From Curtobacterium sp. VKM Ac-1393 (lineage in GTDB: Bacteria; Actinomycetota; Actinomycetes; Actinomycetales; Microbacteriaceae), in assembly GCF_015350995.1 (NCBI RefSeq), contig NZ_JADKRW010000001.1, positions 695,702-759,701 on the forward strand: a stretch of 64,000 bases of DNA, written 5' to 3'. Below the pieces are notes generated by a model, which made no database searches, was not told the origin of the DNA, and saw only the letters and a program-made list of their open reading frames with translations. Of the stretch, positions 1-64,000 are shown piece by piece. The position numbers and the translations under genes were made by a program. How positions within the stretch are numbered: the stretch's first letter is position 1; each line of letters starts with the position of its first letter.

Positions 1-534
1 CTCGGGATGCCGCGGGCCACCACCTACCGGCTCATCACCCTGCTCGTCGAGGACGAGTACCTGGTGCGACTGCCGGACCTGCGCGGCTTCGCCCTCGGCC
101 ACAAGGTCGCCGACCTGGCCGGTGTGTCGCCCGCTCCGGCGCTCGCACCGCTGCCCCGGGCCGTACGGTCGGTGCTCGCCGACGTCCGCTCCGCGGTGCG
201 GGCCGGCGTGCACCTGGCGCGCTACGACGTCGGCGGCGTCCGTGACATCGACGTCGACCCGGACTTCCCGCTGCTCGACGAGGCCGCGCTGCGGGCGACG
301 CCCGGGTCGAGCGCGATGGGGCGGCTGCACGCCGAGGGCGGCCTCGGTCCGGTGCACCAGGTGGGGGCGTTCACGGCGGGGTTCGGGTGCCTGGCGTTCC
401 CGGTCCGCGGCGAGCGCGGAGAGCTCGTGGCGGGGCTGACCCTGTCGGCACCGGCTGCACGGGTGTCGTCGCCGGGGGACGCACTGGTGCACCTGCGCCG
501 GGCGGTGACGCGGCTCGAGCCGCTGCTCGGGTGA
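1..534 (+). CDS. IclR-family transcriptional regulator, 3' part (partial)
   Basis: The reading frame is open from the first base of the window, so the true start lies upstream. The visible part opens with the end of a winged helix-turn-helix (ATTYRLITLLVEDEYLVR, recognition helix and wing), then the sensor domain seen in IclR proteins: PLPRAVRSVLADVRSAVRAGVHLARYDVGG, and a C-terminal stretch ending with LAFPVRGERGELVAGLTLSAPAARV, which matches the conserved 'vaaPvrd..g.vvaalsvsgp' block. IclR regulators are usually about 250 residues, so some 70 are missing. The protein is a cytoplasmic DNA-binding regulator, typically of a neighbouring carbon-use operon; its target is probably to the left and not visible. 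It is convergent with the Fic gene, 13 bases apart. Confidence 0.85.
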   Translation, partial: LGMPRATTYRLITLLVEDEYLVRLPDLRGFALGHKVADLAGVSPAPALAPLPRAVRSVLADVRSAVRAGVHLARYDVGGVRDIDVDPDFPLLDEAALRATPGSSAMGRLHAEGGLGPVHQVGAFTAGFGCLAFPVRGERGELVAGLTLSAPAARVSSPGDALVHLRRAVTRLEPLLG

Positions 535-547
535 GGGATGACCTCGC

Positions 548-1390
548 TCAGGACGCAGCGCAGTCGGCGACGAACGCCATCAGCGGGGTCGCATCGTCCC
601 GCGTGAAGAGGATGTCCAACGCCTGGTTGAACTCGAACTGGCGCACGAACGGGATGCTCACCGCGTCGTACCCCTCTGACATGAGCAGACCCGTCATCAT
701 CAGGCGAGCCGTGCGCTTGTTGCCGTCGAAGTAGAACTGGGATCGCGTCGCCGCTGCGAAGTAGGCCAGCGCACGTTCCCGGGGGTCCTCCAGCGCTCCG
801 ACGAACGCACAGATCGATGCGAACCGTTCTTCGAGCTCGTCCTGGGGCACGCCGTCGACCACGCCGCCTGACGCCAACCGGACGGCTCCACCGCCACCGA
901 CGTCCCCTTCCCCGCGGAAGGCGCCGGACTCGATGGCCTCGTGCACCGCGACGCGACCGTGCAGGTCGTCCGAGACGACCTTCGACAGCACGAATCCCTG
1001 TGACGCGACGAGCGCATCGAGATGCGTGTAGCCGTCGACGAGCGCGAACACCTGACGCTCGTCCTCGATGGGGTGCCCGCCGACGGTGACACCGTCCAGG
1101 AGCGTCCGGACCTCGGGCAGGGTGAACGTGTTCCCCTCGAGCGCTGCGGCGTTCCACACGAGATCGGGGAGCACGGCGCTGAAGCGGTGGCGAGCACGCG
1201 AGGACGACGACCGTCCGATGCGGCCGAGGTCGATCCGTGCTGCGTCCCACGACACCCCGGTCGCGGCGAGGGCCTCGTCCGGTGACGTCCGGACCGATCC
1301 GGCGCGCTCCCCGGGCGGGACGGGCGTCGGCCGCCCCGGCCGTTTGACGTACGAGCCGGGGCCGAGCTCCCACGGCTGCCGCGGGCTCAA
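548..1390 (-). CDS. Fic-family protein with substituted catalytic histidine
   Basis: 280-residue Fic-fold protein. The active-site loop reads SQFYFDGNKRTAR around residues 217-229. In the canonical motif HPFxxGNGR the first residue is the catalytic base histidine; here it is Gln218, although the DGN-K-R anion-binding part is intact. An ALEGN segment at residues 83-87 resembles the autoinhibitory (S/T)xxxE(G/N) helix of class II Fic proteins. Fic enzymes normally transfer AMP or another phosphate-containing group from a nucleotide to a target hydroxyl. The start codon overlaps the stop of the upstream HTH gene (ATGA), so the two are translationally coupled and look like a toxin/antitoxin-style pair. 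With Gln in place of His this protein may be catalytically weak, altered, or binding-only. Family assignment is firm; activity is uncertain. Confidence 0.85.
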   Translation of the reverse strand: MSPRQPWELGPGSYVKRPGRPTPVPPGERAGSVRTSPDEALAATGVSWDAARIDLGRIGRSSSSRARHRFSAVLPDLVWNAAALEGNTFTLPEVRTLLDGVTVGGHPIEDERQVFALVDGYTHLDALVASQGFVLSKVVSDDLHGRVAVHEAIESGAFRGEGDVGGGGAVRLASGGVVDGVPQDELEERFASICAFVGALEDPRERALAYFAAATRSQFYFDGNKRTARLMMTGLLMSEGYDAVSIPFVRQFEFNQALDILFTRDDATPLMAFVADCAAS

Positions 1391-2139
1391 CGGTCACCCC
1401 GCGCGTACTGCGCCACCGCACTCCGGGCCGGCCCCCCGAGGCCCGCGGCGTCGATGAGTCCCTGGAGCGGGTCGACCAGGTGGACCGCCTCGATCTCGGT
1501 CGCGCCGATGAACACCGACGGGTGCGCGGGCACGACGGCGACGTCCACGGCCTCGCCCCGTCCGCGGCGGAACGTGTCCCCGACGAGCTGGGCGAAGGCG
1601 CGGGGGTCCTCGGTCCAGACGATCGTCGGTGCGACGATGCCGTCACCGATGCCGAGTGCGTCGAGCGCCGCCCAGCCGGACAGCGCCCACGGCGTGTTCG
1701 ATGCGCGTCCGGCGGACACGAGGCGGTCGATGTCCCACGTGTCGGCGGTGAGCAGGACGGCTCCGTCCCGTTCGAGTGGAGCGGTCGCGGTCCCCGCCTC
1801 CGCGATCACGGCGGCAGCGTCCGCGGGCTCTGCCGTCCCGACGAACCGTTCGAGACGTGCGGCCCACTCGGACGCGGCATCAGCCCATTCGGCCAGGCGG
1901 TCGTCGCCGAGACGTGCACGCGCCGCCACCGCTGCGAGCGGATCACTCAGGACGGAGAGCGTGACGTCGAGGTCGAAGCCCGCCGCGATGGCGAGCTCGC
2001 GGAGGTCGTCGATCCGCGGCGACGCGCCACCGAGCATGCGGTAGACCGTCGGCCGGCTCACTCCGGAACGGGCGGCGATCCGGGTCGCACCGAAGGCAGC
2101 GGTGCCGCGGAGCTCGGGGATGACCTGGTCGATCTGCAC
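1387..2139 (-). CDS. HTH regulator / antitoxin-like protein paired with Fic
   Basis: 250-residue protein with an N-terminal helix-turn-helix at about residues 14-38 (FGATRIAARSGVSRPTVYRM), followed by a helical linker and a C-terminal alpha/beta part containing PWALSGWAALDALGIG and VHLVDPLQGLIDAAGLGG. The latter resembles the C-terminal region of proteins encoded beside abortive-infection or nucleotidyltransferase toxins, but I cannot name the fold with confidence. It is the first gene of a two-gene unit with the Fic protein, overlapping by four bases, so a role as cognate antitoxin and autorepressor is the simplest inference. A 14-bp perfect palindrome lies 41 bases upstream. The ATG start is taken because it opens directly into the HTH region; no strong ribosome binding site is visible. 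Confidence 0.65.
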   Translation of the reverse strand: MQIDQVIPELRGTAAFGATRIAARSGVSRPTVYRMLGGASPRIDDLRELAIAAGFDLDVTLSVLSDPLAAVAARARLGDDRLAEWADAASEWAARLERFVGTAEPADAAAVIAEAGTATAPLERDGAVLLTADTWDIDRLVSAGRASNTPWALSGWAALDALGIGDGIVAPTIVWTEDPRAFAQLVGDTFRRGRGEAVDVAVVPAHPSVFIGATEIEAVHLVDPLQGLIDAAGLGGPARSAVAQYARGDR

Positions 2140-2179
2140 CGAACGATCGTATCAAGAATGAGACAATCGCGGATGACCG

Positions 2180-2193
2180 TCTCGAATTCGAGA
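2180..2193. promoter_or_regulatory. 14-bp palindrome in the divergent regulator/SDR intergenic region
   Basis: TCTCGAATTCGAGA is perfectly self-complementary and sits in the 108-base gap between the HTH gene (leftward) and the SDR-like gene (rightward). Its position suggests an operator for the HTH protein. Nothing in the sequence shows which gene it controls. Confidence 0.35.
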
Positions 2194-2247
2194 ATGATCG
2201 CGCAGAGCCGCATGACCTCGGCCGGGCAATCGGCATAGCGTGGGCGC

Positions 2248-2934
2248 GTGGACCTCGAACTCAAGAACCGTGTCGCACTCGTCGTCGGAGGCAAGGGGTA
2301 CATCGGTGCCGCCGTCGCCGACCGCCTCCGAGCCGAGGGGGCGACCGTCGTCGTCGCGTCCCGCAGCGCCGACGACTCCGACGGCAGCGTGTCGATCGAC
2401 ACCGCCTCGCAGGAGTCGGTGGACGCGGGCATCGCCACCGTCCTCGAGCGGCACGGGCGCATCGACGTGCTCGTCGTGACCGCCGCACCGAGTGCGAGCA
2501 CGCTCGACCCGGCCCGGAAGTCCGACCCGGAGCAGGTCCTCGACGCGATCGACGGCAAGGCCCTCGGGTTCCTCCGGATCGCGAACGCCGTGCTCCCCGC
2601 GCAGCGCGAGGCCGGGTTCGGCCGCGTGGTCGTGGTGAGCGGCCAGAACGCCTACTTCTCCGGCAACATCACGGCGTCGCTCCGGAACACGGCGGTGAGC
2701 GTCATCGCGAAGAACCTGGCCGACGACGTGGCGGGGACCGGGGTCACGGTGAACGTCGTCAACCCCGGGATGGTGACGGACACCCCGTCCGCCGAGGTCC
2801 GTCCAGGAGGCCCCGGCGACTCGACGCCGCAGCAGATCGCCGACCTCATCGCGTTCCTGTCGTCGCCACTGAACGCGGTGTCCGGCGAGTCCGTCTCGAT
2901 CGCGCACCGTCAGCTCGGGTCCGTCGTCGTCTGA
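2248..2934 (+). CDS. SDR-family protein lacking the usual catalytic Tyr-Lys
   Basis: 228-residue short-chain dehydrogenase/reductase fold starting at GTG. The N-terminal Rossmann element is VALVVGGKGYIGAAVADRL, with strands IDVLVVTAAPSA and RVVVVSGQNAYF recognisable as the cofactor-binding core. The active-site serine position (VVVSG) is kept, but at the place where YxxxK is expected, about 13 residues later, the sequence runs TASLRNT, so neither Tyr nor Lys is present. The C-terminal VNVVNPGMV block and the short GESVSIAH ending are SDR-like. This suggests a binding or regulatory SDR, or an enzyme with other catalytic residues. It is divergent from the HTH-Fic pair and followed by a strong palindrome. 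Substrate is unknown. Confidence 0.75.
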   Translation: MDLELKNRVALVVGGKGYIGAAVADRLRAEGATVVVASRSADDSDGSVSIDTASQESVDAGIATVLERHGRIDVLVVTAAPSASTLDPARKSDPEQVLDAIDGKALGFLRIANAVLPAQREAGFGRVVVVSGQNAYFSGNITASLRNTAVSVIAKNLADDVAGTGVTVNVVNPGMVTDTPSAEVRPGGPGDSTPQQIADLIAFLSSPLNAVSGESVSIAHRQLGSVVV

Positions 2935-2970
2935 TCCCCGAGTACCGGGTGGTCGCCCCGCGCTTCACCC

Positions 2971-2996
2971 GCAGGGACGAAGCGCTTCGCCCCTGC
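2971..2996. repeat. 26-bp near-perfect inverted repeat
   Basis: Bases 2971-2996 form 13-bp arms with a single mismatch (2977 against 2990); the centre is CGAAGCGCTTCG. It lies 37 bases after the SDR stop and 141 bases before the kinase start. It could terminate the SDR transcript, although no T-run follows, or be an operator for the two-component genes. Confidence 0.5.
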
Positions 2997-3036
2997 GCCC
3001 GATGCCCCCGTGGCGCCGGGCCGCGAGTCTGGTGGC

Positions 3037-3129
3037 ATGGAGTCCTCGACGAAACACACGATCGCCACGCTGCTGGTCTGCGCCGCCATCGTCGCCATCA
3101 CCGTCATCGCCCTCGCCGCCATGCGATGA
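3037..3129 (+). CDS. possible 30-residue single-helix membrane peptide
   Basis: A short ATG frame encodes a peptide starting MESSTKHTIATLLV and ending LAAMR, almost all of it one hydrophobic helix of about 20 residues flanked by charges. It ends 8 bases before the kinase GTG start, so it would be the first gene of the two-component unit. No clear ribosome binding site precedes it (GTCTGGTGGC), and short hydrophobic frames arise easily in GC-rich DNA. It could be a small membrane partner of the sensor kinase or chance. Confidence 0.3.
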   Translation: MESSTKHTIATLLVCAAIVAITVIALAAMR

Positions 3130-3136
3130 TCGAGCC

Positions 3137-4348
3137 GTGACGGACCGGCGCACGTTCATCCGGCCGCTCGCCGCCCGTTCGATCGCCGTGGACGTGGCGT
3201 GGGCGGTCCTCGCGGCGTTCGTCTTCCTGCTGCCGATCGAGGTCGAACTCGAGCACGCGAGCTTCCTCGCGGTGCTCGCCGCCGCCGGTGCGATCGCGCT
3301 CCGTCGGGTCTCCCCGTCGGCCGCGATGCTGCTGGTCGTGGTCCTCGGGATCGTCCAGGTCGGCGGCGGTGAGCGCCCGTCACTCGTCGACCTCGCCATC
3401 TTCGTCGTCATCGGCACCACGGCCGTCGTCGGCACCCGGACCGAGGTCATCGTCTCGGGCGTGCTCGCGTTCGTCGCCGGGGTCGGTGCGACGCTCTACC
3501 TCGCCGTCACCGGCTTCCGGTACCTCGTGCTGCTCAACGGCCCGCGCGACCAGGCCTTCCTCGCGATGGCCGCACCGGTCGCCGCACTGCTCGGGGTGTG
3601 GGCCGGCGGGGTCGCCGTCCGGGCCTTCCGCTCGCGCGACCGCGAGTCGGTCCGCCGCGCCGACGCCGAGGCGGCAGCGTCGCGCGCCGAGGCCGTCGCC
3701 ACCGAGGCCGAGGCGACCGCCACCCGGGCCATCGACGTCGCGGAGTCCGAGCGCATCCGCGCGGACATCGCCCGCGACGTGCACGACGTCGTCGGCCACT
3801 CGCTCGCGGTGATCATCGCGCAGGCGGACTCGGTGCCGTTCCTGGCCGACGAGGCCCGCATCCGCGAGGTCAGCGCCACCATCGCCAGCACCGCCCGCAG
3901 CTCCCTGGTCGAGGTCCGCCAGGTGCTCGGGCACATCGACGGCTCCGGGGAGACGACCGACCCGGGCTCGCTCGAGGAGATCGTGCAGGGCATCCGCGAG
4001 GCCGGCGTCGACGTCGACCGCACCGTCCGCGGGGTCCCGATCACACTCCGACCCGACACCGGCACCGCTGCCCGTCGCGTGCTGCAGGAGATGCTGACGA
4101 ACGCGCTCCGGCACGGTGCTCCGGGGCTGCCCGTCGTGGTCCGTGAGACCTGGCGGAGCGCCGACGTCGTGCTCGAGGTCGAGAACGTCGTCGGTGACGG
4201 CACAACCGGGGGCTCCGGCCGGGGGATCGACGGCATGCACACCCGCCTCACCGCACTCGGCGGGTCGTTCGACGCCGCCGCGCTGGACGACGTGTTCGCC
4301 GCACGCGCCCGCATCCCGTTCGACGTCCAAGGGGGACCCGTCCGATGA
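3137..4348 (+). CDS. sensor histidine kinase, NarL-type two-component system
   Basis: 403-residue membrane kinase, start taken as the GTG at 3137 (VTDRRTF), because upstream sequence in this frame is low-complexity Ser/Pro/Arg. The N-terminal half holds five or six hydrophobic segments (residues about 15-160) with little extracellular loop, then a coiled-coil stretch rich in Ala/Glu/Arg (about 170-205). The HisKA_3 dimerisation motif is DIARDVHDVVGHS, with the phosphorylatable His at residue 216. The ATPase part includes an N-box (LQEMLTNALRHG) and a G-box (GSGRGIDGMHTRL). It overlaps the response regulator by four bases, so the two are partners. The lack of a sensor domain outside the membrane suggests it senses membrane or cell-envelope conditions, as DesK/LiaS-type kinases do; the signal itself is not identifiable. 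Confidence 0.9.
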   Translation: MTDRRTFIRPLAARSIAVDVAWAVLAAFVFLLPIEVELEHASFLAVLAAAGAIALRRVSPSAAMLLVVVLGIVQVGGGERPSLVDLAIFVVIGTTAVVGTRTEVIVSGVLAFVAGVGATLYLAVTGFRYLVLLNGPRDQAFLAMAAPVAALLGVWAGGVAVRAFRSRDRESVRRADAEAAASRAEAVATEAEATATRAIDVAESERIRADIARDVHDVVGHSLAVIIAQADSVPFLADEARIREVSATIASTARSSLVEVRQVLGHIDGSGETTDPGSLEEIVQGIREAGVDVDRTVRGVPITLRPDTGTAARRVLQEMLTNALRHGAPGLPVVVRETWRSADVVLEVENVVGDGTTGGSGRGIDGMHTRLTALGGSFDAAALDDVFAARARIPFDVQGGPVR

Positions 4349-5016
4349 CCGACCCGATCAGGATCCTGCTCACCGACGACCAGGCGCTGTTCCGCGCCGG
4401 TCTGCGCGTGGTGCTCGACGCGCAGGACGACATGCAGGTGGTGGGCGAGGCCGCGGACGGTGCCGAGGCGCTCGCCCGCATCCAGGAGCTCCGACCCGAC
4501 GTGATGCTGCTCGACATGCGCATGGCCGGCATGGACGGCGTCGAGACCGTCCGTCAGCTGTTCTCCGGCGCCGTCGAGGGCCCGCTCCCCCGCGTCGTGG
4601 TGCTCACCACGTTCGGGCTCGACCCCGCCGCCGCGACCGCGATCCGGCTCGGCGCGAGCGGCTTCCTGCTCAAGGACGCCACGCCGACGTTCCTGTTCGC
4701 CGCGGTCCGCGCCGTGCACGAGGGCAGCTCGGTGATCGCTCCGAACGACCTCGCGCAGCTCTTCGGCGCCGACGTCGCGAAGGCACCCGCCCCGCAACCG
4801 CCGGAGTTCCAGGCGCTGACCGAACGCGAGCGGGTGGTGTTCGGCTGGGCGTCCCGCGGGCTCTCGAACGCCGAGATCGCGACGAAGGAGTACGTCACCG
4901 AGTCGACCGTGAAGACGCAGATCTCGAGCATCCTCGGCAAGCTCTCGCTGCGGGACCGCGTGCAGCTCGTGGTCTACGCGCACGACCACGGGCTGGCGGG
5001 TACCCGCGACGCTTGA
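4345..5016 (+). CDS. response regulator, NarL/FixJ family
   Basis: 223-residue regulator. The N-terminal receiver starts IRILLTDDQALFRAGLR, with phospho-acceptor Asp57 in VMLLDMRMAG, the Thr of VVVLTTFG, and Lys in FLLKDATP. The C-terminal LuxR-type HTH is LTERERVVFGWASRGLSNAEIA and TVKTQISSILGKL. It is expressed with the preceding kinase through an ATGA overlap. Phosphorylation would promote dimerisation and DNA binding. The targets are unknown; no adjacent transporter gene, as often found with LiaR/DesR pairs, is present. It is convergent with the isomerase gene, with nine bases between stops. Confidence 0.93.
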   Translation: MTDPIRILLTDDQALFRAGLRVVLDAQDDMQVVGEAADGAEALARIQELRPDVMLLDMRMAGMDGVETVRQLFSGAVEGPLPRVVVLTTFGLDPAAATAIRLGASGFLLKDATPTFLFAAVRAVHEGSSVIAPNDLAQLFGADVAKAPAPQPPEFQALTERERVVFGWASRGLSNAEIATKEYVTESTVKTQISSILGKLSLRDRVQLVVYAHDHGLAGTRDA

Positions 5017-5025
5017 AAGGTATGC

Positions 5026-5877
5026 CTATTCAAGGCCGCCGAGGTCGAGCGCTGCGACCTCGTCCAGGACGGTCTCGACCGCAGCCGGATCGTGCGCGAA
5101 CCGACCGAGGAACAGCCCGCTGATCCGCCCCTGCCCGCGGGTGAGCAACCCCGGACCTGCGCTGCCCCCGTACAGCACGGTGCTCCCGCGCAGCTCGGGT
5201 CGCGTGGCGAGGTGCTGCTCGATCCCCGCGAGCACCGCCACGATGTGGTCGTCCGGCGCCGGCGCGGGCGCACCGATCGCCCACACCGGCTCGTAGGCGA
5301 CGGTCAGCGCCCCGGCCAGACCGTCCGCGACGGCGGACGAGACGGCACGGTCGAGCTGCGCGGTCACCTCCGCCACGGCTTCCGCTGCACCCGGCCTGGG
5401 CCCACGCGAGCCGGTTCCGGCACGCTGCGGAGCTTGCGGAGCGGCGTGACGGCCGAGCTCGTGGGGAGAGGCCCGGGTCGTCTCCCCGACACAGAGGAGC
5501 GGGTGCAGGTCGTTGCGGAAGGCCGCGTGCACCTTCGCGGTGACGGTCGCGTCGTCCTCGTGGAACAGGGAGCGTCGTTCGGCGTGCCCGATCTCGACCA
5601 GGTCGACCCCGATCTCCCGCAGTTCGGCGCCCGAGACCTCACCGGTGAACGCCCCTTCGTCGGCCCACGACAGGTCCTGCGCGGCCAGGAGCACCCCGGA
5701 CCCGGCCAGCACGTCACGCACGGTGACGAGCGCCGGGAACGTCGGCGCCACGAACAGCGAGGCCGCTCCCGACCGGGTCGCGGGGTGCCGCCGGGCGATC
5801 TCGGCGACGGCCCCCGACCACTGCAGGGTCCGGGCGTGCGAGAAGTACGTCTTCAACGACACCCCGATGGTGATCAC
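5026..5877 (-). CDS. triose-phosphate-isomerase homologue, probable L-erythrulose-1-phosphate isomerase
   Basis: 283-residue TIM-barrel protein of the triose-phosphate isomerase family. Visible motifs are VSLKTY (substrate-binding Lys), EIGHAERR (His of the active site), VAYEPVWAIG (catalytic Glu, phosphate loop) and VLYGGSAGPG (phosphate binding). An insertion of about 25 residues rich in Pro/Arg/Gly (around residues 140-170) is unusual. The GTG start overlaps the stop of the DhaK-DhaL gene. TPI paralogues encoded beside a DhaK-type kinase act on four-carbon ketose phosphates (LerI-type, L-erythrulose 1-phosphate to D-erythrulose 4-phosphate), so this is the likelier job than glycolysis. It is the last gene of the operon. 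Confidence 0.8.
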   Translation of the reverse strand: MITIGVSLKTYFSHARTLQWSGAVAEIARRHPATRSGAASLFVAPTFPALVTVRDVLAGSGVLLAAQDLSWADEGAFTGEVSGAELREIGVDLVEIGHAERRSLFHEDDATVTAKVHAAFRNDLHPLLCVGETTRASPHELGRHAAPQAPQRAGTGSRGPRPGAAEAVAEVTAQLDRAVSSAVADGLAGALTVAYEPVWAIGAPAPAPDDHIVAVLAGIEQHLATRPELRGSTVLYGGSAGPGLLTRGQGRISGLFLGRFAHDPAAVETVLDEVAALDLGGLE

Positions 5878-7589
5878 GGTGCGAGCGTCTCCACGATGAG
5901 CGCGAACGACACCGCACCCGGGTCCGGTGTGCCGACGGCCTGCTCGGCGTGGGTGCGTGCACGGCCCATCTTCGGCACGAGCGACGCGGTGGCGTCGGCG
6001 GCCTCGCGGGCGGCGCTGACGGCGTCCGCCCAGGCGTCCGCGAGCGACGCCCCCGCGTCGATCCGGGTGCGGAGCACCTCGTCGAAGGGCACCAGCGCGT
6101 CGACCATGGTCTTGTCACCGGTGGTCGCGCCGAACGCGAGGACCGCCTCGGTGGCGGCGTGCACCGCGCTCTGGACCGTGGCGGCCGACGGACGCTCGTC
6201 GTCCCCGAGGACGCGACCCAGTGCCTCCAGGCCGGCTCCCCAGATCGCACCGGACGTGCCGCCGGCCTTGTCCGACCAGGCGTCGCCGGCGATCCGCAGG
6301 ACGGTACCGACACCTGCGCGGGCGGTTACTGCATCCGTGGCCGCTGCCGCTGCGGCGTGCGCGCCGCGCTGCATGCCGATGCCGTGGTCGCCGTCACCGG
6401 CGACGGCGTCGATGCGCCCGAGCTCGTCGGCGTGCTCGTCGAGGAGCGCGCGGACGGCGGCGAAGCCGGCCGCGACCCGCTCGCCGACCGCCCGTGAGTC
6501 GTCGCTCGCCGCGCCGATGGCGACACCCTCGGCGTCCGCTTCGACGGTGGAGGGGTCGACGCGTTCCTGCGGGACGGCGCCACCCTTGCGGTAGGCGGGG
6601 GTGTCCGCGGGCGCTGCCCAGAGTTCCTCGAGTTCGGCGTCGAGCCAGAACAGGGTGAGCGAGACGCCGGCCATGTCGAAGCTCGTGACGAGTTCGCCGA
6701 CCTCGGGTTCGACGATGACGACCCCTGCGTCGGCGAGCCGCTGCTGCACGGAGCGGTAGACGACGAAGAGCTCCTCGTACTTGACGCTGCCCAGCCCGTT
6801 CAGGATCGGGACGACGCGCGCGCCGTTCTCTCCGTCGAGCGTCACCCCGTCGGGCAGTTCGTCGAGCAGACGGGACACCAGCAGCTCGGCCAGGCCGTCC
6901 GCGGTGGGCACGTCCGTCTCGTCGATGCCCCGCTCGCCGTGGATGCCCATGCCGATGGCCATCCGCCCCTCGGGCACCGTGAACAGGGGTTCGTCGGCAC
7001 CGGGCAGGGAGCAGCCGGAGAACGCGACGCCGAACGATCGCGTGCGGTCGTTGGCGCGCTCGGCGACGGCCGTGACCTCGTCGAGGCGACGGCCCTGCTC
7101 GGCGGCGGCACCGGCGACCTTGAAGACGCAGAGGTCGCCCGCGATGCCACGCCGTTCCTGCGCGCGGTCCGCCGGCGCACTCACCACGTCGTCGGTGACC
7201 CGGACCGTCCGGACCGGGATGCCGTCGGTCTCGAGCGTGCGCGCCGCGGCGTCGAAGTTCAGGACGTCGCCGGCGTAGTTGCCGTAGCTCAGCAGCACCC
7301 CGCCGCCGTGCTCGGCGGCCCGGGCGACGCCGGCCACCTGCTGGGCGCTGGGACTGGCGAACAGGTTGCCCATCGCGGCACCGGCTGCCAGGCCGGGCCC
7401 GACGAGTCCACCGAACGCCGGGTAGTGGCCGGAGCCGCCACCGATCACGACGGCGACCGTGCCCTCGGGGCTGGTGGTGGCGCGGGCGACGCCGCCGTGC
7501 ACCTTCCGCACCCAACGTTCGTTCGCGGCGACGAAGCCGTCGGTCGCCTCGTCGGCGAAGTCCGCCGGGTCGTTGAACAGTCTGGTCAC
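5874..7589 (-). CDS. fused DhaK-DhaL ketose kinase, probable L-erythrulose 1-kinase
   Basis: 571-residue kinase, GTG start (VTRLFNDP) overlapping the MFS stop by four bases. The N-terminal DhaK domain has VVIGGGSGHYPAF and FASPSAQQ in the substrate pocket, and GIHGERGIDE, where the His forms the hemiaminal with the ketose carbonyl. The C-terminal DhaL domain has the metal-binding AGDGDHGIG and DKAGGTSGAIWG. ATP-dependent DhaK-DhaL fusions phosphorylate dihydroxyacetone or four-carbon ketoses such as erythrulose. Coupling to a TPI homologue and to sugar-acid-type dehydrogenases favours erythrulose. Fold is certain; substrate is inferred from context. Confidence 0.87.
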   Translation of the reverse strand: MTRLFNDPADFADEATDGFVAANERWVRKVHGGVARATTSPEGTVAVVIGGGSGHYPAFGGLVGPGLAAGAAMGNLFASPSAQQVAGVARAAEHGGGVLLSYGNYAGDVLNFDAAARTLETDGIPVRTVRVTDDVVSAPADRAQERRGIAGDLCVFKVAGAAAEQGRRLDEVTAVAERANDRTRSFGVAFSGCSLPGADEPLFTVPEGRMAIGMGIHGERGIDETDVPTADGLAELLVSRLLDELPDGVTLDGENGARVVPILNGLGSVKYEELFVVYRSVQQRLADAGVVIVEPEVGELVTSFDMAGVSLTLFWLDAELEELWAAPADTPAYRKGGAVPQERVDPSTVEADAEGVAIGAASDDSRAVGERVAAGFAAVRALLDEHADELGRIDAVAGDGDHGIGMQRGAHAAAAAATDAVTARAGVGTVLRIAGDAWSDKAGGTSGAIWGAGLEALGRVLGDDERPSAATVQSAVHAATEAVLAFGATTGDKTMVDALVPFDEVLRTRIDAGASLADAWADAVSAAREAADATASLVPKMGRARTHAEQAVGTPDPGAVSFALIVETLAP

Positions 7590-8977
7590 GCGTTCGTCTC
7601 CTTCGACGTCGTGGTGCGGACATGCGAGGTGTCGAGGAGATCGTCCGCCTTCGACCCCCGGAAGAACTTCGTGCAGAAGATCATCACGGCCGCGACGAAC
7701 GCCAGGACCCCGAGCGAGACGATCCCGAACGCGCCGCTGTCGGTCGGCACCACCTCGTTGATCGCCGTGCGCATGATCGGGGCGACGAACCCGCCCAGGT
7801 TGCCGAGCGAGTTGATCAGGCCGATGCCCGCCGCGGCGGCTGCCCCGGTGAGGAACGCCGTCGGGTACGCCCACGTGATCGGGCCGACGGCCAGGAAGCT
7901 CGCGACCGCCAGCGTGATGAACACGATGCCCAGGATCGGCTGCCCGTTCGCGCCGGCCCAGGCCGAGCCGAGGATCGAGAGCCCGGTCGTGATGTAGAAC
8001 ATCGTGCCCCAGCGACGGCGACGACCGACCGAGTCCGCCTTCGAGCCGACCAGGTAGCAGGCCACCAACCCGACGAGCCACGGGATCGCGGTGACCAGGC
8101 CGACCTGCCACCCGACGTCCTGCCCGAGCAGCGAGGACACCTGCTGCGGCAGGTAGAACGTCGTGCCGTACACGGCGACCTGCAGGCAGAAGTAGATGAT
8201 CGTGAAGTACCAGACCCGGCCGCTCGCCATGGCCTTCCAGATGCCGGTCGGACCGTCGGCGCTGCGGGCGGTGTCCTCGCGTGCCATCGCCGCCGTGAGC
8301 GACTGCTTCTCGCCCGGCTCGAGCCACTTCGCCTGCTGCGGACTGTTCGTCAGGAACACCAGGGCCGCGATGCCGGCGAGCACCGCCAGGATCCCCTCGC
8401 CGAAGAACATGACCTGCCAGCCGTGGAACGGGGTCGCCTGATCGCCGAAGCTCAGCAGTCCGCCGGACAACGGGGCGCCGATCATCTGCGAGAACGGCTG
8501 CGCCAGGTAGAAGATTGCGAACATCCGCACACGCACCTTGTTCGGGAACCACTCCGACAGGTACATGATCACACCCGGGAACAGCCCCGCCTCGGTCACA
8601 CCGAGGATGAAGCGCAGGACGATGAACATCGTGTCGTTCGTCGTGAAGGCGAACAGCGCGGCGACGATGCCCCACGTGACCGCGATGCGGGCGAGCCAGA
8701 ACCGGGCGCCGAAGCGCTTGAGCAGCAGGTTCGACGGGATCTCGAAGATCGCGTAGCCGATGAAGAAGATGCCGGCGCCGAGGGCGAAAGCCGCGTCCGA
8801 GATGCCGCGGTCGACGCTCAGTGCTTCTTCGGCGAAGCCGACGTTGGTGCGGTCGAGGAACGCGACGAAGTACAGGATGACGAGCATCGGCATCAGGTGC
8901 GTCGTCGCCTTGCGGATGGCGGACTGCAGGCCGGGGTCGTTCGTCGACCCGAGCGCGGGGGCAGGGGGAAGGGACAC
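7586..8977 (-). CDS. MFS transporter, anion:cation symporter type
   Basis: 463-residue carrier with twelve predicted membrane segments. The early motif AFLDRTNVGFA and GYAIFEIPSNLLLKRFGAR are typical of the ACS branch of the major facilitator superfamily, which imports organic anions such as sugar acids, tartrate or hexuronates with protons. The start is the GTG at 8977 (VSLPPAP), preceded by AAAGGAG nine bases upstream. It lies 120 bases after the SDR gene, the widest gap in this operon, and overlaps the kinase gene by four bases. The transported compound is probably the acid substrate consumed by the neighbouring dehydrogenases. Confidence 0.87.
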   Translation of the reverse strand: MSLPPAPALGSTNDPGLQSAIRKATTHLMPMLVILYFVAFLDRTNVGFAEEALSVDRGISDAAFALGAGIFFIGYAIFEIPSNLLLKRFGARFWLARIAVTWGIVAALFAFTTNDTMFIVLRFILGVTEAGLFPGVIMYLSEWFPNKVRVRMFAIFYLAQPFSQMIGAPLSGGLLSFGDQATPFHGWQVMFFGEGILAVLAGIAALVFLTNSPQQAKWLEPGEKQSLTAAMAREDTARSADGPTGIWKAMASGRVWYFTIIYFCLQVAVYGTTFYLPQQVSSLLGQDVGWQVGLVTAIPWLVGLVACYLVGSKADSVGRRRRWGTMFYITTGLSILGSAWAGANGQPILGIVFITLAVASFLAVGPITWAYPTAFLTGAAAAAGIGLINSLGNLGGFVAPIMRTAINEVVPTDSGAFGIVSLGVLAFVAAVMIFCTKFFRGSKADDLLDTSHVRTTTSKETNA

Positions 8978-9097
8978 GGGTTCGCTCCTTTGCGAGCACG
9001 GTGCGGTCGTTCTGGCGTCCGGCGGTCGGTTCGGTCGTCCGGACGGGAGGCACGGATCGCGTCGCGTGGTCGGCGCGCGTTCCGTGGGCGGCTGGCC

Positions 9098-9859
9098 CTA
9101 GTGCATGTACAGGCCGCCGTCGACGTTGAGCGTCTGGCCCGTGACGAACCCGGCGTCCTCGCTGATCAGGTACGCGATGGCCGCAGCGATGTCCCGCGGG
9201 GTGCCGATACGCGGCAGCACGCCGTCGGCGGCCATCTCGGCCTTCCGTTCCTCGGTCAGGGTGCCGCCCATGATGTCGGTGTCGATCGGACCGGGGGCGA
9301 TCGCGTTGACCGTGACGCCGCGCGGGCCGAGCTCGCGCGCCAGGCCACGGGTCAGGCCGATCACGCCGGCCTTCGCCACCGTGTACGGGGTCTTGCTGAA
9401 GGTGCCGCCGCCGCGCTGGGCGGAAACCGACGACAGGTTCACGATGCGGCCGTAGCCGTGCTGCACCATCGACTCCGCTGCCCGCAGGCTGGCGAAGTGC
9501 ACGCCGTCGAGGTTGATCGACAGCACGCGGTGCCACTCCCCCTCGGGCAGGTCGAGGTAGGCGTGCGCGGACGAGACGCCGGCCAGGTTGACGAGGGCGA
9601 CGACGGGGTCGAGTTCCGCCTCGATCGTGTCGAACGCTGCCCGGACCGCGGTCTCGTCGGCGACGTTCGCGCCGACGCCGACCGCACGGACGCCGTGCTG
9701 CTCACGGATCTCGGTGGCGACCTGTTCGCTGGCGGTCTGGTCGAGGTCGATGATGCCGATGTCCCAGCCGGCCTCGGCCAGGTGGTGGGCGGTGGCGCGA
9801 CCGATGCCGCGCGGTGACGCCGCTCCGGTCAGGACGGCGGTTTGCTGTTCGTTGCGCAT
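9098..9859 (-). CDS. SDR oxidoreductase of the sugar-acid operon
   Basis: 253-residue classical short-chain dehydrogenase. It has the cofactor motif TGAASPRGIGRA, the structural NLAGVS, the catalytic Ser in NLSSVSA, Tyr and Lys in PYTVAKAGV, and the C-terminal TGQTLNVDGG common to FabG-like enzymes. The ATG at 9857-9859 begins MRNEQQTAVL. Eleven bases separate it from the hydroxyacyl-CoA-dehydrogenase-type gene. It probably oxidises or reduces a hydroxyl of the imported polyol or sugar acid with NAD(P). The exact substrate cannot be read from the sequence. Confidence 0.87.
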   Translation of the reverse strand: MRNEQQTAVLTGAASPRGIGRATAHHLAEAGWDIGIIDLDQTASEQVATEIREQHGVRAVGVGANVADETAVRAAFDTIEAELDPVVALVNLAGVSSAHAYLDLPEGEWHRVLSINLDGVHFASLRAAESMVQHGYGRIVNLSSVSAQRGGGTFSKTPYTVAKAGVIGLTRGLARELGPRGVTVNAIAPGPIDTDIMGGTLTEERKAEMAADGVLPRIGTPRDIAAAIAYLISEDAGFVTGQTLNVDGGLYMH

Positions 9860-9870
9860 CGTCGTGCCGC

Positions 9871-10824
9871 TCAGTGGATCGGCGCCGGGCCGAGGTCGTC
9901 GAGCAGCTTCTGCATCGCGACGTAGGCCTTGTTGCGGTAGGCGACGAGCTCCGGCGTCCGGTCGGCCGGCACCTCGAGGTACCCGGCGCCGGACTTCGTG
10001 CCGAGCTCGCCCGCGTCGACGTGCTGCTGCAGCGACGGCGGGGTGGCGAAGCGCTCGGGCCAGCGGGTCTGCAGCGACTCGAAGCAGAACGCGTAGACGT
10101 CGAGCCCGGCCATGTCGGCGATCGCGAACGGGCCGAAGAACGGCAGGCGGAACCCGAACGTGGTCCGCACGATGGTGTCGATGTCGTCGGGGGTGGCGAT
10201 GCCCTCGTCGGCGATCTTCGTCGCTTCCTCGAACAGCGCGTACTGCAGGCGGTTCAGGACGAACCCGGTCGAGTCCTTCACCCGCGCCGACTGCTTGCCG
10301 GTCGCGGCGACGACGGTCTCGCCGACCGCGATCGCGTGCTCGTTCGTGGTCGGGTGCGGGATGAGCTCGACGCCGGGGATGAACGGTGCCGGGTTCGAGA
10401 AGTGCACGCCGAGGAACCGCTCCGGACCGACAACGGCCTCGGCGAGCGACTCGATCAGGATCGTCGAGGTGTTCGAGCCGATGATCGCGTCGGGGCGGGC
10501 GGCTTCGCTGATGCGGCGGAGGGTCGCGTGCTTGATCTCGATCTTCTCGGGGACGGCCTCCTCGATGAAGTCGGCCTCCGCGACCGCTTCCTCGATGGAG
10601 GCGGCTGCGCTGAGGTGGGCGTCGACGCGCGCCACGGCGTCCGCGGGGAACAGGCCGTCCGCGACGAACTGCTCGGTCTCCGCGATGAGCCGGGCGCGGT
10701 TGGACGCGGCGATCTCGGCCGAGACGTCGGCGATCCGGACGGTGTGGCCGGCGAGGGCGAGGACCTGGGCGATCCCGCCGCCCATGTAGCCGGACCCGAC
10801 GACGGCGATGTCGAGGGTGCTCAT
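9871..10824 (-). CDS. 3-hydroxyacyl-CoA-dehydrogenase-family NAD oxidoreductase
   Basis: 317-residue two-domain enzyme. The Rossmann domain starts IAVVGSGYMGGGIAQVLALAG; the active-site region includes IIGSNTST and GVHFSNPAPFIPGVELI (catalytic His); the helical C-terminal dimerisation domain has GFVLNRLQYALFEEA and GPFAIADMAGLDVY. The same fold serves 3-hydroxybutyryl-CoA dehydrogenases, L-gulonate 3-dehydrogenase and other hydroxy-acid dehydrogenases. No thiolase or CoA ligase lies nearby, while a sugar kinase and isomerase do, so a free sugar-acid substrate is more likely than a CoA ester. Its start overlaps the stop of the TIM-barrel gene. Confidence 0.85.
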   Translation of the reverse strand: MSTLDIAVVGSGYMGGGIAQVLALAGHTVRIADVSAEIAASNRARLIAETEQFVADGLFPADAVARVDAHLSAAASIEEAVAEADFIEEAVPEKIEIKHATLRRISEAARPDAIIGSNTSTILIESLAEAVVGPERFLGVHFSNPAPFIPGVELIPHPTTNEHAIAVGETVVAATGKQSARVKDSTGFVLNRLQYALFEEATKIADEGIATPDDIDTIVRTTFGFRLPFFGPFAIADMAGLDVYAFCFESLQTRWPERFATPPSLQQHVDAGELGTKSGAGYLEVPADRTPELVAYRNKAYVAMQKLLDDLGPAPIH

Positions 10825-11843
10825 CGGATTGCTCCTTCGGTGCTGGTTGCTGCAGTCGGGGTCGCCGTCGCGTCGAGCTTCGTCGTCGCGAGGACGGATC
10901 GGATGTACTGCTGGTTGGTGGCGCAGACACCGAGGCTGTCCCCGCCGTACTGCTCGGTCATGACGATCCCGCGGAACCCGTCGGCGACCGCGTCGCGCAG
11001 GACCTGGCGGTAGTTGATGAGGCCCGTCTCCATGGTGCTCGGCGCGCTCGTCGCCCAGCTGCCGTCGCCGGCCTCGTCACGCGTGTAGTTCTTCACGTGC
11101 AGGTAGTTCGTGTGCGGCATGGTCTTCGCGAAGAGCTCCCGCCAGTCCTCGATCGGCCGGTGCAGGCGGATCAGGTTCGCGACGTCCGCATTCAGCCCGA
11201 CGTTGTCGAGCCCGATGTCCTCGACCAGGCGCACGGCGCTGTCGGCGCTGCCGAGGTACGTGTTTTCGTACAGCTCCAGGGCCATCGGCAGCCCGACGCT
11301 CGCAGCGTGCTCGCCGAGCTCACGCAGTCGCTTGACCGCGGCGGCCCAGACCTCGGGGTCGTCCGGGTCCTTCGGGCCCTGCGCGGTCCAGAACCACAGC
11401 GCGCGCTTCTGGGCCTCGGTGAACGGCTGGTGCAGGCCGGTCGAGAACACCTGCATGCCCCACTCGGCCGCCGCGTCGATGGTGCGGTGGGCGTAGGCGA
11501 GGTTGTCCTCCTCGTGCCCGGGCTGGATGACGCTCTTGCGCTGCAAGTGCACGGACGGGATCCCGATGCCGTGCGCCTTCGCAACGGCGAACAGCTCGTC
11601 GCGGCGGGAGGCTTCGAGGTCTGCGGGGCGGATGTGGCTGTCGGCGAGCTCGGCGAGCGAGAACCCGGCGGCTGCGATCTGTGCGAACACGTCGTCCCAG
11701 ACCTCGGCCGGAGCATCGTGGAACGCGGTGCCGTCGCGCGTCACCTGGGCGAATCCGTGCAGACAGGCGGCGATCGGCCAGGTCTTCGACGTCCAGGTGG
11801 TGGGGTCCCAATCCTGGTCGACCCAGTCCTGCGGTGTGCTCAC
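10821..11843 (-). CDS. TIM-barrel sugar isomerase/epimerase-family protein
   Basis: 340-residue protein of the xylose-isomerase-like TIM-barrel superfamily. Typical blocks are IAAAGFSLAELADS, ALELYENTYLG (metal-binding Glu), VGLNADVANLIRLHRP, and NYLHVKNYTRDEAG. The start is the GTG at 11841-11843 (VSTPQDW), chosen because AAGGAG lies eight bases upstream; sequence further up in this frame is not protein-like. Members act as sugar or keto-acid isomerases, epimerases, or decarboxylases such as the 3-oxoisoapionate decarboxylase that yields L-erythrulose. Being first in an operon that ends in a ketose kinase and isomerase, it may supply erythrulose. Substrate is inferred only. Confidence 0.82.
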   Translation of the reverse strand: MSTPQDWVDQDWDPTTWTSKTWPIAACLHGFAQVTRDGTAFHDAPAEVWDDVFAQIAAAGFSLAELADSHIRPADLEASRRDELFAVAKAHGIGIPSVHLQRKSVIQPGHEEDNLAYAHRTIDAAAEWGMQVFSTGLHQPFTEAQKRALWFWTAQGPKDPDDPEVWAAAVKRLRELGEHAASVGLPMALELYENTYLGSADSAVRLVEDIGLDNVGLNADVANLIRLHRPIEDWRELFAKTMPHTNYLHVKNYTRDEAGDGSWATSAPSTMETGLINYRQVLRDAVADGFRGIVMTEQYGGDSLGVCATNQQYIRSVLATTKLDATATPTAATSTEGAIR

Positions 11844-11881
11844 GGAATGCTCCTTCGCATGTCGAGGCTCATCGATGAACC

Positions 11882-11899
11882 TCTTTCCTATAGGAAAGA
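11882..11899. promoter_or_regulatory. 18-bp perfect palindrome, probable GntR operator
   Basis: TCTTTCCTATAGGAAAGA is perfectly symmetric and lies 38 bases upstream of the TIM-barrel start, between it and the GntR regulator gene. FCD-type GntR repressors bind short palindromes of this kind near the promoter they control, so this is very likely the operon's operator. It is also strikingly AT-rich for this genome. Confidence 0.72.
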
Positions 11900-11934
11900 T
11901 ACTCGCACCTCGACAGAGCGCAACCCCTGCGGGA

Positions 11935-12651
11935 TCAGCTCGTGTGCGAAGCGTCCTCGCGCGACCGGAGCCGGACGGCGTCGATGTGGTGCCGCATCGC
12001 CGCGACCGCTTCGGCCGGCCCGACCGCGAGGGCATCGATCACCGCTCGGTGCTCGTGCACGGCGCGGTCGGTGTCGTCCCCGCCACCCTCGACGATCTGC
12101 CGCATCCGGTGCACGCGGGTCGTGATGATCTCGGACATCTCCTCGAGGAACGGGTTCCGCGTGGCATCGAAGATCAGCTGGTGGAACTGCCAGTCGCTGC
12201 GGAAGAACCGGGCCATGAGTTCTTCCGGTGCCTGCGCAGCACCGACCGCCGCGACCTCGTCTGCGATCGCAGCCTGCTCGTCGAGCGCCGTACCGAGCCG
12301 CACCCGCAGGGCGTCGACGTCACCGCGGGCGGCGAGCTCGACGGCGCCGCTCTCCACGATGAGCCGGGCGTCGAACAGGGCCTCGAGCTGGTCGCCGGCC
12401 AGGGGTGGGGAGACCCGGTAGCCCTTGTTGGCCTGTCGGGTGACGAGGCCGGTGCGTTCGAGTTGCACCAGGGCTTCGCGCACCGGGGTCGGGGAGACGC
12501 CGAGGGTGCGGGCGAGGCCGTCGATCGAAAGCCGCATGCCCGGTTCGGCGTCGTGGCCCATCAGGACCTCGAGCACCCGGTCGTAGACGCGGTCGCGCAG
12601 GCCGAGCTGTGCGATGCGCTCCGTCCCGAAGCCGGGCATGGTCGTGGACAT
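11935..12651 (-). CDS. GntR-family regulator, FCD subfamily
   Basis: 238-residue repressor. The N-terminal winged helix includes LSIDGLARTLGVSPTPVREAL and LVTRQANKGYRVSPP; the C-terminal all-helical FCD domain carries the metal/effector residues in FFRSDWQFHQLIFDA and HEHRAVIDALAVG. It is transcribed in the same direction as the sugar-acid operon just downstream, with a perfect palindrome between them. It probably represses that operon until a pathway intermediate (acid or phosphate) binds the FCD pocket. ATG start at 12651; no strong ribosome binding site is seen. Confidence 0.92.
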   Translation of the reverse strand: MSTTMPGFGTERIAQLGLRDRVYDRVLEVLMGHDAEPGMRLSIDGLARTLGVSPTPVREALVQLERTGLVTRQANKGYRVSPPLAGDQLEALFDARLIVESGAVELAARGDVDALRVRLGTALDEQAAIADEVAAVGAAQAPEELMARFFRSDWQFHQLIFDATRNPFLEEMSEIITTRVHRMRQIVEGGGDDTDRAVHEHRAVIDALAVGPAEAVAAMRHHIDAVRLRSREDASHTS

Positions 12652-13566
12652 GGGTCGATCCTAGAGAATCCACGACTCGGGCTCGTTGGGAGGGCCCCGG
12701 GCCGGGCTGCACCATCACGAGCTGTCGCCTTCTTCGACGTCGCCTCGGGCCTTGCGCTCGTGCCGCCCGCGGGCTTGCTCGCTCGCCCCTCCACAGGCGC
12801 ACCGATATGGCGCTCTTATGTCAATCGCAGCGCGTGAGCGGCTCACTTTCACCAGAAAAGCGATATGTTGGGAATGTCGCTTGCCACCTTGCAGGGACTC
12901 AGGGCTGCCAGCGACGTGGCCGCCGTGTAGCGTTTCGCGCCCCTTCACTGGGCACTTTTACGGGACAGACCTTCGGCAATACTTCTCGTCGGATAGCAGA
13001 CGGCGAGGGGGCCATCTTGGAGGACGGCTGTCGCGCAGCGGTGAACGACCGGCTATCGGACGTGAAATCGAGCACCATTCGGTCCGCTCCCGACGCGATC
13101 ACGGCGACCTGGTCATCGTCGGTAACCACTCGGCTCGCTACCGCGAACGAGACGGCCCTGCCGCGGAATCCGAACGTGTGCAGACTGCGGAGGCCTGCGG
13201 ATTCACCAGCGCGGAACGGCTCCCTCCGCTCGTCGTTTCGCAACATCGTCGTGCATCCGGCGACGCAGTCACAGCAATGGCAGCGCCTCACCCGTTCGGC
13301 GACCGATCGGCTGTCCGTCCGTGGACAAAGCGCAGGAGGCCGGTGGAAGGCGGCGGCATGGAGCTGTGGTACTCCGATTGACAGTGCGGTTGGCTGCGAT
13401 CAGCCGAACCCAACAATCCCTCTGGCGCCCTCACCACTCAAGTAGGAGCAACAGCGGGGAGCGGCGGTTCGAGCCACCACTCCCCGTTGTTAACGGTAGC
13501 TAAATGTTCGAATTAGACGGAAACGACTCGTCTTCTGTCGTCTGATTTAAGCAGTCGTCAACGGCC
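12652..13566. other. 915-bp region without a convincing gene downstream of the Rhs locus
   Basis: Open frames exist on both strands, but none has a good ribosome binding site or recognisable protein features. The GC content is lower than in the flanking genes from about 12790 onward. The largest candidates are a plus frame at 12686-13381 and a minus frame at 12899-13291, which contains a moderately protein-like segment (SRVVTDDDQVAVIASGADR). Regions behind Rhs genes often keep remnants of displaced toxin tips and immunity genes, and this could be such debris. A long hairpin at 13450-13491 lies in it. Confidence 0.5.
13450..13491 (-). terminator. candidate terminator of the Rhs/immunity operon
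   Basis: A hairpin has arms CGGGGAG (13455-13461) and CTCCCCG (13480-13486), extended outward by AACA against TGTT and inward by two GG/CC pairs around a TTCGAG loop. It begins 76 bases beyond the stop of the two-helix membrane protein on the minus strand. The following bases are only partly T-rich on either strand. Confidence 0.5.
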
Positions 13567-13773
13567 TCACCACACGCCTGTGAAGTTCAAAATCACAGTC
13601 AGCAGGAAGAACGCAATCACGACTGCTACCACGACCCAAGCACCTCTGGTTAGCGGCTGCCGCGGCTCATTTCGATCGCGCGCACCAAGGGCACGCACCC
13701 ATCGACCAGTAAGAAGAGCCCCCGCGCCGACCATAAGAACTACTGCAAGAATTATTCCAGGAACGTTACCCAC
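13567..13773 (-). CDS. two-helix small membrane protein, candidate Rhs immunity protein
   Basis: 68-residue protein with two hydrophobic helices: residues about 4-25 (VPGIILAVVLMVGAGALL) and 46-65 (WVVVAVVIAFFLLTVILNF), joined by a basic loop. The ATG follows directly on the stop codon of the Rhs gene with no intervening base, so both would be on one transcript. Immunity proteins are routinely encoded immediately after polymorphic toxin genes, and membrane-spanning ones usually protect against toxins that act on membranes. That matches the hydrophobic tip of the adjacent Rhs protein. No database family is recognised, and no direct evidence of immunity can be read from sequence. Confidence 0.6.
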   Translation of the reverse strand: MGNVPGIILAVVLMVGAGALLTGRWVRALGARDRNEPRQPLTRGAWVVVAVVIAFFLLTVILNFTGVW

Positions 13774-16700
13774 TTACAAGGCCTTTCCAATTTGCCCGAT
13801 GGCCAACAGGAATGAAAGGTAGCCGGTTCCTCTACCTACGCCTGCTTTTTGATCCTCCGGCACCAGGTCAGTTGCAAGCTGCGCTCCGACACCAAAAGCA
13901 CAGCCACCGACTGCCTCCGCAGCTAGACCCATAGGAGTGTAGGACGTACCAATTCCCAATCCGATACCCACGCTGGTCAAAGCGCCGGTTGCGCACTGCG
14001 TCGCGTAGGTTCCAAAGGACGAAAGCTGTCCCGTCGGGTCCATGCTGTTGAGTGGATCATTACCAGCATACGCGTAGCGATTTGCGTTCGTTGGACTGAG
14101 GGGTGCGTCGAGGGTGTCGCGTTCGATCCACGCGCCGGTGACGCTCGATTGCCAGCGGTACCCGAACTTGGTGAGCCCGTTGTCGTTGCTGCTCGAGCGG
14201 AGCCCGCTCTTGAACCCGTAGGGGTTCTGCTGCCACTGCGCACTGTCGCCGCCAACCTTCACGGTTTCGACGCCGTACGGGTCGTAGGAGACGGTGTAAG
14301 CGGTCTTGCCGGTGTCGGCGATAGCGGCGGCCGGGCTGCCAGTGCCGTCGATGACCCACATGCTCGTGGTGCCGTCGGTGGTCTGCAGGTCCAGCGGCTG
14401 TCCCGCGCCCGGGTCGGAGATCACCGACGCGGTTCCGGAGCCGGCGATGGTGCGACTGGCGATCACAGGGACACCGTTGGAGTCGGAAGTGCCATACGTG
14501 TAGTCGTACTCGGCTCCTCCGTCGGTGGCCTGCGAGAGCAGCTTGTTCATGTCTCCACCGGCGTACTCGTAGCGGGTGGCGACGCCGTCCTTCGTGGAGG
14601 ACGTCATCTGTTGCGCACCGTTGTACGTGAACGTCTGACCGGGCGCCTTCACCATGTTGCCGACACCGTCGTACGCGTAACCATCGGTCGTGATCTGCCC
14701 GACGGTGTTGTAGGTCAGCGTCTGCGAGCTGGTGACGTCTCCGCCGCGCTTGGCGGTGAGCCGGTTCCCGGCGGCGTCGTACGTGTACGCCCACGTGATG
14801 TTTGTCGCACCGCCGGCCTGCGTGGCCTTGGTGAGGCGGCTGTTCGAGTCATACGTGTACGTGGTCGTCTGCTGGGTGATGTTGTCCTTCACCCACTGGA
14901 TCTTGTCCGTGGCGTTCGCGCTGTTCGTCGCCGAGCAGTCACCCCCGGCGTCGATCCCGGTGATGTAGCAGTACGTCAGGCTCACGACGGGTTTGGACGG
15001 GTTGTCAGCGTTCACGGCCCGAACACCGGTGACGTGGTCGGACACCCCGTAGGTGATCGTCTGGTGCGCCTGCCACGACGTCGGGTCCTTTGTCGGGTCC
15101 GTGTTCTCGACGGCGCCGAGCCAGGCGTCGGTGCGGCGGCCGTGGTCGTCGTTCTTGTAGACCTGCTTCGCCGTGCCGCCGTTCGCGGTCGGGTAGGTGG
15201 TGCGGGTCAGGACGTTGGCGACGTCGTAGTCGTGCGTGACGGTGCCGTGGTCGTCGGTGACCTTGGCCGTGTTGCCGGCGAGGTCGTAACCGTAGGACAC
15301 GGTGCCGCCGCCGGCGGTGTTCACCGTCGAGGTGAGCCGGTTCCGCTGGTCGTAGGTGTTGGTGATGGTGCCGGTCGCGGACTGCTCGGACACCTGGTTG
15401 CCGTTGCCGTCGTAGGTGTTCGTCACCGTTGCGGTGCCGTCATCGAATGCGGTCGTCAGCAGCCGGTCGTCGTTGTCGTACGTGTACGTCGTGACACCGC
15501 CGTCACCGTCGGTGTGGTTCTTCACCCGGCCGAAGTCGTCGTAGGAGTACTTCTGCTCCCCGACCGTGTTCGCCGGCGCCGTGATCGCCAGCAGCTGGTC
15601 GTGGGTGTCGTACGAATAGGTCGTCTTCCGGTCACGGTCGCTGTCGCCGGGAGCAGTCGCGGACTTCACCGCACCCCACGCGTACGGGTCAGTGCCCTTC
15701 TTGTTGTACTCGAGCTCTGCCTTTGCCGCCTCCGGACCGGCGCCGCCCGTGGCGGTCGAGGTCTGGTTACCCGGGCCGTCGTAGCCGTACGACGTGTCGT
15801 TGCCCGAACTGTCCGTGACCTTCGACGGCAGGTACGCGGCCGATCCGGAACCGTACGTCGCCGAGTTCTTCGTACCCGCGCCGGACTCCGACTGCGTCAG
15901 AGACTGCTCGTTGTTCGCCCCGTAGGTGTTCTTCGACGTCGATGCGCTTGCGCCCGCGCCGACACTCGAGTTCTCGACGCCGTTGTTCGTGGACTTGTAG
16001 GAGCGGGACTGTTCCCGCTTCGCGGCGTCGACGACGTTCGTGACGAGGTCGTTCCCGTCGAGGGTGTAGTTGGTGTACTTGGTGTCCGCCACAGCGACCG
16101 ACTGATCGGACCGCGGGTCGGCAACCAATGTCGTGGTGTCGTCCTTGAAGAAGAACCGCGTCACAGCGGTCCCCGGGGAGCCCGCGGTGGTGTTGCGCTG
16201 CTCGACCTTGGTGATCCGGTCAGACGAGTCGTAAGTGAACGCCGTCACGCCACCCTCGGGCGCCGTGATCGAGGTGAGGTCACCGCTGGTGTACCCGAAC
16301 GTCGTCTTCTTGCCGAGCGCGTCCTTGTACGTGGTGATGTCACCGGTGCTGTTCTTCGTCCACGACACGCTCCGTGTGCTCGAGCCTGAGGTCTGGGAGA
16401 ACGTCTGCACGCCGTTCGCGTAGGACGAGTTCGCTGTCCGCGCCCCCGTCACACCAGCGGTGGAGACGATGGACTTCAGAGTGAAGCCGGGCTCGTCGGA
16501 GTTGAAGCTGATCTGGTTCTTGTTCCGGTCCACGATCGAGGTGGGCTGGCCGGCGAGGTTGAAGTGCGTCGTCGAGTTCGACGTCCACCCCTTCAGCGTG
16601 TACTCGTGCGTCGTGCTGTTGTCGATGCGGGTCAGGGTCTGCTGCAGACCGGCCGGGCTGATGAACGCACCCTGCGCCCCCGACGGACGGAACTGCCACG

Positions 16701-18261
16701 CCGTACCGACAGCGTCCGTGTAGATGACACCGTCGGCATTCGCAGTCAGGTCACCGGCTCCGGCGAGGGCGTACTGCCACCGGTTCGCATCCATCGTGTT
16801 GGCGTCACCAATGGTCGTGCTGCGCGAGTTGTACGCGGCACCGATCGTGGTGTTCTGCGTCACACCCGGCAGGCTCATCGCCGTCGTGGTCACCAGCAGA
16901 TTGCCGGTGCCGACGTCGACGGAGGCATTGGTCTGGTCCGTGATCGGGAACGGCAGCGTCGTCGCCGACGTCCGCTGACCCGTCCGGTTCGTGTTGCCAG
17001 GGCCGCCGGGGAGCGAGTTGTACGCACCCTGCAGGTCGATGAGGTAGTTCATCGACGCCGTGCCCATGTTCTTGATCCGGATCTTGCCGTTCGCACCCAC
17101 CGGCGCGACGACCGTGTTGGTGACCTTCGACGTCGCGTCGGAGCTGATCGCCGACGACTCCGGCTCAGCCGCACCATCGGCCCACATCTTCGCGTACGAG
17201 TCGGCACCGCTGTCGTTCACAGCGGTGAACGTCACCGCCACCGCCGACAGGCCGCCCTCGACGGTCGGGGCACCCTGGACACCGCCGACCTGCAGCGTGA
17301 ACGACGCACCCGAGGCGATGCTGGAGCTGTTACGGGTGTCGATGAGGCGGCCCTGCAGCGGGGTGAAGCCACCACCGGGGTTCGACTTCAGGAAGTAGCC
17401 CTGGATGTCAACGACGAGGTCGATCTTCCCGCCACCCTCGGCGGTGTCGATGCTGAACTTCCCATCGGCGTTCAACGCGACCTGCGCGTTCATCGCCGTC
17501 GTCTGACCCTCGTTCGAGTTGTAGTTCAACACGCCTGTGCTGCGAGTCTCGCCGGTCGGCGTGGGGCGGACCCAGCCGGCCTTCGCCTCACGGTTGATCA
17601 CGATGATGTTCACCGCAACCGCCGCAGCGCCAGCCGGAATGCCGTTCGAGCCGGTCGCCTGGATGGTGCGCTGCGACCCAGCAGGAATCTGCCCCTGCGC
17701 GGCACCGATGCCGCCACGGGAATCCAGCACCCGGGACGGTGACATCGCGACGAACCCGCCGGCCGAGACGCCGTTCTTCGTCGACGTGTAGTAGCCGGTG
17801 ATGTCGATGATGACCCTCGACTGCGCCGTCTCGGTCCGCACCTGGATCGTGCCGTCATCCGCGACCGCGAGCAGACCCGTGTTCGACGTGTTCCCACCGA
17901 CCCCGGAGTTGTAGATCATCAGCAGCGTCGTCGCATCGGAAGCGTCGGCGCGTGCCTGCAACTGCCCCGACCCGGACGGATCGGCGATCGTGACCATCAT
18001 CGTCACCGCGCCGATCCCCGACGACGGCAACCCAGCCACCCCGGCAACCTTGACGGTGCGGAACACGCCCTTCTCGGTCGCACCACTCAGCACACGAGCG
18101 TTGGAGGGCATCGGCACGTACTGACCGCCCGACCCCGTCACCGCCGCCTGCGCCGGTGTCGGCTGCGACACCACCACCAGCAACGAACCCAGCAGAGCGA
18201 CCAATGTCACCACCGCCAGGACCACTCCACGGACACGACCCGACAACGACGCAGCGAACAC
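13774..18261 (-). CDS. secreted Rhs/YD-repeat protein with short hydrophobic C-terminal tip
   Basis: About 1495 residues. The GTG at 18261 (VFAASLSG) is preferred: GAGGGG lies ten bases upstream and it opens straight into a signal peptide ending TPAQA. A GTG at 18327 in frame would add 22 residues but overlaps an inverted repeat. After the signal come about three related beta modules ending VIIDITGYY, LVVDIQGYF and YLIDLQGAY, then the Rhs shell with many YD repeats (TTYTYDNDDR, YSYDDFGRV, YTYDSNSRL). The shell ends at NRYAYAGNDPLNSMDPTG, the usual cleavage/tip boundary. Only about 80 residues follow, rich in Gly/Ala/Leu (VGIGLGIGT, AVGGCAFGVGAQLAT). Rhs proteins deliver C-terminal toxins to competitor cells. 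This tip has no recognisable nuclease motif and looks membrane-active; base composition falls over the tip. Confidence 0.85.
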   Translation of the reverse strand: MFAASLSGRVRGVVLAVVTLVALLGSLLVVVSQPTPAQAAVTGSGGQYVPMPSNARVLSGATEKGVFRTVKVAGVAGLPSSGIGAVTMMVTIADPSGSGQLQARADASDATTLLMIYNSGVGGNTSNTGLLAVADDGTIQVRTETAQSRVIIDITGYYTSTKNGVSAGGFVAMSPSRVLDSRGGIGAAQGQIPAGSQRTIQATGSNGIPAGAAAVAVNIIVINREAKAGWVRPTPTGETRSTGVLNYNSNEGQTTAMNAQVALNADGKFSIDTAEGGGKIDLVVDIQGYFLKSNPGGGFTPLQGRLIDTRNSSSIASGASFTLQVGGVQGAPTVEGGLSAVAVTFTAVNDSGADSYAKMWADGAAEPESSAISSDATSKVTNTVVAPVGANGKIRIKNMGTASMNYLIDLQGAYNSLPGGPGNTNRTGQRTSATTLPFPITDQTNASVDVGTGNLLVTTTAMSLPGVTQNTTIGAAYNSRSTTIGDANTMDANRWQYALAGAGDLTANADGVIYTDAVGTAWQFRPSGAQGAFISPAGLQQTLTRIDNSTTHEYTLKGWTSNSTTHFNLAGQPTSIVDRNKNQISFNSDEPGFTLKSIVSTAGVTGARTANSSYANGVQTFSQTSGSSTRSVSWTKNSTGDITTYKDALGKKTTFGYTSGDLTSITAPEGGVTAFTYDSSDRITKVEQRNTTAGSPGTAVTRFFFKDDTTTLVADPRSDQSVAVADTKYTNYTLDGNDLVTNVVDAAKREQSRSYKSTNNGVENSSVGAGASASTSKNTYGANNEQSLTQSESGAGTKNSATYGSGSAAYLPSKVTDSSGNDTSYGYDGPGNQTSTATGGAGPEAAKAELEYNKKGTDPYAWGAVKSATAPGDSDRDRKTTYSYDTHDQLLAITAPANTVGEQKYSYDDFGRVKNHTDGDGGVTTYTYDNDDRLLTTAFDDGTATVTNTYDGNGNQVSEQSATGTITNTYDQRNRLTSTVNTAGGGTVSYGYDLAGNTAKVTDDHGTVTHDYDVANVLTRTTYPTANGGTAKQVYKNDDHGRRTDAWLGAVENTDPTKDPTSWQAHQTITYGVSDHVTGVRAVNADNPSKPVVSLTYCYITGIDAGGDCSATNSANATDKIQWVKDNITQQTTTYTYDSNSRLTKATQAGGATNITWAYTYDAAGNRLTAKRGGDVTSSQTLTYNTVGQITTDGYAYDGVGNMVKAPGQTFTYNGAQQMTSSTKDGVATRYEYAGGDMNKLLSQATDGGAEYDYTYGTSDSNGVPVIASRTIAGSGTASVISDPGAGQPLDLQTTDGTTSMWVIDGTGSPAAAIADTGKTAYTVSYDPYGVETVKVGGDSAQWQQNPYGFKSGLRSSSNDNGLTKFGYRWQSSVTGAWIERDTLDAPLSPTNANRYAYAGNDPLNSMDPTGQLSSFGTYATQCATGALTSVGIGLGIGTSYTPMGLAAEAVGGCAFGVGAQLATDLVPEDQKAGVGRGTGYLSFLLAIGQIGKAL

Positions 18262-18310
18262 GCGAAAAGAACCCCTCAGCACGTCGCACCAACGCACAGC
18301 CCCCATGGCT

Positions 18311-18332
18311 GTGCTGTGCAACTCCACAGCAC
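18311..18332. repeat. inverted repeat at the 5' end of the Rhs gene
   Basis: Arms GTGCTGTG (18311-18318) and CACAGCAC (18325-18332) are separated by six bases. The repeat covers the most upstream possible start codon of the Rhs frame, which favours the downstream GTG as the true start and suggests an operator or leader hairpin. Confidence 0.45.
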
Positions 18333-18357
18333 GTTACGGAGCATCACTCACCACCGC

Positions 18358-18375
18358 ACCCCCACATGTGGGGGT
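18358..18375. promoter_or_regulatory. 18-bp perfect palindrome upstream of the Rhs gene
   Basis: ACCCCCACATGTGGGGGT lies between the metalloprotease stop and the Rhs start, both on the minus strand. It has the look of a dimeric repressor site or a terminator stem without loop; no T-run follows. With the repeat at 18311-18332 it makes the Rhs upstream region unusually symmetric. Confidence 0.45.
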
Positions 18376-18423
18376 CGAAACGACGAGCGTCGCACCGATG
18401 TAGGCGGGGTGGACCAGCACCGC

Positions 18424-19401
18424 TCAGTACAGCGCCGCGATCCCCCGCACGTCCCCGAGCCCGAGCGTCCGCTGTGCTGTGTCGCACACCGTGGACGACG
18501 GCTTCATCACGAGCCCGGACTGCTGCGCCGTGTGCCCGAGCCCGTACGAGTGCCCCCACTCGTGCGTCGCGATGCCGCGCAGGTCGAACCGGTTGCCCGA
18601 GCAGGTGGTGGTCGATCCCCACCGGTGGCTCGTCGAGTACCGCTGGTCGGTCTCGAACGCGACCCCGTCCGTGAAGGACCAGATGCACGTCACAGCGAGG
18701 GTCTTCGACGGCAGCGTCCCCCACCCGACGACACTCGTGCTGTTCGAGGTGCCGCAGCCCCCGTCAGCGGTGACAGAGGGCTGCTGCTTCGTGGTGCCGA
18801 GGTACTCCTGCGCCGCCGCCGACTGGACGGTCTGACCGCACGCCGTGATCGTGCCGGTCCACGCTTCGGCGCCGCGCTGGAACGCCGCGACCTTCGACAC
18901 CTTCGCCCCGCTCGGGTTGTACCGCCACCGGATGGGCGACTCCCAGTGCGCGCCGGTCAGCGTGTAGGCCTTGCTCCCGCAGCTCGCGGACGTCGTCGTG
19001 CCGCCGTGCGAGACGGTCCCGCGGATCGTCGGTCCGAGGGTCCGCCGCTGCTGGGCTGCGCGCTCCTGCCGGACGGCGGCGGGCGATCCGCCCCAGACCA
19101 CGTCGACCTGCACGGCGATGCCCGCCGCACCACGGTTCGCGATCACGACGTCACCGGGGTCGGTGTCTCCTTCGGCGACCGGGGCAGCGGTGAGCGTGAC
19201 GCCGGCTGCGGGCACCGCAAAGGTCCGGCCGTCGTCGAGCGCGATCACGCCGGAGTCGACGTGGCATCCGGAGGCGAGATCGTGAACCGAGATGCTGTCG
19301 CCGTGGCATCTGGGCGCTCCCGCGATGCTCGGCGCGGCGAACGCCGCCGTCAGGACGAACCCGAGTACGACCGCGGCTGCGGCCTTCGATGACGTGCGCA
19401 A
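18424..19401 (-). CDS. secreted matrixin-like zinc metalloprotease
   Basis: 325-residue exported protein. The start is the TTG at 19399-19401, because AAGGAGG ends five bases before it; the longer GTG frame at 19419 would place that signal inside the gene. A signal peptide (about residues 1-28, VVLGFVLTAAFAAPSIAGA) is followed by an unknown N-terminal part with several Cys residues. The catalytic motif is HEWGHSYGLGH, giving zinc ligands His280, His284 and His290, with a Met-turn-like VMKPS afterwards. This is the metzincin/matrixin pattern. It would act outside the cell on proteins. It is in the same direction as the Rhs gene downstream. Its substrate is unknown. Confidence 0.85.
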   Translation of the reverse strand: MRTSSKAAAAVVLGFVLTAAFAAPSIAGAPRCHGDSISVHDLASGCHVDSGVIALDDGRTFAVPAAGVTLTAAPVAEGDTDPGDVVIANRGAAGIAVQVDVVWGGSPAAVRQERAAQQRRTLGPTIRGTVSHGGTTTSASCGSKAYTLTGAHWESPIRWRYNPSGAKVSKVAAFQRGAEAWTGTITACGQTVQSAAAQEYLGTTKQQPSVTADGGCGTSNSTSVVGWGTLPSKTLAVTCIWSFTDGVAFETDQRYSTSHRWGSTTTCSGNRFDLRGIATHEWGHSYGLGHTAQQSGLVMKPSSTVCDTAQRTLGLGDVRGIAALY

Positions 19402-19532
19402 TGCGCCCTCCTTGATCACACCGCACCCGAACCACGGTGGCGGACGGCTGCATCAGTGTCCGGGGGCCCAGGAGGGCCGACAAGCCCCCAGAACGGCCGC
19501 GGTGCGCAGACTGGACCGGGTAGCGTGCCGCC

Positions 19533-20387
19533 ATGCAGTGGGGCGACACCGGACTCGACGACCACCAGATCGCGTTCGTGCTCCGCACGCTCCCCGACGC
19601 GGTCTTGGTGGCGGACGACTCGTGGGGCCTGCTCGACACGAGGGTCCTGCACGTCGTCGCCGGCGACCACGCCTGGACCGTGAAGGCCTCGGGCCCGGAC
19701 AACACCCACTTCCCGCGGGAACTCGAGGCGCACCGGACCGTCACCGACACGCTGCGCGCCGCCGGGGACACCGGCGCGCTCGTGTCCGCGGACGAACAGC
19801 ACCGGGTCCTCGTCCTCGAACGCGTCCCGGGTCACCTCGCGCTCGGCACCGCGGACGAGCACGCCCCCGAGGTTCACCGGCAGGCCGGCGCACTCCTCCG
19901 GCGTCTGCACGACCAGGGCACCCGGCACGACCCGTCGTTCCTGCTGCACGAACAGGCGAAGGCCCTCCGCGCGCTCGATGCCCCGCACCGGATCTCGCCC
20001 GACGTCGTCGCCCGGACCCGCGCGGCACTGCGCGCACTCCCGACCGACCACCCAGGCGAGCCCCTGGTCCCGACCCACGGCGACTTCCACCCGCGCAACT
20101 GGATCGTGGACGACGGACGGCTCCGCGTCATCGACTTCGGCCGCTTCGGCTGGCGCCCCGCGTCCTTCGACCTCACCCGACTCGCGGTGCTCCACTGGCA
20201 GCACGATCCGACCCTCGAAGCAGCGTTCTTCGACGGTTACGGCGACGATCCGCGCAAGCCTGGGGCCTGGCGCTGGCTGCAACTCCGCGAGGCCGTCGGC
20301 ACTGCGACTTGGGCCTACGCCGTCGGCGACGAGGGCTTCGAGGCGCAGGGCCACGACATGCTCCGGCGCGCCCTCGCGGCCTTCTGA
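19533..20387 (+). CDS. aminoglycoside-phosphotransferase-family kinase
   Basis: 284-residue protein of the APH/choline-kinase fold. The N-terminal lobe has WTVKASGP (ATP-binding Lys) and the hinge VLVLERVPGHL. The catalytic loop is PTHGDFHPRNWIV with the Asp base and Asn, and RVIDFGRFGW is the metal-binding counterpart of the DFG motif. Many such proteins in actinobacteria phosphorylate small metabolites rather than drugs, and nothing in the surroundings suggests an antibiotic resistance role. It is a single gene, convergent with the GNAT gene. Confidence 0.85.
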   Translation: MQWGDTGLDDHQIAFVLRTLPDAVLVADDSWGLLDTRVLHVVAGDHAWTVKASGPDNTHFPRELEAHRTVTDTLRAAGDTGALVSADEQHRVLVLERVPGHLALGTADEHAPEVHRQAGALLRRLHDQGTRHDPSFLLHEQAKALRALDAPHRISPDVVARTRAALRALPTDHPGEPLVPTHGDFHPRNWIVDDGRLRVIDFGRFGWRPASFDLTRLAVLHWQHDPTLEAAFFDGYGDDPRKPGAWRWLQLREAVGTATWAYAVGDEGFEAQGHDMLRRALAAF

Positions 20388-20407
20388 CGGTCAGGAACGA
20401 GCCCAGC

Positions 20408-21325
20408 TCACGGCACCCGCACAAACCGCGGCGCCCCGCGATCCCGCAGCCGGAACCCCAGGTGCTGGTACAACCCGATCGCCCCGGTGTTCCCGGCAGC
20501 CGCGTGCATGAGCGGTGTCTCACCACGCTCCCGGATCCCGTGCGCGACGGCGAGCACCAACCGCCGCCCGAACCCCTGCCCCCGGTACCCCTCGTCCGTG
20601 CACACCGCGCTGATCTCGGTCCACCCCGGCGGGTGCAGGCGCTCCCCCGCCATCGCGACGAGCTGTCCGTTCCGTCGGATGCCGAGGTACGTGCCGAGCT
20701 CGATGGTGCGCGGCAGGAACGGCCCCGGCTTCGTCCGCTCCACCAGGGCGGTCATCTCCGGCACGTCGTCCGGCGTCAGCACGACGGCCTCGGGGTCCGG
20801 CGCACCCTCGATCGCCTCACCGGTGAGCTGCACGCCGCCGGCGCCCTCGACGAGCTCCCACCCCGACGGCAGGACGGCAGCGGCACCGACGCCGAGCATC
20901 CCGCCCGACCCGAGCAGCGCCCGGACGTCGTCCCAGTCCTGCGGCGTGGGCTGCGCGGGGATGCCCGTCCACACCGACACGTCGGTCTGGTACCGCACGA
21001 CCTCGCCACGGCGCTCGGCGAACCGGGCGTGGTGGCTGTTCAGCGCGGCCATCGCGGGCGCGTCGAGCATCCGCGTCGGGGTGCCGTCGTCGGCGATGGT
21101 CAGGTCGAGCGTCCGGAGCGCTTCGCCGCGGGCATCGCCGCCCCGGAACCCGAGGTCCTCGATCCGCCGACGGTCGCCGTCGGCCCACCCGGCGGTGTCC
21201 GCGACGACCCCGGGGGCGTAGTGGTTCGTGGCGCGTTGCACGACCAGCTCGACGTCCGCTGCCGAGGCCACGAGGACCTCTCCGGGTCGGGGCAGCGCGG
21301 TCGAGGTCGGCGCAGTCGTCGTCAT
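20408..21325 (-). CDS. GNAT-family N-acetyltransferase
   Basis: 305-residue protein; ATG at 21323-21325 (MTTTAPTS) chosen since upstream sequence is repeat-like DNA. The C-terminal third is a typical GNAT domain of the FR47 type: ISAVCTDEGYRGQGFGRRLV is the acetyl-CoA pyrophosphate-binding loop, and NTGAIGLYQHLGFRLRDRG the final helix and strand. The N-terminal part has no recognised fold and may be a degenerate second GNAT domain. It transfers an acyl group to an amine; the substrate is not identifiable. Its promoter region carries palindromic repeats. Confidence 0.85.
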   Translation of the reverse strand: MTTTAPTSTALPRPGEVLVASAADVELVVQRATNHYAPGVVADTAGWADGDRRRIEDLGFRGGDARGEALRTLDLTIADDGTPTRMLDAPAMAALNSHHARFAERRGEVVRYQTDVSVWTGIPAQPTPQDWDDVRALLGSGGMLGVGAAAVLPSGWELVEGAGGVQLTGEAIEGAPDPEAVVLTPDDVPEMTALVERTKPGPFLPRTIELGTYLGIRRNGQLVAMAGERLHPPGWTEISAVCTDEGYRGQGFGRRLVLAVAHGIRERGETPLMHAAAGNTGAIGLYQHLGFRLRDRGAPRFVRVP

Positions 21326-21391
21326 CCCACCATTGTCCGCCCGCACCGAGCGCCGCCACCGCATCGTTGCATCCCGTGACGCCGTGCCGCG

Positions 21392-21482
21392 CCTCGCACG
21401 GTGCGAGGGTGCCCGCGGCCCGTGCGAGGTTCCGTGCCCGGTGCGAGGGCACGTGCACCGCACGGAGTACGGAACCTCGCAC
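21392..21482. repeat. intergenic palindromic repeat cluster (GTGCGAGGTTCC type)
   Basis: Between the GNAT and peptidase genes are a 17-base odd palindrome centred at 21400 (CCTCGCACGGTGCGAGG) and a dyad with 14-bp perfect arms, GTGCGAGGTTCCGT at 21422-21435 and its complement at 21469-21482. The word GTGCGAGG recurs three times directly and twice inverted. A related dyad occurs at 28064-28123. Confidence 0.7.
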
Positions 21483-21541
21483 CAGACCGAGAACCGCGGG
21501 AGCACCAGCGCGAGCAACCAGCACCAGCGCCCCGCCCCGCC

Positions 21542-23491
21542 TCACGCCAAGCGCGCCGCCACGAACTCCACCATCCGCCGCACCAGCAGCGCCCGCGACG
21601 ACGCCCGCCGGTACTCGTGCCCCTCACCCGCGAGCTCCAGGTACTCGACGTCGTGCGACCGCTCCCGAAGCGCCGCGACCACCTGGTGCGCCTCGCCGAT
21701 CGGCACGTTCGTGTCGAGCTCGCCGTGCACGACGAGCAGCGGCGCCGTGACGTCGTCGATCGCCCGCATCGGCGACAGGGCCGCGAGCAGCGCTTCGTCG
21801 TCGACGGGGTGCCCGTACTTCGTCGCGGCCGCCGAGGCGATCCACGGTTCGGTGTCCCGGTAGAACGTCGCGAAGTCGCTCATCCCGCACACCGCGACCC
21901 CGGCCGCGAACACGTCGGGCGTGAACGCCAACGACGCGAGGGTCGCGTACCCGCCGTACGAGCGGCCCTCGACGGCCACCCGCGATCGGTCGGCGTACCC
22001 GTTCGACACCAGGAACCGTGCGCAGTCCACGACGTCGGCGAGCGCGTTCCAGCGCAGGGCCAGGTCGTCGGCGTGCACGAACTCGTGTCCGTACCCGGAC
22101 GATCCGCGGATGTTCGGGGCGAGGACGGTCACGCCCGCTGCGGCGAGCGCCTGGTGCTGCGGCGAGAACGTGGGTCGCTCCTGCGACTCCGGTCCGCCGT
22201 GCAGGTGGACGAGCGCTGCGCGCGGGCCGGGAGGAACGTCCTGCGTCACGCCATCGCCATCCGCCGACGACGCGACCGGCTCCACCGCCCGGTACAGCCA
22301 CCCGGTCAGCTCGAGTCCGTCACGGGCGGCGAACCGCTCGAGGGTCGGCTCGACCAGCTGCACGTCCGGCAGCGCGGGGACGTCGGTGACCCGGTTCCAG
22401 GTGAGCGCGTTCGTGTCGAGGCGCCAGAGTTCTCGCGGTCGGGTCGGTCCCTCGACGGCGAGCAGCACGCTCCGGCCGTCACGGCTGAGCACCGGGTCGG
22501 TGACGACGTACCCCGGCAGGTCGGGCACGGGGGTGCGCGAGGCGTCGTGGGTGTTGAGCAGGTCGAGTTCGCTGCGCCCGTCGACGTTCCAGACGAGCAG
22601 CAGCGTGCGGCCGGCGTCGTCGGCGTCGAGGTACTCGAGTTCCGCGTCGGCGCGCTCGATGATCCGTCGGGGTGTGCCGCGCCAGCCGTGTGGTCCGACG
22701 GGCTGGGCGACGAGTCCGCGGCGGGGCAGTCCGGCCTCGGTCGCGACGTAGGCGACGAGGGGGCTGGTCTCGCTCGCGGGCGAGGGCCGCAGGAACGCGA
22801 TCTCGGCGGAGCCGTCGGGGTCGTCGGCGAACAGGGCGTGGCTCTCGTCGGTCAGCCGGTCGACCACGACGACGAACTCCTGCCCACGCTGCCCGTCGCT
22901 CAGCACGACGAGGCGTTCCTCGACGGACAGGTCGAGGATGTGGATGAGTTCGCCGACGGCCAGGTCGTCGCGGTCGCCGGACACCGGGTCGACCAGGTAC
23001 GAGCGGGCCGGCTGCTCGGCCTCGGTCGAGGGCAGCGTGATGACGACCCGGTGCCCACTGCGGCTCCACGGGCCGAGTTCGGCGTGTTGGTAGCGCGAAC
23101 CGGCGATCTGCGCGGCGTCGGTGCCGTCCGGCCGGACCACCCAGACCTGCTGCTTCACACCGCCGTCGGTCGCGATCGCCACGGCGAGCCACTCCCCGTC
23201 GGACGACCACGACACCCGGATCACGGGGTCGTCGGACAGCGCGATCCGCACCGGTTCGGGCAGTTCGCCGTCGACGACGACGTCCTGCACGAACACCTCG
23301 GGGGTGCCGTGCCGATCGGACACGAACGCCACACGCCGGGCGTTCCGGGTCATGGTCGGGCCCCACGACCCCCAGGCGGCGGCGAGCCGCGCACCCAGGT
23401 CGGCCGCGGCCCTGGCGGCGACCGTGGGGCGGACGTCGGCCGACGACGCGACGCTCACCGCGCCTCCAGGCCGGATGGAACCCACGTTCAC
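21542..23491 (-). CDS. S9-family prolyl-oligopeptidase-like peptidase
   Basis: 649-residue serine peptidase with an N-terminal beta-propeller-like region (repeats such as RVAFVSDRHGTPEVFV and VSWSSDGEWLAVAI) and a C-terminal alpha/beta-hydrolase domain. The catalytic triad is visible: Ser511 in EGRSYGGYA, Asp593 in HGELDTNVP and His625 in GEGHEYRR. No signal peptide is seen, so it is probably cytoplasmic. The GTG at 23491 overlaps the stop of the amidotransferase gene, making it the third gene of an operon with a peptide-ligase fusion. A role in trimming or recycling the small peptide made by its partners is inferred from this arrangement. Confidence 0.88.
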   Translation of the reverse strand: MNVGSIRPGGAVSVASSADVRPTVAARAAADLGARLAAAWGSWGPTMTRNARRVAFVSDRHGTPEVFVQDVVVDGELPEPVRIALSDDPVIRVSWSSDGEWLAVAIATDGGVKQQVWVVRPDGTDAAQIAGSRYQHAELGPWSRSGHRVVITLPSTEAEQPARSYLVDPVSGDRDDLAVGELIHILDLSVEERLVVLSDGQRGQEFVVVVDRLTDESHALFADDPDGSAEIAFLRPSPASETSPLVAYVATEAGLPRRGLVAQPVGPHGWRGTPRRIIERADAELEYLDADDAGRTLLLVWNVDGRSELDLLNTHDASRTPVPDLPGYVVTDPVLSRDGRSVLLAVEGPTRPRELWRLDTNALTWNRVTDVPALPDVQLVEPTLERFAARDGLELTGWLYRAVEPVASSADGDGVTQDVPPGPRAALVHLHGGPESQERPTFSPQHQALAAAGVTVLAPNIRGSSGYGHEFVHADDLALRWNALADVVDCARFLVSNGYADRSRVAVEGRSYGGYATLASLAFTPDVFAAGVAVCGMSDFATFYRDTEPWIASAAATKYGHPVDDEALLAALSPMRAIDDVTAPLLVVHGELDTNVPIGEAHQVVAALRERSHDVEYLELAGEGHEYRRASSRALLVRRMVEFVAARLA

Positions 23492-25296
23492 CGCACCCCC
23501 TGCTGCTGCAGCCACATCTCGATCAGGCCGAGCTGCCAGAGCGCGTTCGCGCCGATCTCGGTCCGCGTGCTGTTCGGGTCCTGGAGCATCCGCTCGACCG
23601 TACCCGGGTCGAACAGACCACGTTCCCGCGCCTCCGGCGCGTGCAGTGCCGCGCGGACCCGCTCCAGGTACGGGCCCTCGAGCTGCCGGATCGCGGGCAC
23701 CGGGAACGACCCCTTGCTGCGGTCGATGACGCTGTCGGGGACGATGCCGCGCGATGCCCGCTTCATGACGCCCTTGCCGCCGTCCGACAGCTTGAGCGCG
23801 GGCGGGATCGCACCGGCGAGCTCGACGAACTCGTGGTCCAGGAACGGCACGCGGGCCTCGAGGCCCCACGCCATCGTCATGTTGTCGACGCGCTTCACCG
23901 GGTCGTCGACGAGCATCGTCATCGTGTCGCTGCGGAGCGCGGCGTCGACACTCGTCTCGGCGCCCGGAACCGCGAACGAAGCGTCCACGAACGCCGACGG
24001 GGTGTCGTCGGCGCTCTTCCAGCGCTCCCCGAGCAGCCCCTGCAGCGCCGGCCACCGGCGGTCCATGAACACGGAGCGGTAGGCCTCGGCTGCCTGGTCG
24101 CGGGGGACGTCGGCGAGCGGCGGGTACCAGTCGTAGCCGGCGAGCACCTCGTCGGCGCCCTGGCCGGACTGCACGACCTTGACATGCTGCGAGACCTCCT
24201 GCGACAGCAGGTAGAACGCGACGCAGTCGTGGCTGACCATCGGCTCGCTCATCGCGGCGACCGCACCGTCGATGCCGTCGAGCAGCCGTGTCGAGGGGAT
24301 GTGGATGCGGTGGTGGTCGGTGCCGAAGTGCTTCGCGACCTGGTCCGAGTACTCGAACTCGTCGCCGGACTCACCGCCCGCCGCCTCGAAGCCGATGCTG
24401 AACGTGGCGAGGTCCTGCTGGCCGGCCTCGGCGAGCAGCCCGACGACCAGGGACGAGTCGATGCCGCCGGACAGCAGCACGCCGACGGGGACGTCGGCCA
24501 CCATGCGGCGCTCGACCGCCGTGCGGAGGGAGCCGATGAACGCCTGCTCCCAGTCGTGGTCGGTCCAGTCGGCCCTGGCGGGGTCGCGTTCGAACCGCGG
24601 CTCCCAGTAGACGGTGTCGCGCTCGGTGCCGTCGCGCTCGATCACCCGGACGGTGGCGGGCGGCAGCTTGCCGACGCCGGACAGGATCGTGCGGGGTGCC
24701 GGCACGATCGAGTGGAAGCTCATGTACGAGGCGAAGGCGACGGGGTCGATGGACGTGTCGATGCCGCTGCCGGAGCTGCCCGCGCCGCCGTCGCCCGCCA
24801 GGATCGCCGGCAGGGAGCTCGCGAACCGCAGCCCGCCGCGGACCTGCGCGACGTACAACGGCTTGATGCCGAGCCGGTCCCGCGCCAGGACCAGCCGGCC
24901 GCTGGCGTGCTCCCAGATCGCGATGGCGAACATGCCGATCAGGTGCTCGACGAAGGCCGTGCCCCACTCGGCGTAGGCGACGGCGATGACCTCGGTGTCC
25001 GACGTCGAGAAGAACTCGTGGCCCTTGCCGCGCAGCTCGTCACGCAGCTGCTCGTAGTTGTAGACCATGCCGTTGTAGGCGATCGTCAGTCCGGCCCGGG
25101 GCAGCACCATCGGCTGCGCACCGGCGGTGGACAGGTCGACGATCGACAGTCGCCGGTGGCCGAGCGCGACCGGCCCGCGTGCCCACAGTCCGTCGCCGTC
25201 GGGGCCGCGGTGCACCATGCACCCGGTCATCCGTGCCACTGCTCCGACGTCCGGGGCGGTGCCGTCGAACCGGATCTCGCCAGCGAGTCCACACAT
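23488..25296 (-). CDS. asparagine-synthase-type amidotransferase (N-acetylglutaminylglutamine amidotransferase-like)
   Basis: 602-residue class II glutamine amidotransferase. Cys2 (MCGLAGEIRFDG) is the N-terminal nucleophile that frees ammonia from glutamine; RRLSIVDLS and YNGMVYNYEQLR bind glutamine. The synthetase domain has the PP-loop VLLSGGIDSSLV and QSGQGADEVLAGY. The opening and overall sequence resemble the amidotransferase that makes the terminal amide of N-acetylglutaminylglutamine amide, an osmoprotectant, more than AsnB itself. It starts at an ATG sharing one base with the stop of the ligase fusion upstream (TGATG) and overlaps the peptidase downstream, so it most likely amidates a peptide product. 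Confidence 0.85.
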   Translation of the reverse strand: MCGLAGEIRFDGTAPDVGAVARMTGCMVHRGPDGDGLWARGPVALGHRRLSIVDLSTAGAQPMVLPRAGLTIAYNGMVYNYEQLRDELRGKGHEFFSTSDTEVIAVAYAEWGTAFVEHLIGMFAIAIWEHASGRLVLARDRLGIKPLYVAQVRGGLRFASSLPAILAGDGGAGSSGSGIDTSIDPVAFASYMSFHSIVPAPRTILSGVGKLPPATVRVIERDGTERDTVYWEPRFERDPARADWTDHDWEQAFIGSLRTAVERRMVADVPVGVLLSGGIDSSLVVGLLAEAGQQDLATFSIGFEAAGGESGDEFEYSDQVAKHFGTDHHRIHIPSTRLLDGIDGAVAAMSEPMVSHDCVAFYLLSQEVSQHVKVVQSGQGADEVLAGYDWYPPLADVPRDQAAEAYRSVFMDRRWPALQGLLGERWKSADDTPSAFVDASFAVPGAETSVDAALRSDTMTMLVDDPVKRVDNMTMAWGLEARVPFLDHEFVELAGAIPPALKLSDGGKGVMKRASRGIVPDSVIDRSKGSFPVPAIRQLEGPYLERVRAALHAPEARERGLFDPGTVERMLQDPNSTRTEIGANALWQLGLIEMWLQQQGVR

Positions 25297-27860
25297 CAGC
25301 TGTCTCCCTCGGTCGCCGTCGCGGCGGATCCCACGATCCACGTGTCCTTGGCCCCGCCGCCGCGCGACGAGTTCACGACCATGCTGCCCTCGGGCGCGAC
25401 CCGGGTCAGCGCGACGTCGGCCAGGTGCGCGTCGCCCGCTCCGGTGCCGGTCAGGTAGACGAACGCGCGCAGGTCGACGTGCCGGGGGTCGAGGCCCGCC
25501 GGTCCGATGGTCGGGTGCGACGACAGCTGCACGACCTCTTGGCCGACCCAACCCGTCGGGTCCGCGGCGATCTCGCGCCGTCGTTCGGCGACCTCGGGGG
25601 CGCTCGCGCTCGGCCCGATCAGGACCCCTCGTCCGCCCTCACCGTCGACCGGCTTCGTCACGAGTTCGCCGACGCGGTCGAGCACCGACAGCCGCTCGCC
25701 CTCGATGCTCGTGCGGTACGTCGGCACCGACTCGAGCAGCGGCTTCTCGTCCAGGTAGTACCAGATCAGGTCCGGCACGGTGACGTACATCGCCTTGTCG
25801 TCGACCAGCGCGTTGCCGGGGGCGTTGGACAGGTGGACGTGTCCGGCCTCGGCGACGTCGAGGATGCGGGCGCCCAGCTCCGGCGTGTGGTCCGCGGTCA
25901 GGGCGCGCACGTCGCGGTCGATCCGCAGGTACAGCCCGTCGAGCACGTCACCGGTGGTCGCGTCGACCACGCGTCCGTCACGGACGTCCAGGTCCGACCC
26001 GGCCAGGAGGCGCAGCCCGGCTCCGTCGGCCAGCCTGCGGTGCTCGAACCACGCGCCGGCGGCGGGGCCGTCGCTGACGAGTGCGAGCACCGGGTCCGGG
26101 TTGCCGGTCACCGCGGTCGCGTTCGTGCGCAGGGTCTCGCGCAGCCGGTCGATCACGCCGTGTGGATCGCGCAACAGCGCCGGCCGTGGGGCGTCCGGCA
26201 CGACATCGTCCATCAGCTCGCGGAGCGCGATGCCGTACGCCACCCCGGAGGGCGACCGCACGTTGTCCTCGAGCACCCGCCAACCACCGAACTCGTTCCG
26301 CACCAGGTCGAAGCCGAGCACGGGCGCACGCACCGCGTGACCGGGCAGGCGCGAGGCATCGGGGTCCCAGCCGTTCGCGCCGACGAACTGGTGCTCGTCC
26401 ATGACCCCGTCGGCCACGATCCGCCGCTCGCCGTACACGTCGCGCAGGAACAGCTCGATCGCCCGTGCCCGCTGACCGAGGCCGCGCTCGAGCTGTGCCC
26501 ACTCGTACGCGCTGATCGTCCGCGGCACCAGGTCGCACCCGAAGGCCTGCACGCCGCCGTCCACGACGAACCCGACCTCGTGCTCGCGGGTCCAGGCGTC
26601 GCGCGCGGCGCAGTGCGCGTTCGTGGTGTCGGCGTCCCAGGCGGTGAAGTACGTCGCCAGGTCGCGGAACGCCGGACGGGGGCGGGCACCGGGGCCGACC
26701 GCTTCGTCGCCGGCGCGCACGCGGTACCCGGGGACCGCGACCGCCGGGTCCTCGTCGCGGCCGGACGGCGTGCCGGCGGTGTCCTCCACCACCAGGGCGA
26801 CGACGTCGTCGAGCTCGCCGCGCTCGGCGTACGCGGTGCGCTGCCGGTCGGTGGAGTTGCCGCGGGCCAGGGTGTCCTCGAGCAGGTCCGTGACGGTTCC
26901 CCAGTCGCCGAGTTCCTCGAGCTGCGGCCGGAGGCGTGACACGAGCTGCCGGACCGCGACCTCGGCCGGCAGGCGTTCCGGGTGCTGCCCGAGGCCGAGC
27001 AGTTCGCCGCTCAGCCCGGTGCGTGCCGCTTGCCACATCGCCGCACGGTGCAGGGGCTCGCTGCGGGGGTGCCACTCGGCGCCGGACTCGACGGCGATCT
27101 CGGCCTTCCGCACCGCGGCCCGGAACAGCCCGGCGATCAGGACGGCGTCGTCGACGATCGGAGTGGCGTCGCAGACCCGGAGCTCAAGCGTCGGAGCGTG
27201 CGACGACGGCCGTACGTCGAAGTACGCCATCTTCTTGTCGGCGATCACCCCCGAGGCGATCAGGTCGTCGAGCACCTTGTCGTACTCCGCCGCGCTCGAC
27301 ACCCGACCGAAGCTGCCCGCCGACGGCCACCGCTGCCAGATGATGCTGCGGAACGACGAGTACCCGGTGTCCTGCCCGTTCCAGAACGGACTCGACGCGC
27401 TCAGGGCCAGCAGCACCGGCAGCACCGGGGCCACCCGCTGGGCGATCTGCACCGCCAGGTCACGGTCGCTCACACCGACGTGCACCTGCAGGCCGCAGAT
27501 GAGCTGCTCGTCGACGAGCATCCGATACTGCTCCTGCATCCGGCCGTAGCGCCCGCCGCTGGTGAGCTCGAAGTCGGCGTACTCGGACCGCGGTGCCGTA
27601 CCGACCGACGCGATGGTGACCCCGGCCGGTGCGATCGCGGCGCTGAGCTCACGGCGCAGGTCGACGATCACCCGCCGCAGGTCGTCGAGGGTGCGCACCA
27701 CGGGGGTGTTCGTCTCGATGGTCGTGCGCTGCAGTTCCGCGCCGAAGCGGTCGGCGGGCAGCTTGGGCAGAAGGCGCGGGGCCTTCGCGGAAAGTCGGCC
27801 GGACTCGAGGTCGATGAGGTGCAGCTCTTCCTCGGCGCCGAGCGTCAGCTCTGCACTCAT
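25296..27860 (-). CDS. fusion of GCS2-type carboxylate-amine ligase and circularly permuted ATP-grasp ligase
   Basis: 854-residue two-enzyme fusion. Residues about 1-370 are a glutamate-cysteine-ligase-type (GCS2, YbdK-like) ligase: LGAEEELHLID with metal-binding Glu, CGLQVHVGVSDR and TLELRVCD. After a linker, residues about 400-854 are a circularly permuted ATP-grasp domain: NEFGGWRVLEDNVRSPSG, RTLTADH-like arginine-rich strands, LVTKPVDGEGGRGV and NSSRGGGAKDTW. Each half forms an amide bond using ATP, so the protein could build a dipeptide or tripeptide. It heads an operon with an amidotransferase and a peptidase. The ATG at 27860 opens directly into the GCS2 core. Substrates are unknown. 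Confidence 0.85.
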   Translation of the reverse strand: MSAELTLGAEEELHLIDLESGRLSAKAPRLLPKLPADRFGAELQRTTIETNTPVVRTLDDLRRVIVDLRRELSAAIAPAGVTIASVGTAPRSEYADFELTSGGRYGRMQEQYRMLVDEQLICGLQVHVGVSDRDLAVQIAQRVAPVLPVLLALSASSPFWNGQDTGYSSFRSIIWQRWPSAGSFGRVSSAAEYDKVLDDLIASGVIADKKMAYFDVRPSSHAPTLELRVCDATPIVDDAVLIAGLFRAAVRKAEIAVESGAEWHPRSEPLHRAAMWQAARTGLSGELLGLGQHPERLPAEVAVRQLVSRLRPQLEELGDWGTVTDLLEDTLARGNSTDRQRTAYAERGELDDVVALVVEDTAGTPSGRDEDPAVAVPGYRVRAGDEAVGPGARPRPAFRDLATYFTAWDADTTNAHCAARDAWTREHEVGFVVDGGVQAFGCDLVPRTISAYEWAQLERGLGQRARAIELFLRDVYGERRIVADGVMDEHQFVGANGWDPDASRLPGHAVRAPVLGFDLVRNEFGGWRVLEDNVRSPSGVAYGIALRELMDDVVPDAPRPALLRDPHGVIDRLRETLRTNATAVTGNPDPVLALVSDGPAAGAWFEHRRLADGAGLRLLAGSDLDVRDGRVVDATTGDVLDGLYLRIDRDVRALTADHTPELGARILDVAEAGHVHLSNAPGNALVDDKAMYVTVPDLIWYYLDEKPLLESVPTYRTSIEGERLSVLDRVGELVTKPVDGEGGRGVLIGPSASAPEVAERRREIAADPTGWVGQEVVQLSSHPTIGPAGLDPRHVDLRAFVYLTGTGAGDAHLADVALTRVAPEGSMVVNSSRGGGAKDTWIVGSAATATEGDS

Positions 27861-27996
27861 GGCTGGAACCTACGCGTGGCTGCTGTGGTGCGCGCCGCGG
27901 CACACCGCCCGACTCGTGCCCGTAACACGCCCGTCAACCGAGCGTCACGAGCACTGCTCCGCCCGGCCGCACCGTGCTGTGGACGCACCACACGTT

Positions 27997-28040
27997 CGGA
28001 CGGGAGGCACGACGCCAGCCCGCCACGCGCCTCCCGTCCG
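27997..28040. repeat. 44-nt inverted repeat (copy 1 of a two-copy element)
   Basis: Perfect 12-bp arms CGGACGGGAGGC and GCCTCCCGTCCG bracket a 20-base centre containing GCCAGC. The element has exactly the same length, arms and centre word as one at 51832-51875. Both are in intergenic DNA. Confidence 0.7.
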
Positions 28041-28063
28041 CACCGTGCGCACCTCGCCACCCC

Positions 28064-28123
28064 GTGCGAGGTTCCACGCACCGTGCCCGGTTACAAGCGC
28101 GCACCACGCGCGCAACCTCGCAC
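28064..28123. repeat. dyad of the GTGCGAGGTTCC family (second copy)
   Basis: GTGCGAGGTT at 28064-28073 and AACCTCGCAC at 28114-28123 form perfect 10-bp arms. Like the copy at 21422-21482, the left arm continues CC, the spacer contains GTGCCCGG, and the right arm continues CAG. The 352-base gap 27861-28212 holds this, the 44-nt repeat and no gene. Confidence 0.65.
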
Positions 28124-28212
28124 CAGCCCGCGCACCCCGCACCGTGCGCACCGCGCCGACCCCGCACCAGCCCGCGAAAGCCGCACCGTGCGAGCGCCGG
28201 CCCGCCGCCCGC

Positions 28213-29082
28213 CTACCCCCGCGTCCGCGCCAACCGCCGGTTGAGCGCACCGTTCAGCAGCGCCACGAGCAGCCCCACCGCGAACACGAGCGTCCCGAAG
28301 CACAGCACCTGCGGCGGCATGCCGGCCTTCGCGGCCCCGTACACGAACAGCGGGAAGGTGACGGCTGGCCCGGCGACGAACGAGGTGATGACGTAGTCGT
28401 CGATCGACATCGCGAGCGCCAGCAGCCCCGCCGCGAGCATGCCCGGCGCGAGCAGCGGCAGGGTGACGAGCCGGAAGGCCTGGAACGGCGTCGCACCGAG
28501 GTCGCTCGCGGCCTCTTCGAGCACCTGCGACGTGCCGGAGATCCGCGCCCGGAGCACCACCACGACGTACGCGACGTCGAACGCCACGTGCGTGATCAGC
28601 ACCGTCAGGAACCCGGTGCCGAGCCCCACCGACAAGAAGAAGGAGAGCGACGCCGAGCCGACCACGATGGACGGCGCCGCGATGTCCGCGAAGACGACGG
28701 CGTTCACGGCACCGCGGCCGGGGAACCGGTACCGCTCGAGCGCCAGGGCCAGCGGCAGCCCGATCGCGACCGAGACGATCGCGGCGAGGAACGCGACCAG
28801 GACCGAGGTGACGAACGCCGACCCGAGCCCGGAGACGTTGACCAGGTTCGCGTACCAGTAGGTCGTGAAGCCGTTCCAGGCGAAGGACAGTCGGTTCGTC
28901 GGGGCGTCGTTGAACGAGTACACGATCATGTAGACGATCGGCACGAGCGTGATCGCGATGGTGACCCAGTAGATGATCGCGAGCCAGGGCCCGCGCCGGT
29001 TCACGCCGTGGCGGCTCGGGCCGCGGGCGATCCCGCCGGTGGCCGGTGCGGCGGACGATCGGGTCGGTGCGACGGCGGTCAT
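28213..29082 (-). CDS. spermidine/putrescine ABC transporter permease, PotC type
   Basis: 289-residue inner-membrane permease with six membrane segments. The cytoplasmic EAA loop is EEAASDLGATPFQAFRLVTLP, which contacts the ATPase. SIDDYVITSFVAGP and VTFPLFVYG are typical of PotC. The ATG at 29082 overlaps the stop of the PotB-type gene. With it, the lipoprotein and the ATPase it forms an importer for polyamines. It is the last gene of a PotABDC-ordered operon (ATPase, binding protein, PotB, PotC). Confidence 0.9.
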   Translation of the reverse strand: MTAVAPTRSSAAPATGGIARGPSRHGVNRRGPWLAIIYWVTIAITLVPIVYMIVYSFNDAPTNRLSFAWNGFTTYWYANLVNVSGLGSAFVTSVLVAFLAAIVSVAIGLPLALALERYRFPGRGAVNAVVFADIAAPSIVVGSASLSFFLSVGLGTGFLTVLITHVAFDVAYVVVVLRARISGTSQVLEEAASDLGATPFQAFRLVTLPLLAPGMLAAGLLALAMSIDDYVITSFVAGPAVTFPLFVYGAAKAGMPPQVLCFGTLVFAVGLLVALLNGALNRRLARTRG

Positions 29083-30020
29083 ACGAGGTCCTCGAGGTCG
29101 TCGGTGCCGGAGACGCGGGCGTAGATGAACAGGATGATGCCGAGCACCACCATGAGCACGGTCGACAGTGCCGCCGCGACGTTGTACTGCTGGTTGCCGG
29201 AGTAGGCGTCCTGGATCGCCTGGCCGATCGTGTACGTGTTCGTGCCGCCGAGCAGCGCCGAGTTCACCGGGTCGCCGACGCTGTCGATGAACACGAGCAG
29301 CACCCCGGCGAAGATGCCCGAGCGGGACAGCGGCAGCGTGGTGTGCCAGAACGCCCGGAACTTGCCGGCGTACAGGTCGTTGGCGGCTTCGCCGAGTCGC
29401 GGGTCGATGCGTTCGAGTGCGGCGTAGATCGGCAGCACCATGAACGCCAGGTCGTTGTACGCGTCGCCGAAGATCACCGCGCCGCCGGTCCCGAGGATGT
29501 GGAAGTCCTTGCCGGCCAGGCCGATCGCCTGCAGGAACGTGACGACCGGGCCCTGCGACGCGAGCACGAACGCCCACATGTCGGTACGGATGATGAACGA
29601 CACCAGGAAGCTCACGAACACGAGCATGAGCAGCGGGTTCTTCCACCTCGGGGACACCCGGAACGCGATGAAGTACGCCACCGGGTACCCGACGATGATG
29701 GTCACGACCGTGGCTGCTGCGCCGTACCAGAGGGATCGGAGCAGGAACGTCAGGTACGGCACCTGCGGGTCGATGAACAGCGAGCCGTAGATCCCCCAGT
29801 TCCACGTGAAGGTGTACCCGTCGTCCGGGTTGCCCGACATCAGCGAGACGATGAGCCCTGACACGAGCGGGATGACGAAGAACACGCAGAGGTACGCGGT
29901 CCCGACCAACGCGAGCAGGAACGGTGTGCCGCGACCCCGCCCCCGGCGGACCGGAGCCGGACCCGGACCCGCGCCCGGTGTCGGTGTGGCACCCGGGCCG
30001 GCGACGCCGACGGCGGTCAC
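29079..30020 (-). CDS. spermidine/putrescine ABC transporter permease, PotB type
   Basis: 313-residue permease. A basic Gly/Pro-rich N-terminal tail precedes six membrane segments beginning TPFLLALVGTAYLCVFFVIP. The EAA loop is GEAANDLYAGKFRAFWHTTLP. The GTG at 30020 overlaps the binding-protein stop (GTGA), and downstream it overlaps PotC. It pairs with PotC to form the membrane channel of the polyamine importer. The long stretch of coding sequence upstream in the same frame is a shadow of the binding-protein gene. Confidence 0.9.
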   Translation of the reverse strand: MTAVGVAGPGATPTPGAGPGPAPVRRGRGRGTPFLLALVGTAYLCVFFVIPLVSGLIVSLMSGNPDDGYTFTWNWGIYGSLFIDPQVPYLTFLLRSLWYGAAATVVTIIVGYPVAYFIAFRVSPRWKNPLLMLVFVSFLVSFIIRTDMWAFVLASQGPVVTFLQAIGLAGKDFHILGTGGAVIFGDAYNDLAFMVLPIYAALERIDPRLGEAANDLYAGKFRAFWHTTLPLSRSGIFAGVLLVFIDSVGDPVNSALLGGTNTYTIGQAIQDAYSGNQQYNVAAALSTVLMVVLGIILFIYARVSGTDDLEDLV

Positions 30021-31237
30021 GACTGCACCACCGCGTTGAAGATGCCGTTCCACTCCGAGTACTCGTCGTAGTTCTCGAACACCCGGAACTCGTGCGACTT
30101 GTCGAGCACCTCGGACGAGGGGAACACCAGCGGACTGTCCGCCACCGTCGCGTCGTCGAGCTCGTTCCGCACGTAGTCCTCGGCGCCGGGGACCGGGCAG
30201 ACGTAGTTGACGTAGTCCTCGACGATGCCGGCGATCTTCGGCGTGTAGTAGAAGTCCATCCACTCGAGGGCGGCCACCGGGTTCTCCGCCTGCCGGGGGA
30301 TCATGAGGTTGTCGTGCCACATCATCTGGCCCTCCTCCGGCGTCACGAACTTCAGGTCCTCGAACCCGGACTGCTGCGCCTGGAAGACGTCGCCCGACCA
30401 CGCCTGGGTGATCCACGTGTCGCCGTTCTCCAACCGGTTGATGTAGCTCTGGTCGTAGAACCCGGTGACGCTCGGGCGCAGTTTCCGCAACCAGGCCTGC
30501 GCTTTCCGCCAGTCCGCCGGGGTCGAGGTCTCGGGGGCGATGCCGTTCGCGAGCAGTCCGAGGGAACCGAGCTCGGTGTTGTCGCTCATCAGTCCGACGC
30601 GGCCCGCGAACGCCGGGTCGAGCAGGTCCTGGAACGACGTGATCTCGCGGTCGATGTACTTCGGGTTGTAGGCGATCCCGGTGAACCCGGTCTGCCAGAC
30701 GACGGAGTGCTTGTTGCCGGGGTCGTACGTCGGGTCCTTCACCGAGTCCCCCGCGTTCGCCGCGAAGTTCGGCAGCCGCGAGTGGTCGAGCTCGCACACG
30801 AAGCCGTTCTTGATCATCTGGGTCAACTCGAACCCGTTGGTCATCACGACCAGGTCGTAGCCGGTGGCACCCTGCGCCCGCAGGATCGGCGAGACGGTCG
30901 CGTAGAAGGTCGCGTTGTCCTGGATCACCGCCTGGTAGTCGACGCTGATGCCGGTGGCTTTCTGGAACAACGCGAGCGACTCCGACTTGCCGTGGTCGGA
31001 GTCGATGTAGAGCGGCCAGTTCGCGAAGTTCAGCGTCTTGGTCGCCTTCGCGTCCTTCCAGAACGCGGTCCAGTCGACGGCGTTCTCGGCCACGGACGCG
31101 GCCGAGCCCTTGATGCTGCAGCCCGCCAGCAGTGCGGCGACGGCGGCGGCGCCGCCACCGGCCAACAGGCCCCGTCGACTGAGCCGCGCGGACGTCAGTC
31201 CGCGCAGCAGGTCCGGGCCGGCTCCCCCGCCGGTCAC
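30017..31237 (-). CDS. polyamine-binding lipoprotein, PotD type
   Basis: 406-residue extracellular solute-binding protein. The N-terminus has a twin-arginine-type motif (LSRRGLLAGG) and a lipobox LLAGC, so it is probably exported by Tat and anchored by a diacylglyceryl-cysteine. LNFANWPLYID and the Trp/Asp-rich ligand region (WITQAWSGDVFQAQ) are typical of PotD/PotF, where Trp and Asp residues cage the polyamine. The GTG start at 31237 (VTGGGAGP) overlaps the ATPase stop. It delivers putrescine, spermidine or a related amine to the permeases. Confidence 0.9.
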   Translation of the reverse strand: MTGGGAGPDLLRGLTSARLSRRGLLAGGGAAAVAALLAGCSIKGSAASVAENAVDWTAFWKDAKATKTLNFANWPLYIDSDHGKSESLALFQKATGISVDYQAVIQDNATFYATVSPILRAQGATGYDLVVMTNGFELTQMIKNGFVCELDHSRLPNFAANAGDSVKDPTYDPGNKHSVVWQTGFTGIAYNPKYIDREITSFQDLLDPAFAGRVGLMSDNTELGSLGLLANGIAPETSTPADWRKAQAWLRKLRPSVTGFYDQSYINRLENGDTWITQAWSGDVFQAQQSGFEDLKFVTPEEGQMMWHDNLMIPRQAENPVAALEWMDFYYTPKIAGIVEDYVNYVCPVPGAEDYVRNELDDATVADSPLVFPSSEVLDKSHEFRVFENYDEYSEWNGIFNAVVQS

Positions 31238-32421
31238 GCGAGCGATCCTGCCGTGGCGGGTGCGGACGGGAGGCCCGTGGCGGCGTGGGCGGTGACGGAC
31301 GCGTCGGACGCGGGGTGCGCCTCCAGGCCGAAACCGTGGTCGACGCCCCACGTGAGCCAGACCTCGGTGCCGGTCGCGATCCGCGGCCCGCCCTTCGAGT
31401 TCTGCGCGAACACCGAGACGCGGCCGGCGCCGGGGACGTCCACCAGGTACTGGGTGCTGACGCCGGAGAACGAGACGTCGACCACGCGGCCGGGGCCGAG
31501 GATGTTGCGGCCGGCTTCGGGGGTGGGCTCCGAGGTGCGGATCTTGAGCTTCTCCGGACGGACGCCGACGACGACGCTGCCCGAGGTCGAGACGGCGCGG
31601 TCGGCCGGGACGGCGATGGTGCCCGCCGGGGTCGCGACCACGAGCAGCGGGCCGTCGGTGCCGCGGACCTCGCCCTCGAGCAGGTTCGACTGGCCGAGGA
31701 AGTTCGCGACGAACGCGGTGCGGGGCAGCTCGTACAGGTCCTGGGGGCTGCCCATCTGCTCGATCCGGCCGCCGTTCATGACGGCGACCGTGTCGGCCAT
31801 CGTCATCGCTTCTTCCTGGTCGTGGGTGACGTGCAGGAAGGTGAGCCCGACCTCGGCCTGGATCGTCTTCAGCTCGAGCTGCATCTGGTGCCGGAGCTTC
31901 AGGTCGAGCGCGCCGAGCGGCTCGTCGAGCAGCAGCAGGGCCGGCCGGTTCACGATCGCGCGGGCCAGGGCGACGCGCTGCTGCATGCCGCCGGACAGCG
32001 AAGCCGGGCGCTTGTCGGCGGACGCGTCGAGTTCGACCAGGTGCAGGGCCTCGCGCGCCTTCGTCATCGGGTCCGGGATCCGCCGCCGCTTCAGGCCGAA
32101 CGCGACGTTGTCGAGCACGCTCATGTGCGGGAACAGCGCGTAGTTCTGGAACACCGTGTTGACGGGCCGCTGGTACGGCTTCGTGTCGGTGACGTCCTTG
32201 CCGCCGATGGTGATGGTGCCGCTCGTGGGTTCCTCGAGGCCGGCCACGAGCCGCAGCGTCGTGGTCTTGCCGCAGCCCGAGGGGCCGAGCAGGGCGAAGA
32301 ACGAGCCGGCGGGCACCGTCAGGTCGAGGGCGTCGACCGCGGTGTGCCCGGGGAACGACTTGGTGATCTGCTCGAGCCGGAGATCGGCTCCGGATTCGGC
32401 GAACGTGCCGGTCATTGCCAT
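31234..32421 (-). CDS. polyamine ABC transporter ATPase, PotA type
   Basis: 395-residue ATPase. Walker A is LLGPSGCGKTTT, the Q-loop NTVFQNYALFPHM, signature LSGGMQQRVALARAI, Walker B LLLLDEPLGALD and the H-loop HVTHDQEEAM. The C-terminal part (TOBE domain, VVGVRPEKLKIRT) is regulatory, as in PotA/MalK. The ATG at 32421 has CAGGAGG five bases upstream. It is the first gene of the importer operon, 31 bases after the aminobutyraldehyde dehydrogenase gene, so all five are probably transcribed together from the region near 33900. Confidence 0.93.
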   Translation of the reverse strand: MAMTGTFAESGADLRLEQITKSFPGHTAVDALDLTVPAGSFFALLGPSGCGKTTTLRLVAGLEEPTSGTITIGGKDVTDTKPYQRPVNTVFQNYALFPHMSVLDNVAFGLKRRRIPDPMTKAREALHLVELDASADKRPASLSGGMQQRVALARAIVNRPALLLLDEPLGALDLKLRHQMQLELKTIQAEVGLTFLHVTHDQEEAMTMADTVAVMNGGRIEQMGSPQDLYELPRTAFVANFLGQSNLLEGEVRGTDGPLLVVATPAGTIAVPADRAVSTSGSVVVGVRPEKLKIRTSEPTPEAGRNILGPGRVVDVSFSGVSTQYLVDVPGAGRVSVFAQNSKGGPRIATGTEVWLTWGVDHGFGLEAHPASDASVTAHAATGLPSAPATAGSLA

Positions 32422-32452
32422 GGTGCCTCCTGCTGCGTCGGACGGGTCGGGA

Positions 32453-33880
32453 TCAGCCGATGTAGGACATGACGTGCTTGATGCGGGTGTAGTCGTCGAA
32501 CCCGTACTGGGACAGGTCCTTGCCGTAGCCGGAGTGCTTGAAACCGCCGTGCGGCATCTCGGCGACGATCGGGATGTGGGTGTTGATCCACACGCACCCG
32601 AAGTCCAGGTCGCGGGCGAAGCGCATCGCCCGCGAGTGGTCGGTCGTCCACACCGAGCTCGCGAGCCCGTACTCGACGCCGTTCGCGGCGCGCAGTACTT
32701 CGTCCTCGGTCGTGAAGCGCTGCACGGTCTGCACCGGGCCGAAGACCTCCTGTTGCACGATGCGGTCGTCCTGCCGCAGGCCGGACACGATCGTGGCCTG
32801 GTGGAAGTAGCCGACGTCGCCCTGCCGCCCGCCGCCGAGCTCGATCGTGGCGTGGTCGGGCAGGGTGTCGAGGAAGGACCGGACCTGGGCGAGCTGGTTC
32901 GCGTTGTTGACCGGGCCGAAGTACGGGGTGGCCGTGTCGGCGCCGGTCCGCGCGTTCGCCCGGGCTTCCTCGGCGAGGGCCGCCACGAACTCGTCGTGGA
33001 TGCCGTCCTGCACGAGCACCCGGGTGGCGGCGGTGCAGTCCTGCCCGGCGTTGAAGAACCCCGCGGCGACGATTCCGGCGACGGCGGACGGGATGTCGGC
33101 GTCGTCGAACACGATCACCGGGGCCTTGCCGCCGAGCTCGAGGTGGGTGCGCTTCAGGTCGCCGGCGGCAGCGCGGGCGACCTCCATGCCGGCGCGGACC
33201 GACCCGGTGATCGACACGAGCTGTGGCGTCGGGTGGTCGATCATCGCGGCGCCGGTGGTGCGGTCGCCGACGACGACGTTGAGCACGCCGGGCGGCAGGA
33301 ACTCGGCGGCGACCTCGGCGAGCAGCAGGGTGGAGAGCGGAGTGGTGTCACTCGGCTTGAGCACGGTGGTGTTGCCCGCGGCGAGCGCCGGGGCGAACTT
33401 CCACACCGCCATGTTGAGCGGGTAGTTCCACGGGGTGACCTGCGCGACCACGCCGATGGGCTCGCGCCGGACGAACGAGGTGTGGTCGGTCATGTACTCG
33501 CCGGCGCTGCGGCCCTCGAGGTTCCGGGCAGCTCCGGCGAAGAAGCGGATCTGGTCGACGGACAGCAGGATCTCGTCCTCGACCAGGGTGGCACGGGGCT
33601 TGCCGGTGTCGAGGGACTCCAGGTCCGCGAACTCCGCCGCCCGCGCTTCCATGGCGTCCGCGATCCGGAACAGCGCGAGCTGCCGTTCGCCGGGGGTCGT
33701 GCGGCGCCAGGTCGCGAACGCGGTGCTCGCGCTCGCGAACGCGGCGTCGACGTCGGCCGCGGTGGACACCGGCGAGGTGCCGTAGACCTGCTCGGTGGCC
33801 GGGTCGACGAGGTCGAAGGCGGCCTCGGCGCTCGAGGCGACCGAGGCGCCACCGATGAAGTTCTGCACGGCGTGCGACAT
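32453..33880 (-). CDS. patD: gamma-aminobutyraldehyde dehydrogenase
   Basis: 475-residue aldehyde dehydrogenase. VAQVTPWNYPLNMAVWK is the cofactor loop, HLELGGKAPVIVFDDAD holds the catalytic Glu, and NAGQDCTAATR the catalytic Cys. The Ala-Gly-Gln-Asp-Cys version and the C-terminal HGGFKHSGYGKDLSQYG match the YdcW/PatD group that oxidises 4-aminobutanal to GABA with NAD. It lies between the polyamine importer and a divergent Lrp regulator with transaminase and amine oxidases, which fits this step exactly. ATG at 33878-33880. Confidence 0.88.
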   Translation of the reverse strand: MSHAVQNFIGGASVASSAEAAFDLVDPATEQVYGTSPVSTAADVDAAFASASTAFATWRRTTPGERQLALFRIADAMEARAAEFADLESLDTGKPRATLVEDEILLSVDQIRFFAGAARNLEGRSAGEYMTDHTSFVRREPIGVVAQVTPWNYPLNMAVWKFAPALAAGNTTVLKPSDTTPLSTLLLAEVAAEFLPPGVLNVVVGDRTTGAAMIDHPTPQLVSITGSVRAGMEVARAAAGDLKRTHLELGGKAPVIVFDDADIPSAVAGIVAAGFFNAGQDCTAATRVLVQDGIHDEFVAALAEEARANARTGADTATPYFGPVNNANQLAQVRSFLDTLPDHATIELGGGRQGDVGYFHQATIVSGLRQDDRIVQQEVFGPVQTVQRFTTEDEVLRAANGVEYGLASSVWTTDHSRAMRFARDLDFGCVWINTHIPIVAEMPHGGFKHSGYGKDLSQYGFDDYTRIKHVMSYIG

Positions 33881-33896
33881 GGCGGCGATCCTGACA

Positions 33897-33966
33897 CGGA
33901 TTCCGGCGGTTCGGAAGACTTGTAACAACGGAAATCGTCGCGAAACACGGTGTTCACAACGGAATC
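33897..33966. promoter_or_regulatory. divergent promoter region with repeated ACAACGGAA boxes
   Basis: The 124-base gap between the dehydrogenase and the Lrp gene holds two direct copies of ACAACGGAA at 33925-33933 and 33956-33964, 31 bases apart (about three helical turns), with an 11-base odd palindrome AACACGGTGTT at 33944-33954 between them. Lrp-type proteins bind several phased sites, so these are good candidates for the neighbour's operator. Confidence 0.5.
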
Positions 33967-34004
33967 CCTTGCGCGCTCCGAGCCTCGCTGCCATGCTGTC
34001 CGGC

Positions 34005-34475
34005 ATGGCGGCAGCACCACGACGTCCGGGACCGATCGACGACACCTCGAAGCGGATCATCGAACAACTCCAGGCGGACGGCCGCCGTCCGTACGGCGAG
34101 ATCGGCAAGGCCGTCGGTCTCAGCGAGGCGGCGGTCCGGCAGCGCGTCCAGAAGCTGACCGAGACCGGCGTCATGCAGATCGTCGCGGTCACCGACCCGA
34201 TGCAGCTGGGCTTCCACCGCCAGGCGATGATCGGCATCCGGGTCAGCGGCGACACCCGAACCGTCGCCGATGCCCTGGAGCAGCTGCCGGCGGTCGACTA
34301 CCTCGTGATGACCGCCGGCAGCTTCGACCTGATGGTCGAGGTCGTCTGCGAGGACGACGACGACCTCATCGAACTGCTCAACGGCACGATCCGGGCCATC
34401 CCGGGCGTCGCCGGCACCGAGACCTTCGTCTACCTGCAACTCCGCAAACAGCTCTACGACTGGGGAACGCGATGA
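34005..34475 (+). CDS. Lrp/AsnC-family regulator of the polyamine cluster
   Basis: 156-residue regulator. The N-terminal HTH is DDTSKRIIEQLQADGRRPYG and LSEAAVRQRVQKL; the C-terminal RAM domain includes HRQAMIGIRVSGD, VDYLVMTAGSFDLMVEV and PGVAGTETFVYLQLRKQ. It is divergent from the aminobutyraldehyde dehydrogenase and overlaps the transaminase by four bases, so it most likely controls both sides in response to an amine or amino acid. An ATG at 33993 would add four residues; neither start has a clear ribosome binding site. Confidence 0.9.
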   Translation: MAAAPRRPGPIDDTSKRIIEQLQADGRRPYGEIGKAVGLSEAAVRQRVQKLTETGVMQIVAVTDPMQLGFHRQAMIGIRVSGDTRTVADALEQLPAVDYLVMTAGSFDLMVEVVCEDDDDLIELLNGTIRAIPGVAGTETFVYLQLRKQLYDWGTR

Positions 34476-35926
34476 CCATCTCCGAAACGACCAGCGGCCA
34501 GGCCACCGGCCAGTCCACCCGCCTCGGGTCCTACGACCCGTTCGCGCCGGTCGACGACGCCGACCTGCAGCGGAAGTCCCGGGACCACCTGTGGATGCAC
34601 TTCGCCCGGCACGGTGCGAACCAGGCCGGAGCCGACGTGCCGATCATGGTGCGTGGCGAGGGCCACCACGTCTACGACAGCCACGGCAAGGGCTACATTG
34701 ACGGCCTGTCCGGCCTGTTCGTCGTCGCCGCCGGCCACGGCCGCAAGCGCCTGGCCGAGATGGCCGCGAAGCAGGCGGAGACGCTGAGCTTCTTCCCGAT
34801 CTGGTCCTACGCGCACCCGGCGGCCATCGAACTCGCCGACCGTCTGGCCGAGCACGCCCCCGGTGACCTCAACAAGGTCTTCTACTCGACGGGTGGCGGC
34901 GAGGCGGTGGAGACCGCCTTCAAGCTCGCGAAGTACTACTGGAAGCTCCAGGGCAAGCCGATGAAGCACAAGGTGATCTCGCGCGCGGTGGCCTACCACG
35001 GCACCCCGCAGGGCGCCCTGGCGATCACCGGCATCCCGGCGATGAAGCAGATGTTCGAGCCCCTGACGCCCGGCGGTTTCCGGGTGCCGAACACGAACTA
35101 CTACCGCGCCGAGGAGATGGGCTTCCCCGGAGGCACCGAGGAGCAGTTCGGCTTCTGGGCGGCGGAACGCATCCGCGAGATGATCGAGTTCGAGGGTCCC
35201 GACACCGTCGCCGCGGTGTTCCTCGAGCCGGTGCAGAACTCCGGCGGCTGCTTCACGCCGCCGCCGGGGTACTTCCAGCGGGTGCGCGAGATCTGTGACG
35301 AGTACGACGTGCTGCTCGTCTCCGACGAGGTCATCTGCGCCTTCGGCCGGATCGGCACCATGTTCGCCTGCGACACCTACGACTTCGTGCCGGACATGAT
35401 CACGTGCGCGAAGGCGATGACCTCGGGGTACTCCCCCATCGGCGCGACGATCATCAGCGACAAGCTCTTCGAGCCGTTCTCCAAGGGCGACACGACCTTC
35501 TACCACGGGTACACGTTCGGCGGGCACCCGGTGTCGGCCGCCGTCGCGATGGAGAACCTCGACATCTTCGAGGAAGAGGGCCTGCTCGCGAACGTGCGGC
35601 AGAACGCGCCGCTGTTCAAGGCCGAGCTCGACACCCTGAAGGACCTGCCGATCGTCGGGGACGTCCGCGGCGACGGCTACTTCTACGGCATCGAGCTCGT
35701 CAAGGACAAGGCCACCAAGACCACCTTCGACGACGACGAGTCCGAGCGGCTGCTGCGCGGGTTCCTGTCGAAGGCGCTGTTCGACGCCGGGCTGTACTGC
35801 CGGGCCGACGACCGCGGCGACCCGGTCGTGCAGCTCGCTCCGCCGCTGACCATCGGGCAGCCGGAGTTCCGCGAGATCACCTCGATCCTGCGGAGCGTCC
35901 TGTCCGAGGCCTCGTCGAAGGTCTGA
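34472..35926 (+). CDS. class III aminotransferase, probable putrescine/diamine transaminase
   Basis: 484-residue PLP enzyme. STGGGEAVETAFKLAKYYW and AYHGTPQGALA bind the cofactor phosphate, LVSDEVICAFGRIG carries the Asp that pairs with the pyridine nitrogen, and ITCAKAMTSGYSPIGA the Schiff-base Lys. The sequence resembles the SpuC-type group that transfers the amino group of putrescine or other omega-amines to pyruvate. Product would be 4-aminobutanal, the substrate of the dehydrogenase encoded divergently. It is coupled to the Lrp gene (ATGA) and followed two bases later by a flavin oxidoreductase. Confidence 0.88.
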   Translation: MTISETTSGQATGQSTRLGSYDPFAPVDDADLQRKSRDHLWMHFARHGANQAGADVPIMVRGEGHHVYDSHGKGYIDGLSGLFVVAAGHGRKRLAEMAAKQAETLSFFPIWSYAHPAAIELADRLAEHAPGDLNKVFYSTGGGEAVETAFKLAKYYWKLQGKPMKHKVISRAVAYHGTPQGALAITGIPAMKQMFEPLTPGGFRVPNTNYYRAEEMGFPGGTEEQFGFWAAERIREMIEFEGPDTVAAVFLEPVQNSGGCFTPPPGYFQRVREICDEYDVLLVSDEVICAFGRIGTMFACDTYDFVPDMITCAKAMTSGYSPIGATIISDKLFEPFSKGDTTFYHGYTFGGHPVSAAVAMENLDIFEEEGLLANVRQNAPLFKAELDTLKDLPIVGDVRGDGYFYGIELVKDKATKTTFDDDESERLLRGFLSKALFDAGLYCRADDRGDPVVQLAPPLTIGQPEFREITSILRSVLSEASSKV

Positions 35927-35928
35927 CC

Positions 35929-37293
35929 GTGAGCGGCTACCGGGGCGTCTCGTTCTGGCTCGACCAGCTCGCGTCCACCGGACGCGACGACCTGGCGCCC
36001 CGGCCGCCGCTCGACGGCGACACGACCGCGGACGTCGCGATCGTCGGCGGTGGACTGACGGGTCTCTGGACCGCCTGGTACCTGCACCAGGCCGACCCGG
36101 GCCTCCAGATCGTCGTCCTGGAACGCGAGATCGCCGGGTTCGGCGCCTCCGGGCGCAACGGCGGCTGGTGCTCGGCGCTGTTCCCGCGCTCAGCGGAGTC
36201 CGTCGCGCGCGAGCACGGCCGCGACGCCGCACTCGCGCTGCGCGCTGCGATGCGCGACACCGTCGACGAGGTCGGCCGCGCAGCGGCCGAAGCCGGGGTC
36301 GACTGCGACTACGTGAAGGGCGGCACCGTCCTCTACGCACGCTCCGCCGTGCAGGAACGCGCGGCGCACGACGAGGTCGTGTCGTCGGCCGAGTGGGGCG
36401 ACGCCATGACCTGGCGCGCGGCCCGGCCCGGCGACGCCGCCGGATCGGCGGGGGTCGCGTGGACCCCGGACTGCGCGCGCGTGCAGCCCGCCGCACTGGT
36501 GCGTGGCCTGGCGGCCGCCCTGGAGGCCCGGGGCGTCCGGATCGCGGAGCACACGCCCGCCTCGTCGTGGGACCACGGGCGTGTGGTCACGTCGCGTGGG
36601 ACCGTCACGGCCGGCGCCGTGGTGATCGCAGTCGAGGGGTACGGCGCGCAGCTGGAGCAGACGAAGCGGCGGATCCTGCCGCTGTACTCCCTCATGACCG
36701 CCACGGCACCGCTGCCCGCGGCGGTGTGGGACCGCATCGGCCTCGAGCACGGGCAGACGTTCTCCGACTACCGCCACCTGCTCGTGTACGGGCAGCGCAC
36801 GGCGGACGACCGACTGGCGTTCGGCGGACGCGGCGCCCGCTACCACTGGGGGTCCGCGATCACCCCCGGCTACGACCGGGTACCACGCGTGTTCGAGCAC
36901 CTGCGGGGGTCCCTGGTGGAGCTGTTCCCGGCCGTCACCGACGCCCCGATCACCCACACGTGGGGCGGCCCGCTCGGGGTGCCACGCGACTGGTGCGCCT
37001 CGGTCACCTGGGACGGCCACGTCGGGACCGCCGGCGGCTACGTCGGCGACGGACTGTCGACGACGAACCTGGCCGGTCGGACGCTCGCCGACCTCGTGCG
37101 CGGGGTCACGTCGCCGCTCACCGCGCTGCCGTGGGTGAACCACCGCTCGCCCGACTGGGAGCCGGAGCCCCTGCGGTTCCTCGGGGCGAACGCCGGGCTC
37201 GTGGCGACTGACCTGGCCGACCGCGAAGAAGCACTCACCGGGCGGCCGAGTCTGGCGGCCCGGCTGATGGCGCCGCTGACGGGAGGGCACTGA
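35929..37293 (+). CDS. FAD-dependent DAO-type oxidoreductase
   Basis: 454-residue flavoprotein, GTG at 35929 (VSGYRGVSFW). The FAD-binding motif is VAIVGGGLTGLWTAWYL with LEREIAGFGASGRNGGW, the hallmark of the D-amino-acid-oxidase/PuuB group. The C-terminal VGTAGGYVGDGLSTTNLAG binds the flavin again. PuuB-type members oxidise gamma-glutamylputrescine; no gamma-glutamylputrescine synthetase is present, so the substrate may be a free or otherwise modified amine. It sits between the transaminase and a flavin monoamine oxidase, one operon. Confidence 0.85.
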   Translation: MSGYRGVSFWLDQLASTGRDDLAPRPPLDGDTTADVAIVGGGLTGLWTAWYLHQADPGLQIVVLEREIAGFGASGRNGGWCSALFPRSAESVAREHGRDAALALRAAMRDTVDEVGRAAAEAGVDCDYVKGGTVLYARSAVQERAAHDEVVSSAEWGDAMTWRAARPGDAAGSAGVAWTPDCARVQPAALVRGLAAALEARGVRIAEHTPASSWDHGRVVTSRGTVTAGAVVIAVEGYGAQLEQTKRRILPLYSLMTATAPLPAAVWDRIGLEHGQTFSDYRHLLVYGQRTADDRLAFGGRGARYHWGSAITPGYDRVPRVFEHLRGSLVELFPAVTDAPITHTWGGPLGVPRDWCASVTWDGHVGTAGGYVGDGLSTTNLAGRTLADLVRGVTSPLTALPWVNHRSPDWEPEPLRFLGANAGLVATDLADREEALTGRPSLAARLMAPLTGGH

Positions 37294-38621
37294 TGGATGC
37301 CGACGTCGTCGTCGTGGGGGCCGGGGTCTCCGGGCTGGCCGCTGCCCGGGCGCTCGCGCTCGGGGGCCAGCGGGTCGTCGTGCTCGAGGCCCGCGACCGG
37401 ATCGGCGGACGGACCTGGACCGACTCCGCGCTCGGGGTGCCCGTCGACCTCGGTGCCTCGTGGATCCACGGCATCGACGGCAACCCGCTCTGGGCCCTGG
37501 CTCCCCGGTTCGGCATCGAGACCGTCGAGTTCACGGTCGGGAGCTTCCAGTTCGACGGCCGACCGATCGCCTGGCACGGCCCCTCCGGCGCGCCCCTGTC
37601 CGAGGCTTCGGCGTCGGCGTTCGTCGCGGACCTGCACACCGTCGACGCCGCCCTGGACACCGTCGTCGCACACGCTCCACCGCCCTCGACCTACGCGGCC
37701 GCCGTCGACACCGTGCTGCGGTCCCTGCTGTGGCAGGGCGACCGGGCTGCACGGGTCCGCGAGTACATGGCGCACCGCTCCGAGGACCTCTGCGGCGCAC
37801 CCGTCACGGTCCTCGACGCCCGCGGGCTCGAAGAAGAACACGTCCCCGGCGACGAGGTGGTGTTCCCCGGTGGCTACGCCCAGTACGCGCACGCCCTGGC
37901 GGTCGGACTCGACGTGCGCCTGTCCTCCGTCGTCGCCACCGTGCGTTCGTCGTCTTCGGGCGTGGTCGTCGGGCTCGCCGACGGCACGACCGTGTCCGCT
38001 GCGGAGGTCGTCGTCACCGTGCCGCTCGGCGTGCTGCAGGCCGGCGACGTGACGTTCGACCCGCCGCTCGCCGAGGCGGTCACCGATGCGATGGGCCGGC
38101 TCGGGATGGGGGCCTACGACAAGGTCTTCCTGCGGTTCCCGGAGCGGTTCTGGGGCGAGTCGTGGGTGGTGCGCCAGCAGGGGTCCGCCGGTGTCGACTG
38201 GCACTCCTGGTACGACATGTCCCGCGTGACCGGCGCGCCCGTGCTGGCTGCCCTGGTCGGTGGGACCGGGGCCCGGCGCCTCGAGACACTGCCGGACGCG
38301 ATGATCGTCGAAGAAGGGGTCGGCGGGCTGCGGCGGATGTTCGGTGCCGCTGTCCCCGAGCCCGAGGCGTTCCGCATCACCCGGTGGGCCGACGACCCGT
38401 TCTCGCGCGGCTCGTACTCGTACCTGCACGTGGGGGCATCACCGGACGACCACGACCTGCTCGGCACCGTGTCCGGCCGGGTGCAGCTCGCCGGCGAGGC
38501 CACGTGGGGCGACGACCCGGCGACGGTGCACGGTGCGCTGCTCTCCGGGCTGCGGGCGGCGGGGCGGTTGCTCGGTGCCGAGGTCGACACGCTCGCCCTC
38601 GCGACACCCCTCGGCGCCTGA
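37293..38621 (+). CDS. flavin monoamine/polyamine oxidase
   Basis: 442-residue amine oxidase. VVVVGAGVSGLAAARAL and LEARDRIGGRTW are the FAD-binding motifs; GASWIHGIDGNPLW is typical of polyamine oxidases and spermine oxidases, and VQLAGEATWGDDPATVHGAL the C-terminal FAD site. It probably oxidises spermidine, spermine or acetylated polyamines to shorter amines, aldehyde and hydrogen peroxide. The ATG shares one base with the preceding stop (TGATG). It closes the rightward polyamine operon and is a different subgroup from the putrescine oxidase at 52112-53485. Confidence 0.87.
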   Translation: MDADVVVVGAGVSGLAAARALALGGQRVVVLEARDRIGGRTWTDSALGVPVDLGASWIHGIDGNPLWALAPRFGIETVEFTVGSFQFDGRPIAWHGPSGAPLSEASASAFVADLHTVDAALDTVVAHAPPPSTYAAAVDTVLRSLLWQGDRAARVREYMAHRSEDLCGAPVTVLDARGLEEEHVPGDEVVFPGGYAQYAHALAVGLDVRLSSVVATVRSSSSGVVVGLADGTTVSAAEVVVTVPLGVLQAGDVTFDPPLAEAVTDAMGRLGMGAYDKVFLRFPERFWGESWVVRQQGSAGVDWHSWYDMSRVTGAPVLAALVGGTGARRLETLPDAMIVEEGVGGLRRMFGAAVPEPEAFRITRWADDPFSRGSYSYLHVGASPDDHDLLGTVSGRVQLAGEATWGDDPATVHGALLSGLRAAGRLLGAEVDTLALATPLGA

Positions 38622-38682
38622 CCGGTCCCCGTCCCGCGCCCCCGCCCCGCCCGCGCGTCTCGCCCGTCTCGCCCGTCGCCCC

Positions 38683-38769
38683 CGGGGTTCCAAAATCTCG
38701 GAACCCCGACGCGCTGAGCGGGCCGCTGTGGAACCTCGACGGACGTGAGCGGTGTGTTGTGGAACCTCG
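38683..38769. repeat. hairpin and GGAACCTCG repeats after the amine oxidase
   Basis: A stem with 9-bp arms (CGGGGTTCC at 38683-38691, complement at 38700-38708) and an eight-base AT-rich loop follows the amine oxidase stop, a plausible terminator. Two direct copies of TGTGGAACCTCG follow at 38727-38738 and 38758-38769. The GGAACCTCG word is shared with the dyad at 21422-21482. Confidence 0.55.
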
Positions 38770-38835
38770 GGCGCCCCGAACCGACGCGCCGCGACGGGTC
38801 CGCTGCGCGCCCGACCAGTGCGCGACACTCACACC

Positions 38836-39489
38836 GTGACCCCGACCACGACCCGACACCGCCACGAACACCGCGCGCCGGTCGCGATCGCCGTCCTGGT
38901 CAACCTCGGCCTCGGCCTGTTCCTGCCGAACGAGGTGCTGTTCTTCCCGTCGTGGGTCGTGCCGGTGCTCGGCGTCCTGCTCCTCGCCCCGCTCGTCGTC
39001 TTCAACCCGCGACGACTGACCCGCGAGACGACCTGGTCGCGGTGGGTGTCGTTCTCGTTGGCGATCCTGCTGACCGTTGCGAACCAGTTGACCGTGGTCC
39101 GGACGATCGGACAGCTGCTCGGTGGCCATGCGGAGGGCGGTGCGGTGCTGCTCACCGCCCTGCAGGTGTGGGTGAGCAGCATCATCGCGTTCGGACTCGT
39201 GTACTGGGAGCTCGACCGGGGCGGGCCGGTGGCTCGTCGCCGCCCGGAACTGTGGGCGAGCGACGAGGCCGACTTCCAGTTCCCGCAGGAGACCGATCCG
39301 AAGACCGCTGCGTGGCGTCCGGTCTACCTCGACTACCTCTACGTGGCGCTGACGAACATGATGGCGTTCAGCCCGACCGACACCATGCCGATGACCGTCC
39401 GCGCGAAGATGATCATGGCCTACCAGTCCCTCGGCGGGTTCATCCTGCTGGCCCTGGTCATCTCGCGCGCGGTCAACATCATCAGCTGA
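38836..39489 (+). CDS. polytopic membrane protein of unknown function
   Basis: 217-residue protein, GTG at 38836 (VTPTTTRHRH) preferred because the sequence before it overlaps intergenic repeats. Five hydrophobic segments are visible: AIAVLVNLGLGLFLPNEVLF, WVVPVLGVLLLAPLVV, WVSFSLAILLTVANQL, VLLTALQVWVSSIIAFGLVYW and MAYQSLGGFILLALVIS. A conserved-looking stretch DYLYVALTNMMAFSPTDTMP lies before the last helix. I do not recognise the family with certainty; DUF1345-like membrane proteins share some of these traits. No functional partner is evident. Confidence 0.7.
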   Translation: MTPTTTRHRHEHRAPVAIAVLVNLGLGLFLPNEVLFFPSWVVPVLGVLLLAPLVVFNPRRLTRETTWSRWVSFSLAILLTVANQLTVVRTIGQLLGGHAEGGAVLLTALQVWVSSIIAFGLVYWELDRGGPVARRRPELWASDEADFQFPQETDPKTAAWRPVYLDYLYVALTNMMAFSPTDTMPMTVRAKMIMAYQSLGGFILLALVISRAVNIIS

Positions 39490-39495
39490 GGTCGC

Positions 39496-40314
39496 TCAGG
39501 AGCCGTGCGCCTCTTCCGACACCGGCTGCCACTCGCGCCAGGTCGCCAGGCGGGACTCGTAGTCCTTCTCGGCGATGCCGAGCGGGGCCTTGCCGAAGAA
39601 CACGCGCAGGGGCGGCTGCTCGGCGTCGACGACCTTGAGGATCGCCGAACGGGTCGCTTCGGGATTGCCGGGGTCAGCGGCCGACGGGCGCTTCGACGCG
39701 GCCTCGCGGACGTCGGCGTAGGCGGCGATCTCGTCACTCTTCTTCGACGACGGTCCGGACCAGTCGGTCGAGAACCCACCGGGCTCGATGAGGGTCACGT
39801 GGATCCCGAAGCCGGCGACCTCCTGCGACAGCGACTGCGACAGCCCCTCGAGTGCCCACTTCGACGCGTGGTAGGCGCCGACCGTCGGGAACGCGCTGAT
39901 CCCGCCGATGCTCGACACCTGGATGACGTGCCCGGAGCCCTGCTCGCGCATGATCGGCAGCGCGGCCTGGGTGACCCAGAGCGCCCCGAACAAGTTCGTC
40001 TCGAGCTGGGCGCGGACCTCGTCCTCGGTGAGTTCCTCGACCATCCCGAAGTGGCCGTAGCCCGCGTTGTTCACGACCACGTCGACCGAACCGAAGTGCT
40101 CCGCCGCGCGCTGCACCGCCGCGAAGTCCGCGGCACGGTCCGTGACGTCGAGCTGCAGCCCGAGGAACGTGTCCGGGTACTGGTCGACGAGTGCCTGCAC
40201 GTCGTCGGTGTTCCGGGCCGTACCGGCGACGGAGTCTCCGCGTTCGAGGGCGGCTTCCGCCCACTCGCGGCCGAAGCCCTTCGATGCTCCGGTGATGAAC
40301 CAGGTCTTGCTCAT
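39496..40314 (-). CDS. SDR-family oxidoreductase
   Basis: 272-residue classical SDR with all key residues: TGASKGFGREW cofactor loop, VNNAGYGHFG, catalytic Ser in VSSIGGIS, and Tyr/Lys in AYHASKWALEG, followed by LIEPGGFSTDW. The long C-terminal tail (KVVDAEQPPLRVFFG) is typical of the 17-beta-hydroxysteroid-dehydrogenase-like group common in soil bacteria. ATG at 40312-40314 with AGGAGG nine bases upstream. It stands alone, convergent with the membrane protein gene. Substrate is unknown. Confidence 0.88.
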   Translation of the reverse strand: MSKTWFITGASKGFGREWAEAALERGDSVAGTARNTDDVQALVDQYPDTFLGLQLDVTDRAADFAAVQRAAEHFGSVDVVVNNAGYGHFGMVEELTEDEVRAQLETNLFGALWVTQAALPIMREQGSGHVIQVSSIGGISAFPTVGAYHASKWALEGLSQSLSQEVAGFGIHVTLIEPGGFSTDWSGPSSKKSDEIAAYADVREAASKRPSAADPGNPEATRSAILKVVDAEQPPLRVFFGKAPLGIAEKDYESRLATWREWQPVSEEAHGS

Positions 40315-40420
40315 GTTGTCTCCTCCTGAGATCTGACGCGATCAGGCAACGCCCCGCGCCCCGGTGGCACCTGGAGGTCCGGGTGACGGACGCGGCAAGC
40401 GGACACCAGCGCGCCGCGGC

Positions 40421-40861
40421 TCAGGGCCGAGGCGCCGCGAACTCCAGGTTGACGTCGTCGGGGTCCTGCACCGACAGGATCACCAGGCCGAAGGGCGGCA
40501 AGTCGGTGACGTCACCGTGTTCGATGCCGGCTGCATCCAGCCGCTCGGCGGCGGCGTGCAGGTCGTCCACGGACCCGACGCGGAACGACACGTGGTCGAG
40601 GCCCACGCGGTCAGGATCGAACTGGTCTCCGGCGGGGGCGACCGGTCGCAGGCCGAGCGTCTGCCCGCCGAACGTGAACGAGCACCCGCCGTAGGTCCGC
40701 CAGGGGTCGTCGCGGATCGTCGGGTCGTCGATCTGGTCGCTGAAGTCACTGCCGGGCGGCATGCCGAACAGCCGCTCGTAGAAGGCCTTGCTGCGGCGGA
40801 TGTCGGTGACCGTGAGGCGCACGTGCGAGAAGCCGAGCGGCGTGACGATGGGTTCGCTCAT
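40421..40861 (-). CDS. VOC-family (glyoxalase/dioxygenase superfamily) protein
   Basis: 146-residue protein, ATG at 40859-40861 (MSEPIVTPLG). Two beta-alpha-beta-beta-beta modules are seen: FSHVRLTVTDIRRSKAFYERLFG and VGLDHVSFRVGSVDDLHAAAERL. Likely metal ligands are His in the first (FSHVRL) and second (LDHVSF) modules and the Glu near the end (VNLEFAAP). VOC proteins include glyoxalase I, extradiol dioxygenases and drug-binding proteins. Nothing nearby tells which applies. Confidence 0.85.
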   Translation of the reverse strand: MSEPIVTPLGFSHVRLTVTDIRRSKAFYERLFGMPPGSDFSDQIDDPTIRDDPWRTYGGCSFTFGGQTLGLRPVAPAGDQFDPDRVGLDHVSFRVGSVDDLHAAAERLDAAGIEHGDVTDLPPFGLVILSVQDPDDVNLEFAAPRP

Positions 40862-40911
40862 CACCCCATCCAACTCGTGGAGGATCCGAGCCCCGATCCG
40901 CCACCCGTTGA

Positions 40912-41163
40912 TCATCGGCGCGGGGCTCGATCCCGACGCTTCTCCCGACCAGCGAGAACGACGACGCCGGTCACGCACACAACCACACCGCCCAGCAACC
41001 AGTCCCGAACCGACGTCAATCCGGCGTTGGCTGCAACGACACCGACCACCACGATCGCGAGCAGCGGAAAACACAGGCCGACAAACCTTGGCAGGTACCG
41101 CCCTGCCAGCCAAGCCATCCCGAAGAATGCCGCGACGGCGGCGGCGATGAAGAAGTCCATCAT
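40912..41163 (-). CDS. small three-helix membrane protein of the bacteriocin cluster
   Basis: 83-residue protein starting at the ATG pair MMDFF (41163), with an AGG ribosome site five bases before; longer frames upstream are antisense noise. Three hydrophobic helices: FFIAAAVAAFFGMAWLAGRYL, FVGLCFPLLAIVVVGVVAANA and WLLGGVVVCVTGVVVLAG. Its start overlaps the stop of the three-PH-domain protein by four bases, so it is the last gene of the leftward operon that faces the bacteriocin gene. Small hydrophobic proteins of this kind often serve as immunity proteins in leaderless bacteriocin clusters. That role is inference from position and topology. Confidence 0.65.
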   Translation of the reverse strand: MMDFFIAAAVAAFFGMAWLAGRYLPRFVGLCFPLLAIVVVGVVAANAGLTSVRDWLLGGVVVCVTGVVVLAGREKRRDRAPRR

Positions 41164-42677
41164 GTTCCTGCCCTTTCTGTGGTGGATGATCGCGGACAAC
41201 CGATCATTCGGCGCAACCGAAGGCTTGTGCGCACGTCGACCGGCCACACCGTGAGGCGCACGACATGGCGGCCGCGAAGGTTGAAGACTTGGAATCCCGC
41301 GTGGCGGAACGCCCCGCTCCAGCGGGAGAAATCGATGGCTTCTTCAGGGATCAGCCACACGGATCGGAACGCGACACCTCGACGCGCTACGAGCCATCGC
41401 GCACCGCGCTGATTCGTGGCGACATCGATCCTCCCGAATCGAGAATCCGTAAAACGCCAGATCAGCAGGTACGCCGCTGTCAGTGCGAGGGCTGGTCCGG
41501 GACCGACACCGACCCAGGACGCGACAGTCAACCCAGCGATGACTCCAGCACTGCTTCCCACCATCAACCAGGCACGTTGCGGGCGTGCCGGGGACGAAAA
41601 GCGGGCGGGATCCACGTCGGTGAGGGCATTGAGCATGCGCAGACCGTTCGAAGCACTCGTCAACGGGAGGAGCCTGCCTTCCGTGATCTGACCGCCGTCA
41701 CCACGGATCATCGCCCGGAGCGACGCGCGGCGAAGCGGGAGGAGCAGGAGAGGCTGGCGGAGTTCGTACGCCGACACCGCGTTTGCGGCGACCACACGAT
41801 GTTCTCGTTGCGTCAAGCCGGCTCGGAAGACGAGCTCCCCGGAGGTCCCGAGCGCTACGACGAAACGGCGGTACTTCAGCCACGCGAAAAGCGACCCGTA
41901 CGCAATGCTGCACGCAGCACAAGCGCTCAGGATGACGGTCAACCGCCACCCGCCGACCCCTCGAAGGTCGTCGACCGTCGGGAGGATTCCCCGTACCGAC
42001 CCGATGAAGGATGCCACTTCGGCGACCAACGAGTAGAGACTCGGGATGAACCACAGGAATGCCCCCGATGCGATGCCGATGAGGACGAAATCCCATCCCC
42101 GCAGGACGGGTGAGATCACCGAATGGGCGTCGGCCCCGGTCTTCACCTGAACCGAGTGAGGGTTACGCCGGAGCGGCGATTCCCCTGGTGCCGACCGCGA
42201 GGCCCGATGATGAAGTCGTTGTATCCTCGCCGCTTCACGCTCGCTGATACTCGGAATTGCCTCCCCGGCACCATCGGAAGCATTGACCGAGATTCGTACA
42301 TCCGTGACGCGAAGGAGACGTTGTACCAGCGACTGGCTCTGCGACACGGACGAAACGGATCGCCAGGGAAGCAGCTTGTCCTGTCGTCCGACGACACCCT
42401 TGCTGATCCTGACACCGGAACCATCTGCTGCGTAGCGAAGCGAGATCCAGTCGTGGAAGACGACGAAGAACCTGGTGTACGAGTAGTAGGCACCGAAGAC
42501 GAGAACGGGCATGCGCAACCCGTCGGGCGCGAGGGCGAAGATCGTCACGAGGAAACCGAGAACGATCCAGCCGGAGCGCATGGCGGCAAGCCCGCGAACG
42601 ATCAACAGCCGAGCGTGCGGGCGCCGGAGCCTCCTCCGATCAGGCACTTCTGGCCAGACTCGCTGCGACGATGACAT
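41160..42677 (-). CDS. membrane protein with bacterial PH (bPH2, YdbT-like) domains
   Basis: 505-residue protein, start taken at ATG 42677 (MSSSQRVWPE), overlapping the preceding gene by 38 bases. Three PH-like modules alternate with hydrophobic segments. The clearest is VRISKGVVGRQDKLLPWRSV followed by SVSQSQSLVQRLLRVTDVRI, which matches the YdbS/YdbT pattern 'i.r.tr.iPl.rIQsve..qs.lqrlfgl..v'. A second is near FVVALGTSGELVFRAGLTQ and a third near WLVARRGVAFRSVWLIPEEA. bPH2 proteins of this kind accompany leaderless bacteriocins such as lacticin Q and aureocin A53, where they contribute to self-protection or secretion. Base composition is less GC-rich than in neighbours. Confidence 0.75.
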   Translation of the reverse strand: MSSSQRVWPEVPDRRRLRRPHARLLIVRGLAAMRSGWIVLGFLVTIFALAPDGLRMPVLVFGAYYSYTRFFVVFHDWISLRYAADGSGVRISKGVVGRQDKLLPWRSVSSVSQSQSLVQRLLRVTDVRISVNASDGAGEAIPSISEREAARIQRLHHRASRSAPGESPLRRNPHSVQVKTGADAHSVISPVLRGWDFVLIGIASGAFLWFIPSLYSLVAEVASFIGSVRGILPTVDDLRGVGGWRLTVILSACAACSIAYGSLFAWLKYRRFVVALGTSGELVFRAGLTQREHRVVAANAVSAYELRQPLLLLPLRRASLRAMIRGDGGQITEGRLLPLTSASNGLRMLNALTDVDPARFSSPARPQRAWLMVGSSAGVIAGLTVASWVGVGPGPALALTAAYLLIWRFTDSRFGRIDVATNQRGARWLVARRGVAFRSVWLIPEEAIDFSRWSGAFRHAGFQVFNLRGRHVVRLTVWPVDVRTSLRLRRMIGCPRSSTTERAGT

Positions 42678-43092
42678 CGACGTCCTGTGGCGACATCGGA
42701 AGCAGCGTGACCTCCTTCGCGGGCGTGAAGATGACGCACCTTGCCAACCCGAGCCGATGCAGCAGCGGACCAGTCTGCTGACGGATGACCACGACCTTCG
42801 GCCAGGGAACGTGCTCCACCGATCGCCACAACGCGCCACGATGGATCACCAGTCCGGTGGGTGCCAGCTCGACCCGGAACCGACGAACTCCCGCCGGTGC
42901 GATGAGCGCCGACTCGATAGCCGCACTCAACCCGGCCAACACCACGCCCATGCGACAGTAGAGCGCCCACTCCGGAGGCAGGAGAAGAGAGAGGAGCACT
43001 GCAGCAGCTGCGACCAGTACAGCCCCGCCACACGCTTCGACTCGGGCCACGATCACCGCGCGTGCTGCGGCTCCGATCGAGAGTCGATCCAT
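42640..43092 (-). CDS. bacterial PH-domain membrane protein (YdbS-like)
   Basis: About 150 residues; ATG at 43092 (MDRLSIGA) used, though in-frame GTGs lie three and six bases upstream. Two membrane helices (GGAVLVAAAAVLLSLLLPPE and MGVVLAGLSAAIESALIAP) precede one PH-like module (LAPTGLVIHRGALWRSVEHVPWPKVVVIRQQTGPLLHRLGL shown here in part: TGLVIHRGALWRSVEHVPW, then QQTGPLLHRLGL). YdbS and YdbT homologues are usually encoded side by side, as here. It follows the ABC ATPase by 16 bases. Its likely role is bacteriocin immunity or export together with the next two genes. Confidence 0.72.
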   Translation of the reverse strand: MDRLSIGAAARAVIVARVEACGGAVLVAAAAVLLSLLLPPEWALYCRMGVVLAGLSAAIESALIAPAGVRRFRVELAPTGLVIHRGALWRSVEHVPWPKVVVIRQQTGPLLHRLGLARCVIFTPAKEVTLLPMSPQDVDVIVAASLARSA

Positions 43093-43108
43093 CACCACGT
43101 CCGATGGA

Positions 43109-43990
43109 TCATTGGACGGCGGTGACCGCGTCGTGGTACTGCTCCTCGAGACTCTGGACGTCGACTGCGAGGTGCGTCAGGACCGCCCCGACGTCTCGGG
43201 CGAGACAGAACACTTGGGCAGCGTCGAGGCCGTCGACCGCGAGGGTGCCGCCCTCATCCTCGCGAACCGTCGCCGATCTCTCCTGGAGAGCCGCGCGCAG
43301 CTCGCGGTGCCCTGCCTCGGCATGCACGCGGACGGTTCGCTCGAGTGCCGTGCGGTCTCGCTCCAGCTCGGACACGGAGCCTTCTGCCAAGAGCAGCACC
43401 CGGGTCGCGATCCGTTCCATCTCAGCCATGAGGTGAGACGAGAGCAAGACGGCCCCACCGTTGCTCGTGAACTCGCGGATGAGGTTCCGCATCCACAAGA
43501 CGCCATCCGGGTCGAGCCCGTTGAGTGGCTCGTCGAGAATGAGTGCATCGGGTGAGTCAACGAGCGCGAGCGCGAGTGCAAGCCGTTGACGCATCCCGAG
43601 CGAGAGGTGCTTCACTCGTCGACGTGTGGCTTCCCCGAGGCCGACCTCGACCAACCGAGCTCGGACGTCCGATCGAGCTGCACGACCTCCCGCGCTGAGG
43701 AGCGCGATGGCCACGTGCTGCTGGCAGGTGAGTCGAACGTCCAGCCACCCTGGGTCGAGAAGTGCTCCGATCCGAAGATCCGAGCGGCGCTGACCGGGCT
43801 CCGTCGAGACCTGACCCGCAGCCGGAGCGTCGATCCCCGTCACGATCCGCAGCAGTGTGCTCTTTCCTGAGCCGTTCGCACCCAGGAGGCCGAGGACTTC
43901 GCCTCGACGGAGTTGGAGGTCGACGCCAGTCAGCACGTCGCGGCTCCCGAAGCGCTGACGGATCCCGATCAGCTCGATCATCGCGGTCAT
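43109..43990 (-). CDS. ABC transporter ATPase of the bacteriocin cluster
   Basis: 293-residue ATPase. Walker A is LLGANGSGKSTLL, signature LSLGMRQRLALALAL, Walker B ALILDEPLNGLD and switch SSHLMAEMERI. The pattern is that of single-domain ATPases of bacteriocin self-protection and export systems (BcrA/LanF-like). The ATG at 43990 is chosen because GGAGG lies six bases upstream and because it overlaps the permease stop (ATGA); a further ATG at 44002 is possible. It would power the adjacent permease, moving peptide out of the membrane to the outside. Confidence 0.87.
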   Translation of the reverse strand: MTAMIELIGIRQRFGSRDVLTGVDLQLRRGEVLGLLGANGSGKSTLLRIVTGIDAPAAGQVSTEPGQRRSDLRIGALLDPGWLDVRLTCQQHVAIALLSAGGRAARSDVRARLVEVGLGEATRRRVKHLSLGMRQRLALALALVDSPDALILDEPLNGLDPDGVLWMRNLIREFTSNGGAVLLSSHLMAEMERIATRVLLLAEGSVSELERDRTALERTVRVHAEAGHRELRAALQERSATVREDEGGTLAVDGLDAAQVFCLARDVGAVLTHLAVDVQSLEEQYHDAVTAVQ

Positions 43991-44775
43991 CGGATCCTCC
44001 ATCGGAGCAGCGAGACGAAACCGACAGCGAGGAGAACGCCGTCCATCAAGCAGAACCTCGCCGCGGCCCCGATCTGAGTGGTCGGGTCGAGCATTGCGGC
44101 GGTGAGGGTGACGGGAGCGATCTGCAGGAGTGGACCGCTGAAGCTCGGTACCCAGATGCCCGCGATCGCGACGACGAGTGGGAGAGCCCAGATGAACGCG
44201 AGGTACGCGAACACCGTCCCGACGACGGACCGTACGATCATCCCGATCGCAGCGCCCAGCAGTGCGAAGAAGGCATGCAACGCGGGCACCGCGAGCCAGT
44301 AGGGAATCGTGTCTCGGTCAAGGCTTGCTCCGCGGTGCACTGCGATCGGCGCGATCAAGAGCATTGCGCCGACGCCGGTGATGACCGCGGTCGAGACGAG
44401 CACGATGATCTTCGCGCAGAACACCAGCGCCCGGCCCTTCATCTGGAGGAGCGTGAGCGCGAACTGCCGGGACGACAGATCGGCAGAGGCGAACAACGCA
44501 GCCCCAAGGCCGACGAAGAAGGGGCTGATGTCACCGCCAGCGGCCACGGCGCTGAGGATCTGTTCGTCAGGCGCACCGAGTCCGAGGGCGAACAAGCGGC
44601 CAGCGCCGAGGGCGATAGCGCCGGCCGCGGCCACGGCGAGCAAGACGCCTTGCACACGCAGACTCACGAAACGGCGGAATTCTGCTCGCCAAGCGCGCGC
44701 CCACCGGCCCCGCCGATGAAGAAGCGTCGGCATCCCCGTCATGATCCGCGCCGGAATCGCTGGACCGGGCTCCAT
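43987..44775 (-). CDS. ABC transporter permease of the bacteriocin cluster
   Basis: 262 residues if ATG 44775 (MEPGPAIP) is used, which has GAGG seven bases before; ATGs at 44742 and 44733 are alternatives. Six hydrophobic segments are seen, including LRVQGVLLAVAAAGAIALGA, IIVLVSTAVITGVGAMLLIAP and VVGTVFAYLAFIWALPLVV. It resembles ABC-2-type permeases of the LanE/G or BcrB kind. It is the first gene of the leftward operon facing the bacteriocin gene, 258 bases away, and is coupled to the ATPase. Inferred role: expulsion of the bacteriocin, giving immunity and possibly secretion. Confidence 0.82.
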   Translation of the reverse strand: MEPGPAIPARIMTGMPTLLHRRGRWARAWRAEFRRFVSLRVQGVLLAVAAAGAIALGAGRLFALGLGAPDEQILSAVAAGGDISPFFVGLGAALFASADLSSRQFALTLLQMKGRALVFCAKIIVLVSTAVITGVGAMLLIAPIAVHRGASLDRDTIPYWLAVPALHAFFALLGAAIGMIVRSVVGTVFAYLAFIWALPLVVAIAGIWVPSFSGPLLQIAPVTLTAAMLDPTTQIGAAARFCLMDGVLLAVGFVSLLRWRIR

Positions 44776-44910
44776 GCGCGGACCTCGGCAACGGACGCAT
44801 CCGTTGCACTCCACGTCGACCTGACCCTGAACACGAGCATCGCAACGCCCCCTCTCGTCGGAAGACTAACCGGTCTGTTCGGCACAATTTCACTCGCAAC
44901 TGGTTTGTAA

Positions 44911-44947
44911 TGTCACATTTGACAGGTACAACCCGGGGCTGCAAGGT
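44911..44947 (+). promoter_or_regulatory. candidate promoter and operator of the bacteriocin gene
   Basis: A perfect -35 hexamer TTGACA (44919-44924) is followed after 17 bases by CAAGGT (44942-44947), a weak -10 keeping the key A and T. The -35 is the right arm of a small dyad, TGTCA-catt-TGACA (44911-44924), nested in a wider GGTTTGTA / TACAACC symmetry. The stretch is AT-rich for this genome. Confidence 0.5.
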
Positions 44948-45033
44948 TGTCCTCGCCGCGCCGAAGCGGTCGGGCTGCCGAGTGCACGCGGGGGACCGTT
45001 CAATGCCGATCAACATGTGAAGGGGGCGCAGCA

Positions 45034-45195
45034 ATGGCTGTGTTCGCACGAATCCTCCAGCTCCTCGCCAAGTACGGAGCTCGCGCCGTCAACTGGGCGA
45101 AAGCCAACATCCAGCGGGTGCTCAACTGGATCAACGCCGGGCAGGCGATCGACTGGATCGTCTCGAAGATCAAGCAGATCCTCGGCATCCGCTAG
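45034..45195 (+). CDS. leaderless bacteriocin, lacticin Q / aureocin A53 family
   Basis: 53-residue cationic amphipathic peptide, the same length as lacticin Q as I recall it. The ATG at 45034 has AAGGGGG seven bases upstream (45020-45026); an in-frame ATG at 44947 lacks such a site and would add a non-homologous 29-residue leader. Near-identical blocks include QLLAKYG (9-15), NAGQAIDW (34-41) and VSKIKQILGI (43-52); Trp21, Trp32 and Trp41 are kept while Trp23 of lacticin Q is Lys here. Eight Lys/Arg against one Asp give a strong positive charge, and many Lys are Arg, fitting a high-GC host. Such peptides are made without leader or modification and permeabilise membranes of Gram-positive bacteria. 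An ABC/PH-domain operon faces it. Confidence 0.92.
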   Translation: MAVFARILQLLAKYGARAVNWAKANIQRVLNWINAGQAIDWIVSKIKQILGIR

Positions 45196-45224
45196 TGACC
45201 GGCTCCAGCTTGAAGTGACGGCGG

Positions 45225-45255
45225 AGCCCACCATTGCTGCTGGCCGTGGTGGGCT
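45225..45255 (+). terminator. hairpin after the bacteriocin gene
   Basis: AGCCCACCA (45225-45233) and TGGTGGGCT (45247-45255) form a perfect 9-bp stem with a 13-base loop, 29 bases after the bacteriocin stop. The tail (TCGTCATTG) is only weakly T-rich, so termination may be partial. Confidence 0.55.
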
Positions 45256-45303
45256 TCGTCATTGAGCATTGCGATCGTTGACCACTTGATCAACAATGGC
45301 CGG

Positions 45304-46338
45304 ATGGACGTCGTCATCGCTCCCCCGCACCCGTCTCCGCTGCACCAGGACTCCGGCACACCCCGCCGCGCGGTCCGCGTCGCGCTGGTGCAGATCCGGT
45401 GGCTCGCAGACCCCGCTGCACACCGCGCACAGCTCGCCGACGGCATCGCCACCGCCGCGGCGAACGGCGCCGCAGCGGTGTTCCTGCCCGAGCTCACCCT
45501 CCGCCGCTACCCGGGCGACACCCCGGCGAACGGCACACCGAAAGACCTCGCCGAGTCGCTCGAGGACGGCCCGACGGTGGCCTTCGCCCGCGCACAGGCG
45601 ATCGAGCACGGCGTGTTCGTCCACGCCTCCCTGTACGAGCGGCCCGCAGACGACGACCAGCCCGACGACCCCCGCGGCTACAACACCGCCGTCCTCGTCG
45701 CCCCCGACGGCACCCTGGTCGGCCGGACCCGGAAGACCCACATCCCGATCAGCGCCGGCTACTACGAGGACACGTACTTCCGCCCGGGTGCGGACGACGA
45801 CGCGTTCCCGGTCTACGAGCCTGCCGGACTCGGCACCCGCATCGGGCTGCCGACCTGCTGGGACGAGTGGTTCCCCGAGGTAGCCCGGTCATACGGTCTC
45901 GCCGGGTCCGAGGTCCTGGTGTACCCGACGGCGATCGGCTCCGAACCGACGTTCCCCGCGTTCGACACCGCCCCGATCTGGCGGCAGGTCATCGTCGCGA
46001 ACGGCATTGCCGCCGGTCAGTTCATGGTCGTGCCGAACCGCTGGGGCGACGAGGGCGACATCACCTTCTACGGGTCGTCGTTCATCTCGGACCCGTTCGG
46101 CCGCGTGCTCGCCGAGGCTCCGCGTGACGCCGACACGGTGCTCGTCGCCGACCTCGACCTCGACGCCCGGACCGAGTGGCTCCGGCTGTTCCCCTTCTAC
46201 GTGACCCGACGACCGGACCTCTACGACGGCCTCGTCGCACCGGTCGACGAGGACCGCCACGCGTACGGCGCACGCGACGCGATCGACGCGGCCCAGGCCG
46301 TGGCGGCGACCGACGCCGGGCAGGAGGCACGCGCATGA
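45304..46338 (+). CDS. aguB: N-carbamoylputrescine amidohydrolase
   Basis: 344-residue nitrilase-superfamily enzyme. The Glu-Lys-Cys triad is visible: FLPELTLRRY, RTRKTHIPIS and Cys185 in GLPTCWDEWFPE; the last motif is close to the CWDQWFPE of known N-carbamoylputrescine amidases. It hydrolyses N-carbamoylputrescine to putrescine, CO2 and ammonia. The ATG at 45304 (MDVVIAPP) is used; a TTG frame start at 45262 would add 14 residues and lies close to the preceding hairpin. The stop overlaps the agmatine deiminase start, which carries out the preceding step. Confidence 0.9.
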   Translation: MDVVIAPPHPSPLHQDSGTPRRAVRVALVQIRWLADPAAHRAQLADGIATAAANGAAAVFLPELTLRRYPGDTPANGTPKDLAESLEDGPTVAFARAQAIEHGVFVHASLYERPADDDQPDDPRGYNTAVLVAPDGTLVGRTRKTHIPISAGYYEDTYFRPGADDDAFPVYEPAGLGTRIGLPTCWDEWFPEVARSYGLAGSEVLVYPTAIGSEPTFPAFDTAPIWRQVIVANGIAAGQFMVVPNRWGDEGDITFYGSSFISDPFGRVLAEAPRDADTVLVADLDLDARTEWLRLFPFYVTRRPDLYDGLVAPVDEDRHAYGARDAIDAAQAVAATDAGQEARA

Positions 46339-47366
46339 CGTGGGTGATGCCTCCCGAGACGGCTCCGCAGGAACGCACGTGGATGGCGTTCCCACGCCCC
46401 GGACTCACGCTGGGTGACGACGCGGCGAGCGCCGAGGCGGCGCGACGGACGTGGGCGACCACCGCGAACACGATCAGCGAGCACCAGCCCGTCACCGTCG
46501 TCGTCGACCCGGTGGCGCGCAGCGACGCACGACGACTGCTGTCGGAGCAGGTCGAGGTGCTCGAGGCGCCGCTCGACGACTTCTGGATGCGCGACATCGG
46601 CCCGACGTTCGTCGTCGACGACGTGACCGGCGAGCTGGGCGCCGTGGACTGGGTCTTCAACGGCTGGGGCGCGAACTCCTGGTCGACCTGGACCCGTGAC
46701 GCCGAGGTCGCCGCCACGATCGCGGCCGCCGCCGGTGCGCAGCGGATCCCGTCGTTGCTGGTCAACGAGGGTGGGGCGATCCACGTCGACGGCGCGGGGA
46801 CGGTCCTGGTGACCGAGACCGTGCAGCTCGACCCGCGACGGAACCCCTACGCCGACCGGTCCCGGGTGGAGCAGGAGCTGGCGCGGACGATCGGTGCGAC
46901 CGAGGTCATCTGGCTCCCACGCGGCCTGACCCGCGACTACGACGGGTTCGGCACGCGCGGGCACGTCGACATGGTGGCGACCTTCGCCGGAGCGGCGATG
47001 GACACCGTCCTGCTGCACGCCCAGCCGGACCCGGGTCATCCGGACCACCTGGTGATGCCGCAGATCCGTCGGGTGCTGGAGCAGGCGACGGACGCGATGA
47101 TCGTCGAACTGCCGGCCCCGTCGACCCTGACCGACGACGGTGGCCCGGTCGACTGGAACTACGTCAACCACGTGGTGGTGAACGGCGCCGTGATCGCCTG
47201 CGCGTTCGGAGACCCCGTCGCCGACGACCGTGCGCGGGGCATCCTCGCCGACGCGTACCCGGGCCGTCAGGTGCGCTCGATCGACGCCCGCGAGGTCTTC
47301 GCGCGCGGCGGTGGGCTGCACTGCATCACGCAGCAGGAACCCGCGACCCTGCCCACCGGAAGCTGA
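46335..47366 (+). CDS. aguA: agmatine deiminase
   Basis: 343-residue peptidyl-arginine-deiminase-fold enzyme. MPPETAPQERTWMAFP is the typical opening; DDFWMRDIGPTFVVDD and GHVDMVATF carry substrate and catalytic residues, and Cys330 in GGGLHCITQQEP is the nucleophile. It converts agmatine to N-carbamoylputrescine and ammonia. ATG at 46335 overlaps the amidase stop and has CAGGAGG seven bases upstream. With the amidase it makes putrescine from agmatine. Its stop codon touches the stop of the convergent esterase gene with no base between. Confidence 0.93.
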   Translation: MTWVMPPETAPQERTWMAFPRPGLTLGDDAASAEAARRTWATTANTISEHQPVTVVVDPVARSDARRLLSEQVEVLEAPLDDFWMRDIGPTFVVDDVTGELGAVDWVFNGWGANSWSTWTRDAEVAATIAAAAGAQRIPSLLVNEGGAIHVDGAGTVLVTETVQLDPRRNPYADRSRVEQELARTIGATEVIWLPRGLTRDYDGFGTRGHVDMVATFAGAAMDTVLLHAQPDPGHPDHLVMPQIRRVLEQATDAMIVELPAPSTLTDDGGPVDWNYVNHVVVNGAVIACAFGDPVADDRARGILADAYPGRQVRSIDAREVFARGGGLHCITQQEPATLPTGS

Positions 47367-48593
47367 TCAGCCCGAGCCCGAGCCCACGCCCGAGCCCGAG
47401 CCCGAGCTCGCGCCAGCGCCAGCGCCAGCGGCCGCGCCCGCGGGTGCCCCCAGTCCCACCCGCGGCTGCAACCAGTCGAGCCCCGCGGCGAGCGCTGCCC
47501 GCGCCGTCACCCAGCTGTGCCGCCCGCCCGGCACCACCCACGTGGCAACGTGCATGCCGGCTGCCCGGGCACGCTCCGCCATCACGGGCATGACCGGCCC
47601 GTAGGTGGTGTCGAGGGCGCCCGCCGCGAAGAACGCGTTGGACGCCCGGAACGGCGCACCAGCCCGGAGCAGCGCCGCGGGCTGTGCTGCAGCCCACGCG
47701 GCACGGTCACCGGCGAACCCCTCGTCGATGGTCTTCGTCACGCTGCCGAGCGACGGGCCGTCCTCACCGGAGACGTCGACGAGGTTGCCGAACCGCGAGG
47801 GATCGCCCGCCCCGAGCTGGATCGCGCACGTGCCGCCCTGCGAGAACCCGCCGATGGTCCACGCCGACGCCGCGGTCTGCACCTTCAGGTGGCTCGTCAC
47901 CCACGCGGGCACGTCCTGGGTGAGGAAGGTCCGGCTGTTGCCGAGCGCTCCGTCGACGCACATCGGGTTCGCCGACCGCGGCCCGAGCTGGTCGGGCACG
48001 ACAACGATCGGCGCGAGTCCCCGGTCGACGGTGGCGAGCGCGTCCATCGTCTGCTCGATCTGCCCGCCGGTCGCCACGTCCTCGGGACCGGCTCCGCGGG
48101 ACTGGCCGGACAGGAGCACGTCGACGGGCAGCGCCGGTGGGTCCGCGGTGAGCGCGGCCGGGGGCAGGTACAGCAGGGCTTGCCGTGCATCGAAGTGCGA
48201 CCGCGTGGCGGGGATCGTCACCCGGAGCAGTCGCCCCTGCGCGGGCTGGTCGGCGGGTGCGGTCCACGTGGTCGCGAGGTCGAGGTGCGACGGCTCGGGC
48301 GTGGACCCGGGTGTCTCGGCAGCCGGGATGCCGCCGCCGGTCATCGGGGTGCGCGCGCTGGCAGGCGCGCTCGGCGCCGTCGTCGCGTGACCCGTGGAGG
48401 CGCGGCTCGGCTCGGCCTCGCTCGCTCGCCCACCGGCGGCGGGGCCGGTCGCAGAGCCGGCGGCGGGGCCGGTCGCGGAGCCGGTCGCGTGGGCGGCGCC
48501 CCACCCGCCGGCCGCCCCGAGCGCGAGCCCGACCACCAGGCCGGCGGCGAGCAATCCGGTCGAGCGGGAACGGAGCCCTGGTGTCCGCGTCAT
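47367..48593 (-). CDS. secreted esterase-D-like alpha/beta hydrolase with low-complexity tail
   Basis: 408-residue protein, ATG at 48591-48593 (MTRTPGLR). An N-terminal hydrophobic signal/anchor (LLAAGLVVGLALGAAGGWGAA) is followed by a 70-residue Ala/Gly/Thr/Ser-rich linker. The hydrolase domain resembles the esterase/mycolyltransferase (PF00756) group: nucleophile Ser in IGGFSQGGTCA, PIVVVPDQLG, and His in VPGGRHSWVTARAAL. The last 25 residues are Ala/Gly then Ser-Gly repeats (GSGSGVGSGSG), unusual and possibly a cell-wall-exposed spacer. It probably acts outside the membrane. The in-frame extension upstream to 48854 lacks protein character. Confidence 0.83.
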   Translation of the reverse strand: MTRTPGLRSRSTGLLAAGLVVGLALGAAGGWGAAHATGSATGPAAGSATGPAAGGRASEAEPSRASTGHATTAPSAPASARTPMTGGGIPAAETPGSTPEPSHLDLATTWTAPADQPAQGRLLRVTIPATRSHFDARQALLYLPPAALTADPPALPVDVLLSGQSRGAGPEDVATGGQIEQTMDALATVDRGLAPIVVVPDQLGPRSANPMCVDGALGNSRTFLTQDVPAWVTSHLKVQTAASAWTIGGFSQGGTCAIQLGAGDPSRFGNLVDVSGEDGPSLGSVTKTIDEGFAGDRAAWAAAQPAALLRAGAPFRASNAFFAAGALDTTYGPVMPVMAERARAAGMHVATWVVPGGRHSWVTARAALAAGLDWLQPRVGLGAPAGAAAGAGAGASSGSGSGVGSGSG

Positions 48594-48908
48594 CGGTCGT
48601 CCTCGTCCGTACGGCGTCCGGCCCGGTGCCGGTCGTGACGAGCCGATCGTAGGGAGCCGTGCCGAGAGGCACCCTGCCGTTCCGGCTCGCCGGCTGAGCG
48701 TCTTCGTGGCCGGTGCCAGACTGCGGACGACGGGGCGAGAGCAAGCGACACCGCGTACACCGCAGCCTCGGATCCTGTACTCCGTGGTGGGTTCGACGCT
48801 CCCCGCGGCGTCGGTATCGTCAGCGCATCGGTTCACCCGACCCGGTCCGTGCACCGCCGCGCGGACCCCGGCCCCGCGGCTCCGGCTGCGCGCAGGAGGG
48901 AACTCCCC
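48594..48908. promoter_or_regulatory. 315-bp divergent intergenic region
   Basis: This gap separates the esterase and the APC permease. No gene is seen. TACACCG (48756-48762) and TCGGATC (48768-48774) both recur, at slightly different spacing, between gabT and the PucR gene (56441-56462), hinting at a shared regulator site. CAGGAGGG just before 48909 is the permease ribosome site. Confidence 0.3.
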
Positions 48909-50318
48909 ATGGCGTCCACCATCGTCACCGCCCCGCCCGTTCCCGCACGTGGCGGGTCACTGAAGCGGAGCCTCGGACTCTGGGCCATCGTCGGACTCGG
49001 CCTCGGGTACATGACCCCGACGGTGGTGTTCGACACCTTCGGCATCGTGTCCGGGCAGACCGACGGTGCCGTGCCGAGTGCGTACCTGATCGCACTGGTC
49101 ATCATGGCCCTGACGGCGATCAGCTACGGCAAGATGGTCCGGGTCTACCCGGCGGCCGGCTCGGCCTACACGTACGTGCGGGAGTCGATGCACCCGAACC
49201 TCGGGTTCATGGTCGGCTGGGCGTCCCTGCTCGACTACCTGCTGCTGCCGATGGTGAACGCCCTGATCATCCGGCTCTACCTGGAGCAGGTGTTCCCGGC
49301 GCTGCCGTCGTGGGTGACGGTCGTCGTCTACACGGTGTTCGTGACGACGGTGATCTGCCTGTCGATGCGCGGCACGTCGAACCTCAACATGGTGCTGCTC
49401 ATCGGCGCGATCCTGGCGATGATCGCGTTCGTGGTCTTCACCGTCATCGAGCTGGTGCACGGTGCCGGCGCCGGCACGATCGCGAGCACCGAGCCGTTCG
49501 TGCACGACGGCGTGACGATGTCCGCCCTGCTCACTGGTGCGACGGTGGTCTGCTTCTCGTTCATCGGCTTCGACGCCGTGACGATGTACACGGAAGAGGC
49601 GAAGTCGATCCGGATCATGCCGAAGGCGATCATGCTGACGGTGCTGCTCGGTGGCGCGATCTTCCTGGTGTCCGCGTACTTCGCGCAGCTGCGGTTCCCG
49701 ACGAACACCCCGTTCGGCGAGTTCACCGACGACCCGCTGCCCCAGATCGGCCTGCTCGTCGGTGGCCCGGTGTTCCAGGCGGTCCTGGTGTCGGCCGGGT
49801 TCGTCGCCGCGCTGGCGTCGGGGCTCGCATCGCACGCGAGCGTCGCCCGCATGCTCATGGTGATGGGCCGGAACAACGTCCTGCCGAAGCGGGTGTTCGG
49901 CTACGTCAACCCACGCACGCACACCCCGGTGTTCAACGTGGTCTTCGTCGGGGCGGTCACGCTGCTCGCGATGAGCTTCTCGCTCGACACCATCTCGTCG
50001 TACATCAACTTCGGCGCGCTCGTCGCCTTCACCTTCGTCAACGCGAGCGTCATCGTGCACTTCGCCGTCCGGCAGGGCCGCCGCCACACCGCGGGTGACC
50101 GGTGGAAGTACATCGTCCTGCCCGGGCTCGCGATGGTCCTGACGGGGGTGCTCTGGTCGCAGCTCCACGCCGACGCACTGGTCGCAGGAGGAGTGTGGGC
50201 CGCGATCGGCTTCGCCTACCTGCTCGTCATCACGAAGGGCTTCCGGGTGCTGCCGAAGAGCTTCGACGAGAACCAGCCGGTCACCGGCGTCAACAAGCAG
50301 CTGACCGACCAGGCCTGA
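48909..50318 (+). CDS. APC-superfamily amine permease (PuuP-like)
   Basis: 469-residue permease with twelve membrane segments. It starts ATG 48909 with CAGGAGGG upstream. Typical blocks: SLGLWAIVGLGLGYMTPTVVFDTFG, YPAAGSAYTYVRESMHPNLGFMVGW, FSFIGFDAVTMYTEEAKSIR shown in part as FSFIGFDAVTMYTEEAKS, and VFGYVNPRTHTPVFN. It belongs to the amino-acid/polyamine/organocation superfamily. Placement just before an aldehyde dehydrogenase and among putrescine and GABA genes suggests uptake of putrescine or GABA with protons. The substrate is not certain. Confidence 0.86.
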   Translation: MASTIVTAPPVPARGGSLKRSLGLWAIVGLGLGYMTPTVVFDTFGIVSGQTDGAVPSAYLIALVIMALTAISYGKMVRVYPAAGSAYTYVRESMHPNLGFMVGWASLLDYLLLPMVNALIIRLYLEQVFPALPSWVTVVVYTVFVTTVICLSMRGTSNLNMVLLIGAILAMIAFVVFTVIELVHGAGAGTIASTEPFVHDGVTMSALLTGATVVCFSFIGFDAVTMYTEEAKSIRIMPKAIMLTVLLGGAIFLVSAYFAQLRFPTNTPFGEFTDDPLPQIGLLVGGPVFQAVLVSAGFVAALASGLASHASVARMLMVMGRNNVLPKRVFGYVNPRTHTPVFNVVFVGAVTLLAMSFSLDTISSYINFGALVAFTFVNASVIVHFAVRQGRRHTAGDRWKYIVLPGLAMVLTGVLWSQLHADALVAGGVWAAIGFAYLLVITKGFRVLPKSFDENQPVTGVNKQLTDQA

Positions 50319-50337
50319 CCCACCACGAGAGGACGCC

Positions 50338-51705
50338 ATGTACGCCGTCACCGACCCCACCACGGGCACGACCCTCGAGACGTTCCCGACCATCACCGAC
50401 GACGAGCTGCGCGCCGCCGTCAGCACCGCCCACCACACCCACGGCGGGTGGGGCCGCACCAGCACCGTCGCCGAGCGCGCGGCCCTGCTCCACCGCGTCG
50501 CGGACCTGTACCGGGAGCGCCACGCCGACCTCGCCGCCACGATCGTGCGCGAGATGGCGAAGCCGATCGACCAGGCCGAGGGCGAGGTGGACTTCTGCGC
50601 CGACATCTACGACTACTACGCCGACCACGCCGAGGAGTTCCTCGCCGACCAGCCGATCACCCTGGCCGACGGCTCCGAGGGCAGCGCCTTCATCCGGAAG
50701 TCGTCGATCGGCGTCCTGCTCGGCATCATGCCGTGGAACTTCCCCGCCTACCAGATCGCCCGGTTCGCCGGCCCGAACCTGCTCATCGGCAACACGGTCC
50801 TGCTCAAGCACGCACCGCAGTGCCCCGAGTCGGCCCTGGCGATCGAGCGGATCTTCCATGACGCCGGGTTCCCCGAGGGCGCGTACACGAACGTCTTCGC
50901 GACGAACGACCAGGCCGCCGACGTCATCGCCGACCCGCGCGTGCAGGGCGTCTCGCTGACCGGGTCCGCCCGTGCCGGCGCCGCCGTCGCCGAGATCGCC
51001 GGCCGGAACCTGACGAAGGTCGTGCTCGAGCTCGGTGGGTCGGACCCGTTCATCCTGCTGTCCACCGACGACCTCGACTCGGTCGTCGAGTCGGCCGTCA
51101 CGACCCGCCTCGAGGGCAACGGGCAGGTCTGCAACGCCCCGAAGCGCTTCCTGGTCGTGGACGCCCTGTACGACGACTTCCTGGCGAAGTTCACGACGGC
51201 CATGTCGGCAGTGGCGCCGACGGATCCGTCCGTGCCCGGCGCCGAGCTCGGCCCGCTGTCGTCCCCGACCGCCGCAGACCGCCTGCAGGAGCAGCTCGCG
51301 TCCGCCGTCGAGCAGGGAGCGACGGTCGTCACGGGTGGCAGCCGTCAGGGCAACGCCTTCGTGCCGACCATCCTGACGGACGTCACGCCGCAGAACGACG
51401 CCTACCGCGAGGAGTTCTTCGGCCCGGTCGCCGCCGTCTACCGCGTCGCCGACGAGGACGCCGCCGTCGCACTCGCCAACGACACCCCGTACGGCCTCGG
51501 CTCGTACCTGTTCACGACCGACGCCGACCAGGCGCTCCGGGTCGCGGACCGGCTCGAGGCCGGCATGGTCTACGTCAACATCGTCGGCGCGGACAGCCCC
51601 GAACTGCCGTTCGGTGGCGTCAAGGCGAGCGGCTTCGGCCGCGAGCTCGGTCCCCTGGGCGCCGACGAGTTCGTCAACAAGAAGCTGATCCGCATCGGCT
51701 CCTGA
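50338..51705 (+). CDS. aldehyde dehydrogenase, succinate-semialdehyde type
   Basis: 455-residue NAD(P)-dependent aldehyde dehydrogenase, short form lacking the usual N-terminal extension. GVLLGIMPWNFPAYQ binds the cofactor, VVLELGGSDPFI contains the catalytic Glu, and NGQVCNAPKRF the catalytic Cys. PFGGVKASGFGRELG ends the fold. The sequence resembles the GabD2/Sad group that oxidises succinate semialdehyde. It follows the APC permease by 19 bases and has GAGAGG before the ATG, so the two are an operon. It may duplicate or vary the step done by the dehydrogenase at 53482. Confidence 0.87.
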   Translation: MYAVTDPTTGTTLETFPTITDDELRAAVSTAHHTHGGWGRTSTVAERAALLHRVADLYRERHADLAATIVREMAKPIDQAEGEVDFCADIYDYYADHAEEFLADQPITLADGSEGSAFIRKSSIGVLLGIMPWNFPAYQIARFAGPNLLIGNTVLLKHAPQCPESALAIERIFHDAGFPEGAYTNVFATNDQAADVIADPRVQGVSLTGSARAGAAVAEIAGRNLTKVVLELGGSDPFILLSTDDLDSVVESAVTTRLEGNGQVCNAPKRFLVVDALYDDFLAKFTTAMSAVAPTDPSVPGAELGPLSSPTAADRLQEQLASAVEQGATVVTGGSRQGNAFVPTILTDVTPQNDAYREEFFGPVAAVYRVADEDAAVALANDTPYGLGSYLFTTDADQALRVADRLEAGMVYVNIVGADSPELPFGGVKASGFGRELGPLGADEFVNKKLIRIGS

Positions 51706-51712
51706 CGGTCGC

Positions 51713-51728
51713 GAGACGCCGGCGTCTC
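51713..51728. repeat. 16-bp perfect palindrome of the GGCGTC family
   Basis: GAGACGCCGGCGTCTC starts eight bases after the aldehyde dehydrogenase stop. A 14-bp core of it (AGACGCCGGCGTCT) recurs near 51802-51816. It opens a 406-base gap packed with GGCGTC and its complement; the gap contains no gene. Confidence 0.65.
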
Positions 51729-51831
51729 CGCACGACGCCCCGGAGCACGCAAGACGCCCCTGATCCCGGCGGCGTCTCGACGACGTGACGGCGTCCGACA
51801 CAGACGCCGGCGTCTTGTACGGGGCCATCAG

Positions 51832-51875
51832 CGGACGGGAGGCGCGGTGCCAGCTGGCGCCGCGCCTCCCGTCCG
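51832..51875. repeat. 44-nt near-perfect palindrome (copy 2)
   Basis: Arms of 22 bp match with one mismatch (51848 against 51859): CGGACGGGAGGCGCGG at 51832-51847, a GCCAGCTGGC centre, and the complement at 51860-51875. The outer 12 bases of each arm, the total length and the GCCAGC word equal those of the element at 27997-28040. Confidence 0.75.
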
Positions 51876-51929
51876 TCCTGTCGTGCGTCCAGAGCACGCC
51901 GGCGTCTCATCCGGACGCCGCACAACGCG

Positions 51930-51959
51930 CGAGACGCCGCCGAATTCGGCGGCGTCTCG
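51930..51959. repeat. 30-bp perfect palindrome
   Basis: Every base from 51930 to 51959 pairs with its mirror image; the centre is CCGAATTCGG and the ends are CGAGACGCC and its complement. It lies midway between two convergent genes and just before the tandem array. Confidence 0.75.
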
Positions 51960-51969
51960 TTCACATGGG

Positions 51970-52111
51970 GGCGTCTCGCGCAGACACCGGCGTCTCGCGC
52001 GCACACCGGCGTCTCGCGCAGACGCCGGCGTCTCGCGCAGACACCGGCGTCTCGCGCGCACGCCGGCGTCTCGCGCAGACACCGGCGTCTCGCGCGCACG
52101 CCGGCGTCGCG
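51970..52111. repeat. 19-nt tandem repeat array, seven units
   Basis: Seven consecutive 19-base units of the form GGCGTCTCGCGCAGACACC (with AG/GC and A/G variation at three positions) run from 51970 to 52102, followed by a partial unit ending at the stop codon of the putrescine oxidase gene. There are no spacers, so it is not a CRISPR. It lies between two convergent genes. Confidence 0.85.
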
Positions 52112-53485
52112 TCAGGAGACCGAACCGACGCCCGCCGGCACACTCACCAGGATCTCGTCCGCGACCTCGCGCCCGATCCGCACCGCACCGTCGACGTGCT
52201 GGTACCCCTGCCCGGCCAGGTCGCTCGACGCGAACCGGATCGGACCGACGGCTGCACGCTGGTCGGCGCCGTACCGGACGAGTCCACCCAGATCGAAGCT
52301 CGCCGCGTAGGCGCCACGGGTCCACTCCTCGGTGCCCCAGTCGCTCTCGTAGTACACGACCGGACGCAGGGCCTCGTCGCCGTAGTAGTGCGCGAGCGAC
52401 GCGAGCACGCGAGCCTTCCGCTCCTCGACCGACAACGCGAACAGGTCGTCGGCGTGCTGGTCCGAGACGAACCCGACGAGCGTGCCCTGCTCCGAGCCGT
52501 GCTCGGTGTTGTCGTAGGCCTCGTGCACGACCTCGTACGGGCTGAACGCGGTGCCGGAGAGCCCGGCACCGCGCCAGAACGGCCGGTCGTAGACGGCGTG
52601 CACCTTGATGACGAAGCCCATCGACAGGTGCTGGTGCAGCTGGTGCTGACGACGGGGCAGCGGCGGTTCGTACGAGATCCGCGAGTACAGGGGCGGCGGG
52701 ACGGCGACGAGCGCCTGGCGGGCGTGGACCTCGAGGCCGCCGTCGGCGAGCGCGACGACCCCGTCGTCGGTCCAGCGCAGGGTGCGGACCGGGGCGTTCA
52801 GGTGCACGGCGTCGCCGAGGCGCTCGGCGAGCCGCTCCGACACCTGCTGCATGCCGCCGACGACGCGCTTGTCCAGGATGAAGTCGGCGTCGACCAGGTT
52901 CGTGAAGCTGCCGGCCGAGGCGGCCATCAGCAGTGCCTGCAGCGCGGAGAACGCGTGCGCGGGCTTCGTGAGCATGGCGCCGGCGATGAAGAGTTCGACG
53001 TTGTCGGTCGCGACCCGGTCGTCGCTGAGCGAGTGCAGCCAGGCCCGGAAGGAGACCTCGTCGAGTGCCGCCGCGTGCGGGGACTCCCACGGACGGGCCG
53101 GGTCCACCGCGGCGACGTACCCGTCCACGACCTCGACGAGCCGCTCGATCTCGTTCGCCGTGGCTTCGGGCAGCGGGAAGATGTCGCCGGTGTACTCGGT
53201 ACGGGTGCCGTCGGCGTCGATGTAGACGCTGGAGCCCTCGCGGTACCGGTCGTACGTGTCGAGTCCGAGTTCGTCGAGGGTCTCGAGCAGTGCGGTCTGG
53301 TCGGGCGAGACCCACTGGCCACCGATCTCGAGGGTGACCCCGTCGATGTCGTTCGTCCAGGTGCGCCCGCCGACGCGGTCACGGGCCTCGAGCACCGTGA
53401 CGGTCAGTCCCGCCGCGCGCAGGCGGTTCGCGGCGGTCAGGCCGGTGACACCGGCTCCGATGACGACGACGTCGCTCTCGATCAT
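52112..53485 (-). CDS. puo: putrescine oxidase
   Basis: 457-residue flavin amine oxidase. FAD motifs: VVVIGAGVTGLTAANRL and LEARDRVGGRTW; GGQWVSPDQTALLETLDELG is the substrate-side signature close to putrescine oxidases of Rhodococcus and Kocuria. The C-terminal RFASSDLAGQGYQHVDGAV binds the flavin. It oxidises putrescine with O2 to 4-aminobutanal, ammonia and hydrogen peroxide. Its ATG overlaps the stop of the upstream dehydrogenase gene. It is the last gene of the leftward gabT operon, and its stop borders the tandem repeat. Confidence 0.88.
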   Translation of the reverse strand: MIESDVVVIGAGVTGLTAANRLRAAGLTVTVLEARDRVGGRTWTNDIDGVTLEIGGQWVSPDQTALLETLDELGLDTYDRYREGSSVYIDADGTRTEYTGDIFPLPEATANEIERLVEVVDGYVAAVDPARPWESPHAAALDEVSFRAWLHSLSDDRVATDNVELFIAGAMLTKPAHAFSALQALLMAASAGSFTNLVDADFILDKRVVGGMQQVSERLAERLGDAVHLNAPVRTLRWTDDGVVALADGGLEVHARQALVAVPPPLYSRISYEPPLPRRQHQLHQHLSMGFVIKVHAVYDRPFWRGAGLSGTAFSPYEVVHEAYDNTEHGSEQGTLVGFVSDQHADDLFALSVEERKARVLASLAHYYGDEALRPVVYYESDWGTEEWTRGAYAASFDLGGLVRYGADQRAAVGPIRFASSDLAGQGYQHVDGAVRIGREVADEILVSVPAGVGSVS

Positions 53486-55035
53486 CGTGCTGCTCCTTCG
53501 GTGGTCGTCGGGGTGCCGGTGTTCCGGAACGGGTCCGGGGTCAGCGTGTACATGGTCTCGAGGTACTCGGCGATGCCCTCGCCGCCGCCCTCGCGACCGA
53601 GGCCGGACTGCTTCACCCCGCCGAACGGGGCCGACGCGTTCGAGACGACGCCGGTGTTGAGGCCCAGCATGCCGGTCTCGAGCCGCTCCATCAGGCGCTG
53701 CCCGCGGGCGGGGTCCTCGGTGAACGCGTAGCCGACCAGACCGTACTCGGTGTCGTTGGCGGCGGCCACGGCCTCGTCCTCGGTCCGGAAGGTCCGGATC
53801 GCCAGCACCGGTCCGAAGATCTCGTCGCGGAGCAGGTCGCTGCCGGGCTGCACATCGGTCAGGACCGTCGGCGCGTAGAACGTGCCAGGGCCGTCGACCG
53901 GGTGTCCGCCGGTGCGGAGCGTCGCCCCGCGTTCGAGCGCGTCGGTGACCAGGCGGTGCGCCTTGTCGACGGCGCGGTCGTCGATGAGCGGTCCGATCGC
54001 GACGCCGTCCTCGGTGCCGCGCCCGACCGACATCGCCGCGACGCGTTCGGTGATCCGACTCGTGAACTCGTCGACGACGTCCTCGTGCACCAGGAACCGG
54101 TTCGCGGCCGTGCAGGCCTGTCCGGTGTTCCGGAACTTCGCGGCGAGCGCGCCGTCCACCGCCAGGTCGAGGTCGGCGTCGGCGAACACCAGGAACGGGG
54201 CGTTGCCGCCGAGCTCCATGCTGGTCCGGAGCACGTTCTGCGCCGCCTGGGCCAAGAGGGTCCGGCCGACCGGCGTCGATCCCGTGAACGAGAGCTTGCG
54301 GAGGCGCGGGTCGGCGATCACCGGTCCGGAGACGTCGGCTGCCCGCGTGGTCGGGATCACGTTGACCACACCGGCGGGCAGCCCGGCTTCACGGAGCAGG
54401 TCGACGAACAGCAGCGTCGTGAGCGGTGTCAGCTCCGCCGGCTTCACGACGACCGTGCAGCCGGCGGCGAGCGCCGGTGCGATCTTCCGGGTCGCCATCG
54501 CCAGCGGGAAGTTCCAGGGCGTGATGAGGAACGCCGGACCGACGGGCTTGTGCGAGACGGTGGCGCGGCCGGTGCCCTCTGGGTTGGTGCCGTACGAGCC
54601 GCCGATGCGGACCGCTTCTTCCGAGAACCAGCGCAGGAACTCGCCGCCGTAGGCGACCTCGCCGCGTGCCTCGGCGAGTGGCTTGCCCATCTCGAGCGTC
54701 ATCAGGAGCGCGAAGTCCTCACGTCGCTCCTGCAGCAGGTCGAACGCGCGGCGCAGCAGCTCGGCGCGCTGCCGGGGTGGGGTCGTCGCCCAGCCCGTCT
54801 TCGCAGCGACCGCGGCGTCGAGGGCCCGGACACCGTCCTCGGGGGTTGCGTCGGCGATGTCCAGCAGGGTCGCACCGGTGGCGGGGTCGACGACGGCGAA
54901 GGTCGCGCCGTCGGCCGCCGGCTGCCAGACGCCGTCGACCAGGAGGCCCGTGGGGACGCGGGCGAGCAGCTCGCGTTCGGCGTCGGTGCGGTCGGCCGCA
55001 GGGGCGGTGGTGGTGGCGTTGGTCTCGGTGGTCAT
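53482..55035 (-). CDS. gabD: succinate-semialdehyde dehydrogenase
   Basis: 517-residue aldehyde dehydrogenase. After a Thr/Ala-rich N-terminus: PTGLLVDGVWQPAADG, FLITPWNFPLAMATRK, TSMELGGNAPFLVF (catalytic Glu), NTGQACTAANRF (catalytic Cys) and PFGGVKQSGLGREGG. These match the GabD family, which oxidises succinate semialdehyde to succinate with NAD(P). It overlaps gabT upstream (ATGA) and the putrescine oxidase downstream, so three consecutive steps of putrescine breakdown are co-expressed. Confidence 0.9.
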   Translation of the reverse strand: MTTETNATTTAPAADRTDAERELLARVPTGLLVDGVWQPAADGATFAVVDPATGATLLDIADATPEDGVRALDAAVAAKTGWATTPPRQRAELLRRAFDLLQERREDFALLMTLEMGKPLAEARGEVAYGGEFLRWFSEEAVRIGGSYGTNPEGTGRATVSHKPVGPAFLITPWNFPLAMATRKIAPALAAGCTVVVKPAELTPLTTLLFVDLLREAGLPAGVVNVIPTTRAADVSGPVIADPRLRKLSFTGSTPVGRTLLAQAAQNVLRTSMELGGNAPFLVFADADLDLAVDGALAAKFRNTGQACTAANRFLVHEDVVDEFTSRITERVAAMSVGRGTEDGVAIGPLIDDRAVDKAHRLVTDALERGATLRTGGHPVDGPGTFYAPTVLTDVQPGSDLLRDEIFGPVLAIRTFRTEDEAVAAANDTEYGLVGYAFTEDPARGQRLMERLETGMLGLNTGVVSNASAPFGGVKQSGLGREGGGEGIAEYLETMYTLTPDPFRNTGTPTTTEGAAR

Positions 55036-56393
55036 GCTGTTGCGAGTCCTTCCAGGACGACGTCGAGTCCCTCGTGGAGCAGGGCGTCGTCGATCGACAG
55101 TGGGGGCAGGAAGCGGACGACGTTGCCGTACGTGCCGGCGGTCAGGGCGATGACGCCGTGCTCGAACGCGTGCCGCACGACCTTGCCGGTCAGTGCTGCG
55201 TCCGGGTCCCCGGTGGCGGGGTCGACGAGTTCGATCGCGACCATCGCGCCGCGTCCCCGCACGTCGCCGATGCGCGGGTCGGTGGTCTGCGCGGCACGGA
55301 GCCGTCCGAGCAGGACGTCGCCGATCTCGCCGGCCCGGTCGATCAGCCCGTCGTGCTCGAAGGCGTCGATCGCTGCCAGTGCTGCGGCGCAGGCGATCGG
55401 GTTGCCGCCGTAGGTGCCACCGAGCCCGCCGACGTGTGCGGAGTCCATGACCTCGGCGCGACCGGTCACGGCGGACAGGGGCAGACCGCCGGCCATGCCC
55501 TTCGCGGTGGTGACGACGTCGGGGACGACGCCCTCGTGCTCGCTGGCGAACATCGACCCGGTGCGGGCGAAACCGGTCTGCACCTCGTCCGCGATGAACA
55601 CGACACCGTTGGCGGTGGTCCACTCGGACAGCGCGGCCAGGAACCCGGGGGCGGGCACGACGAAGCCGCCCTCGCCCTGGATCGGCTCGATGAGGACCGC
55701 AGCCGTGTTCGCCGCGCCGACCTGCTTCTCGATCTGGCTGATCGCGCGCTTCGCGGCTTCGGGCCCGGAGAGGCCGTCGTGGAACGGGTAGGACATCGGC
55801 ACCCGGTAGACCTCGGGGGCGAACGGGCCGAAACCGTCCTTGTACGGCTGGTTCTTGGCGGTGAGCGCCATCGTCAGGTTCGTCCGGCCGTGGTACGCGT
55901 GGTCGAACACCACCACGGCCTGTCGACCGGTGTGCTTCCGCGCGATCTTGACGGCGTTCTCGACGGCTTCGGCACCGGAGTTGAACAGCGCCGTCCGCTT
56001 CTCGTGGTCCCCGGGGGTCAGCCGGTTGAGGGCTTCGGCGACGGCGACGTACCCGTCGTAGGCGGCGATGGTGAAGCACGTGTGCGTGAAGGCGGCGACC
56101 TGTTCCTGCACGGCGGCGACCACGCCGGGGTGCGCGTTGCCGACGCTCGTCACGGCGATGCCGGAACCGAGGTCCACGAACGAGTTGCCGTCCGCGTCCA
56201 CCACGACGCCGCCACCGGCCGCGACGACGGCGATGGGCACGGCGACACCGACACCGGCGGCGACGGCTCCGGCCTTGCGCGCCAGCAGCTCCTGCGACCG
56301 CGGGCCGGGGACGGACGTGACGAGGCGTCGTTCCTGGGGCAGTGACGGGCCGCCGGCGGACGCACTGATCGAGGGTGCTGCGGTGGAGGACAT
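55032..56393 (-). CDS. gabT: 4-aminobutyrate-2-oxoglutarate transaminase
   Basis: 453-residue class III aminotransferase. FNSGAEAVENAVKIARKHTG and DHAYHGRTNLTMALT bind PLP; LIEPIQGEGGFVVP, FIADEVQTGFARTG (Asp for the pyridine nitrogen) and TTAKGMAGGLPLS (Schiff-base Lys) are canonical GabT motifs. It moves the amino group of GABA to 2-oxoglutarate, giving succinate semialdehyde and glutamate. It is the first gene of the gabT-gabD-puo operon and divergent from the PucR regulator, with an inverted repeat between. Confidence 0.93.
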   Translation of the reverse strand: MSSTAAPSISASAGGPSLPQERRLVTSVPGPRSQELLARKAGAVAAGVGVAVPIAVVAAGGGVVVDADGNSFVDLGSGIAVTSVGNAHPGVVAAVQEQVAAFTHTCFTIAAYDGYVAVAEALNRLTPGDHEKRTALFNSGAEAVENAVKIARKHTGRQAVVVFDHAYHGRTNLTMALTAKNQPYKDGFGPFAPEVYRVPMSYPFHDGLSGPEAAKRAISQIEKQVGAANTAAVLIEPIQGEGGFVVPAPGFLAALSEWTTANGVVFIADEVQTGFARTGSMFASEHEGVVPDVVTTAKGMAGGLPLSAVTGRAEVMDSAHVGGLGGTYGGNPIACAAALAAIDAFEHDGLIDRAGEIGDVLLGRLRAAQTTDPRIGDVRGRGAMVAIELVDPATGDPDAALTGKVVRHAFEHGVIALTAGTYGNVVRFLPPLSIDDALLHEGLDVVLEGLATA

Positions 56394-56442
56394 GCGGCGA
56401 TCGTAGGAGCCACCGCCGACACGGGGCGCTGTCCGTCGTGTA

Positions 56443-56471
56443 CACCGAGTACCCTTCGGATCGCCTCGGTG
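56443..56471. promoter_or_regulatory. inverted repeat between gabT and the PucR gene
   Basis: CACCGAG (56443-56449) and CTCGGTG (56465-56471) form a perfect 7-bp dyad with a 15-base spacer in the 92-base divergent gap. It is the natural candidate for the PucR-family regulator's binding site on both promoters. Confidence 0.55.
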
Positions 56472-56485
56472 GATAAGGTGCCGTC

Positions 56486-58057
56486 ATGCCCGCGACACTG
56501 CGTTCCCTGTTGCACCGAGCCGACCTCCGTCTGCGCTCGCGGACTGCTGCGGACGACGTCGCCCTCGACGCCCCGCTCTCGTGGCTGCACAGCTCCGACC
56601 TCGAGGACCCGACGCCGTTCCTCGCCGACGGGCAGGGCCTGCTGACGACGGGCACTCAGTTCGGCGCGGAGGCCGAGGTGCCGGGCGACGTCGCCGATGC
56701 CTACGTCCGACGGCTCGTCGACCGGGGGGTCGTCGCGCTCGGGTTCGGCACCGAGGTCGTCCGGGCCGGCACCCCCGACGCCTTGGTCGCCGCGTGCGAG
56801 CGTCACGGCCTGCCGTTGTTCGAGGTGCCGTACGAGACCTCGTTCATCGCGGTCGCGCAGGCGAACGCCGAGGCCGTCGCCCGCGACGCCAACGCCCGGA
56901 ACGCCTGGGCCCTCGCCGCGCAGCGGGCGATCTCCCTTGCCGCCATGCGTCCGGACGGCCTCGGCGCCACCATCGCCGAGCTCTCCCGGCAGCTCGACGG
57001 CTGGGTCGGCCTCTTCGACGTCTCCGGCCGGCTCGACCGCGGACACCCGGTCGACGGGGTGCCGGCGGAGGACCTCGAGGTCCTGCGCGTCGAGGCGCTC
57101 CGCCTGCTGCGAGCGGGACAGCGGGCGAGCCTGCCGGTGACGACCGAGCACCACACCGGCTTCACCCTGCAGACCCTCGGCAGCGGCGGCCACCTGAGCG
57201 GCGTGCTCGCCATCGCGAACGGCGGCGCCCTCGACCGTGCCGGGCGCGAGGTCGTCACGGCGGTCATCGCCCTGGCGGGGCTCGCCCTGCAGCAGAACCG
57301 CGAGCTGGCGAGAGCACGCGGCCTGTTGCGGACCGGACTGCTCACCATGCTCTCGGTCGGCGACCCCGAGGTGGTCCAGTCGACGTCGCGCGAGGTCTGG
57401 GGGCCGTTGCCCGCCGAACCGGTCCGGATCGCGGCGGTGGACGTCGCCGACCACGACCTGGACACCGTCGTCGACCTGCTCGAGCTGTGGGTGCAGGACC
57501 GGCCGGGCCAGTTGTTCTTCGCCGTCGACGACGCCCTGTTCCTCTGCGTGAGCGCGGACGACACCGGCATCGTCGAGGAACTCGTCGGGCGCTTCGACCT
57601 GCGCGCCGGCATGTCGGACGGGGCGGCCTACCGGTCGTTCGGCCGCGCCCGCACCGAGGCCGTGCAGGCCCTGGACCGTCGCCGCGAGGGCCGTCCGGGC
57701 ACCACCGAGTTCGGCGACCTCGCCCGCGAGGGCGTCCTCGCGCACCTGGCCCACGTCGACGTCGATGCCGGGGCGGTGGCACGTGCGTTCCTCGCGCCGC
57801 TGCTCGACCACGACCGGACGGCCGGCACGGAGCTGACCCGCACCGTCCGCGCGTGGCTCGACGAGAACTGCGAGTACGACCGCACCGCCCAGGCCCTCGG
57901 CATCCACCGGCACACCGCTCGGGCCCGGGTCGAGCACGCCGGCCGGCTCCTCGACCGCGACCTCACGGTCTTCGCCACGCGCGCCGACCTCTGGGCGGCC
58001 TTCGTCGTGGACACCGCGGGTGCCGACCGCGGCGGCCGGTCCGGCCGGCGCGCCTAG
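56486..58057 (+). CDS. PucR-family transcriptional regulator of GABA/putrescine genes
   Basis: 523-residue regulator. The N-terminal PucR domain (about residues 5-125) includes PLSWLHSSDLEDPTPFLADGQ shown in part as WLHSSDLEDPTPFLADG and the allantoinase-regulator-like ERHGLPLFEVPYETSF. A middle GGDEF-like helical region follows, and the C-terminal HTH (HTH_30) is WLDENCEYDRTAQALGIHRH with RARVEHAGRLLDRDL. PucR-type proteins commonly activate purine or GABA catabolism genes in actinobacteria. Being divergent from gabT, it probably controls that operon and perhaps the permease at 48909. Confidence 0.88.
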   Translation: MPATLRSLLHRADLRLRSRTAADDVALDAPLSWLHSSDLEDPTPFLADGQGLLTTGTQFGAEAEVPGDVADAYVRRLVDRGVVALGFGTEVVRAGTPDALVAACERHGLPLFEVPYETSFIAVAQANAEAVARDANARNAWALAAQRAISLAAMRPDGLGATIAELSRQLDGWVGLFDVSGRLDRGHPVDGVPAEDLEVLRVEALRLLRAGQRASLPVTTEHHTGFTLQTLGSGGHLSGVLAIANGGALDRAGREVVTAVIALAGLALQQNRELARARGLLRTGLLTMLSVGDPEVVQSTSREVWGPLPAEPVRIAAVDVADHDLDTVVDLLELWVQDRPGQLFFAVDDALFLCVSADDTGIVEELVGRFDLRAGMSDGAAYRSFGRARTEAVQALDRRREGRPGTTEFGDLAREGVLAHLAHVDVDAGAVARAFLAPLLDHDRTAGTELTRTVRAWLDENCEYDRTAQALGIHRHTARARVEHAGRLLDRDLTVFATRADLWAAFVVDTAGADRGGRSGRRA

Positions 58058-58066
58058 GCTGGCACG

Positions 58067-58684
58067 GTGCCGACGACACCGGCCCGCCGGCGCCTGAGTC
58101 CGGCCGAGCGTGAGGCCCAGATCACGGCAGCGGCGGTCGACCTCGCCCGGTCCGAGGGGCTCGCGGCCGTCACCCTCCGTGGGGTGGCCGCGGTGATCGG
58201 TGTGGCGCCGTCGCTCGTCGCGCACTACCGGCCGAGCATGGAGGACCTGGTCGGCGAGACCTTCCGGACCGTCGCCGCAGCCGAGGTCGCCGAGGTCCGC
58301 GCGATCGTCGGCGCAGCACGCGAACCGGTGTCCGGCCTCCGCACCCTGCTCGGCTGCATCGCCGACCCCGCACGCGACGACGTCGCCACCCTCTGGGCCG
58401 ACGCGTGGAGCATCGGCCGCACCAACGCCGCACTGGCGACCGCCGCCCGGGACGTCATGGACGACTGGCAGGTCCTGGCGACCACGGTGGTCGCCGACGG
58501 GGTGCACGCGGGTGTGATGCGCACCGACGACCCGGACGGGGTCGGACGCCTGTTGTTCGCCCTCGTCGACGCCACCAACGGCTACGCCCTGGTCGACTAC
58601 CTCGACCGCTCGACCCGCGAAGGCCTGGTCCGCACGACGATCGCCCGCGCCGTCGGCCTGGACGGCTCAGCTCTGTCGGGGTGA
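58067..58684 (+). CDS. TetR-family regulator
   Basis: 205-residue repressor, GTG start (VPTTPARR). The N-terminal HTH spans REAQITAAAVDLARSEGLAA and LRGVAAVIGVAPSLVAHYRP; the C-terminal ligand domain is helical and resembles the BetI-type group (FALVDATNGYALVDYLDRS). It starts nine bases after the PucR gene, so the two may share a transcript. Its last 18 bases overlap the 3' end of the convergent Nudix gene. Target and ligand are unknown, but a link to amine or osmolyte uptake would fit. Confidence 0.87.
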   Translation: MPTTPARRRLSPAEREAQITAAAVDLARSEGLAAVTLRGVAAVIGVAPSLVAHYRPSMEDLVGETFRTVAAAEVAEVRAIVGAAREPVSGLRTLLGCIADPARDDVATLWADAWSIGRTNAALATAARDVMDDWQVLATTVVADGVHAGVMRTDDPDGVGRLLFALVDATNGYALVDYLDRSTREGLVRTTIARAVGLDGSALSG

Positions 58685-59353
58685 CACCCGCCGCAGCGCG
58701 ACCCACTGCAGCAGCATGATCGTCTTGCCGTCGGCGATCCGGCCGTCCTCGACCATCACGAGTGCGTCGTCGAGCGCGAGTTCGAGCACCTCGATGTCCT
58801 CACCCTCGTCCTCGACCCCGCCGCCGGCCTCGACCCGGTCGGCCGGGGTGTACGCCCCGACGTAGAAGTGGACCCGCTCGGTGACCGAGCCGGGGCTCAT
58901 GAAGACGTCGCCGACGTGGACCAGTTCGCCAAGCCGGATGCCGAGCTCCTCGGTGGCCTCACGTCGCACGGCCGTCTCGGGGTCGTCCTCGTCGAGCAAC
59001 CCGGCAGCCGCCTCGATCAACATGCCGTCCGGGTGCCCGTTCACGTACGCCGGCCACCGGAACTGCCGGGTGAGCAAGACCGTCCCGCGCTCGGCGTCGT
59101 ACGGCAGCACCGTCGCCCCGTTCCCGCGGTCGTAGGTCTCGCGCTGCTGCCGGTCCCAGCGGCCGTCGCGGCGCCGGACGTCGAGGGTGGTGCGACGGAG
59201 CACGTGCCAGCCGTTCGACACCACCTCGACGTCCCGCACGACGACATCCGGGTTGCGGTCGAGGTCACGACCGACCGCGTCGAGTCCGACGCGACCGCGG
59301 TCGTCCGGCACGTCGACACCGGGGCGGGGGGCTGCTGCGCGTTCGTCGGTCAC
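58667..59353 (-). CDS. Nudix hydrolase, ADP-ribose/GDP-mannose pyrophosphatase type
   Basis: 228-residue protein, GTG start (VTDERAAA). The Nudix box GLLDEDDPETAVRREATEELG carries the REATEEL metal-binding core, preceded by GMLIEAAAG. The N-terminal VVSNGWHVLRRTTLDV and VLLTRQFRWPAY are those of the NudK/NudF dimer family that cleaves nucleoside diphosphate sugars. MSPGSVTERVHFY is the substrate loop. It is convergent with TetR and overlaps it by 18 bases. Confidence 0.9.
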   Translation of the reverse strand: MTDERAAAPRPGVDVPDDRGRVGLDAVGRDLDRNPDVVVRDVEVVSNGWHVLRRTTLDVRRRDGRWDRQQRETYDRGNGATVLPYDAERGTVLLTRQFRWPAYVNGHPDGMLIEAAAGLLDEDDPETAVRREATEELGIRLGELVHVGDVFMSPGSVTERVHFYVGAYTPADRVEAGGGVEDEGEDIEVLELALDDALVMVEDGRIADGKTIMLLQWVALRRVSPRQS

Positions 59354-59482
59354 GTCGTCACGCTAGCGGGGCGGCCTCGTGGTGCGGCGGGAAGAACCGG
59401 CCACGGGAACACCGGTACCGGCGTGTCGGGCGCGAGCCGTGCCTCCCGGCCAGATCCGGAGGACGCGCTCCGAGAACGAGGA

Positions 59483-59508
59483 AAGGCCCCGGATTCCTCC
59501 GGGGCCTT
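59483..59508 (-). terminator. rho-independent terminator of tRNA-Leu
   Basis: AAGGCCCCGG (59483-59492) and CCGGGGCCTT (59499-59508) form a perfect 10-bp stem with a six-base loop, 13 bases beyond the tRNA 3' end on the minus strand. The minus strand continues TTTCCTCGTT. Confidence 0.8.
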
Positions 59509-59520
59509 GCTCGTTTCGCC

Positions 59521-59607
59521 TGGTGCGCGAGGGGGGACTTGAACCCCCACGCCGTTTCCAGCACACGGACCTGAACCGTGCGCGTCTACCAATTCCGCCA
59601 CTCGCGC
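59521..59607 (-). tRNA. tRNA-Leu (anticodon CAG)
   Basis: The minus strand reads GCGCGAGTGGCGGAATTGG and ends with GCGCACCA; the acceptor arms GCGCGAG (59601-59607) and CTCGCGC (59525-59531) pair fully. The anticodon loop TTCAGGT gives CAG, reading CTG leucine codons, the commonest leucine codon in this DNA. The long variable arm (GTGCTGGAAACGGC region) is that of a class II tRNA, and CCA is encoded. A terminator follows. Confidence 0.95.
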
Positions 59608-59644
59608 CAGCCCCAAAACACTACCACGCACAGACTGCCCCCTG

Positions 59645-59673
59645 CGCCAACCACTACCATGCAGGGGTTGGCG
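59645..59673. promoter_or_regulatory. inverted repeat upstream of fhaA
   Basis: CGCCAACC (59645-59652) and GGTTGGCG (59666-59673) are perfect 8-bp arms with a 13-base spacer, 20 bases before the fhaA start. It could be a leader hairpin or an operator. Confidence 0.4.
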
Positions 59674-59693
59674 ACCGACGACTCTGGAGACAC

Positions 59694-60374
59694 ATGGGCC
59701 TGCTGGACAACTTCGAGCGAGGGCTGGAGCGCGCAGTGAACGGCGCGTTCGCGAAGACCTTCCGCTCCGGTGTGCAGCCGGTCGAGATCTCCAGCGCCCT
59801 GCGCCGCGAGCTCGACACGAAGGCCGCCGTGGTGTCGCGAGAGCGCATCCTGGTGCCGAACGAGTTCACCGTGCGCCTGGCGCCGCCGGACTTCACGCGC
59901 ATGAACGACGTCGGGCGCCCGCTCATCGACGAACTCACGCAGATGGCCCACCAGCACGCTGTGGCGCAGAACTACTCGTTCTCCGGACCGGTCACCATCC
60001 GCCTGCAGCAGGACGGCACGCTGTCGACCGGCATCCTGCAGATCGACTCCACCACGGTGCAGCGAGACGTCGCCTGGGTCGCCGTGCTCGACATCGGGTC
60101 GCAGCGGCACCGGCTGGACCGCGGACGCACCGTCATCGGCCGTGGCAGCGACGCGGACATCACCATCGCGGACACCGGGACGAGCCGGAAACACGTCGAG
60201 GTCCTGTGGGACGGCAAGCACGCCCAGGCCACCGATCTGGGCTCGACGAACGGCTCGAAGCTGAACGGTCAGCACTTCTCCCAGGCGATCGTGGAGCCGG
60301 ACTCCACCATCGAGATCGGTCGTACCCGTATGGTGTTCCGGGTGATCCCGGAGAACGACGGAGGTGCTCGATGA
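59694..60374 (+). CDS. fhaA: FHA-domain protein FhaA
   Basis: 226-residue protein. The N-terminal DUF3662 domain (MGLLDNFERGLERAVNGAF and VQPVEISSALRRELDTKA) is followed directly by a C-terminal FHA domain: RTVIGRGSDADITIADTGTSRKH (in two parts: VIGRGSDADI, TSRKHVEV) and DLGSTNGSKLNG, which bind phosphothreonine. In actinobacteria FhaA links Ser/Thr kinases to peptidoglycan synthesis at the division site. The long proline-rich linker of mycobacterial FhaA is short here. ATG 59694 has GGAG upstream. It is first in the fhaA-fhaB-pstP-rodA-pbpA operon. Confidence 0.92.
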   Translation: MGLLDNFERGLERAVNGAFAKTFRSGVQPVEISSALRRELDTKAAVVSRERILVPNEFTVRLAPPDFTRMNDVGRPLIDELTQMAHQHAVAQNYSFSGPVTIRLQQDGTLSTGILQIDSTTVQRDVAWVAVLDIGSQRHRLDRGRTVIGRGSDADITIADTGTSRKHVEVLWDGKHAQATDLGSTNGSKLNGQHFSQAIVEPDSTIEIGRTRMVFRVIPENDGGAR

Positions 60375-60922
60375 CCACAGGCCTGACCCTGCTCGTCCTG
60401 CGCTTCGTGTTCCTCGCGGTGCTGTGGCTGTTCGTGTTCGTGATCGTCTTCGCGCTGCGGAGTGACCTGTTCGGTCAGCGGGTGCGCACGATCCCGACCG
60501 ATCCGAAGGGCGCACCGTCGGGTCCGACGACCCCCACGATCCCCGCTGCGGCAGCCCCGACAGCGGCTTCGGCCGGTGCGTTCACCGACCTCATCGGGCA
60601 ACCGACCCAGGCGACGCAGTCCGCGTCGCCGGCCGCGACCCGCCTCGTGATCACCGAGGGTGCGCGCGAGGGCATGGAGATGCCGCTCGGCGGCGGACCG
60701 ATCACGATCGGCCGGTCCAGCGAGTCCAACGTCGTGATCCGCGACGACTACACCTCGACCAACCACGCCCGGCTCGACCTGCGCGCCGACGGCTGGCTCC
60801 TCACCGACCTCGAGTCCACGAACGGCACCTTCGTCAACGGTCAGAAGGTGATCGCTCCCCTGACCGTCGCGGAGCGCACGCCGATCACGATCGGGACGAC
60901 GACGTTCGAGCTGCGGCGGTAA
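60371..60922 (+). CDS. fhaB: FHA-domain membrane protein FhaB
   Basis: 183-residue protein with one N-terminal membrane helix (LVLRFVFLAVLWLFVFVIVFAL), an Ala/Pro/Thr-rich linker and a C-terminal FHA domain: GPITIGRSSESNVVIRDD, TSTNHARLDLR and DLESTNGTFVNGQK, with all phosphothreonine-binding residues. It is coupled to fhaA by ATGA and lies seven bases before the phosphatase gene. FhaB (FipA) connects kinase signalling to cell division. Confidence 0.92.
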   Translation: MTTGLTLLVLRFVFLAVLWLFVFVIVFALRSDLFGQRVRTIPTDPKGAPSGPTTPTIPAAAAPTAASAGAFTDLIGQPTQATQSASPAATRLVITEGAREGMEMPLGGGPITIGRSSESNVVIRDDYTSTNHARLDLRADGWLLTDLESTNGTFVNGQKVIAPLTVAERTPITIGTTTFELRR

Positions 60923-60928
60923 CCCGGC

Positions 60929-62287
60929 ATGACCGCTCGCACGCTGAGCGCCGCTGTGTCCCACGTGGGACGCATCCGCGCGAACAACCAGGACTCCGGC
61001 TACGCCGGGGCGCACCTGTTCGCGGTCGCGGACGGCATGGGCGGGCACGCCGGCGGCGACGTCGCCTCGGCGATCGCGATCCGACGCATCCGCGAGGTCG
61101 ACCGCGAGTTCCCCTCGGCACACGACGCCGAGTTCGCGCTGCAGTCGGCGTTGATCGCGGCGAACCAGCTCATCACCGAGACGGTGTTCGAGCACCAGGA
61201 ACTGACCGGCATGGGCACCACGGTGTCCGCGATGATCCGGGTCGGTGAACAGATCGCGATCGCGCACATCGGCGACTCGCGCATCTACCGCCACCGCGAC
61301 GGCGAGCTGCAGCAGATCACCTCGGACCACACGTTCGTGCAGCGACTCGTCGACAGCGGTCGGATCACGCCCGAAGAGGCCGCGGTCCACCCCCGACGGT
61401 CGGTGCTCATGCGGGTGCTCGGCGACGTCGACGCCGCACCAGAGGTCGACACGGCGATCATGGACATCCAGCCGGGCGACCGCTGGCTCCTCTGCTCCGA
61501 CGGTCTGTCGTCCTACCTGGCCGAAGAACGCATCCGACACGCACTCGCGTCGAACATGGACGCCAACCAGGTCACGCAGCGCCTGGTCAAGGAGACGCTC
61601 GACCACGGCGCGCCCGACAACGTCACCGTCGTCGTGATGGACGTCACCGCAGAAGAGGTCGACGACGACGACGACGCGGCCACCACCGTCGGGTCCGCAG
61701 CCGCCCCCCTGACCTTCGAGGCGTCGACCGGCCGCAAGCCGATCCGCCTCCCCACGATCCTGCTGCACCCGCTCAAGGTCACCACGGCGCCGGAGGACTC
61801 GCACTTCGAGCCGGAGTCCGACCAGTTCTTCGCCGAGCTCATCGCCGAAGACCGCCGCCGGCGCATCCGTCGCCGCATCTCGTGGACGATCGCCCTCGTC
61901 GTCGCGGTCGCCGCCCTGGTCGGCGCGGTGTTCCTCGGGTGGCGGATCACCCAGGACCACTACTACGTCGGCAACGACCGCGGCACCGTCGCGATCTACA
62001 AGGGCGTGCAGCAGTCGATCGGACCGATGGCGCTGTCCGACGTCTACGAAGAATCCGACATCACCGTCTCGTCGCTGCCCGACTACACGCGCGAGAACGT
62101 CCGCTCGACGATCAACGCCCAATCGCTCAGCGACGCACGCGACATCGTCGACCGGCTGCGCAAGGCCGCCGAGACCGGTCAGGACCAAGCCGGCACCGGC
62201 GGTGACGGGGGTTCCACCTCGTCGCCCTCGCCGTCGCCGTCGCGGTCGTCCTCCCCGTCGCCGAGCGCGACCCGGAGCTCGCGATGA
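60929..62287 (+). CDS. pstP: PP2C-type Ser/Thr phosphatase PstP
   Basis: 452-residue membrane phosphatase. The catalytic domain (about residues 5-240) has VGRIRANNQDSGYAG, VADGMGGHAGGDVAS, GTTVSAMIRV, HIGDSRIYRH and CSDGLSSYLAEE, with HGAPDNVTVVV, giving the metal-binding Asp residues of PPM phosphatases. A cytoplasmic linker leads to one membrane helix (ISWTIALVVAVAALVGAVFL) and an extracellular tail ending in a Ser/Pro repeat. It reverses PknA/PknB phosphorylation. The kinase genes are presumably to the right, beyond the window. Confidence 0.93.
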   Translation: MTARTLSAAVSHVGRIRANNQDSGYAGAHLFAVADGMGGHAGGDVASAIAIRRIREVDREFPSAHDAEFALQSALIAANQLITETVFEHQELTGMGTTVSAMIRVGEQIAIAHIGDSRIYRHRDGELQQITSDHTFVQRLVDSGRITPEEAAVHPRRSVLMRVLGDVDAAPEVDTAIMDIQPGDRWLLCSDGLSSYLAEERIRHALASNMDANQVTQRLVKETLDHGAPDNVTVVVMDVTAEEVDDDDDAATTVGSAAAPLTFEASTGRKPIRLPTILLHPLKVTTAPEDSHFEPESDQFFAELIAEDRRRRIRRRISWTIALVVAVAALVGAVFLGWRITQDHYYVGNDRGTVAIYKGVQQSIGPMALSDVYEESDITVSSLPDYTRENVRSTINAQSLSDARDIVDRLRKAAETGQDQAGTGGDGGSTSSPSPSPSRSSSPSPSATRSSR

Positions 62288-63726
62288 GCAACGCCACCGC
62301 CCAGTCGTTCACGCAGGCGATCACGATCAAGCTCCGTGAACCCGCACGTGCTCGGAACCTCGAGCTCGTGCTGCTCGTCATCGCCTGCGGCATCTGCGCC
62401 GGCGCGATGGTGCTCGTGCAGCTCGGCACCAAGGGCCGGTTGTTCGACACCTCGGTGCTGTGGACCGGAGCCGCCATCCTCGGCCTCGCGCTCGTCATGC
62501 ACGTGGTGCTGCGGGTCGTGGCGAAGAACGCCGATCCCTTCATCCTGCCCGTCGCCCTGGTGCTCAACGGCATCGGCATCGCGGAGATCTACCGCATCGA
62601 CATCCACAACGGGCTGTCCGGGTGGAGCGCGATCGGCGTCAAGCAGATCGTGTGGACGCTGCTCGCGATGGTCCTGGCGATCATCACGCTGCTGTTGGTC
62701 CGGAACCACCGGTTCCTGCAGCGGTACCGCTACATCTTCATGTTCCTGACGATCGCGCTGCTGCTGCTGCCGATGCTCCCGGGCATCGGGTACGCACCCG
62801 GCGGAGCGCGCGTCTGGATCCGCGTCGGGCCGTTCTCGTTCCAGCCCGGCGAGCTCGCGAAGATCACCATGGCGCTCTTCTTCGCCGGGTACCTCGTCAC
62901 CGCGCGCGACTCCCTGTCGATCGTCGGCAAGAAGTTCCTCGGCATGACGTTCCCGCGCGCCCGTGACCTCGGCCCGATCCTGGTGATGTGGGGCGCCGCG
63001 ATGGCCGTCCTCGTCTTCCAGCGCGACCTCGGCACGGCGCTGCTGTACTTCGGCCTGTTCCTCGTGATGATCTACGTCGCGACCGCGCGCATCAGCTGGG
63101 TCGTCATCGGCCTCGCGCTGTTCGTCGGTGGTGCCCTCGTCGCGCAGAGCGCCCTCGAGTACGTGCACGGCCGCTTCGAACAGTGGCTCGACCCGTTCAA
63201 CCAAGAGGTCTTCAGCCGCGACACCCAGGCGAGCTACCAGCTCGTGCAGGGCCTGTTCGGCTTCGCGAACGGCGGGATCACGGGCACAGGTCTGGGCCAG
63301 GGTCGTCCGTACATCACGCCGGTCGCCAACGCCGACTACATCGTCGCCTCGCTGGGCGAAGAGCTCGGCCTGATCGGCGTCTTCGCGATCCTGGCGCTCT
63401 TCATCGTGCTCGCCTCGCGCGGCATCCGTGTCGGGTTCATGGCGCAGGACGACTTCGGCAAGCTGCTCGGCGTCGGCTTCGGCTTCGTGATCGCCCTGCA
63501 GGTGTTCGTCGTCGTCGGTGGCATCACCCGGGTCATCCCGGTGACCGGCCTGACCACGCCGTTCATGGCCGCGGGTGGTTCCTCGCTCATCGCCAACTGG
63601 ATCATCGCCGCGATGCTGCTGCGACTCACCGATTCCATCCCAGCCGAACAACGCGTCCAGCAAGGCGCGATCCCCGCCGCGAGCGGGCGGTCCGCGCGTG
63701 CGACCAGGAAGGAGCGTCGTCGATGA
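62284..63726 (+). CDS. rodA: SEDS-family peptidoglycan polymerase RodA/FtsW
   Basis: 480-residue membrane protein with ten or more helices. SEDS signatures are visible: GGARVWIRVGPFSFQPGELAK, VFQRDLGTALLYFGLF, and the C-terminal GGITRVIPVTGLTTPFMAAGGSS shown in part as VIPVTGLTTPFMAAGGSS. The Asp in FQRDLG is the catalytically important residue of this family. It polymerises lipid II into glycan strands with its partner transpeptidase, encoded immediately downstream (ATGA overlap). ATG at 62284 overlaps the phosphatase stop. Confidence 0.94.
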   Translation: MSNATAQSFTQAITIKLREPARARNLELVLLVIACGICAGAMVLVQLGTKGRLFDTSVLWTGAAILGLALVMHVVLRVVAKNADPFILPVALVLNGIGIAEIYRIDIHNGLSGWSAIGVKQIVWTLLAMVLAIITLLLVRNHRFLQRYRYIFMFLTIALLLLPMLPGIGYAPGGARVWIRVGPFSFQPGELAKITMALFFAGYLVTARDSLSIVGKKFLGMTFPRARDLGPILVMWGAAMAVLVFQRDLGTALLYFGLFLVMIYVATARISWVVIGLALFVGGALVAQSALEYVHGRFEQWLDPFNQEVFSRDTQASYQLVQGLFGFANGGITGTGLGQGRPYITPVANADYIVASLGEELGLIGVFAILALFIVLASRGIRVGFMAQDDFGKLLGVGFGFVIALQVFVVVGGITRVIPVTGLTTPFMAAGGSSLIANWIIAAMLLRLTDSIPAEQRVQQGAIPAASGRSARATRKERRR

Positions 63727-64000
63727 ACCGACAGCTCCGCGGTGTCTCGACCGTCATCGTGCTCATGTTCGTCGCACTCTTCGTGTCGACGACGTCGATC
63801 CAGTTCTTCTCGGCCGACTCGCTCCGTGCCGATTCGCGCAACTCGCGAACCATCCTGGACAGTTACTCGACCAAGCGGGGCGCGATCCTCGTCGACGGCA
63901 GCCCGATCGCCGAGTCGACCCCGGTGGACGACCAGTACGAGTACCAGCGCAAGTACACGAACGGCGACCTGTACTCCGCCGTCACCGGCTACTTCACCAT
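63723..64000 (+). CDS. pbpA: penicillin-binding protein PbpA, 5' part (partial)
   Basis: The ATG at 63723 overlaps the rodA stop by four bases and the frame stays open to the window end (92 codons). It reads MNRQLRGVSTVIVLMFVALF, a short cytoplasmic tail and one membrane helix, then FFSADSLRADSRNSRTILDSY and STKRGAILVDGSPIAES, the start of the class B PBP dimerisation domain. The transpeptidase domain lies outside. With RodA it forms a peptidoglycan synthase pair. Confidence 0.92.
   Translation, partial: MNRQLRGVSTVIVLMFVALFVSTTSIQFFSADSLRADSRNSRTILDSYSTKRGAILVDGSPIAESTPVDDQYEYQRKYTNGDLYSAVTGYFT

Follow-up and report, generated by a model that had tools for sequence, protein, structure and literature searches.

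A probable acquired cluster for a leaderless bacteriocin of the aureocin A53/lacticin Q type in Curtobacterium sp. VKM Ac-1393

A stretch of 64,000 nucleotides from Curtobacterium sp. VKM Ac-1393 (contig NZ_JADKRW010000001.1, positions 695,702 to 759,701), referred to below as the window, holds a short open reading frame whose product resembles lacticin Q. This raises the question of whether the frame is a genuine leaderless bacteriocin gene, how it came to its place in the chromosome, and whether it is accompanied by genes that would export the peptide and protect its producer. The answer preferred here, with high confidence, is an acquired leaderless bacteriocin cluster with likely dedicated export and immunity functions. 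The gene in question is the following:

45034..45195, + strand: gene of a 53-residue leaderless peptide similar to aureocin A53 and lacticin Q (PF11758, NF033881, identity to lacticin Q, dN/dS)

Its translation reads MAVFARILQLLAKYGARAVNWAKANIQRVLNWINAGQAIDWIVSKIKQILGIR and is followed by a stop codon. The first-pass annotation had placed this peptide in the aureocin A53 family and had named a profile search as the test that could overturn the assignment. The search was strongly positive: in Pfam-A, the peptide matched one family only, PF11758 (Bacteriocin_IIi), with 71.8 bits against a cut-off of 25 (E = 4e-20), and in NCBIfam it matched NF033881 (aureocin_A53) with 80.7 bits against a cut-off of 27 (E = 4e-23). 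When aligned without gaps to lacticin Q (PDB 2N8P), 36 of the 53 positions are identical, which is the figure that had been estimated beforehand. Lacticin Q was also the best phmmer match among PDB sequences (E = 2e-20), followed by epidermicin (E = 1.3e-7), aureocin A53 (E = 4.7e-7) and then BacSp222. As for the basic residues, the peptide has 4 Lys and 4 Arg vs. 8 Lys and no Arg in lacticin Q, so that Arg has indeed taken the place of half of the lacticin Q Lys, as had been claimed, and the net charge is +7 vs. +6. Three Trp (21, 32 and 41) are found vs. four in lacticin Q, with a Lys at the position of Trp23. The three Trp are invariant across the 14 rows of alignment A3, all of which are close relatives of the window peptide or of lacticin Q/Z. 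The peptide thus has the family's size (about 50 residues), cationic character and conserved Trp, and its identity to a solved structure suggests a helix-bundle fold of the 2N8P type. A resemblance to FhuF (sub-threshold in NCBIfam with E 0.08, E 0.48 among PDB sequences, and the source name of database entry P0010) was taken as chance. Two database copies of lacticin Z/Q, P0010 and P0008, carry 10-11 extra N-terminal residues, apparently from a start called too far upstream, and the naming of one of them as ferric iron reductase FhuF is apparently a misannotation.

Relatives of the peptide are few. A search of 5.8 billion proteins gave 11 matches with E <= 0.01 among 11 candidates, the query included; six were 53-residue proteins 75-91% identical to it and four were lacticin Q/Z-like proteins with 65-68% identity. 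The genome collection contained three further loci, in Curtobacterium sp. MCPF17_052 (L001), Curtobacterium salicis WW7 (L002) and Microbacteriaceae bacterium PS02333 (L003), whose peptides are 81-89% identical to that of the window (tblastn), with dN/dS values of 0.17-0.24. PF11758 was detected in four of the 66 genomes of the genus, own genome counted, in one of the 398 genomes sampled from the family (the own genome) and in two of the 394 sampled from the class (the own genome and one other, at 26.7 bits). The peptide gene is therefore sporadic in its distribution, and the own genome has a single copy. Carriage by phages, other viruses or plasmids was considered and rejected for the window peptide: no match was found among phage records, the only viral hit was a weak, aureocin-like one (IMG/VR contig L035, 3001-3123, 39% over residues 3-37), and the 15 plasmid records hold only relatives of less than 60% identity.

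The comparison of the four loci also bears on where translation begins and on the signals around the gene:

45020..45026, + strand: AAGGGGG Shine-Dalgarno sequence, 7 nt before the ATG, present in 4/4 loci
44917..44923, + strand: ATTTGAC box, possible -35 element upstream of the peptide gene, identical in 4/4 aligned loci
45220..45262, + strand: GC-rich hairpin just 3' of the peptide gene, possible transcription end (RNA fold)

The sequence GAAGGGGG was found in the window and in L001-L003, and the ribosome site and the ATG of the peptide gene are kept in all four; the AAGGGGG had been pointed out by the first-pass annotation. Its further claim that no leader is present stands as well: the in-frame extensions 5' of the ATG differ among the loci, and in L003 the frame is closed by a stop codon 54 nt before the ATG. 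A start at the TTG at 44947 is unlikely and was rejected, because this extension is not conserved and is blocked by that stop in L003. Judged from this conservation, the peptide is leaderless and its core begins at the initiator Met. The promoter function of the ATTTGAC box is putative, since a sigma-70 consensus scan of 44700-45400 found no promoter. At the other end, RNA folding of 45196-45275 gave -36.2 kcal/mol (z -2.54); no T-tailed terminator was found near the peptide gene, and the hairpin is not conserved in the aligned tails of the relatives.

Five packed genes lie on the opposite strand and read away from the peptide gene:

43987..44775, - strand: presumed ABC transporter permease, 262 aa, six hydrophobic segments (position, hydropathy, weak phmmer similarity; start codon uncertain)
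43109..44002, - strand: ABC transporter ATP-binding protein, 297 aa (PF00005, 92.1 bits)
42640..43092, - strand: small bPH_2 membrane protein, 150 aa, YdbS/DdE-like in size and place (PF03703, 26.5 bits, cut-off 22)
41160..42677, - strand: large bPH_2 membrane protein, up to 505 aa, YdbT/DdF-like (PF03703, 48.9 bits, cut-off 22)
40912..41163, - strand: 83-residue protein with three hydrophobic segments, candidate accessory or immunity protein (Kyte-Doolittle hydropathy, similarity to a C. jeikeium pKW4 protein)

Given these starts, adjacent operon genes overlap at three junctions and are 16 nt apart at the remaining one; in the window, the peptide gene and the five operon genes all have open frames. 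Export and immunity genes close to the peptide are a feature of the family, and here the ATPase and the two bPH_2 proteins are recognised by Pfam and the permease by position and hydropathy. These neighbours, which the first-pass annotation had not mentioned, lend independent support to the family assignment. The permease matched no family in Pfam or NCBIfam, and its likeness to the protein beside the ATPase in the C. jeikeium cluster is weak (phmmer, E 7e-5 in a set of 40 proteins); its homologues in L001-L003 are 54-58% identical. The top NCBIfam model for the ATPase was the lantibiotic-protection ABC ATPase, far below its cut-off, and its closest protein in the same set was the ATPase of the C. 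jeikeium cluster (E 2e-57). Homologues of the large PH protein occur in the clusters of C. jeikeium, Parageobacillus, Terribacillus and Salimicrobium. Homologues of the six genes, in the same layout, were present in the three relatives examined (L001-L003), with operon proteins 41-62% identical to those of the window (tblastn) and dN/dS below 0.4 for all six genes, a rough value as the operon silent sites are near saturation. The match to the large PH gene of L002 is split into two segments that lie 61 bases apart and in different frames (about 4541-4603). The reading frame of this copy thus shifts close to the 3' end, either genuinely or through an assembly error, and the gene may be damaged or misassembled. 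The six genes include no regulator of the LnqR (TetR) or DUF2089 type.

The six genes lie together on a stretch that is extra in the window:

40877..45262, no strand: island of about 4.39 kb with six genes (alignment to relative genome G042; border precision about 10 bases)

In G042 (L019, reversed), position 3067 is the counterpart of window position 40876 and position 3072 that of 45263; the flanking alignments have 93% identity on one side and 89% on the other. About 4.39 kb is thus extra in the window, and the corresponding site of G042 is empty. The island has a GC content of 0.60-0.70, vs. 0.69-0.83 on its right side from about 45.25 to 49 kb; since the left side (40.0-40.9 kb, 0.67-0.70) and the DNA beyond 49 kb (about 0.65) are similar to it, the island is not marked by GC alone. 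Its flanks are a glyoxalase gene and a carbon-nitrogen hydrolase gene. In L001, the island is flanked by a Ppx/GppA gene and by a gene of ABM type that scores 18 bits against a cut-off of 23.1; in L003 an ABM-type gene (27.3 bits) lies on the same side, and the contig ends shortly past the peptide gene. The three relatives L001-L003 carry the six genes elsewhere than the window does, so that at least two locations of the unit are known. At the window's site, genome G048 (L020, 8997-9912) carries about 0.9 kb with another gene instead, which matches Abi_2 (abortive infection-like) marginally (26.3 bits vs. a cut-off of 25.6), so that the site takes up accessory genes and the glyoxalase/hydrolase gap looks like an insertion hotspot. 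No integrase or transposase was seen among the six genes or the flanking genes named, and no flanking direct repeat among the repeat families listed for the window (the largest five of ten). Taken together, the empty site, the sporadic presence and the different flanking genes make acquisition of the island by insertion likely; less probably, the pattern may reflect loss from G042 rather than gain in the window. In L002, an 85-nt partly palindromic repeat, 93% identical, occurs on both sides of the island (3790-3874 and 8261-8345). It was rejected as a target-site scar and reads as a dispersed element, because L001 has one copy only and none is listed for the window. The region 45304-50318 beside the island carries carbon-nitrogen hydrolase, agmatine deiminase-type (PAD_porph) and amino-acid permease genes, a group which resembles an agmatine-to-putrescine pathway.

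The peptide gene and the operon have diverged to different degrees at silent sites. The pS of the peptide gene is 0.31, 0.36 and 0.37 between the window and L001, L002 and L003, respectively, and none of the 982, 840 and 973 operon stretches of 53 codons (overlapping, hence not independent) was at or below these values. The same count gave 0/975 for L001-L003 and 0/839 for L002-L003, the large PH gene of L002 being restricted to its in-frame part throughout. Compared with each other, the closely related L001 and L002 show a weak effect, 119 of 847 stretches being at or below the peptide. When codons for identical amino acids were sampled 5000 times, samples at or below the peptide numbered 0, 5 and 0 for the window vs. 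L001, L002 and L003, and 301, 0 and 1 for L001-L002, L001-L003 and L002-L003, respectively. A baseline from two neighbouring host genes was available for the window vs. G011 only, the genome of L003, with pS of 0.41 and 0.41; in the genomes of L001 (G037, 76% complete) and L002 (G021), searches for these host genes found nothing at 1e-50. Against that same relative the peptide gene has 0.37 and the operon genes 0.57-0.67, so the divergence of the peptide gene is like that of a host gene, and that of the operon is greater. Over the loci, GC3 is 0.87-0.91 in the peptide gene and 0.72-0.85 in the operon; in the window, the operon genes have 0.72-0.81 vs. 0.91 in the neighbouring hydrolase and 0.93 in the dehydrogenase. 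The low silent divergence of the peptide gene is compatible with codon preference from high expression, with RNA constraint, or with an exchange of its segment among islands.

Strong conservation is unusual for an antagonism gene under diversifying selection. This can be read as a sign that the peptide has been domesticated and now serves its producer as a membrane-active or signalling peptide, for instance in surface spreading or membrane stress, rather than as a secreted bacteriocin. A patchy, chromosomal gene in one copy in its own genome, far better conserved than the transport genes and with no regulator among the six genes, would suit such a role; the reading is nevertheless improbable, as export- and immunity-type genes accompany the peptide at all four loci, the island is absent from the close relative G042, and the Trp residues at 21, 32 and 41 are kept and invariant in A3. 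Slightly less probable again is an acquired island that is silent or decaying and kept passively. The sporadic presence (4/66 genomes of the genus), the absence of a consensus promoter in 44700-45400, the operon GC3 (0.72-0.81) below that of the neighbours (0.91 and 0.93) and the frame change in the large PH gene of L002 speak for this reading, against which stand the six open frames of the window, the overlap at three of four operon junctions, dN/dS below 0.4 in every gene, rough as it is with the operon silent sites near saturation, and the conservation of the ribosome site and ATTTGAC box. That the frame is a chance or misread one resembling lacticin Q can practically be dismissed: it is short and has an in-frame TTG upstream, but E-values of 4e-20 and 4e-23 in curated profiles, conservation at the protein level in three relatives and a conserved start all contradict it.

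Within the preferred reading of an acquired cluster for export and immunity, the 83-residue protein calls for separate attention. It is part of the operon in the window and in L001-L003, it has no Pfam or NCBIfam family above cut-off, and in the set of 40 proteins it matched only a protein of C. jeikeium pKW4 (phmmer, E 1e-8). A profile built from five actinobacterial copies retrieved 20 proteins of 55-113 residues with E <= 0.01 out of 4712 candidates, none of which has a precomputed Pfam domain. One of these, P0018, and one of the peptides, P0004, are listed with the same number of contigs and the same longest contig, of 712,044 bases, which suggests that they share it. With its three hydrophobic segments and its place in the cluster, the protein has the marks of a DdD-type protein, three predicted membrane helices being described for DdD of the enterocin DD14 cluster, which it resembles in topology only (PMC13262744). 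DdD is a membrane protein reported there to confer immunity (PMC13262744).

A possible link to a 94-residue Bacillota protein beside DUF2089 was not used as evidence of immunity. In sets of fewer than 50 sequences, the actinobacterial profile matched four Bacillota proteins at 7.7e-6 to 1.1e-3, and the reverse profile matched the C. jeikeium protein at 5e-10 and the Curtobacterium rows only at 0.005-0.39; the hhalign probability between the two groups was 54%. Four further plasmid contexts, from another set of 15 records, were opened (L027-L030, Priestia and Staphylococcus equorum plasmids). In each, a protein of 90-100 residues, related to the 94-residue membrane protein of Parageobacillus, is paired with DUF2089, and no aureocin, PH or ABC gene is listed within 5 kb, in a plasmid gene table that is incomplete. 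There the Bacillota protein is more likely the regulator's partner, and DUF2089 with its small protein is perhaps a regulator-partner module that leaderless bacteriocin clusters have also borrowed. A protein of like size and topology that stands away from listed bacteriocin genes calls for caution when immunity is read from topology. A bolder reading would make the unit a roaming toxin-plus-immunity cassette, with the 83-residue protein, kept in the clusters of both Curtobacterium and Corynebacterium, dedicated to self-immunity, and with the peptide gene frozen down to its silent sites as the export operon diverges; it is tentative, and we consider it rather unlikely.

Known systems place the cluster in a familiar class. 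Lacticin Q and lacticin Z of Lactococcus lactis (lnqQ, lnqBCDEF) are likewise leaderless and of 53 residues, the window peptide being 66% identical to lacticin Z. The lacticin Q and aureocin A53 clusters are reported to encode ABC and YdbS/YdbT-like proteins, with an ABC transporter and two YdbS/YdbT-like proteins in the case of lacticin Q, a set comparable to that of the window (PMC10311245, PMC8657885). In L. lactis, LnqEF is given as the minimal lacticin Q immunity unit and LnqBCD as accessory (PMC10311245), and LnqC/LnqD as well as Orf7/Orf8 of aureocin A53 are reported to resemble YdbS/YdbT (PMC8657885). For enterocin DD14, deletion of ddE or ddF, which encode PH-type proteins of 141 and 458 residues, is reported to stop export and trap the bacteriocin in the cell (PMC8657885). 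The window differs from the lacticin Q system by its high-GC host and by six genes without an LnqR-type (TetR) regulator. A close counterpart in an actinomycete is the C. jeikeium pKW4 cluster. Each of the six components has an equivalent there, and the order of permease, ATPase, small PH and large PH genes agrees with that of the window. Its small PH protein is an unannotated ORF of 152 residues (PF03703, 30.8 bits, cut-off 22), while the annotated PH protein scores 42.8 bits. That cluster differs in being plasmid-borne, in its peptide (43% identical), in an extra 265-residue protein, in having all genes on one strand downstream of the peptide vs. the divergent operon of the window, and in its small three-segment protein, which precedes the permease and stands last in the window. 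In Parageobacillus thermoglucosidasius pNCI001, the peptide gene is divergent from the PH pair and the ABC genes, as in the window, but the peptide has 48 residues (47% identical) and a DUF2089 gene lies on its other side; the geobacillin 6 (geo6) cluster, likened to pNCI001 by type, has the same kinds of gene but two permease genes (PMC10311245). As a whole, plasmids of Parageobacillus, Terribacillus, Salimicrobium and S. epidermidis carry a peptide of the aureocin family with two PH proteins and ABC genes. Concerning the L. plantarum plasmid, one PH protein is listed, a 147-residue neighbour falls just under the bPH_2 cut-off (21.6 vs. 22), and no ABC gene is listed near the peptide.

The occurrence of the family in a high-GC host is less novel than the first-pass annotation had implied: the find itself stands, but the pKW4 peptide is already annotated, and a 2024 survey mined 757 aureocin A53-like peptides, 97 of them in Actinomycetota, with singleton peptides reported in Curtobacterium, Microbacterium and Frondihabitans and two synthetic actinobacterial peptides reported active (PMC11580447). 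Arcanocin and arachnicin, leaderless peptides of Actinomycetota, belong to the same family and phylum as the window peptide and are described as having about 54% identity or less to lacticin Q or Z; Lactococcus lactis HP served there as indicator strain for arcanocin (PMC11580447). Among the literature matches listed, there was no characterised leaderless bacteriocin of Curtobacterium. The class is thus known; the window peptide is a new or already listed member of it, of which the insertion site and the cluster are described here.

By analogy with the family, the peptide would be translated without a leader, be active on leaving the ribosome and fold as a cationic helical bundle (+7). The ABC transporter, together with the two PH-domain proteins, would carry it out of the cell, where it would permeabilise the membranes of nearby competing Gram-positive bacteria. 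The same transporter, and perhaps the 83-residue protein too, would lower the level of the peptide in the producer's own membrane. The first-pass annotation had proposed a membrane-active peptide made ready to work, which we likewise infer.

With this locus, the actinobacterial leaderless bacteriocins gain a complete and compact cluster of six genes in 4.4 kb, with an empty site in a relative, a combination that lends itself to simple heterologous expression and to gene-by-gene tests of immunity. By what means producers of leaderless bacteriocins tolerate a peptide that is already active inside the cell is, according to the literature, poorly understood (PMC13262744). The understanding of the aureocin A53 family as a whole is left unchanged by the window cluster, whose conserved 83-residue membrane protein is a concrete candidate for self-protection of the producer.
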